A stretch of 29,720 nt of DNA from a virus. The translations under genes were made by a program, and so were the position numbers. The stretch is from the IMG/VR virus record IMGVR_UViG_3300032241_000853, positions 1 through 29,720 of that record. One strand, given 5' to 3'. The notes below the pieces were generated by a model, which was given only the letters and a program-made list of their open reading frames with translations, had not been told where the DNA came from and ran no database searches. Positions within the stretch are counted from its first letter, which is position 1, and every line of letters begins with the position of its first letter. Shown piece by piece: positions 1 through 29,720 of the stretch.

Positions 1-261
1 AGGTCTGCTATCTTCAGGGTATTGCTCTTCAAAGATAGGAAGAACAACTTCTGCTATTTTAATAGCAAGATGTCTGTTCTGACTATCTGTAAAAACTCTA
101 TGGCAAAAGAACCAGTACTTATCTTCAAGAGAAATGCTACTCTGTAGTATATCTTCATAGCTAACTACTTCTCTGTCTTTTGGAAAGAGATTTTCTACTT
201 TACTTTTCTTATAGCATCCTGTATTTTCTAACAGGAATTCTAAATTGTATTCTGTTTGCAT
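1..261 (-). CDS. Partial Imm5-like protein (5' part only)
   Basis: An open frame of 87 codons runs from an ATG at 259-261 off the left edge, so only the N-terminus is seen. The end of the visible part, with an acidic/aromatic stretch (EDKYWFFCHRVF) then an alanine/valine helix and VLPIFEEQYPEDSRP, resembles the phage and bacterial Imm5-like 'putative immunity protein' family, whose members share a motif of the form (I/V)(Y/F)Ex(K/R/Q)YPxDxRPRxA. That match is from memory. Real immunity function is unproven for phage copies. The ATG lies just beyond the stop of the upstream zinc-ribbon gene, as expected for one operon. Confidence 0.6.
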   Translation of the reverse strand, partial: MQTEYNLEFLLENTGCYKKSKVENLFPKDREVVSYEDILQSSISLEDKYWFFCHRVFTDSQNRHLAIKIAEVVLPIFEEQYPEDSRP

Positions 262-263
262 AA

Positions 264-734
264 CTATTTTGATTGTAATTCCGTGAAATAACCTAGTTTA
301 TGTAAGGCTAGTAAGAAGTCGCTCTTACCGAAATATTCCTGACTCTTGAAGTCAAACTTGTACTTAGCATGACTACCATCTGGATTTGTGTACATACCTA
401 TCTCAGGATCCGTTTCTTTAAGCAGAACGTGTGGTATGAAGGACCATAACCACCTGTCTTTACTGATACCATTGATACTGATGGCCCCTTTACCTTCTAC
501 CTCTTTGTACATAGGTACCCAGCAGAATCCGTCTTCATCTATAAACTTAAGTTCGGAATAGATATCTGGTATTGATTCTAGGTATATCTTTAATTCTTCT
601 GTTCCGGATAGCATATTACTGTTGGTCATGAACCCACAGCTTATGCATGATACTTCGTATGATACTCCGTCTATTATGTTTTCGTATGCTAGTCCTGACC
701 CGCAGTGTTTACATTGAGTTAAATTATCTGCCAT
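264..734 (-). CDS. Zinc-ribbon hypothetical protein
   Basis: A 156-residue protein starting MADNLTQCKHCGSG. Two CxxC pairs (C8/C11 and C30/C33) form an N-terminal zinc ribbon. The rest is acidic with many aromatics and no motif I recognise. It lies 15 bases after the upstream glycosyltransferase and its stop nearly touches the start of the next gene, so it belongs to the same transcript. Such small zinc-ribbon proteins are common in large phages and may bind nucleic acid or protein; no function can be assigned. ATG start. Confidence 0.8.
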   Translation of the reverse strand: MADNLTQCKHCGSGLAYENIIDGVSYEVSCISCGFMTNSNMLSGTEELKIYLESIPDIYSELKFIDEDGFCWVPMYKEVEGKGAISINGISKDRWLWSFIPHVLLKETDPEIGMYTNPDGSHAKYKFDFKSQEYFGKSDFLLALHKLGYFTELQSK

Positions 735-749
735 GTTATTTTATTTTTA

Positions 750-2078
750 TTAGTCTACTTTGTTTAGTTTAGGTAATGATATCTGAGATAGTTTAGGGAG
801 TTTAAGCTGAACCACCTTAGGGAACTCAGGTATATATGCTTTTAGGATTTCATCAAGTTTCTCAGTCATCTTCTCAGTAGTGAATGTAGTACGTATATAA
901 TGAGCTTGCCTCTTTGATTTTTCCTCTAGGTCTTTAGCATTAGTCAATACCTGTGACATAGCTGCAGAGAGTTGCTTCAAGTCTGGATAGTATATCTGTG
1001 CAGTCTCCAATAAGAACTGGTTAGCTGATGACTTATGTACTGGTTGAACCGTACCTCCAACTGATAGGGTGAATTCAGGTTTGATGTAATCTAGTACTCC
1101 CCCATACGAAGGTACTATAGCAGGCTTGCTAGTAGAGCAAATAAACTCTGGAATACCTCTACCCCATCCCTCAGCTCCTACAGCTATTAAAGCTTTAATC
1201 TTAGGGTTCTGGTATAGTCCTATTAGTTTTTCCTCTGGAAGATTACCGTGAATCAAATATATGTTAGGAAGATCCCCCTTAACTGTTCTCCTTATTTCAT
1301 CTATTCTTTCCTTGGTGTAATCTAAGTCCATATGAGAATAGGTACCACAATTAACCTTAAGGACCAATCCAGGTTTACTCTTTTGGTCTTTAAATGTTTC
1401 TAGGAAGACTTTTATGGTAGTCCCGATATGCTTTCTGTCATGGGAATAAGGCTCAGTAAAAGCACCTTGAAGCCACATGCCGCTTACTAGAAATAGGTTT
1501 TCCTCTGTTACGTCTAGGCCTTCTGTTTTGAAGTCAAATACTTGAGGATTTTTTCTGTCAAATTTGGTTACGTCAATTCCTTCAAACATGGTAACAACCG
1601 GCTTGGTAACTTTTAGTTGACCTACTATATTGTTGTTTTGGTCTCGCTGGTCGTAAGTGGAGTTCAAGAGAACATTAGCTCCATGTTGGCTGCTACATAC
1701 AATTAAATCCAAGCTGTTGCAGCCTTGAATAAACTCAGAAGAGCAAAGTGTACTTTCAATAGAAGCTGTGAACAGTACCTGGAACTTCGCAATCTTCACG
1801 TTTACAAGTTCACTAGGAACAGTACAAAATATCGCAATATCCCACTGCTTATTCTGAACCTGATCTCCACCAATAGTTTGGTCTATTATTTTCTTATTAA
1901 TAGGATCTGAAACATCTAGGTCTCTTTGTGGAGATCTTCCGAACTGCATGCTAACTATTGACAAGTCCCAATCTTCACTCTTTAGTTCTATCAGAGATCT
2001 TAATAAGTCATAAGACCTTAGACCGTATCCTGATAGACTAGCATAGGGAAGGTATGCTATTACTTTTGTTTTATTCAT
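750..2078 (-). CDS. GT-B fold glycosyltransferase (GT4-like)
   Basis: A 442-residue protein that should transfer a sugar from a nucleotide donor to an unknown acceptor in the cytoplasm. The N-terminal Rossmann half begins IAYLPYASLSGYGLRSYDLL, a glycine-rich acceptor-side loop typical of GT4 enzymes. The C-terminal half has the donor-binding E-x7-E motif (E303 and E311 in AEGWGRGIPEF) followed by SYGGVLDY, where GT4 enzymes keep a glycine-rich loop. There is no signal peptide or membrane segment. In a phage the target could be phage DNA, a virion protein or a host surface glycan; the sequence does not decide. A promoter-like sequence lies just upstream (2101-2132). A second glycosyltransferase is at 9285-10742. 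Confidence 0.85.
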   Translation of the reverse strand: MNKTKVIAYLPYASLSGYGLRSYDLLRSLIELKSEDWDLSIVSMQFGRSPQRDLDVSDPINKKIIDQTIGGDQVQNKQWDIAIFCTVPSELVNVKIAKFQVLFTASIESTLCSSEFIQGCNSLDLIVCSSQHGANVLLNSTYDQRDQNNNIVGQLKVTKPVVTMFEGIDVTKFDRKNPQVFDFKTEGLDVTEENLFLVSGMWLQGAFTEPYSHDRKHIGTTIKVFLETFKDQKSKPGLVLKVNCGTYSHMDLDYTKERIDEIRRTVKGDLPNIYLIHGNLPEEKLIGLYQNPKIKALIAVGAEGWGRGIPEFICSTSKPAIVPSYGGVLDYIKPEFTLSVGGTVQPVHKSSANQFLLETAQIYYPDLKQLSAAMSQVLTNAKDLEEKSKRQAHYIRTTFTTEKMTEKLDEILKAYIPEFPKVVQLKLPKLSQISLPKLNKVD

Positions 2079-2100
2079 CGATGTTTATTTTTAATTTGAG

Positions 2101-2132
2101 CAAAATTAAGAGTTTTAATTGGATTTACCAAC
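2101..2132 (-). promoter_or_regulatory. Bacteroidota-type promoter for the glycosyltransferase
   Basis: On the minus strand a -7 box TAATTTTG (2101-2108) lies 20 bases after a -33 box GTTG (2129-2132). This fits the Bacteroidota consensus TTTG-N19-21-TAnnTTTG. It sits about 22 bases before the ATG of the glycosyltransferase and implies a very short leader. Confidence 0.5.
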
Positions 2133-2525
2133 TATTTCTTTTTCCAGTATTCTAATTAACCAACCTTTTGCTACTTGTTCATCACCTCCAAATAGATATT
2201 GGAATATCATTTCCCTACTTTGTTCATAACCACCTTTTGATCTTCCGTAATCAATACACCTGTAAAATGTATTTAAGTAATCAAAATCGACTTTTAGATT
2301 CTTATCTATGTCTTCATCTAATTCCCCTTGTAGTTTACGCTCAATTGTTTGCCATGACCATCCATTACCCCACAGTTCATCGACAACGTGTAATAGTGAA
2401 ACTTCAATACCTCTTTTACCTAATTCCATTACAGACATTGAAAGTGGATATCCGTCTTGATAAAACATTTTACCAACACCTTTTACTACTATTCTTCTAT
2501 CTCCAATATCTATAACTTCTATCAT
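2115..2525 (-). CDS. Hypothetical protein, 136 aa
   Basis: Starts MIEVIDIGDRRIVVKG and is rich in charged and aromatic residues, with no signal peptide, membrane segment or catalytic motif that I recognise. Its ATG overlaps the stop of the small upstream gene as ATGA, a clear sign of coupled translation. The stop lies inside the predicted promoter of the next gene. The fold looks globular and mostly helical in its second half (an inference from composition). Confidence 0.75.
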   Translation of the reverse strand: MIEVIDIGDRRIVVKGVGKMFYQDGYPLSMSVMELGKRGIEVSLLHVVDELWGNGWSWQTIERKLQGELDEDIDKNLKVDFDYLNTFYRCIDYGRSKGGYEQSREMIFQYLFGGDEQVAKGWLIRILEKEIVGKSN

Positions 2526-2677
2526 AACTTAGTTATTTCTCTTTTTATTTGTCTGGCTAACCATTTCTTTCTAAAATCCACTATAGGTGGTATCTTATTC
2601 CACTTCTTTGTTTTGATATAGTGGTTTACTAACCTAGATGTTAGGTCAATGGTGAATGAGTAGAGTTTATATTTCAT
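2522..2677 (-). CDS. Small basic hypothetical protein, 51 aa
   Basis: A short frame starting MKYKLYSFTIDLTSR and ending REITKL. It is strongly basic (many K/R). The stop overlaps the next ATG as ATGA and its start overlaps the upstream small gene by 11 bases, so it fills an otherwise empty 316-base gap in exactly the operon pattern used elsewhere here. Function unknown. Confidence 0.6.
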   Translation of the reverse strand: MKYKLYSFTIDLTSRLVNHYIKTKKWNKIPPIVDFRKKWLARQIKREITKL

Positions 2678-2837
2678 TGCCGTTAACTTCTATCATCATC
2701 CCATCAGAAAACACCGGATAGTATATAGTTATCTTCTTTCCTTCTACCTCGTATCTTTCTTCGTATACATGAAGACTTTGAGATGTATAGATAGGTTCTA
2801 TATCCTTTATTAGTTCTAATACTTCTTCTTCGGTCAT
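2667..2837 (-). CDS. Small acidic hypothetical protein, 56 aa
   Basis: A short frame starting MTEEEVLELIKDIEP, with an acidic N-terminal helix followed by a likely beta hairpin (YEVEGKKITIYYPVF). It begins 4 bases after the stop of the lipoprotein gene and overlaps the next gene by 11 bases. Function unknown. Confidence 0.6.
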   Translation of the reverse strand: MTEEEVLELIKDIEPIYTSQSLHVYEERYEVEGKKITIYYPVFSDGMMIEVNGNEI

Positions 2838-2841
2838 AGCT

Positions 2842-3060
2842 TTATCTTAACCTGTCTACTGTATTAATTTTATTGTTCTCGAATAATGTTATATGGTATA
2901 TAGCACCATGTAGTGATGTTGTATCTACTGCATAATAATCTCTTCCCTGAGATAGAATATCGCAATGTGGATATTCCTTCTTTAACACATCAAATCTGTC
3001 TTTGTCTGATATACAACTAATCATTAAGACTAGAGGTAGTAATACTAAGTACTTTTTCAT
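2842..3060 (-). CDS. Small predicted lipoprotein, 72 aa
   Basis: The N-terminus MKKYLVLLPLVLMISC is a short type II signal peptide: two lysines, a hydrophobic core and a lipobox-like end at C16. The mature part is about 56 residues with a second cysteine (C34). It should be exported and lipid-anchored in the host envelope. Phage lipoproteins of this size sometimes block superinfection or take part in lysis; which applies here is unknown. The ATG overlaps the stop of the upstream gene (ATGA). Confidence 0.7.
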   Translation of the reverse strand: MKKYLVLLPLVLMISCISDKDRFDVLKKEYPHCDILSQGRDYYAVDTTSLHGAIYHITLFENNKINTVDRLR

Positions 3061-3245
3061 AATTTTTCTAATTCTTGTTTTACTTCAGCCCAGAAATCTC
3101 GCTTAGATTGCTTATATAGCATAGACTCATTTATTACAGCTAATATCTCTTCTAAAGAAATAATAGCATGTTGTATTGCTTCTTTTTCAATAGCAAAAAC
3201 ATTATGCTTATCAATTAATTCTTGTGCTTTTTCTTTTGGTGTCAT
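3057..3245 (-). CDS. MTPKEKA-family small protein, copy 2
   Basis: A 62-residue, mostly helical protein: N-terminal MTPKEKAQELIDK, a middle helix (AIISLEEILAVI) and C-terminal FWAEVKQELEKL. The same frame of motifs occurs in the neighbouring gene at 3242-3439, so the two are tandem paralogues. Small proteins of this pattern recur in phages of Bacteroidota (from memory). Function unknown. Stop/start overlaps on both sides show tight operon coupling. Confidence 0.75.
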   Translation of the reverse strand: MTPKEKAQELIDKHNVFAIEKEAIQHAIISLEEILAVINESMLYKQSKRDFWAEVKQELEKL

Positions 3246-3439
3246 AATTTTTGTATTTCGTCTTTTACTTCAGTCCAAAATGCATAACCTCTATCAGCAC
3301 CCATATCACCTAATACTTCATTGCAACATATTAGAGCAAATCCTTTAGCTGTTAGGTGTCTTACTTCTACACTATTCATATGGCTCTCGTAGTTGTAGAA
3401 TTTGTTATATAAATCGATTGCTTTTTCTCTTGGTGTCAT
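3242..3439 (-). CDS. MTPREKA-family small protein, copy 1
   Basis: A 65-residue paralogue of the next gene: N-terminal MTPREKAIDLYNKF, a middle segment AKGFALICCNEVLGDM and C-terminal FWTEVKDEIQKL. The ends are conserved between the two copies while the middle diverges, which suggests an old duplication with a shared helical frame. Function unknown. Confidence 0.75.
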   Translation of the reverse strand: MTPREKAIDLYNKFYNYESHMNSVEVRHLTAKGFALICCNEVLGDMGADRGYAFWTEVKDEIQKL

Positions 3440-3445
3440 AACTTT

Positions 3446-3664
3446 TTATTTTATGTTTGTTAATGGATAAGAGTTTAAAATTGAATCTTCATCAACCCAG
3501 CAAACACCTGTTCTTTGACCCATACACATTTCTATTTCAACTTGACCTTTCTCACTAGCTGCCTTTAATGCTGCTTCAACATGAAGGATGGCAAATTCTC
3601 TTAAAATTTCTTCATAATCTTCGGTCCATTCATGTCGTTTTAAAAATTCTTTTGCTGTTATCAT
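3446..3664 (-). CDS. Hypothetical protein, 72 aa
   Basis: Starts MITAKEFLKRHEWTEDYEEI; two predicted helices (FAILHVEAALKAASEKG) and a C-terminal strand region with CWVDEDSILNSYPLTNIK. The helix-then-'AALKAASEK' pattern and the closing NSYPLxNIK are familiar from small Bacteroidota phage proteins and may be distantly related to the two MTPxEKA genes downstream. No catalytic motif seen. Confidence 0.7.
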   Translation of the reverse strand: MITAKEFLKRHEWTEDYEEILREFAILHVEAALKAASEKGQVEIEMCMGQRTGVCWVDEDSILNSYPLTNIK

Positions 3665-3680
3665 AACTTCTTTATTTAAC

Positions 3681-3712
3681 TAAATATAAGGACTTTATCT
3701 CGACTTCCCAAC
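3681..3712 (-). promoter_or_regulatory. Possible promoter before the small-protein cluster
   Basis: Minus-strand -7-like TATATTTA (3681-3688) lies 20 bases after GTTG (3709-3712). The last -7 base departs from TAnnTTTG, so this is a weaker match than the other promoters. It would drive 3664 downward. Confidence 0.35.
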
Positions 3713-4414
3713 TTTAAATTTACGATCTTCTAAAATTAAATACTCACCTGATGTTGGTAACGTATCAATGAAGTAGTATCTACCTCCTGTGGCTTTACCT
3801 TTGATATCAATTTGAGATTGTACTGTATGTCCAACTACTTGAATAACTTCTTTACGTAATGTATCGTAGTTATTATACATCAGTGACTTAGGTCTAATCC
3901 AAATTGGTGTTTGATAAACATCATCTCCATATGGATCTCTGCCGTAGAACATAAACATCTTGGGTCTGTACTTAAACAAGTCGTTTAATTGATCTGCGAT
4001 ACTAGCCACTTTCCACCCATCATGACCAAATGAATAATCCATATATGATTTACTGACACCGGCATGTGTATATAATATATCGTCAAATTGGTATGCCATT
4101 TGTAGATACTCTCTATTTTCATCTATCACTTGAGTGATGTTTGGTGCAATACCTTTTTGATATCCAGATGTACCAGTATTTCCGATTTCAGGGAAATAAT
4201 GATGATCATGATTACCAATTAGCATTATTACTTCAACATCAGTTGATTTCTTGTATTCAATAATCTCTTTAAAGTTAGCAATTTGCTCTACTCCACTTAT
4301 ATCAAATGAATCAAAGTAGTCACCAATAAAGATTACCTTGTCAGGTTTCTCTTGATGTACTATTAGCTTCCATGTTGACATTCCGTGGATATCTCCTATT
4401 ATAACTGTTTTCAT
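3695..4414 (-). CDS. Calcineurin-like metallophosphoesterase
   Basis: A 239-residue two-metal phosphoesterase. All core motifs are visible: GDIHG (residues 7-11), GDYFD (31-35), GNHDHH (67-72), then THAGVS and VGHTV carrying later histidine ligands. This matches the PPP-type layout GDxHG / GDxxD / GNH(D/E) / H / H, so the enzyme should be active on a phosphate ester in the cytoplasm. Candidate substrates include phosphoproteins, dinucleoside polyphosphates and cyclic or 2',3'-phosphate nucleotides; the sequence does not choose between them. A conserved TATATTTGCATTC element lies just before the ATG (4435-4442). Confidence 0.85.
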   Translation of the reverse strand: MKTVIIGDIHGMSTWKLIVHQEKPDKVIFIGDYFDSFDISGVEQIANFKEIIEYKKSTDVEVIMLIGNHDHHYFPEIGNTGTSGYQKGIAPNITQVIDENREYLQMAYQFDDILYTHAGVSKSYMDYSFGHDGWKVASIADQLNDLFKYRPKMFMFYGRDPYGDDVYQTPIWIRPKSLMYNNYDTLRKEVIQVVGHTVQSQIDIKGKATGGRYYFIDTLPTSGEYLILEDRKFKVGKSR

Positions 4415-4428
4415 CCCTTCTTTTATTT

Positions 4429-4442
4429 AGAATGCAAATATA
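4429..4442 (-). promoter_or_regulatory. Promoter -7 element before phosphoesterase
   Basis: Minus-strand TATATTTGCATTCT. The longer plus-strand string tttagaatgcaaatata (17 bases) at 4426-4442 is identical to that at 19429-19445, where a full promoter is present. No good -33 TTTG is seen at the right distance here, so it is weaker than the 19438 copy. Confidence 0.45.
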
Positions 4443-4446
4443 GGAA

Positions 4447-4593
4447 CTAATTTTGATTATCATCAGGTTCCTCAAAATATTTTTGTACTGCTTCAAACAT
4501 TTTCCTGCTCCACCATATATTCCATTCCTCAAATGTAAATGTTGATTCTGGATGTTCCTGGAGGTATAACTTGTATTGTCCTTGTAGTGTCAT
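4447..4593 (-). CDS. Small hypothetical protein, 48 aa
   Basis: A short frame starting MTLQGQYKLYLQEHPE with a tryptophan-rich centre (EEWNIWWSRKMFEAV) and an acidic tail. Its ATG overlaps the stop of the upstream membrane-protein gene (TAATG), and it fills an otherwise empty gap of 178 bases. Function unknown. Confidence 0.6.
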   Translation of the reverse strand: MTLQGQYKLYLQEHPESTFTFEEWNIWWSRKMFEAVQKYFEEPDDNQN

Positions 4594-4994
4594 TACTTGC
4601 TTTTTAGTAGGTGGTCATAAAAGATAACAAATATAATATCCCTTGCTAATCCGGCTATGACAAAGTATAATACGATTAATCCAAAGTCATATGGAAACCC
4701 AATATATGCTGCAGATGCTACTGCTAGTGAATTAAATACTTCCTTTAATGACTTGAATAAATGCCAAGCATCAGTTAGAGCTACAGGTATGACTATTCCT
4801 TTCCACTTCTTGAATCCTTTGGATGGAGTGTTGTCTACATACTTATTAGTCCAGCTAACGTTCTTATTCCAGTAGTTTGGATTTTTGTTTTTAAAAATAC
4901 TAATGCTAAAATGATCTGAACAAGTATCCATTAGAGCATCGAAAATACCTCCTATACAATATAGGAGAATAGGGATTAATAGTAAGTACTGCAT
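4593..4994 (-). CDS. Predicted inner-membrane protein, 133 aa
   Basis: Hydrophobic segments at about residues 2-20, 67-100 and 103-127 suggest three or more membrane spans. A cytoplasmic or periplasmic stretch between the first two carries the motif NPNYWNKNVSWTNKY. Proteins with an N-terminal span followed by a similar (F/Y)WNxxxSWxNK(Y/W) motif recur in Bacteroidota phages (from memory), but I know of no assigned role. Genes on both sides are tightly packed. Confidence 0.75.
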   Translation of the reverse strand: MQYLLLIPILLYCIGGIFDALMDTCSDHFSISIFKNKNPNYWNKNVSWTNKYVDNTPSKGFKKWKGIVIPVALTDAWHLFKSLKEVFNSLAVASAAYIGFPYDFGLIVLYFVIAGLARDIIFVIFYDHLLKSK

Positions 4995-4995
4995 A

Positions 4996-5292
4996 TTATT
5001 TCTTTTTAGGTGAGTAATAATTATCTTTTAAAAAATCGTAGAAATCTAATGTACTGTCTAATTCATGTCTACGCGTATATTCCTTTAAAATATCATACCA
5101 GCTTTCTTGTTGAGGAATGATTTTAGCAAACCATAATGTTTCTAAAGCTAAGAACTTCTTTTCATACATAAACATTACTTCTTGTCCTTCTTCGAGTTTT
5201 TCGGTGATATCCTCCCCTCTTAATTTAACATCACTATATTGGTATTTAATCTTCCATACCTTATCATCATTAAGATATAATTTACCTTTCAT
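4996..5292 (-). CDS. Hypothetical protein, 98 aa
   Basis: Begins MKGKLYLNDDKVWKIKY. The first half looks like a small beta barrel (alternating strands with KLRGEDITEKLEEGQEVMF); the second half is helical with ESWYDILKEYTRRHELD. Such short phage proteins with a strand-rich front and DITEKxEEGxEV pattern may bind nucleic acid, but nothing here proves it. Lies 1 base before the membrane-protein gene. Confidence 0.7.
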   Translation of the reverse strand: MKGKLYLNDDKVWKIKYQYSDVKLRGEDITEKLEEGQEVMFMYEKKFLALETLWFAKIIPQQESWYDILKEYTRRHELDSTLDFYDFLKDNYYSPKKK

Positions 5293-5305
5293 TCTTATTT
5301 ATATT

Positions 5306-5770
5306 TTATTTTTTAAATAAATAGCTTATTTGTAACCCCAGGTAATTCTGAGAGCTAGATGAATACTTACCACTGAAGTAATAGGTACCAAAGAATAAAT
5401 TGTACCATAACCTACCTTTAGGTGTGTACTGTATACCTGTGGTAAGTTCTGTCATGATATTCTCTTCTGCCGAGAAGATATAGCCTATTCCTATGTTTAG
5501 GGTGTTGGTGAACTTGTCTTGCTGGAATACATCTAGGCTAGGCCTTACCTCTAAATACCAGGTGGTGTCTGTACCATTCTGTGTGGATAGGTTTGTCTTA
5601 CCTAAGTCTACTCCTGTACTGAATGGTCCCCATTGCTTGCCGGCTTCGACTGCTAGGCTTGTTCTTTGGGATACAATACCTACACCTGTGTAGAAGGAGG
5701 GGTTTATTGATATGTACCTTTGTCCAAGGGATGTTGTAGCTAAGAGTAGTAGTGCTATTATTAGTTTCAT
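5306..5770 (-). CDS. Predicted exported outer-membrane beta-barrel protein
   Basis: A 154-residue protein with a clear N-terminal signal peptide (MKLIIALLLLATTSLG, likely cut before Q17). The mature part alternates polar and aromatic/hydrophobic residues in segments of about 9-11 (for example SLAVEAGKQW, TLNIGIGYIF, LWYNLFFGTYYF, YLGLQISYLF), as expected for about eight transmembrane beta strands. The last strand ends near the C-terminus with an aromatic signature (SYLFKK), as in barrels folded by the BAM complex. It would sit in the host outer membrane. Known phage-coded outer-membrane proteins act in superinfection exclusion; that role here is inference. Confidence 0.7.
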   Translation of the reverse strand: MKLIIALLLLATTSLGQRYISINPSFYTGVGIVSQRTSLAVEAGKQWGPFSTGVDLGKTNLSTQNGTDTTWYLEVRPSLDVFQQDKFTNTLNIGIGYIFSAEENIMTELTTGIQYTPKGRLWYNLFFGTYYFSGKYSSSSQNYLGLQISYLFKK

Positions 5771-5773
5771 TTG

Positions 5774-5863
5774 TTAGTTATTTTTCTCTTCTAGGCATTT
5801 AGGGCATGGTATATTTACTGGATGTAATACACCGTGTTTATCGCATAATTTTGTTTCTTTCAT
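5774..5863 (-). CDS. Mini zinc-finger-like protein, 29 aa
   Basis: A very short frame MKETKLCDKHGVLHPVNIP followed by CPKC. Two cysteines, two histidines and a final CxxC could bind one zinc. It starts in a TAATG overlap with the stop of thyX and ends 3 bases before the barrel gene, matching the operon pattern. Short length lowers confidence. Confidence 0.5.
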   Translation of the reverse strand: MKETKLCDKHGVLHPVNIPCPKCLEEKNN

Positions 5864-6531
5864 TAGGTTAACTTGAATGCTTTTAAGGTATGTTCAAATG
5901 AATTTCCTTCTAGGTTCTTTATTGACTCTAACATCTCATAAACAATCTCTCTAGTTTCAGTTTGTGCATCAGGTTTCAGTCTTAGTTCAAATAAGTGTAA
6001 GAAAGATAGTAAACTACCAGTCCATATAAATGTTGTGTTTAAATTTAATGGGAGAATTGTTCTTGCTTGCTCTTTTGACACACCCAATTTAATTAGTTCC
6101 TGATAAGCAATTTTACACAGCTCTAGTATATTATTTTCTATTGAACTTGCTTGTTCTGGATTATCTATTACACCTTCACTACCTTGTTTGCTAGATTTAG
6201 ATTGTTTTCTCCACTCTTTGATAGTGGTGTAGCTATCACTGAAATCAACATATCTACCACTAATACTATTGATGGATGAGTTAGGTTCTGGAGGAAGGCC
6301 TAGCTCCATACCTATTTCATGCTTTCTCAACTGCCTCTCTACATATATAGGGCATGTAATTCTAAACTGTAATTGAGGGTGTCTGAACGGAGCTAGGTGT
6401 TTGTGTTCTTTTAAGAATAAGATGAGTTTAGAATCTTTTTCATCTAATACTTCTTTTACTTTATTATAACTCACACGAGCCGCATTGACAATCATCAAGT
6501 CGTTTCCAAAAAAATCTGTTAATTCTACCAT
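5863..6531 (-). CDS. thyX: Flavin-dependent thymidylate synthase ThyX
   Basis: A 222-residue enzyme that makes dTMP from dUMP with FAD, NADPH and methylene-tetrahydrofolate. Family features: N-terminal AARVSYNK; HLAPFRH (residues 45-51), the conserved substrate/FAD-site histidine region; RQLRKH (66-71); INSISGRY (87-94) in place of the signature's xNExSxRY; and a C-terminal block ARTILPLNLNTTFIWTGSL...HLFELRLKPDAQTETRE typical of the family. The usual RHRxxSxNExSxRY motif is split by about 15 residues, and its glutamate is serine. The ATG lies inside the 3' end of a homing-endonuclease gene (7-base overlap). It pairs functionally with the dUTPase at 18761. Confidence 0.9.
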   Translation of the reverse strand: MVELTDFFGNDLMIVNAARVSYNKVKEVLDEKDSKLILFLKEHKHLAPFRHPQLQFRITCPIYVERQLRKHEIGMELGLPPEPNSSINSISGRYVDFSDSYTTIKEWRKQSKSSKQGSEGVIDNPEQASSIENNILELCKIAYQELIKLGVSKEQARTILPLNLNTTFIWTGSLLSFLHLFELRLKPDAQTETREIVYEMLESIKNLEGNSFEHTLKAFKLT

Positions 6532-7478
6532 TCTAATTTGTATTTGTAATTATTAAATTTTTCATTACCAGAAATAAGCCTACTTTTTATAGTTGTTGCA
6601 GGTATGCCTAATGCATCACTGGCCTCTTTTAGAGTCCTATATTCCACTTCCTCAATATAAAACGCCTTGTTGTTACTTGTCTTTTTGCCAATAGAATGTG
6701 CGCTATGCCTTTTATACTGATCTTCTAAGCTGAGAGTCTCTTTTTTATTACCTTTACAGTAATAATCCTTGTACTTAGGATTACTACTCAAACATCTCCA
6801 TCTTATTGTTGTAACATGTAATCCTATGGAGTTAGAAGCTTCTTTAAATGATTTATATTCAATACCCTCTATTATTATGTGGATAGCATTGGCAGGAGTT
6901 CTATTTTTACCGTTTTTCCTTAACTTTTCCTTAGTTTCTTCTGAATGTTTTTTACCAAAAAATGGATTATTTTCCCCGCTTTTAGGTGTACATTTAGAGC
7001 AGTGCTTGTGACCATAACCTATACGTTTGCCACATACGCAATGTATATATGATACACCACCTTTCCAATTAGGATTTTCAGAAAGGGGTTTTGAAAAGTA
7101 TTTCTTTTTTTCCTCTGTAGATAAATTATTCATCCTCTCTATTACTGAGTGTTTAATTTTATCTATAATTGAATCTCTGTTAGGATTCTTAGTTAAATTA
7201 TCCCCTCCACTAGATGTCTTACCTATATTGTAGTAAGAATCTAAGTCTAGGTATTTTTGTTCAATTTCTAATAAATCTTCTTGTATACATTCTTCCACTA
7301 CTTTAAATTCAAAATTATCTTTTCCGTAGAGTATCCAATCTTTTTGCATAAGATAATTTATATGGACGTTTCTATTAAGCTGGCTCATATGTACCCTCCA
7401 TCTCTTTTCTATATTTTTTGAGGATCCATAATAACAGCTTCCAGTAACCTTATTCTCTATCTTGTATATACCAATCAT
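6525..7478 (-). CDS. GIY-YIG homing endonuclease with NUMOD repeats
   Basis: A 317-residue free-standing homing endonuclease. The GIY-YIG domain is at the N-terminus (GIYKIENKVTGSCYYGSS, residues 3-20; R26 and W27 region; E83 region). A cysteine cluster (CVCGKRIGYGHKHCSKC) forms a zinc finger in the middle. Then comes a NUMOD3 motif (NPFFGKKHSEETKEKLRK) and two helix-turn-helix NUMOD-type repeats (EYKSFKEASNSIGLHVTTI and EYRTLKEASDALGIPATTI). It should cut DNA at a long target and copy itself into sites lacking it. No intron is evident, since thyX is intact; the gene overlaps the thyX start by 7 bases. Confidence 0.9.
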   Translation of the reverse strand: MIGIYKIENKVTGSCYYGSSKNIEKRWRVHMSQLNRNVHINYLMQKDWILYGKDNFEFKVVEECIQEDLLEIEQKYLDLDSYYNIGKTSSGGDNLTKNPNRDSIIDKIKHSVIERMNNLSTEEKKKYFSKPLSENPNWKGGVSYIHCVCGKRIGYGHKHCSKCTPKSGENNPFFGKKHSEETKEKLRKNGKNRTPANAIHIIIEGIEYKSFKEASNSIGLHVTTIRWRCLSSNPKYKDYYCKGNKKETLSLEDQYKRHSAHSIGKKTSNNKAFYIEEVEYRTLKEASDALGIPATTIKSRLISGNEKFNNYKYKLEW

Positions 7479-7565
7479 GTTTTCTATTTATAATAAATAT
7501 CAACATATATAGATATATTAAAAGCTAAGGCTAAGGGTAAATCAAATTTTTAAATTTTGGTTCGT

Positions 7566-7787
7566 TCATATTAGTATACATTTTTCTCTTGGGAATGATA
7601 AGATGTGTAATTTACCATCTATATAAGCATCACCTGAATATAACTCCTCTCCTGTGCCTGCAATAGACGTCTTTGCTACATTTATTAATTCTAAACCTGC
7701 TTTATAAACAGGTGAATCTAGATGTCGTTGATAGTCTTCTATTAGTCTTACTTTAATACCATCTGTCCATCTTGTTGATTTTTTCAT
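7566..7787 (-). CDS. Hypothetical protein, 73 aa
   Basis: Starts MKKSTRWTDGIKVRLIEDYQ, with a helical first part and a strand-rich end (GDAYIDGKLHILSFPREKCILI). Not recognised. It follows the 174-residue gene by 11 bases. An AT-rich stretch of about 87 bases (7479-7565) separates it from the homing-endonuclease gene; I see no clear promoter or hairpin there. Confidence 0.65.
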   Translation of the reverse strand: MKKSTRWTDGIKVRLIEDYQRHLDSPVYKAGLELINVAKTSIAGTGEELYSGDAYIDGKLHILSFPREKCILI

Positions 7788-7798
7788 ATTTCTTTATT

Positions 7799-8323
7799 TT
7801 AATCCCACCATCTCCTAATATTTTTCTCAAGGATAGTGAATAGTAATTTATGTGCTCTCTCTTCATTAATGTGTCCTACATTTAAAGCAATACCTAATAC
7901 AGTATCTTTATTGTAAATAGGTTCAGGATCATTTATAACCTGCTTATGGATGCGTGGGTACTTTCTAAAGTACTCATCAAAACGGTGATTTGGATCTTCT
8001 TCAATGTCTAATTCCCAACTGTCTGGATGTGATTCAGAATCATTCCAATTGAACTTTGGTTTATGGTAGTCCTGATATTCAACACCATACCATTCATTCT
8101 GTAGCTTATCAATCAATCTTACACATAGTCTCATAATTTGAGCATCACGTTGGGCACGTGTATGTCTATCATGATATCCAACATACTCTGCTTGATTCTT
8201 TAGTTTGAATTTGAGGATCTCATAGATGTACCATTGATCCCAATCCTGGTCATTCCATATGATTGGAAACCATCTTACTAAGTTTTTTATTCTTTTGAAG
8301 AAGCGTTTTATTTTGTGTATCAT
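7799..8323 (-). CDS. Conserved phage hypothetical protein, 174 aa
   Basis: Starts MIHKIKRFFKRIKNLVRWFP with a basic amphipathic N-terminus, then WNDQDWDQWYIYEILKFKLKNQAEYVGYHDRHTRAQRDAQ, a motif set I recall from many phages of gut and marine Bacteroidota, where it has no assigned function. Histidine, aspartate and arginine residues cluster in HDRHTRAQRD and could be catalytic or structural. The C-terminal third is helical. It starts 2 bases after the ABC-domain gene. Confidence 0.75.
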   Translation of the reverse strand: MIHKIKRFFKRIKNLVRWFPIIWNDQDWDQWYIYEILKFKLKNQAEYVGYHDRHTRAQRDAQIMRLCVRLIDKLQNEWYGVEYQDYHKPKFNWNDSESHPDSWELDIEEDPNHRFDEYFRKYPRIHKQVINDPEPIYNKDTVLGIALNVGHINEERAHKLLFTILEKNIRRWWD

Positions 8324-8325
8324 AT

Positions 8326-9162
8326 TTATTCTTCTAGTCTTTTAATAACATCTTTAATTTGAAGATAGGATGTAACTATAAATGGTACACCAATAAGTGA
8401 GTTACAAAAGTCAAACATGTACCGGTAGGTCGAGAACACACTTCCAATTGTAACCTTGTTGAACATAACATAGTATGTGAGTAAGGCTGTAACGCTTCCA
8501 TATACTATACCCTGTATACTGAGACTGAACCCTGCATCTAACTTAGCCCTTCTTATAGATAGCTTCTGAGAAGACCTGAGTAAGTTATTAATCAAAGATA
8601 TCTTCCTGCTGGATACCACATCTGATTGGTCTTCACTGAGATCATTACCAGCTTTGGTAAGCTCCGCTGCCTTAGGTGAATAGTTGTAGCTTAATCCTGC
8701 TAATGCTGCTCCTGTAAGTAACAGGAGACCTGATAGCTTCCAACTAACCAAAGTTAAGAAATACAAAGAGCCAACAGCACCGAAAGTAGTGTTGAGTACG
8801 GTAACTACGTCAACCTCAAAGAACCTTACTACGTTACCTAACATGTTTATCCTGCCGTTAATCTTGGTGGACTCCACACCTTTTTCAAGTTGTTTTTGTG
8901 TTTCGGTGGAAGCGAACTTCCTGTGGATTCTTGAGAATACTTGTATGTCGTAAATCCTACCGATGTACCCAAATAACATCATCACTGCAAATGTAAGTAT
9001 TAAATACCAGATATAAAAATAATCTTTTGACATTAGATGGTCAATGGTATTGCCCAGTAGTTTAGGGTACGAGATACTCAGTATAGAATTGACAGCAAAC
9101 AAGAAGTAGGACAAGATTATAGACTTCCAGTTATCTTTAAAAAGTGCCTTTAGTTTATCCAT
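8326..9162 (-). CDS. ABC exporter six-TM domain protein without ATPase
   Basis: A 278-residue protein with the layout of one type I ABC-exporter membrane domain: TM1 about 12-35, TM2 about 49-69, then two central spans (about 122-158), and a last pair (about 215-240 and 247-266). Between TM2 and TM3 lies the long cytoplasmic helix typical of the family (RIHRKFASTETQKQLEKG). No Walker A, signature or Walker B motif follows; the frame stops at LKRLEE and the next gene is unrelated. It resembles the ABC_membrane_3 family (ABC six-transmembrane-domain proteins without ATPase) known in bacteria. Role unknown: it might pair with a host ATPase or poison a host transporter. Confidence 0.75.
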   Translation of the reverse strand: MDKLKALFKDNWKSIILSYFLFAVNSILSISYPKLLGNTIDHLMSKDYFYIWYLILTFAVMMLFGYIGRIYDIQVFSRIHRKFASTETQKQLEKGVESTKINGRINMLGNVVRFFEVDVVTVLNTTFGAVGSLYFLTLVSWKLSGLLLLTGAALAGLSYNYSPKAAELTKAGNDLSEDQSDVVSSRKISLINNLLRSSQKLSIRRAKLDAGFSLSIQGIVYGSVTALLTYYVMFNKVTIGSVFSTYRYMFDFCNSLIGVPFIVTSYLQIKDVIKRLEE

Positions 9163-9178
9163 AAATTGTTTATTTAAG

Positions 9179-9256
9179 GAGTCAGGCCGGATTCGAACCG
9201 GGAATAGCTACCACGTTGGGGATTCGGGAACCGCCCCTCATTACGCTCACTGACTC
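9179..9256 (-). tRNA. tRNA-like element, anticodon not assignable
   Basis: A 78-base element with a perfect 7-bp acceptor stem (GAGTCAG / CTGACTC) and a T arm with loop TTCGAAT on a 4-bp stem (CCGG/CCGG, fifth pair C-C). No CCA is encoded; the discriminator base would be C. Between the arms I could not build a normal D arm plus 7-base anticodon loop with U33. Instead 9213-9246 can fold as one long hairpin: GCGT/ACGT, GGGG/CCCC and CGG/CCG pairs capped by TTC. It may be a degenerate tRNA, an unusual one, or a tRNA mimic. It lies between the glycosyltransferase and ABC-domain genes. Confidence 0.6.
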
Positions 9257-9284
9257 TTTGTTATATCGTAAAGATAAGGTTTGA

Positions 9285-10742
9285 TTACTCTTGGAAGATA
9301 TAATCAGGGAAATTTATTTCTAATTGAGCTTTAGGTTTATTTACCTTCTCAATAGTGTACTTCTCACGAGGTTTCCAGGTGTCAAGTAAGTTGTCTACTT
9401 CATCTATAAATGAACTGGCCATATAGTCCAAAGACATTTTAGACTCTTCACCCAGAACCCATTCTCTACCCTTTAATCCACGGTCTTGTAAGTCATGTTT
9501 ATCCATGCCATACACTTCAATCAACCTGTCTGTTATATCCCTGAATGAAGCAATATCTTCAAAGATATAAGGGGTAGGTACGGAACCTACTATTGTATTC
9601 ACAGAAGGGTAAACTGGGAATGCCCACTCTCCATGTTTGGTATATGTCTTATTGTGATTAGACCATATCTTCTCATTAGGGGTAAACCATTTACCGTCTT
9701 CATCTTCAAACCTACAGTAATCTTGCATACCACCGGTTACATTAACTATCACTGGTGTACCTGCAGCTAAGGATTCTAGGCCACTAAGACCAAACCCTTC
9801 TGCATTAGAAGTAAGGCATGTAACATCAGCTATATTGTATCTTACATTTAACTGCTCAGGGGTATAAAGTACATTGTCAAAGATTACCTGTGAAGATTGC
9901 TCTCCTAATAAGGCGGTAACTACTTTAGGTAAATCTGTTCCATTCTCGTCAATAGGTTGAGTATGTAATACAAGGAATACCTTCTTGGCCTTCTCTACAG
10001 TAAGGGTTCTTAATAGTCCTTTAAATGCCATAATCAAATCACTTATACACTTACGGCGAATGTTACGAGAATTGAAGTAGATAACTAGATCAGTATCGGT
10101 GGTTCCCAGTATTTGCTGCTTTACAGTTAGCAGCTCGTCATCATCTTTGGAAATAGGTTTGAACTTGTCTACATTCACCCCATGTGGAAAATACTTAATG
10201 ATTGGCTTTGTTTCCTCACCTTTTAGAATCATTTCGTTAATAAGCACTGTTTGCTTATTGATACAGAGGGAGAGATCCACTGATTTGTAGAAGTTAGAGT
10301 TATAGTTAGGTTGAGGAAAGTTATCCCACACCTGGATATAAATCATCGGACAAGGCTTACCATTGATAGCTCCGGTACGGATATCGTGCTCCATACCAAA
10401 CAAATCTACATACTGTCTAGGGTCTGTAATGAATACAAGTGCATCTGGCTTCTCTACTGCTATTACTTGTCTGAGGAACTCAGGGTCTGCATATTTATCC
10501 CATTCAATACTGAACACAGAAGCATCTGTAATTCCAACCTCTTGGTTAGTTGCCTGGGATAGGTCAAACCTTTGTCCTTTTGTTCCAGGGTTGAGTGATA
10601 CACCTACACTAATGTAATTAAAGTGCTGGGATGTGTTTAGAACTATATCCTTGGATACATTTGCTACTCCTGAAATACCAGTGATGGTATCAGAGATAAA
10701 TAGAATTTTCTTACGTTGTTCTTGTGGGAGGTACTTGTGCAT
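9285..10742 (-). CDS. GT4-family glycosyltransferase
   Basis: A 485-residue GT-B glycosyltransferase. The N-terminal half starts ILFISDTITGISGVANVSKDI, with a glycine loop near residues 22-26. The C-terminal donor domain has FNSRNIRRKCISDLIMAF (a strand-helix-with-basic patch where GT4 enzymes bind phosphate), then NAEGFGLSGLESLAAGTPVI with the E-x7-E pair E315/E323 and GGMQDY. It is longer than the family minimum of about 370-400 because of a C-terminal extension. No signal peptide. The acceptor is unknown; with the gene at 750-2078 this makes two phage-coded glycosyltransferases, which could modify DNA, a virion protein or the host glycan receptor. Confidence 0.88.
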   Translation of the reverse strand: MHKYLPQEQRKKILFISDTITGISGVANVSKDIVLNTSQHFNYISVGVSLNPGTKGQRFDLSQATNQEVGITDASVFSIEWDKYADPEFLRQVIAVEKPDALVFITDPRQYVDLFGMEHDIRTGAINGKPCPMIYIQVWDNFPQPNYNSNFYKSVDLSLCINKQTVLINEMILKGEETKPIIKYFPHGVNVDKFKPISKDDDELLTVKQQILGTTDTDLVIYFNSRNIRRKCISDLIMAFKGLLRTLTVEKAKKVFLVLHTQPIDENGTDLPKVVTALLGEQSSQVIFDNVLYTPEQLNVRYNIADVTCLTSNAEGFGLSGLESLAAGTPVIVNVTGGMQDYCRFEDEDGKWFTPNEKIWSNHNKTYTKHGEWAFPVYPSVNTIVGSVPTPYIFEDIASFRDITDRLIEVYGMDKHDLQDRGLKGREWVLGEESKMSLDYMASSFIDEVDNLLDTWKPREKYTIEKVNKPKAQLEINFPDYIFQE

Positions 10743-10878
10743 TGTTTTTTAATCTGTTTTTTACGTTAATTAGATATTGGGTAAAGAGTATTCTTCTTTT
10801 TTCTTTATCCTTTTCTGTTTCTGTTTTAATGAATTTCAACTCTTTAGTTTTGAGTAAATTCTTCTCATGTTCTAGCAT
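10711..10878 (-). CDS. Small charged protein, 55 aa
   Basis: A lysine-rich short frame starting MLEHEKNLLKTKELKF. Its ATG follows the upstream stop by one base (TAATATG) and its end overlaps the glycosyltransferase start by 32 bases. The overlap is larger than usual for this window, so this could be a chance frame, but nothing else fills the 137-base gap. Confidence 0.45.
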   Translation of the reverse strand: MLEHEKNLLKTKELKFIKTETEKDKEKRRILFTQYLINVKNRLKNNAQVPPTRTT

Positions 10879-10879
10879 A

Positions 10880-11107
10880 TTATAAACGTCCTTTAGATAC
10901 TAAATCTGTGCAACTGAGTATCTTATCTTTGAACTCAGGGTCATTAAGATACAGCAACATACCTCTGTTCAGGAGTTTCTTTACACTAATTAGTGGATTA
11001 TCTACGCATTCTTTTTTGAATTCTATTAGTAATTCAGGGATAACCTCCACAGAAGTCAACTTTAAGTCTACGATGTTTGTCTCGAATGTTGTTTTTACCT
11101 TGGGCAT
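10880..11107 (-). CDS. Hypothetical protein, 75 aa
   Basis: Starts MPKVKTTFETNIVDLKLTSVEVIPELLIEF. A strand-like front, then two helices with CVDNPLISVKKLLNRGMLLYLNDPEF. It overlaps the end of the nuclease gene by 13 bases, so translation is probably coupled. The short strand followed by two helices could form a ribbon-helix-helix-like DNA-binding fold, but this is only a shape-based guess. Confidence 0.65.
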   Translation of the reverse strand: MPKVKTTFETNIVDLKLTSVEVIPELLIEFKKECVDNPLISVKKLLNRGMLLYLNDPEFKDKILSCTDLVSKGRL

Positions 11108-12048
11108 AAGTCTCTGTTTGAATTAAATGGACAGAACCTGCATGAATGGTCTGTGTTAGTTTGTGTATAGTACCCTTCTTTTACTTTACCCTCTTGGTCG
11201 AAGCAGTCTTGAACAAACTCTTCCAATAACATTACTGACTTTTTGACAGTAATTGCTGCTTGAGAAGGTCTTATGGTGGCTAGTCTAGGTGTCTCTGACT
11301 CATACCCTTCAAACTCAAAGGTGTTAACCTTTCTCTTCAAGACCTTAAACTCACAGGTAATATCCTCGAATGGCACACCGTACTGCTTAGAGAAGTAGTG
11401 CTTGTACAAACGGAGTTGCGCTAGTTTCTTCTCATCAGATATCTGCCACTTTGACCACCCAGATGTAGATGTTTTCCAGTCGAAAATCTTAATCTTGTTG
11501 CTGAATGTGTCAAAGATGATTGTATCTATAAACCCTGTAAACCTTATGTGTTCATTACCTTCCACCACTGGGGTGTTGAGGAGTAGTTCATTAGCTAGAA
11601 GTATTTCATACTTAGTGTCAAAGAGCTTAGTGCGACTTTTCTTTATGTACTTCATTATCTTACAACCATCCTCATGGAATTCTTGAAGTTCATCTTTAGT
11701 TGAAAAGTGTTTGCCACCATTAGCTTGAACCTCAAGCTGATAAGTTGAAATCATCCTTTCTCTTAAAAAATTCTCATAATCGAATGCATTAGAAGCTTTT
11801 ACAGTGGAATTGTACAATAGGTTTATGTACTCCTGGATAGTCTCGTGTAATGCAGTTCCAAACACAGAATGGATTGAACTACTAAAAGGGTAGTGCCCTT
11901 GTCCATACTTTAAGTAGAACTGGTGAGGGCATTCCAGGTACGTAGAGAACTGGCTGTAGGATATATTCCTTGTTCCAGGTACCTTAGGTACAGTTCTTTG
12001 ACGGATTGTCTCAAGGATTGGGTGTTCTACTTTCTTTTTCTTACTCAT
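11095..12048 (-). CDS. Cas4/RecB-like PD-(D/E)XK nuclease with Fe-S cysteines
   Basis: A 317-residue single-domain nuclease. The order of motifs is that of the PDDEXK_1 group: YSQFSTYLECPHQFY (C40), GTALHE with H68, TGFIDTI (D175), KIFDWKTS (D190, K192) and QLRLY (Q211). Three more cysteines close the chain (C303, C306, C315), so with C40 they form the four-cysteine iron-sulphur site of Cas4 and AddB-type nucleases. All catalytic residues are present. No cas1/cas2 or CRISPR array is nearby, so a role in processing phage DNA ends or recombination is more likely than spacer capture. Start codon overlaps the upstream coiled-coil gene (ATGA). Confidence 0.88.
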   Translation of the reverse strand: MSKKKKVEHPILETIRQRTVPKVPGTRNISYSQFSTYLECPHQFYLKYGQGHYPFSSSIHSVFGTALHETIQEYINLLYNSTVKASNAFDYENFLRERMISTYQLEVQANGGKHFSTKDELQEFHEDGCKIMKYIKKSRTKLFDTKYEILLANELLLNTPVVEGNEHIRFTGFIDTIIFDTFSNKIKIFDWKTSTSGWSKWQISDEKKLAQLRLYKHYFSKQYGVPFEDITCEFKVLKRKVNTFEFEGYESETPRLATIRPSQAAITVKKSVMLLEEFVQDCFDQEGKVKEGYYTQTNTDHSCRFCPFNSNRDLCPR

Positions 12049-12218
12049 AAATTTCTTTCAATCTGTTCTAAGATGGAGTCGATTTCAGATGTGAGAGCTT
12101 CACACTCTAACTCGTAAATCTCTTCGTGAACTATATCTTTTCCACTTTCTAATAAATCTTGGAGCTGCTGACGCTTCTCCTCAAGTTGTGTATTTAATCC
12201 TTCTAGAACCTTTGACAT
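12045..12218 (-). CDS. Small coiled-coil protein, 57 aa
   Basis: A short frame starting MSKVLEGLNTQLEEKRQQLQDL. Leucine heptads on a highly charged background run through the whole chain, predicting a coiled coil. The stop overlaps the nuclease ATG as ATGA, and the start lies 6 bases after the zinc-ribbon gene. This, with filling a 176-base gap, supports it as real. It may be a partner of the nuclease (inference). Confidence 0.65.
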   Translation of the reverse strand: MSKVLEGLNTQLEEKRQQLQDLLESGKDIVHEEIYELECEALTSEIDSILEQIERNL

Positions 12219-12224
12219 AATGGA

Positions 12225-12518
12225 TTACTTTTGAGGTTTGAACATTGGGATTACTTTGGCACCTTCGCCTTGTGGTTCTTCATCCTCATGGATATTGAAC
12301 AAAGCCTTTACCTGGGGATTAAGTGATCCTTGGTGGATTGTTTCACACTTTGCACACACAAAGACAGGGATAGGGATGTGAGCATCAGCCTGAGCCCCTA
12401 TAATAAACTTAGAAATCTTTCTAAGTAACACTCGTTCAGTGAATGTACTATTACTGCAACTCTCGCAGATGCACCCTACGGTCTTTGATATGTCTATTCT
12501 TAATTCTTGCTGGTCCAT
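12225..12518 (-). CDS. Zinc-ribbon protein, 97 aa
   Basis: Two pairs of cysteines, CESC (18-21) and CAKC (55-58), frame a beta-rich segment and should bind one zinc. A further cysteine (C16) precedes the first pair. The C-terminus is acidic then basic (HEDEEPQGEGAKVIPMFKPQK). Comparable small zinc-ribbon proteins are frequent beside replication and structural genes in T4-like and Bacteroidota phages. Function unknown. Its start overlaps the stop of the upstream gene by one base. Confidence 0.75.
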   Translation of the reverse strand: MDQQELRIDISKTVGCICESCSNSTFTERVLLRKISKFIIGAQADAHIPIPVFVCAKCETIHQGSLNPQVKALFNIHEDEEPQGEGAKVIPMFKPQK

Positions 12519-12730
12519 TATCCTAATAAGATTTCTTTTTTTGAATTGGGTTTATACTCGTGAATCACCTCATTAAGTGGAGCTGAAGACTTCTTTTCAT
12601 TAGAGTCTATCTCCGCTTGTGCTTCTTGCATTGTTCTATAGCCGTTACCTAATAAGGCCCAGCCATTTGATGTTGTAGAGTACTCTGGGTAAAAGAACCC
12701 ATTTACTTCTCGGATGCGATATTGCTTCAT
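12518..12730 (-). CDS. Hypothetical protein, 70 aa
   Basis: Starts MKQYRIREVNGFFYPEYSTT at an ATG (12728-12730), which I prefer to an in-frame TTG at 12751 because the TTG overlaps the predicted promoter and the ATG has an AT-rich leader. The centre carries NGWALLGNGYRTMQEAQAEID, similar to short strand-helix domains with YxxxxEAxxxI seen in other phage proteins. First gene of the transcript driven by the 12749-12780 promoter. Confidence 0.7.
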   Translation of the reverse strand: MKQYRIREVNGFFYPEYSTTSNGWALLGNGYRTMQEAQAEIDSNEKKSSAPLNEVIHEYKPNSKKEILLG

Positions 12731-12748
12731 TGTTATTAATTTAAGAGA

Positions 12749-12780
12749 CAAAGATAAGGGGGACTTTTCAATCCCCCAAA
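12749..12780 (-). promoter_or_regulatory. Bacteroidota-type promoter after groEL
   Basis: Minus-strand TTTG (12777-12780), 20 bases, then TATCTTTG (12749-12756): a full match to TTTG-N19-21-TAnnTTTG. The hairpin of the groEL terminator occupies the spacer. It should start a transcript at about 12742, reading into the gene at 12730. Confidence 0.65.
12758..12777 (-). terminator. Hairpin after groEL
   Basis: GGGGGA / TCCCCC form a 6-bp stem with an 8-base loop. On the minus strand the stem is followed by TTATCTTTG rather than a full U tract, so termination may be partial. It lies 15 bases after the groEL stop. Confidence 0.55.
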
Positions 12781-12791
12781 TCTTTTTTATA

Positions 12792-14474
12792 CTATCCTTC
12801 TTGTTGTGTTTCTACTTTACTTTCGTTAACCCCAGCGGCCACTGTCATTAAGATGCCGGCAGTGCTAGATGCATTCTGAAGAGCTACTCTGGTTACCTTT
12901 ACAGGGTCTAGTATTCCCATCTCCTGTACGTTACCATATTCACCTGTTCTTACATTATATCCTTGCCAAAGTGAAGTTTTATGAGATTCTACCTCTGTAA
13001 GATTAGGTGATGTAGTCTTAGCTTGCTCTATCATATAAGACCTATCCTTATTAGCTTTAATCTCAGACAGAATTTCATAGTGGTTATCAATACCTGCATT
13101 CTTAAGAATCTTCTTGAAAGGTGCATATAGAACCCTTCTGATTACACTCTTACCTATCTCCTGGTCTTTGTTGGCTAATACAAGCTCATCTAGGGCACTT
13201 TCAGTATTGATTAGAGCTAATCCTCCACCTGGGACTACACCCTCTGCAATAGCAGCTTTAGTGGCAAATAAGGCATCTTCTACTCTGTCTCTACGTTCTT
13301 TCATTTCTACCTCAGACTTACCACCTACGTTGATGATGACTACTCCACCAATCATCTTACCTAATCTTTCTTGGAGGTTCTCTCTTTCAAATGCTGATTT
13401 AGCATTGTCGATTTGTTCCTTGATAGCAAGAAGTCTTTCTTCAATTTGCTCTTTGTCTCCCTTACCATCAATGATAGTGGTGGAATCCTTTGTAGAAGTA
13501 ACAGACCTAGCTGAACCTAAGTACTGGCCTAAATCCTTTAGCTTCTCAAGGTTGTGTCCTTTTTCTTTACTAAGAACTGTTGCACCGGTGATAGTGGCAA
13601 TATCTTCCAAGATTGCTTTCTTACGATCACCGAAGTCTGGAGATTTGATTACTGCTGCTTTACAGGTGCCTCTTAGGTGATTTACAATCAACACAGAGAT
13701 AGCTGCACCTTCTACTCCTTCTGCGATAAGTAACAACGGGCGTTCTTTCTCTGCTGCGTACTGCATGAAGTTAACTATTGACTCTGCTTTTGTGATTACC
13801 TCATCAACTAACAAGATGCAAGGGTTCAGCAGTAAAGAATGATTCTTAGCTTCGTCAGTAACAAAGTGATGGTGTAGTAGACCTTTGCTTAACACCATAC
13901 CTTCCACCTCTTCCAAAGAGTCTTCTGCGTATTTAGATTCTTCGATAGATACACTGCCGTCTCTTCCAGATTTGTCTATGGCTAATGAGATCAACTTAGC
14001 GATATTCTCATCTCCGTTTGCAGACAACTTAGCTACATTGTAGATTTGGTCTTCGGTAGTTATCTCCATAGCTTGTTCTTTAAGGTTAGTTACTACTGCA
14101 CTTACAGATGCTGCTATACCTTTTTGGATTTCAACTACGTTAGTTTCCTTGGATGTTATATCCAAACATTCGTTTACTATCGATTGCACTAGCAAAGTAG
14201 TGGTGGTTGTACCATCACCAGCTTCGTCTACTGACTTCTTAGCTGCTGCTTTCAACAGTTGTAATGCCATATCCTCTGTAGGATCCTCAAATGAGGTTAT
14301 TGCATTAGCTACGCTGTATCCATCTTTTGTGATACGGATTGTGCCTTCCTGGTCCCGGATGGCAACGGGTCTTCCTGAACTACCTAATGTTGCAGTGACT
14401 GTGTCTGCTGATAGGTTGATACCTTTAAGGAGCTTTTCTTTAAGCTCTTGTCCTGATGTGATTGTTACGCTCAT
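12792..14474 (-). CDS. groEL: Phage GroEL chaperonin (Hsp60)
   Basis: A 560-residue group I chaperonin subunit; two seven-membered rings would fold proteins in the cytoplasm with ATP. It keeps LGSSGRPVAIR, ITKDGYSVA, the ATP-site GDGTTT (residues 86-91, with D87 aligned to the E. coli catalytic-loop residue), the equatorial RVEDALFATKAAIAEGVVPGGGLAL block and the C-terminal VALQNASSTAGILMT. The usual glycine-methionine (GGM) tail is absent; it ends ESKVETQQEG. Length is close to bacterial GroEL. Its GroES partner lies 453 bases upstream in the same unit. Phage GroELs are known to help fold virion proteins; that this one does is an inference. Confidence 0.95.
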   Translation of the reverse strand: MSVTITSGQELKEKLLKGINLSADTVTATLGSSGRPVAIRDQEGTIRITKDGYSVANAITSFEDPTEDMALQLLKAAAKKSVDEAGDGTTTTTLLVQSIVNECLDITSKETNVVEIQKGIAASVSAVVTNLKEQAMEITTEDQIYNVAKLSANGDENIAKLISLAIDKSGRDGSVSIEESKYAEDSLEEVEGMVLSKGLLHHHFVTDEAKNHSLLLNPCILLVDEVITKAESIVNFMQYAAEKERPLLLIAEGVEGAAISVLIVNHLRGTCKAAVIKSPDFGDRKKAILEDIATITGATVLSKEKGHNLEKLKDLGQYLGSARSVTSTKDSTTIIDGKGDKEQIEERLLAIKEQIDNAKSAFERENLQERLGKMIGGVVIINVGGKSEVEMKERRDRVEDALFATKAAIAEGVVPGGGLALINTESALDELVLANKDQEIGKSVIRRVLYAPFKKILKNAGIDNHYEILSEIKANKDRSYMIEQAKTTSPNLTEVESHKTSLWQGYNVRTGEYGNVQEMGILDPVKVTRVALQNASSTAGILMTVAAGVNESKVETQQEG

Positions 14475-14475
14475 A

Positions 14476-14673
14476 TTATTTCTTACGTTTTAATTGTTTT
14501 TCAGAAATGGTAGGTTCTTCTACTGTAACCGGTTCTACTACTGGCTCAGTACGTGTAGTTCCTTTCCACATACTTTTAGGTGCATACTCCCATTTACTTC
14601 CAACTAATTGGAAGGCTTCTGTATCGGTTACTCTCTTTATGATACCGTCTGCTTTACTCTTAATACACTTCAT
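14476..14673 (-). CDS. Hypothetical protein between groES and groEL, 65 aa
   Basis: Starts MKCIKSKADGIIKRVTDTEAFQLVG, with GSKWEYAPKSMWKG and a proline/valine/glutamate-rich tail ending in basic residues. The IKRVTDxEAxxLV...(K/W)xYxPKSxWK pattern recurs in short phage proteins encoded near structural genes (from memory). It lies 1 base before groEL. It could be a chaperonin client or a small virion-assembly protein; unproven. Confidence 0.7.
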   Translation of the reverse strand: MKCIKSKADGIIKRVTDTEAFQLVGSKWEYAPKSMWKGTTRTEPVVEPVTVEEPTISEKQLKRKK

Positions 14674-14675
14674 GA

Positions 14676-14921
14676 TTATTTCTTTTTTATTCTAGTTGTT
14701 TTAACTACTGGTTTTTCCTGTTGTTTCTTTTGTAAGACAATGTAAGGTTGGTTATTAGCTAACCAAGATGACCAAGCTAGATTGGTAATGTTGTATTCGG
14801 TTATTCGCTCATAGTCTTTTAATTCCTCTTGAGAATCTTCGTAGTATGCCGGCCAGAGGACTGCCTGACCGTCACTTGGTATATTGTATATGAATGCAAA
14901 CTTCTTAAGTTCTGTTGACAT
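14676..14921 (-). CDS. Hypothetical protein between groES and groEL, 81 aa
   Basis: Starts MSTELKKFAFIYNIPSDGQAVL. Contains WPAYYEDSQEELKDYERITEYN and NLAWSSWLANNQPYIVLQKK, and ends with a basic tail like the next gene. Aromatic-rich with no catalytic motif. It sits 2 bases before the 65-residue gene and 5 after groES, so all four are one transcript. Confidence 0.7.
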   Translation of the reverse strand: MSTELKKFAFIYNIPSDGQAVLWPAYYEDSQEELKDYERITEYNITNLAWSSWLANNQPYIVLQKKQQEKPVVKTTRIKKK

Positions 14922-14926
14922 ACTGA

Positions 14927-15244
14927 TTAATCTTGAGAGGTTGATTCTGTATTTTCAAAATAAGCTAGAGGTTCATTATCTCTAGTCGAGTAATACTTAT
15001 CATCACCAACGTCTGGTAACTCGTGCATTACTGCTTTCTTGCAATAAACTCTGTCTCCTACTTGATGCTGGGTTGCTATCCACTCCTTTGTAAAAGGGTT
15101 TGTAAACCCAGGACCTACAGCGACTACTTCATAGAGCTCACTTTTTTCCTGAGCAAGATCAGGTATAACGATTCTGCCTATTTGTGTTTCGGTAGGGCTA
15201 ATCGCTTTCAGGATAATCCTGTCATGTTTTGCTTTGTAACTCAT
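14927..15244 (-). CDS. groES: Phage GroES co-chaperonin
   Basis: A 105-residue GroES-like protein that would cap the GroEL ring. Core features: N-terminal HDRIILKAISPTET, a mobile-loop region with the hydrophobic tripeptide RIVIPDLAQEKSE (in GroES proteins an IVL-type tripeptide touches GroEL), then YEVVAVGPG, VGDRVYCKK (VGDxV is the family signature) and a closing strand EPLAYFE. Slightly longer than the bacterial 95-97 residues through an insert after VGPG and an acidic tail. First gene after the promoter at 15264-15295. Confidence 0.9.
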   Translation of the reverse strand: MSYKAKHDRIILKAISPTETQIGRIVIPDLAQEKSELYEVVAVGPGFTNPFTKEWIATQHQVGDRVYCKKAVMHELPDVGDDKYYSTRDNEPLAYFENTESTSQD

Positions 15245-15263
15245 ATTTTATTTATTTAAGGTG

Positions 15264-15295
15264 CGAAGATATATAATAAAAACCAATTATACAAA
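15264..15295 (-). promoter_or_regulatory. Promoter of the chaperonin operon
   Basis: Minus-strand TTTG (15292-15295), 20 bases, then TATCTTCG (15264-15271), 20 bases before the groES ATG. The -7 box TATCTTCG recurs with identical spacing at 27574. The region is AT-rich and holds no gene. Confidence 0.6.
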
Positions 15296-15305
15296 TATTA
15301 TTTTA

Positions 15306-17258
15306 CTAGTGACAATCAGAGTATCTATTACCAAATTGAGGTGTCATTTTAACTGTTACGTTTAACTTCAATTCATCGTTAACCATATCCATCACCTTTT
15401 GTATTAGATTTTTGGTCTCTTTTTCCTTACCTATAGGTACACTGAACAATACCTCATCATGAACTTGATATTGAATAATTACTCCTAACTTTCTAAGATT
15501 CTTTATTACCATATCAAATACAAATACAGCAGAACTTTGGTTAACTGATGAGAACCTATCTTTCTCTGACCTGAGATAAATCCAAATCTTAGATACAGGA
15601 TTCTTTATCCATTTCTGTCCTTGGACTACTTTTACTGAACAATCTTCTGCAAATGCCCTGATAGCCCAGTTACGTTGCCAGTATATCTCTAGAAGTTTTT
15701 TAGCTTCTGATAAAGGCATATTACCTGTCTTTGCTAGGGTAGCTGCACCTGACCCATAAGTGGCACCGAAGTTTGTATTCTTAGCCTTAGACCTTATAGG
15801 TTTTATCTTTTTGAATATAGCCATTTGCTCCTCTGTTGGTTTCTCTATGATTTCCTTATCAATTTTAACATAGAGTTCTCCTTCCTCTTTGGTAATCATG
15901 TTACCTACTACCGCAATATCTATATGGCTATCATATAGGGGATCATCCATGGTTCTAACGTAATCAGGGTCATACGGGAAAAGATAGTGGTTCCGGGTAA
16001 CACTTTCAATGTTATTCAAGTCAGATCCACATAGGACATAACCTTCATCATTGATGAGACATCCTCTTATCTCTTCTCCGTAAGGTGTGCCTACTTTAGG
16101 TAAGTTTACCAATGGCTTGGTATGCTTAAGTCTTAATGTATTGGTATAATCCCTTGCGGTACCGTAAACTCTGATGTTACCGTCTCCGGTATCAATAGCG
16201 GCTTCTAGCATTCCCTCTAGGAGAGATTTCCTATGGCCTAATACACCTAACCCCTCTAAGAGCTCCAATTCTGGTACTTTCTCATAGAGTTCTATCACCG
16301 AATCACATACAGCTCCGCTACCCTTTTTCTTGTCGTATACCTGTGGTACTTCTTTTTGTGTACCTTTTTCTTTGTTCTTAGTGGTATTGAAAGTTCTGGG
16401 GTTCCATCCTAATGAGAATAAGAAGTTCTTTATTTGACTATCTGAATTTGCATTAGGCTCTTTGTACCCAGAGACTATTTCAAACTCTTCTTCGTAGTCA
16501 AAAGGTACACCATATTCTTCACAGAGTAGTCTCCACTTCTGCCCGGCCACAGACTCTAATCCACCTTTCTTTGTTAGAGATGATTCCTTAGGTCTCTTTA
16601 CCTTCTTGGTAACCTCTACCTTTGGCATCACGGATTCTAATTGCCTTAGCTTAGGCTCTATGATTGAGTTCAATTTTGATATAGCCGCTTCACACCACTC
16701 CACATCAAACCTTACTCCTACTATCTCCTGGTCTCTCAGACAATGCATCTTGAATGCCAAATAGTCAACGCAGTGTATTATCTCATCATCATTATCGTAC
16801 ATCTCCCTCAGATAAGATAATTGTTCCTGCCATAGTAGATGATTTATCTTAACATCTTCTTGACACCTGTGCTTATACTCTTCAAGTGTTTGATTCTCCC
16901 AATCATTTATGTGAGGTTTAGGTACACCGAACATCTCCCCATAGGATTCAAGACCATGCTTTAATAATTCTGGGAACAGGTACCAAGAAACCGGTAAGGT
17001 GTCTATTAGATTTTCCTTAGGTGGGTTTATACCAAGTATCTTTTCAACTACAGGTATATCATACTGGATTATGTTATGCCCTATCTTAGTGATAGTTTCA
17101 TCCATAAAGAAATCCTTCATCTGATTATAGTCAGTAATAGACCTCACCTTCAGTTCTCCATTGACTACCTTACCTACACTCAGTACGTGTATTCTGTCGG
17201 CCTCTTTGAGAAGGCCGTTTGTTTCTATATCAAAAATGTAAACGTTATCTAAAACCAT
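15306..17258 (-). CDS. polA: Family A DNA polymerase with 3'-5' exonuclease
   Basis: A 650-residue replicative polymerase of the T7/PolI family. The DnaQ-like proofreading domain has FDIETNG (D10, E12), GHNIIQYD (D67) and CQEDV (D135). The polymerase domain follows: NTLRLKHTKPLVNLP (primer-strand contacts), motif A GSDLNNIES (D413, E418), motif B R489-x3-K493-x3-F497-x3-YG (O helix, with F at the ribose-selecting position) and motif C QVHDEV (H600-D601-E602). All catalytic residues are present, so it should be active. There is no 5' nuclease domain; that activity is separately coded at 26513-27550. Its promoter is not evident; small genes upstream are closely packed. Confidence 0.95.
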   Translation of the reverse strand: MVLDNVYIFDIETNGLLKEADRIHVLSVGKVVNGELKVRSITDYNQMKDFFMDETITKIGHNIIQYDIPVVEKILGINPPKENLIDTLPVSWYLFPELLKHGLESYGEMFGVPKPHINDWENQTLEEYKHRCQEDVKINHLLWQEQLSYLREMYDNDDEIIHCVDYLAFKMHCLRDQEIVGVRFDVEWCEAAISKLNSIIEPKLRQLESVMPKVEVTKKVKRPKESSLTKKGGLESVAGQKWRLLCEEYGVPFDYEEEFEIVSGYKEPNANSDSQIKNFLFSLGWNPRTFNTTKNKEKGTQKEVPQVYDKKKGSGAVCDSVIELYEKVPELELLEGLGVLGHRKSLLEGMLEAAIDTGDGNIRVYGTARDYTNTLRLKHTKPLVNLPKVGTPYGEEIRGCLINDEGYVLCGSDLNNIESVTRNHYLFPYDPDYVRTMDDPLYDSHIDIAVVGNMITKEEGELYVKIDKEIIEKPTEEQMAIFKKIKPIRSKAKNTNFGATYGSGAATLAKTGNMPLSEAKKLLEIYWQRNWAIRAFAEDCSVKVVQGQKWIKNPVSKIWIYLRSEKDRFSSVNQSSAVFVFDMVIKNLRKLGVIIQYQVHDEVLFSVPIGKEKETKNLIQKVMDMVNDELKLNVTVKMTPQFGNRYSDCH

Positions 17259-17266
17259 ATTTTTTA

Positions 17267-17566
17267 TTAAATACTTTCGTACACAGTTATTGTCTTTTCT
17301 GCAGGCTTAACCTCTGAGCATGCACCATCCCAGTCATCGAAATCCGTTCTTGAATAACTTGAATACCACCCAGCTACTTTAATATATACACCATGGTCCG
17401 AGAAGAATTTAACTGAGTACCAGGTACTTCCTTGGTCTTCTCCACCAACTTTCTCTACCTCTTGTATTTCACCTAAATCTAAGGATGATGCGTAGTAATC
17501 TTCATAAGCAAATTCTTCTACACTTAACTTTCCTTTCAATACTTCTAAAATTTCTTGATAATTCAT
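17267..17566 (-). CDS. Small acidic protein, paralogue of upstream gene
   Basis: 99 residues, starting MNYQEILEVLKGKLSVEEFA. Helical N-terminus, then a beta-rich domain with EDQGSTWYSVKFFSDHGVYIKVAGWYSSY and DFDDWDGACSEVKPAEKTITVYESI. The final VKPxEKxxxVxESI matches the next gene upstream (17578-17847). This family is common and unassigned in Bacteroidota phages. The strongly acidic, strand-rich shape could mimic nucleic acid (guess). Confidence 0.75.
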   Translation of the reverse strand: MNYQEILEVLKGKLSVEEFAYEDYYASSLDLGEIQEVEKVGGEDQGSTWYSVKFFSDHGVYIKVAGWYSSYSRTDFDDWDGACSEVKPAEKTITVYESI

Positions 17567-17577
17567 GTTGATTTTTT

Positions 17578-17847
17578 TTAGATTGATTCAAATACTTTTA
17601 CTATTTTTTCAGTTGGTTTTACAAACTGGATACCTGTAACAGATTGATTATCACCATAACTATCTGTTCTGATCTCCAGCCTTATGTAAAATTCTGTTTT
17701 TGGTATGTGGTACACTTCGTACTTCAAACCTTCTTCACCTTGATCACCTTCTCCATCGATTTCATTGATGATTTCGGTAAACTCTGTTTTACCCCTTCTT
17801 AACTTTCTGAGATCCTTCAAGGTCTCATTTAACATTTTATAGTCCAT
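17578..17847 (-). CDS. Small acidic protein, paralogue of downstream gene
   Basis: 89 residues, starting MDYKMLNETLKDLRKLRRG. Contains EGDQGEEGLKYEVYHI, FYIRLEIRTDSYGDN and ends VKPTEKIVKVFESI, sharing domain order and tail with the 17267-17566 protein. The DDWDGACSE segment of the sister is absent. The first 11 bases overlap the end of the gene upstream. Function unknown. Confidence 0.75.
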   Translation of the reverse strand: MDYKMLNETLKDLRKLRRGKTEFTEIINEIDGEGDQGEEGLKYEVYHIPKTEFYIRLEIRTDSYGDNQSVTGIQFVKPTEKIVKVFESI

Positions 17848-18553
17848 TGTTGATTGTTTTAATGTAATTGAAATGTGGTTTATGCAAATGTATGAAATTT
17901 TCTAGTATAAAGACTGCTTCCCAGATAGGGGCATGGTTTATTATGAATTTCTTTAGCATTTTTGAGTATGCTGTCCTATAATCTAAACTAGACCAGCGTT
18001 CATATGCCATTATCATTACTTCTTCTGTAACTAAACTACACTTTTCTTCGAAAGATAACAGATTGAATTTAGTCTCACATACATCCACTTCGGCACCATC
18101 CTTCAGTACTTTGTTAAATGTTGGGTAAGGATTGAGTAAAGTATGTAAATAATCATGGTCATAAGGACACTTAACTGCGTTGTCGAAGAAATCATCTGCA
18201 CTCATAGATAATTTACTACGATTATTAGGTTCATGCACCGTATTCCAATAATTGTACAGGTTGTGTAATAGTATCTTATTAACTACACATCCCTTACCTT
18301 TTAAGAATTGAATGTCATATACATGCTTTTCCCAGTTTATATCCCATCCTATTGCATGACTAATTTTAAGTGTATACAGATAGTCTGGAGATAGTATGTT
18401 TGAATGATAATTAGCTAAAATGAGGTTAGTGTGATACTCTACATCTTGTGTACTTTTTTCATGTTCTCCTTGTCTTATGTAGTCTTTGTCCTTTGGTTCT
18501 CGAGGGAAATCGGGAAACCAATGTTTTATTGCAGATGAACCTATTAAAATCAT
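17837..18553 (-). CDS. DUF7275-like, possible nucleotidyltransferase-fold protein
   Basis: A 238-residue protein starting MILIGSSAIKHWFPDF, followed by PREPKDKDYI. The GS...(K)DxDxI layout resembles the start of minimal nucleotidyltransferases and phage DUF7275 proteins, in which a glycine-serine pair and two acidic residues make the active site. The later parts (SHAIGWDINWEKHVYDIQFLKG, SYD and HDYLHTLLN) are helical and histidine-rich. The match is from memory and moderate, and the third acidic residue is uncertain, so activity is unproven. Its stop overlaps the next gene by 11 bases and its ATG overlaps the previous gene by 4. Confidence 0.55.
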   Translation of the reverse strand: MILIGSSAIKHWFPDFPREPKDKDYIRQGEHEKSTQDVEYHTNLILANYHSNILSPDYLYTLKISHAIGWDINWEKHVYDIQFLKGKGCVVNKILLHNLYNYWNTVHEPNNRSKLSMSADDFFDNAVKCPYDHDYLHTLLNPYPTFNKVLKDGAEVDVCETKFNLLSFEEKCSLVTEEVMIMAYERWSSLDYRTAYSKMLKKFIINHAPIWEAVFILENFIHLHKPHFNYIKTINNGL

Positions 18554-18744
18554 AACTCAACATTAAATTTTTGTTCAAATTCCTCTTTGGTCAATATTTG
18601 TATACCTGTAGCCCAGGGCTCTGTTTGATAGGCATTATCATAGAAGTATCCTATATACCCTCTACTAAATTCTACTAAATGAATCACTTCATCTTCGGAT
18701 TCCAGGAGAAATCTCCTACATTGTATTGGTGTTATTTCTTTCAT
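18550..18744 (-). CDS. Hypothetical protein, 64 aa
   Basis: Starts MKEITPIQCRRFLLESEDEV; a small mixed fold with GYIGYFYDNAYQTEPWATGIQ and a closing helix (TKEEFEQKFNVEL). Not recognised. Overlaps the start of the gene at 17837-18553 (ATGA) and follows dut by 16 bases. Confidence 0.65.
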   Translation of the reverse strand: MKEITPIQCRRFLLESEDEVIHLVEFSRGYIGYFYDNAYQTEPWATGIQILTKEEFEQKFNVEL

Positions 18745-18760
18745 AAATTACTGTTTTTAA

Positions 18761-19189
18761 TTAGTTTAAACCGCTTGAACCAAATCCACCTTCACCTCGT
18801 TGTGTTGAGGTTAAATCATCTACCTCTACTAGCTCTATACGAGGTGTAGGTATTATAAGTAATTGTGCTATCCGCTCTCCTTTTCTATACAATGAAAACG
18901 CTTCATCAACAGGTTTTACCCTGACTTTTATACTAGCCCTGAAATCAGAATCAATTAATCCAATAGAGTTAGCTAGTATAATACCTTTAGTTGATATGCT
19001 ACTTCTAGGTAGTACCAAAGCTCCGTGGCCTTCCGGCACCTCGATTGCTATTCCGGTATCGTATTCATAGTAGTTATCCTGGGTATTGTACTCAGACTCT
19101 GTTGCTGCGTACAAATCCATTGCTGCTGCCCCTTCTGTTGCGTAGATAGGGGTGGGGACTTCCCTTACTTTTTTAAATTTTACTTTCAT
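18761..19189 (-). CDS. dut: dUTP diphosphatase (dUTPase)
   Basis: A 142-residue trimeric dUTPase: it converts dUTP to dUMP plus diphosphate, keeping uracil out of DNA and feeding ThyX. All five motifs are visible: I AAAMDLYA, II PRSSISTKG, III GLIDSDFRASI (the aspartate activates water), IV GERIAQLLI, V RGEGGFGSSG. Motif II and III have mild changes (PRSS for PRSG, DFRASI for DYRGEI). The length equals the family norm. Lies 10 bases after the small membrane-protein gene, all under the 19438-19470 promoter. Confidence 0.95.
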   Translation of the reverse strand: MKVKFKKVREVPTPIYATEGAAAMDLYAATESEYNTQDNYYEYDTGIAIEVPEGHGALVLPRSSISTKGIILANSIGLIDSDFRASIKVRVKPVDEAFSLYRKGERIAQLLIIPTPRIELVEVDDLTSTQRGEGGFGSSGLN

Positions 19190-19199
19190 ATTTGTTTAT

Positions 19200-19418
19200 T
19201 TATTTTTTAGGTGAACCTCCAAAAGCTCCCATGCATATTGCAAAGCAAATTGCTCCTGCGATAAGTAATACACTCCCAGCCACAATACCGATTACCTTCA
19301 ATGTGATGACTAGCCACTTTGGCCAACCCTCTGGGTTCCATTGTAGGATAGGTTTACATAAACCTGAAATGAAAAAAGCACAACTGCTTGCTGCTAGAAA
19401 TAAAATTAGAATTGCCAT
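19200..19418 (-). CDS. Small two-span membrane protein, 72 aa
   Basis: Starts MAILILFLAASSCAFFISG. Two hydrophobic stretches (about 1-20 and 38-64) with a tryptophan-rich linker (LQWNPEGWPKW) and a short basic tail (GGSPKK) suggest a hairpin in the inner membrane. Size and topology also fit a holin, but no lysis partner is nearby, so no role is assigned. First gene after the promoter at 19438-19470. Confidence 0.65.
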   Translation of the reverse strand: MAILILFLAASSCAFFISGLCKPILQWNPEGWPKWLVITLKVIGIVAGSVLLIAGAICFAICMGAFGGSPKK

Positions 19419-19437
19419 AACTATATGTTTTAGAATG

Positions 19438-19470
19438 CAAATATATACACATCCTGTCTAACTAACCAAA
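19438..19470 (-). promoter_or_regulatory. Strong Bacteroidota-type promoter
   Basis: Minus-strand TTTG (19467-19470), 21 bases, then TATATTTG (19438-19445), the exact consensus. It lies between the RNR terminator and the membrane-protein ATG. The 17-base string at 19429-19445 is identical to 4426-4442. Confidence 0.75.
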
Positions 19471-19487
19471 TTTATTTTTAAAAAGAA

Positions 19488-19518
19488 AATCCCCTAGGTG
19501 TTTTATGTCTAGGGGATT
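19488..19518 (-). terminator. Rho-independent terminator after nrdA
   Basis: Perfect 10-bp inverted repeat (AATCCCCTAG ... CTAGGGGATT) with an 11-base loop, starting 21 bases after the nrdA stop. On the minus strand it is followed by TTTTCTTTTT, an imperfect U tract. It ends the nrdB-nrdA transcript; the reverse strand also has flanking A/T runs. Confidence 0.85.
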
Positions 19519-19538
19519 AATTATTAATGATACGTTAT

Positions 19539-22301
19539 TTACTCGCAACTTGCACAAGTAAGAAGCTCTTTTGTCAATAATTGAGCTGCATTGAAGTTGT
19601 GTTGATAGTACAATGACTTCAATCCTAGGTCGTGTGCTTTTAGCATAAGTGCGTTCACATCCTTGGCTGTCTTACTGGAGTCTATGTATAGATTGAGAGA
19701 CTGACCTTGGTCTATATGCTTTTGCCTGTGTGAGGCTTGTAAGATTACTTCATCCTGGGATACCTCTTTACCTGTCAAGAATACCCTCTTTTGCTGATCA
19801 CTAAGGAAGTCAAGGTGTAGAACTGACCCATGATTCTTCTTGATTGAATCCCATACATCAGGTGTATTTTTACCTAATGATTCTAGCAATGCTTCTAGGT
19901 ACCTGTTCTTGATAACGAACTTACCTTTAGCCAAATCCTTGATGAAGTAGTTACTGTTCCAGCACTCAATGCTTTGAGATACCTGCCCTAATATAAATGC
20001 AGAGGATGTTGTAGGCGCAATAGCAATCAAAGTACTATTTCTTCTTCCGGTTCCTTTAGTGACTTCACATTCTCCAAACATCTGAGCTAACTTCTCAGAA
20101 GCTGCGTATGCCTGTTCCTTTATTGTCTTTTGGATTTGTATGTTCCAGTTACGAGCTTCTAAGCTTTCAAATGCAACCATCTTACTTTGTAAGAAAGAAT
20201 GGTACCCTAACCTACCTATACCTAATGCTCTGTGTCTCTTGGAGAAATTAACTGCCCGGTCAAAGAACTTGATATTAGATGCCTTCTCAATGAACTCAGT
20301 CATAGCTGCATCTAATAAGAAGGTTACTACCTCTACACAATCTGTATCTTTCCATTCCTCATAGTACAAGTCATTCAAAGATGATAAGTCACACACGAAT
20401 GATTCCTCGTCATTTGATGGTAGGAATATTTCAGAGCAATTAGAGGTTATGAATCCGTTACATACCCACAAATGTTCTTGTGAATCCACCGTAGTACAAT
20501 ACACATCCTCTTTTCCTACATATTCAATTGACGTTATCTTAAAAGATTTTTTTGTGTTGTTTCTGTAATCTCTATTATCTAATACAATACCTTTTCTAGA
20601 CAAGAATCCTGTATTTTTTTCTATTTCTAGGCAATCTGGCATATTTGATACATACAATCTCCAACAATCCTTTGTTTGATACATTTTATAACCACCCCTA
20701 CCGTCAGGTAGGCTATTTTCGCCAGAGAATCTCAAAATCTTTATTTTTGAATTTAAACCTAAATTGTTAAATACTAATTGGAGTTGTTCTAAAAAACTTT
20801 TATCTATGTCAGAATAAGCTAGTTGTATGTTACTGGAACTACCAACATAAACAGTTCCATCTGCCTCTAATAGGCCTTTTATGTAAGACCATTGAGTTTT
20901 CTCAGTACCTTTTAAAATCCAGTCTGGTACAACACCTTTCTTAAAATTTAAAGATTTATTTAATGTCTTTGAGGCTAGCCTTTTCTTTTTTACAGTAGAC
21001 TGATTAACAGTACAATCACTAAATACACTAGGTTTTCTTTCCCTAGATCCTATAATAGTACCTTCAGAATTTTTTATATCATATCTATTACAGTTATACT
21101 TATAGTGAATTTTAGAAAATTTCTTCTGTATATCTTCAAGTAGATCAAAATCATTTTCCCAAACATCTAACATAATTATGTCTTTGTACTGAGTGCCATC
21201 TGACTGATATAACCCTAATAGATAAGCTTCATCCTCCATTTCAATATCACCAAATAACCCTTTTTTAGTCTGTATACAGACCTTGTCTCCTACCACTAAT
21301 TCTTTACATTCTTTCATAATGTACGGTTTATGGTAGTCTTGGTAAATTTTTAATTTATGATAGTCTGTAATAGTATGTGACATGCCATTTTCTAAAGTGA
21401 CTTTATAGACATCCTTATTTTTTTCCACCAATTTCATAGGTGAGGCTTTCACAACTTTTTCGTTATCAAACAAAGTTAAAGCATCACCAAATTCGTACAG
21501 ATCTTGTACTTTAATTAAACCTTTTGATGTTACTGCTACATCAGACCCTACTACACAAAGGTTACTTGCCTTTATCAAATCCTTTCCTTTATATACTTCA
21601 GGAGTTGATTCTCCGTTGTTTGCATTGTCAGTAAAGAAAATGTATGGTAATCCAGTTTCAAATCTTTTTTGTATGACTTTAGCCCATATCTTTCTCTTTT
21701 GCTCATCACCACCCTTCATTTCATTTAACCAATTGGTCGGTACACATACTCCCCAGGTAAGGTGTTGTATTGTGTCCCCTTCACTACGGATGTTTAGCCA
21801 TTCTTCTATATCCTTGTGAAATATATCTATGTAGGCGGCCAAATAACCTCTTCTTGTTGACCCTTGAGAGATTACACCAGTACAAGTTTGGAATAGCTCT
21901 AAGAAAGATTTAGTACCGTTTGAAGTACCATTACCTTTTATCTCCGCTCCTCTAGGTCTTACATCACCCATGTAAAGACCGGTACCACCACCATGCTTAC
22001 TCATGGTACCTATCTCAGCCACTGTAGATAAGATGCCATCCATAGAATCCGGAGCCACTGATGAGAAGCAACTGATAGGTAGTCCTCTATCTGTACCAAA
22101 GTTTGACCATATAGGAGTAGACAAGCTTATCCACCCATTGGCTATATACTGTTGTACTTTAGTGCTGAATCCTTCTATGCCTAGAATCTCTTCAGCTCTA
22201 TCACCTATTACTTTTAATCTTTCTTCTACTGTTTGCCCTGGGAGTAGATACCCACCTTCTAAGAACTGTTGAGATGCTTCGTTAAGCCATTTAATTTCCA
22301 T
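19539..22301 (-). CDS. nrdA: Ribonucleotide reductase large subunit with intein
   Basis: A 920-residue precursor; removing residues 249-621 (intein) leaves 547 residues of class I RNR alpha, which reduces ribonucleotides to deoxyribonucleotides with NrdB. Active-site residues: C78 (LPISCF) and C637 (SFVCDLSSLN) for the redox pair; N247, C622 and E624 in the spliced NLCSEI (radical cysteine C622); RALGIGRLGYHSF; APTTSSAFILGQ; and the C-terminal CASC (C916, C919) that takes electrons from thioredoxin or glutaredoxin. It lacks the long N-terminal ATP-cone region of bacterial NrdA, so allosteric activity control is probably reduced. nrdB ends 1 base upstream; a terminator follows. Confidence 0.95.
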   Translation of the reverse strand: MEIKWLNEASQQFLEGGYLLPGQTVEERLKVIGDRAEEILGIEGFSTKVQQYIANGWISLSTPIWSNFGTDRGLPISCFSSVAPDSMDGILSTVAEIGTMSKHGGGTGLYMGDVRPRGAEIKGNGTSNGTKSFLELFQTCTGVISQGSTRRGYLAAYIDIFHKDIEEWLNIRSEGDTIQHLTWGVCVPTNWLNEMKGGDEQKRKIWAKVIQKRFETGLPYIFFTDNANNGESTPEVYKGKDLIKASNLCVVGSDVAVTSKGLIKVQDLYEFGDALTLFDNEKVVKASPMKLVEKNKDVYKVTLENGMSHTITDYHKLKIYQDYHKPYIMKECKELVVGDKVCIQTKKGLFGDIEMEDEAYLLGLYQSDGTQYKDIIMLDVWENDFDLLEDIQKKFSKIHYKYNCNRYDIKNSEGTIIGSRERKPSVFSDCTVNQSTVKKKRLASKTLNKSLNFKKGVVPDWILKGTEKTQWSYIKGLLEADGTVYVGSSSNIQLAYSDIDKSFLEQLQLVFNNLGLNSKIKILRFSGENSLPDGRGGYKMYQTKDCWRLYVSNMPDCLEIEKNTGFLSRKGIVLDNRDYRNNTKKSFKITSIEYVGKEDVYCTTVDSQEHLWVCNGFITSNCSEIFLPSNDEESFVCDLSSLNDLYYEEWKDTDCVEVVTFLLDAAMTEFIEKASNIKFFDRAVNFSKRHRALGIGRLGYHSFLQSKMVAFESLEARNWNIQIQKTIKEQAYAASEKLAQMFGECEVTKGTGRRNSTLIAIAPTTSSAFILGQVSQSIECWNSNYFIKDLAKGKFVIKNRYLEALLESLGKNTPDVWDSIKKNHGSVLHLDFLSDQQKRVFLTGKEVSQDEVILQASHRQKHIDQGQSLNLYIDSSKTAKDVNALMLKAHDLGLKSLYYQHNFNAAQLLTKELLTCASCE
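20439..21557 (-). mobile_element. Intein with LAGLIDADG endonuclease in NrdA
   Basis: Residues 249-621 of the precursor (373 residues). It starts with the nucleophile C249 (CVVGSDVAVTSKG, the usual block A) and includes a block B-like GMSHTITDYHKLK with the TxxH pattern in HTITDYHK. Two LAGLIDADG-like helices follow (YLLGLYQSDG near 360-369 and YIKGLLEADG near 473-482). It ends in EHLWVCNGFITSN with terminal asparagine N621 and +1 cysteine C622. Penultimate residue is serine instead of the usual histidine, a known tolerated variant. Splicing rejoins NL-CSEI. All essential splice residues are present, so it should be active. Confidence 0.92.
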
Positions 22302-22302
22302 A

Positions 22303-23298
22303 CTAAAATAAGTCGTTTGCTGTTATTGATTGGGATTTCTTGTTGTAATTCACTGGTGTTTTGTGGAAGAAGTCTGTGTGAACCTCTGATGTGGACTCTA
22401 CGTTAAACCACTCTAGGTTATTGAGAATGTCTTGATTTGTTTCAAAAAGTTGTTTGCAGTTTATCAATTTCATTGATTGGTTAAACCGGTCTTTTATAAA
22501 CTCAATTACATGAGACTTAGGTAGGAAGGCTAATTCGCCATCTTCAAATATCCAATCAATAATTTTTATTTCTGCATCATAGGCTTTCTTACATGCTCTT
22601 TCAATCTTTACATAGAACTCTTCATTAAACCATTCTGGCTGTTCTTGTTGGATGAGATTGATAAGATAACTGCCAAACAATGCATGAAGAGTTTCTTCAC
22701 GTTGAGTTGCCTGGATTACATTGTCAACTCCTTTCAGTAAATTCCTCTCTTTGTTAAATGACTTAACTATAAGAAATTGACTGAATAGAGATACATTCTC
22801 AATGAAAAGACTGAACAGAGCTAGAGTTAAAGTGTAAAACTCTTTGTTGTCTGATCCTGCATTCTTCAAATATTTACTGAGGTAGTCTACTCTACCTTGT
22901 ATGCAAGGTTCTTGTAAAGCTTCTGTGAACTCATCATTGAATCCTAGTATTTCTAACAGATGTGCGTAGGCAAAACTATGCCTCACTTCGCTCTCTCCGA
23001 AAGTCATCCCTACAGCATTGAACTCTGGTTTAGGGAAGTGTTTGTACAAATCTCCCCAAAATGTCTTTACATTTACTTCTATCTGTGCAATAGCTAGTAA
23101 TGAATTCTTAATTACATTTTGTTCATACTTCTCGAGCTTAGTATGGAAGTCATCAACGTCTGAGCTATAATTGAACTCTGTGTGCAACCAGTAACTGTGT
23201 GTGATAGCATCTACATACTTTATCACATCTGGGTATTCAAAGGGCTTGAATGCCACCCTCTTTTTAAAAATTGACTTTTTGTTGTCTTGTTCTGACAT
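22303..23298 (-). CDS. nrdB: Ribonucleotide reductase small subunit
   Basis: A 331-residue class I RNR beta subunit, the radical generator for NrdA. Ligand motifs: E104-V-R-H107 followed by Y111 at H+4 (the E-x2-H-x3-Y of radical-tyrosine types), E167 (IENVSLF) and E202-T-L-H205 (EETLH). E74 (LLAIAQIE) is the likely first metal ligand, but this is less sure. The C-terminus ends ITANDLF, as in the tail that docks on NrdA. Length is within the family range. A tyrosine at position 111 suggests a di-iron tyrosyl radical (class Ia-like) rather than a Phe/Mn-Fe type. Precedes nrdA with a 1-base gap. Confidence 0.93.
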   Translation of the reverse strand: MSEQDNKKSIFKKRVAFKPFEYPDVIKYVDAITHSYWLHTEFNYSSDVDDFHTKLEKYEQNVIKNSLLAIAQIEVNVKTFWGDLYKHFPKPEFNAVGMTFGESEVRHSFAYAHLLEILGFNDEFTEALQEPCIQGRVDYLSKYLKNAGSDNKEFYTLTLALFSLFIENVSLFSQFLIVKSFNKERNLLKGVDNVIQATQREETLHALFGSYLINLIQQEQPEWFNEEFYVKIERACKKAYDAEIKIIDWIFEDGELAFLPKSHVIEFIKDRFNQSMKLINCKQLFETNQDILNNLEWFNVESTSEVHTDFFHKTPVNYNKKSQSITANDLF

Positions 23299-23322
23299 AC
23301 GTTATTTCTTTTAATGTTAGGA

Positions 23323-23378
23323 CCTCGATATTGAGGGGAGTAAATAAATAGCGAAACTTTGAGATTCAAACTTTGAAT
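23323..23378 (-). promoter_or_regulatory. nrdB upstream region with repeats
   Basis: The 82-base gap between helicase and nrdB has two direct copies of AAACTTTGA (23354-23362 and 23368-23376), of which the second lies in the perfect palindrome-like ATTCAAA-C-TTTGAAT (23364-23378), and a 4-bp hairpin CCTC/GAGG (23323-23336). No clear TTTG-N20-TAnnTTTG promoter. It may be an operator for nrdBA, or chance. Confidence 0.35.
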
Positions 23379-23380
23379 AT

Positions 23381-24694
23381 TTACTCTAGTTTCCTAAACC
23401 TCTGAATCATTCTCTCTTTTGTATCAGGTTTGGTCAAATCAACTTTAGACTCCCCATCATACTCTTCTGTATCTATTACTATATGACCATTCTTTCTATC
23501 AAATGAAGATTGGTATGCTACATCATCATCACCATATCTATTACCCATCATATAAAATACATTGGTCTTTTTGGATACTGTGAAGATTATATCTGCAATC
23601 ATGAACTTCTCATAGGTGCCGGCCAAGTGTTGTCCTTTGATTATATCTAATCCTTCTGCAGATCTATTAGCCTGTGCAGGAGATATGATAGGTACATTCA
23701 GAACCTTGGCCAATCCTTTAGCTTCTGTGAATACATCTGATGCATCTTCATTCTTATCCTTACGATTCTTGGTGTTACCTAACTTCTCTAGGTAGTCTAT
23801 GATAATCAAATCAGGTACAAAGTCCTCCTGGAGTCTCATCTTTCTTAAATGGTTCTCTATGTGAGACAGGTTAGTACGCCCAGGTGGGAATTCAAATATA
23901 CGAATGTGACCTTTTAAGTCCTCAACACTTTTAGCTACAGATGCTTTGTTATGCTTCAATTCGGATACGTGTATACCTGTGAAATAAGCATCGTATCTTT
24001 TACCTACATAATCTGCAGAAAGCTCTAGGCTATAATGCATAACATTCAGACCTAGCTTAGCTGCATACCCTCCACACGCTGTACATATCCAAGATTTACC
24101 TCCCTTTGGGCCTGATACCGGTACTACTAAATCCCCTCCACCCATTCCACCATCTGTTAGCTTTGTCCAGGTAGGCCATGGGAAAGGTACAGGTTTACGA
24201 TTATCCTCTTTGTATCTAGACTCTACATCCTTCTCATAGATATGTACTTCATCTTTAGGTTTACCGGCTGCAACCGACTTAGTTACCAGAGTTGCGATAT
24301 CCTCTGTGTCAGAACCACCATCTAGCATATCTACGCTATCTAGTAGTGCTGATTTAACCTTTTGAATAGCACAGAATTTATGGAACTCATCTTGAGTCCA
24401 GTCTATATCATCGTGCTCACACTCATAAGACTTCTTCAACTCTTCTTTTATTGCTATACCCAATACCTTATCGGTTAGTTTCTTTATCTCTGTGGCAAAG
24501 AACTCCATGGTTGGATAGGTATTGTACTGACGGAAATAAACAATTGTTTTGTCTATTATCCATCTTTGAGGGGCAGACTCAAAATGTTCTGAGTCTATAA
24601 TGTCAGACACGTCTTGTAAAAACTTCTTAGAAGTAATTAAACTGTAGAGGACCTTAATACGGAAACTATATCCGTATAAGGACAAATTTTTCAT
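23381..24694 (-). CDS. dnaB: DnaB-type replicative helicase
   Basis: A 437-residue hexameric RecA-fold helicase that would unwind DNA at the fork (T4 gp41/DnaB family). From an ATG at 24694 (I prefer this to the TTG at 24700) the chain has an N-terminal helical domain (about 1-150), then the motor: Walker A GPKGGKS (about 195-201), Walker B LIIIDYLEKL, motif H3 with SPAQANRSAE (glutamine sensor) and an arginine-rich C-terminal end (NRYGDDD, DTKERMIQRFRKLE). No primase domain is fused and no obvious primase gene is in the window. The gap of 53 bases to the kinase shows no clear promoter. Confidence 0.9.
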   Translation of the reverse strand: MKNLSLYGYSFRIKVLYSLITSKKFLQDVSDIIDSEHFESAPQRWIIDKTIVYFRQYNTYPTMEFFATEIKKLTDKVLGIAIKEELKKSYECEHDDIDWTQDEFHKFCAIQKVKSALLDSVDMLDGGSDTEDIATLVTKSVAAGKPKDEVHIYEKDVESRYKEDNRKPVPFPWPTWTKLTDGGMGGGDLVVPVSGPKGGKSWICTACGGYAAKLGLNVMHYSLELSADYVGKRYDAYFTGIHVSELKHNKASVAKSVEDLKGHIRIFEFPPGRTNLSHIENHLRKMRLQEDFVPDLIIIDYLEKLGNTKNRKDKNEDASDVFTEAKGLAKVLNVPIISPAQANRSAEGLDIIKGQHLAGTYEKFMIADIIFTVSKKTNVFYMMGNRYGDDDVAYQSSFDRKNGHIVIDTEEYDGESKVDLTKPDTKERMIQRFRKLE

Positions 24695-24747
24695 TGTCAA
24701 TGTACATAAATTTTAAAGTTATAAATACTAGAACTGAATGTGTAATG

Positions 24748-25455
24748 CTACAGAATACCCTCCTGCTCTAAGATAGCTCTTACCTTTCCAATAAGATCTT
24801 CAATAGTCCCATCATTAATAATGACATGATCCCAATCTGTAATATGGTCTAGACTAGTCTCAGATGAATGACTGTCTGTTGATACTAAGGATGGCCTTAC
24901 TATCTTAATACATATTCCATTTCGATCTTTAATAGCTTGGAGTTCATTTTCAAAACGAGTGTCACTGACTACCCATTTACTAGGATTGTATTTAGACATT
25001 TTAGGGGATTTGTATTCTGCCATGAGGGCATTTATCCAAGCATCTGTATGCAGTCCCATCCTTATTGCATCGGTGCCTAGCAACTGCAAAAACTGCCTTC
25101 CAGAAGTAGGTATACTGATATGCTCAATGTGTTGATCCCAGTAATCGGGTAGTATACTTTCCTTAAACTCTTTGGTGTACAGATACTGTTCATCCATACC
25201 TAGCAAGATAGATGCTACCTTTCTTAGAGGTCCAGCCCATTTTTTAATTTGATAATCTGATTCATACCAAAGTGTATAGTCATTATACCTGTTCTTACCA
25301 TAAGTAGAAAACTCTTCAAAAGTCCTATAGTGATTACCATCTACACTAGAACATTCACTAGTTAAATACTGAATGATACTAGCTACTAAATCTTTCCCAC
25401 TACTTGCCTTAGCCGTAAGGGATATTAAGTTGTTATTCTTCATACTATTCATCAT
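24748..25455 (-). CDS. Deoxynucleoside monophosphate kinase
   Basis: A 235-residue P-loop kinase of the T4 gene 1 type, phosphorylating dNMPs (in T4 dTMP, dGMP and hydroxymethyl-dCMP) to dNDPs. Visible: P-loop SLTAKASSGKDL (13-24), GRQFLQLLGTDAIR with HTDAWINAL (nucleotide site), VVSDTRFENELQAI (Walker-B-like segment with acidic residue) and HSSETSLD. Length and motif order match the family. Start ATG at 25455; a second in-frame ATG lies at codon 2 and another at codon 5 (MMNSMKNN), so the exact N-terminus is uncertain. Overlaps the RNA ligase by 11 bases. Confidence 0.85.
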   Translation of the reverse strand: MMNSMKNNNLISLTAKASSGKDLVASIIQYLTSECSSVDGNHYRTFEEFSTYGKNRYNDYTLWYESDYQIKKWAGPLRKVASILLGMDEQYLYTKEFKESILPDYWDQHIEHISIPTSGRQFLQLLGTDAIRMGLHTDAWINALMAEYKSPKMSKYNPSKWVVSDTRFENELQAIKDRNGICIKIVRPSLVSTDSHSSETSLDHITDWDHVIINDGTIEDLIGKVRAILEQEGIL

Positions 25456-26506
25456 TTTTTAACAAAAACTTGTTACTGATCACTTTAAAGCTTAGGTTGT
25501 CTTCTACACACCTCAGTACTACACCTTCTCTTTCTGTACTACTATTTAACTTTGACTTACCTTCTGCATATTTAAGTAGCTCTGGTAAAGTATGATTCAA
25601 CTCAAATTGACCTAAGAGAGGGCAGCAAGGTATGTTATATTGAGTACATATTTGATAAAACGTATCCTGTGTAAGACGTTTGCCATTTATTTGTATGTTA
25701 AACAGCCTTATTTCATTTTGAGTTAGTCTATATTTATTCCCTTGAGGTTTTCCTATATACTCCCCTTGTACAACTACGTTGTTAGTGTTAAAGTGCTTAG
25801 CAAGTAAGTCTATATACTGCTTAAAGTTTGTATCTACAAATACACGATACCATTCATTGTCAGTATTGAATAATTCAAATCTCCTACTACATAAACGATA
25901 TTTACTCTTATTCCATTTCTTCTCATGAATTATGGTGATGCTACTACCATCTAACTTCTCAGCAGCCACAAACATTTTACCTTTATAAGTGTCTAATACT
26001 CTGGGTATATTTTGTATACGCTCTTCGTCTGTGATAGATACCACATCTTTAGGAAAACCATTTCTGTTGACAACCTTAGCCCACGGAAAAAGCTTAACCA
26101 ATACGTTATATTTTAGCTTATACCACAGCTTTTTATACCATACCTTTGGCATTTTAGGCCTAGACTCTGACACTTCCTTATCTTTTGAGTACTTTTTGAT
26201 ACCTAATACTTCTGTAAGATCATCTCCTTCTTTCCATTTACCTTCAGGAAGGGGGACTATTAACCCTTGGCTAATTTGACCACGGAGTTTTATACTTCGA
26301 ACTCTAAAATTTCTTGGTCTTAAGAATTCGAACTCTTCTTTCTCTGGGGTTACAGTGTCAATTTGAATGTAACTCACTAGTTGCCCTACTTGGAATTCGT
26401 CTTTCTTGACTACTATATTCCAACCAAGTAATTGGGCTGTAACAATTGAATCTGCCCCTTCTATAGGAGTCAGTGCTGTTACCCTTTCTACGGACGCTAA
26501 CTTCAT
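25445..26506 (-). CDS. RNA ligase, DRB0094/Rnl5 family
   Basis: A 353-residue nucleotidyltransferase-type ligase. An N-terminal OB-like domain (about 1-105) precedes the adenylation domain, the order seen in Deinococcus Rnl (DraRnl). Motif I is EKLDGSS with K184 for AMP attachment; motif III region LCSRRFELF; motif IIIa GEYIGK; motif IV EGVVLR (about 329-334); motif V FKVISNKF. Members of this family seal 3'-OH/5'-phosphate nicks in RNA, so it may repair RNA broken during host defence or stress. No companion end-healing enzyme (T4-type Pnkp) is in the window. A promoter-like site lies in the preceding gene (26588-26618). Confidence 0.9.
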   Translation of the reverse strand: MKLASVERVTALTPIEGADSIVTAQLLGWNIVVKKDEFQVGQLVSYIQIDTVTPEKEEFEFLRPRNFRVRSIKLRGQISQGLIVPLPEGKWKEGDDLTEVLGIKKYSKDKEVSESRPKMPKVWYKKLWYKLKYNVLVKLFPWAKVVNRNGFPKDVVSITDEERIQNIPRVLDTYKGKMFVAAEKLDGSSITIIHEKKWNKSKYRLCSRRFELFNTDNEWYRVFVDTNFKQYIDLLAKHFNTNNVVVQGEYIGKPQGNKYRLTQNEIRLFNIQINGKRLTQDTFYQICTQYNIPCCPLLGQFELNHTLPELLKYAEGKSKLNSSTEREGVVLRCVEDNLSFKVISNKFLLKNDE

Positions 26507-26512
26507 AAATCT

Positions 26513-27550
26513 CTATTTTATATTGTCAAAAATTGTTAACCACTTGCCTATGTTAGGGATGGTATCATATAATCTATCCTCTGAGTGCAAATATAGGAAG
26601 CCTTTCTTATCAAACAAATTTATTTTTGATTCAAACTCTGAAATAACTTCCTCCTTATCTTCATCACTTACGTTTACATCGTGTAAATCCATGATTTTAA
26701 ACATAGTCTCAAGAGTAGACTTGCAGTAGAGTACCCTATCGTATAAAACTGAATTAGAAGGCTTATCCTGGCACGTTTGGTATATCCCCTGTAAAGTTAC
26801 CTTCTTAGAGGTAGAAAGTGCCGGAAACAGCTTAGGAATGGTCTTTTCACCTAATCCATTGATACCTGATAGATTATCGGATGTATCACCATTCAAACTC
26901 TTGAATACAGAGAAGTTAACTGGGTGTATGTTATACTTGGCTAATACCTCCCGCTCAGTGATGAATAGTTTTTCCTTCGGCTTGTAGACTGTCACCTTAT
27001 CTGTTACCAACTGATAAAAGTCCTGGTCTGTGCTCATTATGTAAGTGTGAGTATCAGGTTTATCTTCCAGATACTTTACTAGTATGGCTGCGACGTCATC
27101 CATCTCTAAGTTTGACTTCACAATCATAGTGATAGGTAGGCAATTAAGGTAGTCAACTAACCTAAGTAGTTGAGCTTGTTTGCTATCTTCCTCCTCTGAT
27201 TTAGATTCAAATATCCCTTTCTTTACTATGGAAGTATTGTCCCTGTTAGATTTATAATCTCTACATAGGTACTTCCTAGATTGGGATCCTTTCTCCCCAT
27301 CCCAGGCTATGATGATTTTAGTTGGCCTAATCTCCCGAACAGCAGACCCCAGGCTCTGTAAGAAGCCTGTGAGTCCTGATACGTGATGACCAATGCTGTT
27401 GAATTTGTTACCTTTTGAACTGAAGCTTCGAATGAAGCAATTCATACCATCAACTAAAAGTACCCGGTTCTTAGCAGAAAGGTGTAATGGTTGAGGTTCT
27501 TCGGTGTCAATTTTATCGAAAAGAGATAATAACCTAGATGATTTGTTCAT
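26513..27550 (-). CDS. 5'-3' exonuclease / flap endonuclease (T4 RNase H-like)
   Basis: A 345-residue PIN/FEN-type nuclease that removes RNA primers or flaps, supplying the activity missing from the family A polymerase. Acidic ligands are all visible: VLLVDGMNCF (D34), IIAWDGEKG (D84), LEMDDVAA (E149, D151, D152), STDQDF (D175, D177) and LNGDTSDN (D222, D225), followed by the helix-hairpin-helix-like INGLGEKT. The order and spacing match T4 RNase H and bacterial PolI 5' nuclease. Its promoter (27574-27605) lies within the end of the upstream homing-endonuclease frame. Confidence 0.92.
   Translation of the reverse strand: MNKSSRLLSLFDKIDTEEPQPLHLSAKNRVLLVDGMNCFIRSFSSKGNKFNSIGHHVSGLTGFLQSLGSAVREIRPTKIIIAWDGEKGSQSRKYLCRDYKSNRDNTSIVKKGIFESKSEEEDSKQAQLLRLVDYLNCLPITMIVKSNLEMDDVAAILVKYLEDKPDTHTYIMSTDQDFYQLVTDKVTVYKPKEKLFITEREVLAKYNIHPVNFSVFKSLNGDTSDNLSGINGLGEKTIPKLFPALSTSKKVTLQGIYQTCQDKPSNSVLYDRVLYCKSTLETMFKIMDLHDVNVSDEDKEEVISEFESKINLFDKKGFLYLHSEDRLYDTIPNIGKWLTIFDNIK
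26588..26618 (-). promoter_or_regulatory. Promoter-like site inside the exonuclease gene
   Basis: Minus-strand TTTG (26615-26618), 19 bases, then TATATTTG (26588-26595), which is the same -7 as at 19438. It lies in coding sequence, about 80 bases before the RNA-ligase ATG, and could give that gene extra transcription. Could be chance because it is in a gene. Confidence 0.4.
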
Positions 27551-27560
27551 AATTGTTTGT

Positions 27561-28517
27561 TTAACTGCTCTGCGAAGATAGGTAATCTGAATAATACTTC
27601 CAAATGAAACCTCCGCAGGTCTTTCTTCTTATACCTTTTATGGCTGCATATATGTTACTGTCAGATATATTTAGAGATCTTCCAGCTAACTTTGCGTTTT
27701 CCCAAATATGTACTAATGTATTTGTTCTTATGTCTATTTGACAAATTTTATCTTTACAGTCACTTATTTCATATTCCCATTTAAACCCTTTGTATTTTAA
27801 TATCCTACCTTTACATACTGCAGATATCTTGTTCTTATCTAATCTAAGGCTTTTGCAAGCTTCTGTTATACTACTCCAAGTTTTAATTACCTTGAGAGTT
27901 TTAAGACAAATTTGATTTATCTTTAAACCGGTGGTATTGATAGTCTTTTTAATATCATCCAATAAAGGTTCGTCAAATTCACATTTATACCTAAAATAGT
28001 AGCCCGATACTTTATGCGTTTTTGTACGACAAGCTCCACTAACAGAAGAAGGATGTCTGTTTAAATAACTAGCCGCTACTTTTGTGGAAGGAAATTCCAT
28101 AAGCCTAACGCCATTTTCTCCATACATAACAACTGATTTACCACTCGATTCACTTTGTCTTATTTTTGTCTCTTTTGAGACAACTCTAGGTATATCATCA
28201 TACCCAGGAAGTACTAGATTTAACCCCAACTTAAAATCCAATACATTATACCTATCACCAAACATGCGTTCCATCTTTAACATGTCCCCTATAAACCCTT
28301 CCCATATAACTTCATACATGTGATTTTCCGAACCATACTTCTTAAGTGAATTGTGTAATTTAACCTGAGCTTTACAGTTGTAGTTTTTGTAATGAAGCCA
28401 TCTATTTTCTATTTTCATACAGGTACTCCCTATATAAACTCTTCCACTAGGACTCGTTATCTTGTAGACCTTCCCTATTTTTTCTTTTTTGGTAGGATGC
28501 TTTAACTCTTTCATCAA
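27561..28517 (-). CDS. GIY-YIG homing endonuclease with three NUMOD1-like repeats
   Basis: A 318-residue free-standing homing endonuclease. The N-terminal GIY-YIG domain reads GKVYKITSPSGRVYIGSTCMK (the Y-I and Y-I-G strands), followed by RWLHYKNYN with the conserved arginine and E88 (MERMFGDRYN). C-terminally three NUMOD1-type DNA-binding repeats follow: VVMYGENGVRLMEFPSTKVAA, ICLKTLKVIKTWSSITEAC and ICQIDIRTNTLVHIWENAK, each ending in an xGxxWKY-like strand. The enzyme should cut DNA at a specific site and spread by repair. It sits between recA-like and exonuclease genes, both intact or nearly so, thus no intron is evident. Two ATG codons at the start; either may be used. Confidence 0.88.
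   Translation of the reverse strand: MMKELKHPTKKEKIGKVYKITSPSGRVYIGSTCMKIENRWLHYKNYNCKAQVKLHNSLKKYGSENHMYEVIWEGFIGDMLKMERMFGDRYNVLDFKLGLNLVLPGYDDIPRVVSKETKIRQSESSGKSVVMYGENGVRLMEFPSTKVAASYLNRHPSSVSGACRTKTHKVSGYYFRYKCEFDEPLLDDIKKTINTTGLKINQICLKTLKVIKTWSSITEACKSLRLDKNKISAVCKGRILKYKGFKWEYEISDCKDKICQIDIRTNTLVHIWENAKLAGRSLNISDSNIYAAIKGIRRKTCGGFIWKYYSDYLSSQSS
27574..27605 (-). promoter_or_regulatory. Promoter of the 5'-3' exonuclease gene
   Basis: Minus-strand TTTG (27602-27605), 20 bases, then TATCTTCG (27574-27581), followed 23 bases later by the exonuclease ATG. Same -7 and spacing as at 15264. It overlaps the last codons of the homing-endonuclease gene. Confidence 0.6.
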
Positions 28518-28611
28518 TTCTTGATTTATTTTTCCAGTAATATTTTTTACTGTACAAACGCTGACGTTCTGCTAATATTTCTTTTGGTATATCCTTTTTT
28601 AACCTTCCCAT
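28447..28611 (-). CDS. Small basic protein, 54 aa (uncertain)
   Basis: Starts MGRLKKDIPKEILAERQRLY and is very rich in lysine and arginine (KKYYWKNKSRIDERVKASYQKRKN). The pattern recalls the basic KxYYxKNKxxI repeats found beside or fused to phage homing endonucleases. It overlaps the homing-endonuclease start by 71 bases in another frame, which is longer than other overlaps here, so it may be a spurious frame or a remnant of the mobile gene. Confidence 0.35.
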   Translation of the reverse strand: MGRLKKDIPKEILAERQRLYSKKYYWKNKSRIDERVKASYQKRKNREGLQDNES

Positions 28612-28623
28612 GAGCGTTTGTAC
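28552..28623. repeat. 11-bp inverted repeat upstream of homing-endonuclease gene
   Basis: GTACAAACGCT (28552-28562) and AGCGTTTGTAC (28613-28623) are perfect reverse complements, 50 bases apart. They lie within the 146-base gap between the recA-like gene and the endonuclease gene, overlapping the uncertain small frame. Could be a mobile-element boundary, a hairpin or an operator. Confidence 0.5.
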
Positions 28624-28663
28624 TAGTAATAAATATAAATAAACTAAGAATAAAAAATAAGAA

Positions 28664-29720
28664 TTAATCTTCTTGTTCTATTAAATCTGGATAAGGAGTT
28701 ACATTATCCTCATTTTCTTCTGTAGCTTCTACAACTTTAAAATTAGTATCACCTAATATTGAAAGCCACTCATGTTTGTGTTCTTCTTTGTATTTGTTAA
28801 TTGCTGCAGGTGTATCCTCTATGAATCCATAATCGGTCATGATTATTTTAGAACTTGCTGTAGAGTTAGTGATGTGATTCTTCATCACAGCTACTTTAGT
28901 CCTCTTAGCAAAGGTAATAGATTTAGTGTTTTTCACTGCATCTATATTTGAAACCCCGCTATTTGATATATTACCATAAGCAATAGCCAAACTGGCATCG
29001 AAATACAATGTAGATCCACCCTTAGCAATTCTTTTGGGTTTATCTACAGGGGATGTAGGAAGTTGAATACCTTGCTTATTGACTACTATTAAGGTATTTG
29101 TATATGGTGAGGTTGACTTTCGTGACATAGGAAAATGATGATTTACAAAAGATCCCCAGGTAAGGTTACTAGCTGCGCTATTCCATCTCGCATCATTTTT
29201 ACCCATGCTTACAGACATGTCAGAAGGTAGACTACCCATCGAGTCAATACAGAAAGTAATATTATAAGGAAGCTTTCCGTTAGATTGCTCTTTAAGTATG
29301 TCAAGAATGAATGCCCCGGTTGTTTCTATGGTTGGGCATATTAATCTATCAGCATAAATGAAGTCTCCAGTGTGCATCACCTCCCCTGTCTCTTCATCAA
29401 CAGTCTCGTCTACTTGAAAACCTAGTTTACGAACTCTATCCCAAGAGAATTTCATTTCATTAATAATGAAAACTACTAAATCGCCTTGCTTCTGGGCACC
29501 TGCTGCCGCTTCAAACAATGTGGTACTCTTACCTGTATCACTCAGACCTATTAAAAGCGTTATGTGCCCTTTAGGTAATCCAGGTAATCCTACTGCTTTA
29601 GAGAAAGCTGGGCTAACCGGAATCCATTCCTGCGGTTTAAACACAGAGTTGTTTGAGAGGTTGTGTGACTTCTTGAATTTGTTTAATAACTCACTGTTGA
29701 ACTTACCATTCACCGCTTGG
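28664..29720 (-). CDS. uvsX: RecA/UvsX-like recombinase (5' end cut by window edge)
   Basis: About 350 residues of a RecA-fold recombinase that would pair and exchange DNA strands. The core is present: FKPQEWIPVSPAF (N-terminal signature shared with Bacteroidota phage recombinases), Walker A GLSDTGKST (residues 56-64 counting from a GTG at 29713), INEMKFSW, Walker B FCIDSMGSL and L2-like NKQGIQLP. The C-terminus is acidic. The frame stays open upstream to the window end, so the true start is probably outside and the GTG is unlikely to be used. Family choice between RecA and UvsX is not certain; gene name is tentative. Confidence 0.85.
   Translation of the reverse strand, partial: QAVNGKFNSELLNKFKKSHNLSNNSVFKPQEWIPVSPAFSKAVGLPGLPKGHITLLIGLSDTGKSTTLFEAAAGAQKQGDLVVFIINEMKFSWDRVRKLGFQVDETVDEETGEVMHTGDFIYADRLICPTIETTGAFILDILKEQSNGKLPYNITFCIDSMGSLPSDMSVSMGKNDARWNSAASNLTWGSFVNHHFPMSRKSTSPYTNTLIVVNKQGIQLPTSPVDKPKRIAKGGSTLYFDASLAIAYGNISNSGVSNIDAVKNTKSITFAKRTKVAVMKNHITNSTASSKIIMTDYGFIEDTPAAINKYKEEHKHEWLSILGDTNFKVVEATEENEDNVTPYPDLIEQED

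What the first reader, a model, noticed from the sequence alone, without database searches (positions are those of the whole stretch)
9179..9256. tRNA-like RNA with one long hairpin instead of D and anticodon arms
The acceptor stem (7 perfect pairs) and T arm (TTCGAAT loop) are clear, but no normal anticodon arm with U33 can be built. The middle (9213-9246) instead folds as one irregular hairpin with GCGT/ACGT, GGGG/CCCC and CGG/CCG pairs and a TTC cap. This is the general plan of tmRNA and viral tRNA mimics, and it could act as a decoy or a binding site rather than as a decoder. A degenerate tRNA is the plain alternative.
Basis: partly seen in the sequence, partly recalled or inferred. Interest (0 to 1): 0.6.

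Follow-up and report, generated by a model that had tools for sequence, protein, structure and literature searches.

The report
Phage tRNA-like RNA without an anticodon
This is one copy of a widespread, apparently undescribed family of small phage RNAs that copy the ends and elbow of a transfer RNA but have no anticodon, so they probably occupy tRNA-handling proteins instead of helping to read the genetic code.

Summary
The element is real and lies on the minus strand (9256→9179). It is not a dying tRNA but a member of a conserved phage RNA family. A covariance model recovers about 140 IMG/VR loci. The window scores 75 bits (E=2.6e-18), members score 47.5 bits or more, and canonical tRNAs at most about 40. 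The family shares a 7-bp acceptor stem, a T arm, and an almost invariant core GYGUAAUGAGG…GG…CCRARUCC…GGUUGC. A reversed-motif control gives 7 hits against at least 119.

Covariation supports the acceptor stem, the T arm, a D-arm-like hairpin (GGN…N'CC with GG in its loop) and a short variable hairpin where the anticodon arm should be; a small helix holding those two arms is weakly supported.

Members sit in phage tRNA arrays, on the same strand as the nearest tRNA (85/85), often 2-14 nt away, with the same 3' trailer, so they are probably processed like tRNAs. The tested Rfam families (tRNA, tmRNA, YrlA) do not claim it, apart from one member scoring 29.1 bits against the 29-bit tRNA cut-off. 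The best-supported idea is a non-decoding tRNA mimic acting in trans. Its target is unknown, and expression is untested.

The parts
9179..9256 (-). whole tRNA-like RNA, 78 nt (RNA position i = window 9257-i)
   Evidence: R2 covariance model 75.2 bits, E=2.6e-18
9250..9256 (-). acceptor stem 5' strand GAGUCAG
   Evidence: 7/7 pairs with compensatory changes in the family, 99.4% of cells paired
9179..9185 (-). acceptor stem 3' strand CUGACUC
9236..9246 (-). near-invariant core GCGUAAUGAGG (helix P2 5' strand, junction, start of hairpin A)
   Evidence: 74 of 101 members found by a pattern that did not require it carry it exactly; most of the rest are GUGUAAUGAGG
9245..9247 (-). helix P2 5' strand AGC, pairs with 9206-9208
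   Evidence: C-G/U-G/U-A and G-C/G-U variation, about 96% of cells paired; mostly one-sided changes, so weak
9206..9208 (-). helix P2 3' strand GCU (end of conserved GGUUGC, here GGUAGC)
9226..9237 (-). hairpin A, D-arm-like: GGG-GCGGUU-CCC, family GGN-(RN.GGY.)-N'CC
   Evidence: third pair is C-G/G-C/A-U/U-A, 48 of 90 sequences with both sides changed; loop GG at 9231-9232 is 97/97 and 89/97 G
9222..9225 (-). conserved joining segment GAAU (family RARU)
9211..9221 (-). hairpin B at the anticodon-arm position: CC-CCAACGU-GG in the window; family CC(N)..(N)GG with variable loop
   Evidence: CC/GG becomes CU/AG in 3 members, third pair A-U/U-A/C-G; loop length 2-13
9187..9201 (-). T arm CCGG-UUCGAAU-CCGG
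   Evidence: variable pairs covary, invariant GG/CC and loop UUCRANU
9173..9178 (-). 3' trailer CTTAAA, no encoded CCA; like the canonical tRNA of the sister phage (ATTAAA)
9285..10742 (-). upstream co-directional gene, family 1/4 glycosyltransferase
   Evidence: PF00534, PF20706
8326..9162 (-). downstream co-directional gene, ABC-transporter membrane domain
   Evidence: PF13748

Best explanation
A non-decoding tRNA-like RNA encoded by phages, most likely of Bacteroidota. Shown by comparative sequence: a tRNA-type acceptor stem and T arm, a D-arm-like hairpin A with GG in its loop, a short variable hairpin B instead of an anticodon arm, and a near-invariant core. Weakly shown: a small extra helix P2 that closes the two hairpins. 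Inferred: it is cut out of tRNA transcripts by host RNase P/RNase Z and given CCA; the GG of hairpin A docks on the T loop to make a tRNA elbow; the particle then acts in trans by occupying a protein or ribonucleoprotein that recognises the acceptor/elbow half of tRNA (a tRNA-processing, tRNA-repair or defence factor), without reading codons. The target is not identified.
For: Homologues by R1/R2 models. Pattern scan >=119 stretches against 7 for the reversed motif. Covariation 301 doubly changed cells against 88 in shuffles, score 0.452 against 0.155. Loop GG and UUCRANU T loop near invariant. Nearest canonical tRNA on the same strand in 85/85 loci, gaps of 2-14 nt common. 3' trailer N-C-A-A like the phages' own tRNAs. 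Hairpin B variable in length. Acceptor sequence and the base after it vary, which argues against one fixed amino-acid identity. No recurring neighbouring protein gene over the family, which points to an RNA acting by itself.
Against: No expression or biochemical data. Single-sequence folding does not favour the conserved fold (window -16.8 against -25.0 kcal/mol; hairpin A in 21 of 97 minimum-energy folds). P2 and hairpin A rest on few variable pairs. The window copy is not in a tRNA array but alone between two genes, and its only close relative is identical over all 78 nt at a level about 24% of 78-nt windows reach by chance. The trans-acting step is inference.
Confidence: 0.6

Rival explanations
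1. Degenerate tRNA gene: an ordinary phage tRNA that is losing its D and anticodon arms.
For: No tRNA caller recognises it; middle folds no better than shuffles.
Against: About 140 loci in distinct phages share a near-invariant core and covarying helices; decay would not keep GCGUAAUGAGG while the acceptor sequence changes in pairs.
Confidence: 0.03
2. A decoding tRNA of very unusual shape, with hairpin A or B serving as anticodon arm or matured by RNA editing or splicing.
For: It lies in tRNA arrays and keeps tRNA ends; other phage tRNAs here have 6- or 8-nt anticodon loops; with one bulge an 8-nt loop UUCCCGAA with U33 can be drawn in the window.
Against: Loop lengths vary 5-7 (A) and 2-13 (B) and hairpin B sequence is free; no position behaves like a conserved anticodon.
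Confidence: 0.1
3. A phage Y RNA: partner of a Ro60/Rsr protein, like bacterial YrlA, whose tRNA-like domain mimics tRNA.
For: A full-length Ro60 (TROVE) gene lies in the contigs of three members (L204, L236, L286), in one case 227 nt downstream on the same strand; YrlA is a known tRNA mimic (PMC8394870).
Against: TROVE in 3 of 97 family records against 2 of 50 non-family records. YrlA model RF02553 matches neither the window at E<=1 nor eight members at E<=5. In L314 and L315 a different tRNA-like hairpin lies directly before Ro60 and is the better Y RNA candidate. The ends form the acceptor stem, leaving no separate Rsr-binding stem.
Confidence: 0.08
4. A cis-acting element: tRNA-like punctuation that makes RNase P/Z cut the polycistronic message between the glycosyltransferase and ABC genes, or a leader element for the next gene.
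For: In the window it sits in a 122-nt gap between co-directional genes, 16 nt before the next start codon.
Against: Elsewhere it is in tRNA arrays with no recurring neighbour gene; punctuation would not need the invariant central core.
Confidence: 0.12
5. A minimal tmRNA-like ribosome-rescue RNA, with GCG-UAA-UGA in the core as a tag remnant.
For: Acceptor and T arm without anticodon, as in the tmRNA tRNA-like domain.
Against: No RF00023 match; the acceptor has G3-C70 not G3-U70; some members have UAAUAAGG or UAAAAAGC instead of UAAUGAGG; some related phages encode a normal tmRNA.
Confidence: 0.02

Closest known systems
Canonical tRNA (RF00005)
   Same: 7-bp acceptor, T arm with UUCRANU, tRNA-array location, same 3' trailer
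   Different: No anticodon arm; extra small helix (weakly supported) between acceptor and the D-like arm; window not detected by RF00005, one member reaches 29.1 bits against cut-off 29
Bacterial Y RNA YrlA (RF02553)
   Same: tRNA mimic with acceptor, D-like and T arms, not a decoder; Ro60 genes in a few of the same phages
   Different: No RF02553 match; open acceptor ends instead of an Rsr-binding stem; 72-85 nt rather than 90-150 nt (PMC8394870)
tmRNA tRNA-like domain (RF00023)
   Same: acceptor and T arm without an anticodon arm
   Different: no tag reading frame, no G3-U70, two short arms instead of a long helix
Plant-virus tRNA-like structures (e.g. tymovirus, RF00233)
   Same: viral tRNA mimic; elbow mimicry is the common theme (review PMC4810234)
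   Different: separate small RNA gene in a DNA phage, no pseudoknotted acceptor, no match
Pseudo-tRNA tRNA-Other of Bacillus cereus (from memory, not tested)
   Same: tRNA-like RNA kept by selection without an ordinary decoding role
   Different: different sequence and host; no comparison made here

Membership tests
canonical tRNA | 7-bp acceptor stem and T arm | tested here: met
   (window T stem 4 bp + mismatch)
canonical tRNA | anticodon arm: 5-bp stem, 7-nt loop, U33 | tested here: not met
canonical tRNA | D arm with GG in loop | tested here: inconclusive
   hairpin A has a 3-bp stem and loop GG; docking on the T loop not testable
canonical tRNA | RF00005 score at or above 29 bits | tested here: not met
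   window no match; one of the members examined at 29.1 bits
canonical tRNA | aminoacylation | not testable with these tools
   needs wet experiment
tmRNA | RF00023 match and tag reading frame | tested here: not met
   ARAGORN none
tmRNA | G3-U70 alanine identity pair | tested here: not met
   window G3-C70; family third pair mostly U-A
bacterial Y RNA / YrlA | RF02553 match | tested here: not met
   window E<=1 none; eight members E<=5 none
bacterial Y RNA / YrlA | Ro60/Rsr gene nearby | tested here: not met
   3/97 family against 2/50 non-family records; none in the 29.5-kb sister record
bacterial Y RNA / YrlA | 5' and 3' ends form a long stem distinct from the tRNA-like module | tested here: not met
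   ends form the 7-bp acceptor; -1:+1 often T-A but no longer stem seen
plant viral tRNA-like structure | match to Rfam TLS families | tested here: not met
   no match in the window or at member positions

The most novel reading that the evidence does not exclude
A dedicated class of phage non-decoding tRNA mimics, matured from tRNA arrays, whose conserved central domain captures a host tRNA-binding factor (for example a tRNA-targeting defence effector or a tRNA-processing enzyme) during infection: a mechanism not assigned to any known phage RNA.
Probability: 0.35. Interest if true: 0.9.

Novelty: new variant of a known kind. Interest (0 to 1): 0.7.

Why it matters
tRNA arrays of large phages are usually explained by codon supply or by replacing tRNAs cut by the host. 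An invariant tRNA-shaped RNA without an anticodon inside those arrays cannot be explained that way and points to a second use of tRNA shape in infection. Because the family is widespread, has a tight sequence core and is missed by the tRNA finder and RNA library used here, annotators will have skipped it; a covariance model now makes it searchable and its partner testable by pull-down.

Tried and rejected
Exact and relaxed DNA patterns around the window copy and blastn against cultured phages found only the sister contig, an unrelated odd tRNA in L119, or T-arm fragments of ordinary tRNAs. The first pattern contained an extra base and was useless. The two flanking proteins gave relatives without the RNA beside them. 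ARAGORN with relaxed score drew an implausible tRNA-Gly(ccc). The single-sequence fold and its z-score misled: the minimum-energy fold is not the conserved one. Conservation between window and sister phage alone is uninformative. Ro60 partnership looked attractive after but did not survive the controls. A coding role of AUGAGG was rejected by inspection because indels break the frame between members. RNA ligase co-occurrence (15 of 46 records) was not controlled and is not used. Ten phage records related by GroEL or helicase, mostly from Bacteroidota, have no member (best 28.4 bits).

Full report
What was checked. The stretch 9179-9256 was read on both strands. All larger genes of the window (glycosyltransferase, ABC membrane domain, GroEL, DNA polymerase A, ribonucleotide reductase with intein, DnaB-type helicase, RNA ligase, RecA-like) run on the minus strand, and the RNA reads on that strand as GAGUCAG-UG-AGCGUAAUGAGGGGCGGUUCCCGAAUCCCCAACGUGGUAGCUAUUC-CCGG-UUCGAAU-CCGG-C-CUGACUC. 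It fills most of the 122-nt gap between the glycosyltransferase gene and the ABC gene. ARAGORN and Rfam find nothing, and no 7-nt anticodon loop with U33 exists.

It can be drawn, and the minimum-energy fold is similar, but the middle is no more stable than dinucleotide shuffles. With one nearly identical sister contig (IMGVR_UViG_3300032265_000589; 78/78 identical, flanks about 96.5%) nothing more could be said: about a quarter of all 78-nt windows between these two phages are identical.

Finding the family. A covariance model built from the window copy found a 74-nt homologue in another phage contig (G033, 41.5 bits). The two share the motif GCGUAAUGAGG and most of the middle. A second pattern that did not ask for the motif (CCGARTCC…GGTTGC…T arm) gave 100 stretches; 74 of 101 matches carry GCGTAATGAGG exactly and most others GTGTAATGAGG. 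So the conservation of the core is not a product of the first search.

Model and separation. Model R2 (20 sequences) scores complete members at 47.5-92.9 bits, most of them above 54; the window scores 75.2 bits, E=2.6e-18. Canonical tRNAs in the same phages and in related phages score at most about 37 bits, and host tRNA-Gln(CUG) genes of Bacteroidota at most 39.6. Regular-expression counting gives 142 loci. Eight members were scanned against Rfam with E up to 5 and no family matched at their positions; one further member reaches RF00005 at 29.1 bits, just at the cut-off. Ten phage records chosen for related GroEL or helicase genes, mostly phages of Bacteroidota, contain no member.

Conserved structure. 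On 97 aligned members (90 distinct) the proposed structure is paired in 94.1% of cells, with 301 doubly changed cells against 88 in shuffles and a covariation score of 0.452 against 0.155; sliding any strand destroys it. By element: acceptor 7 of 7 pairs covary; T arm, three variable pairs covary and two are invariant; hairpin A (GGN…N'CC), third pair C-G/G-C/A-U/U-A with 48 doubly changed sequences; hairpin B (CC…GG), second and third pairs covary; helix P2 (N-G-Y with G-Y-N) shows mainly wobble changes and one U-A, so it is the weakest. The alignment was fitted to the model, so the percentage paired leans towards it; the covariation of variable pairs and the first MAFFT alignment are less affected. 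Folding energies do not favour the conserved fold, so tertiary contacts or a protein are probably needed.

Anatomy. Hairpin A has 3 bp and a 5-7-nt loop with an almost invariant GG; it lies 5' of hairpin B as a D arm lies 5' of an anticodon arm, and the T loop keeps the residues that bind D-loop GG in tRNA. An elbow is therefore likely but is inference. Hairpin B is free in sequence and its loop in length (2-13 nt), so it cannot hold an anticodon. Unpaired invariant segments (GUAAUGA, RARU, UU) form the centre.

Genomic setting. In 85 of 142 loci ARAGORN finds canonical tRNAs in the held DNA; the nearest is on the same strand in all 85, median distance 179 nt, with many gaps of 2-14 nt. Same-strand placement is usual in phage arrays, so it shows co-transcription rather than a special link. 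The 3' trailer starts N-C-A-A in most members (C in 79 of 90), as in the phages' own tRNAs (C in 488 of 535); in the window phage both types lack that C (CTTAAA and ATTAAA). No protein gene recurs beside the RNA over the family. Some records carry two copies (L190 with L299; L301) and more diverged copies stand next to others (L177, L237). The two members found in bacterial assemblies are a phage contig (L250, major head protein and RusA) and a 4.3-kb contig of a Saprospiraceae MAG (L263). The nearest cultured relatives of the window phage by helicase and GroEL are Flavobacterium phages (38.8% and 44.6% identity), so a Bacteroidota host is likely.

Ro60 and Y RNA. Because bacterial YrlA is a tRNA mimic tied to Ro60 (PMC8394870, PMC7790460) and some jumbo phages carry TROVE proteins (PMC7824862), TROVE was sought: 3 of 97 family records and 2 of 50 non-family records have it. 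In the two examined, a second, distinct tRNA-like hairpin lies directly before the Ro60 gene. The family is therefore not filed under Y RNA.

Mechanism. Shown: conserved tRNA-like architecture without an anticodon, in tRNA arrays. Inferred: processing by tRNA enzymes, elbow formation, action in trans on a tRNA-binding partner. The variable acceptor sequence and the variable base after it speak against a single amino-acid identity. Candidate partners (tRNA-cutting defence effectors, tRNA repair, RNase P or other elbow binders; review PMC4810234) cannot be ranked from sequence.

Novelty. The core sequence appears in no relevant paper of the held library, but key subscription papers (Chen 2014, Wang 2018, Sim 2020) and large surveys of phage structured RNAs were not held. 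Absence from Rfam 15 was tested by cmscan on the window and eight members.

Noticed in passing
L314 2609-2680 (-) and L315 1089-1161 (+): A second tRNA-like element with a hairpin such as GUCCUGCUUGACUGCGCAGUCCAGGAC lies directly upstream of phage Ro60 genes in two contigs; a candidate phage Y RNA distinct from this family.
   Followed up: partly
L121 4860-4930 (sister phage contig G001): Its only canonical-like tRNA has an 8-nt anticodon loop (CCCTG TATTGTAA CAGGG) and an extra base in the acceptor stem; possibly a four-base-codon reader or another altered tRNA.
   Followed up: no
L119 3152-3238 (-): A 216.9-kb phage carries a tRNA-like gene with the same acceptor sequence GAGTCAG/CTGACTC and no clear anticodon, inside a cluster of tRNAs with a tmRNA (tag DAYAYSFAA).
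   Followed up: partly
L118 2240-2624 (+): Phage-encoded tmRNA with an unusually long predicted tag AEELSSFTFEDAMSFVGADYAVAA.
   Followed up: no
window 19539-22301 (-): Ribonucleotide reductase interrupted by a LAGLIDADG intein; GIY-YIG homing-type genes at 6525-7478 (Pfam match) and 27561-28517 (by inspection).
   Followed up: partly
window 8326-9162 (-): ABC-transporter membrane domain (PF13748) encoded without a Pfam-detected nucleotide-binding domain; 60-67% identical copies occur in phage contigs up to 362 kb, many with tRNA arrays nearby.
   Followed up: no
window 25445-26506 (-): RNA ligase (PHA02142/RNA_ligase); RNA ligases also occur in 15 of 46 records that carry the tRNA-like RNA, no control done.
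   Followed up: partly
L084 12039-12115, L088 12143-12220 and 12446-12539, L089 6697-6773: Several tRNA-array phages carry ARAGORN tRNA-??? genes with 6- or 8-nt anticodon loops.
   Followed up: no
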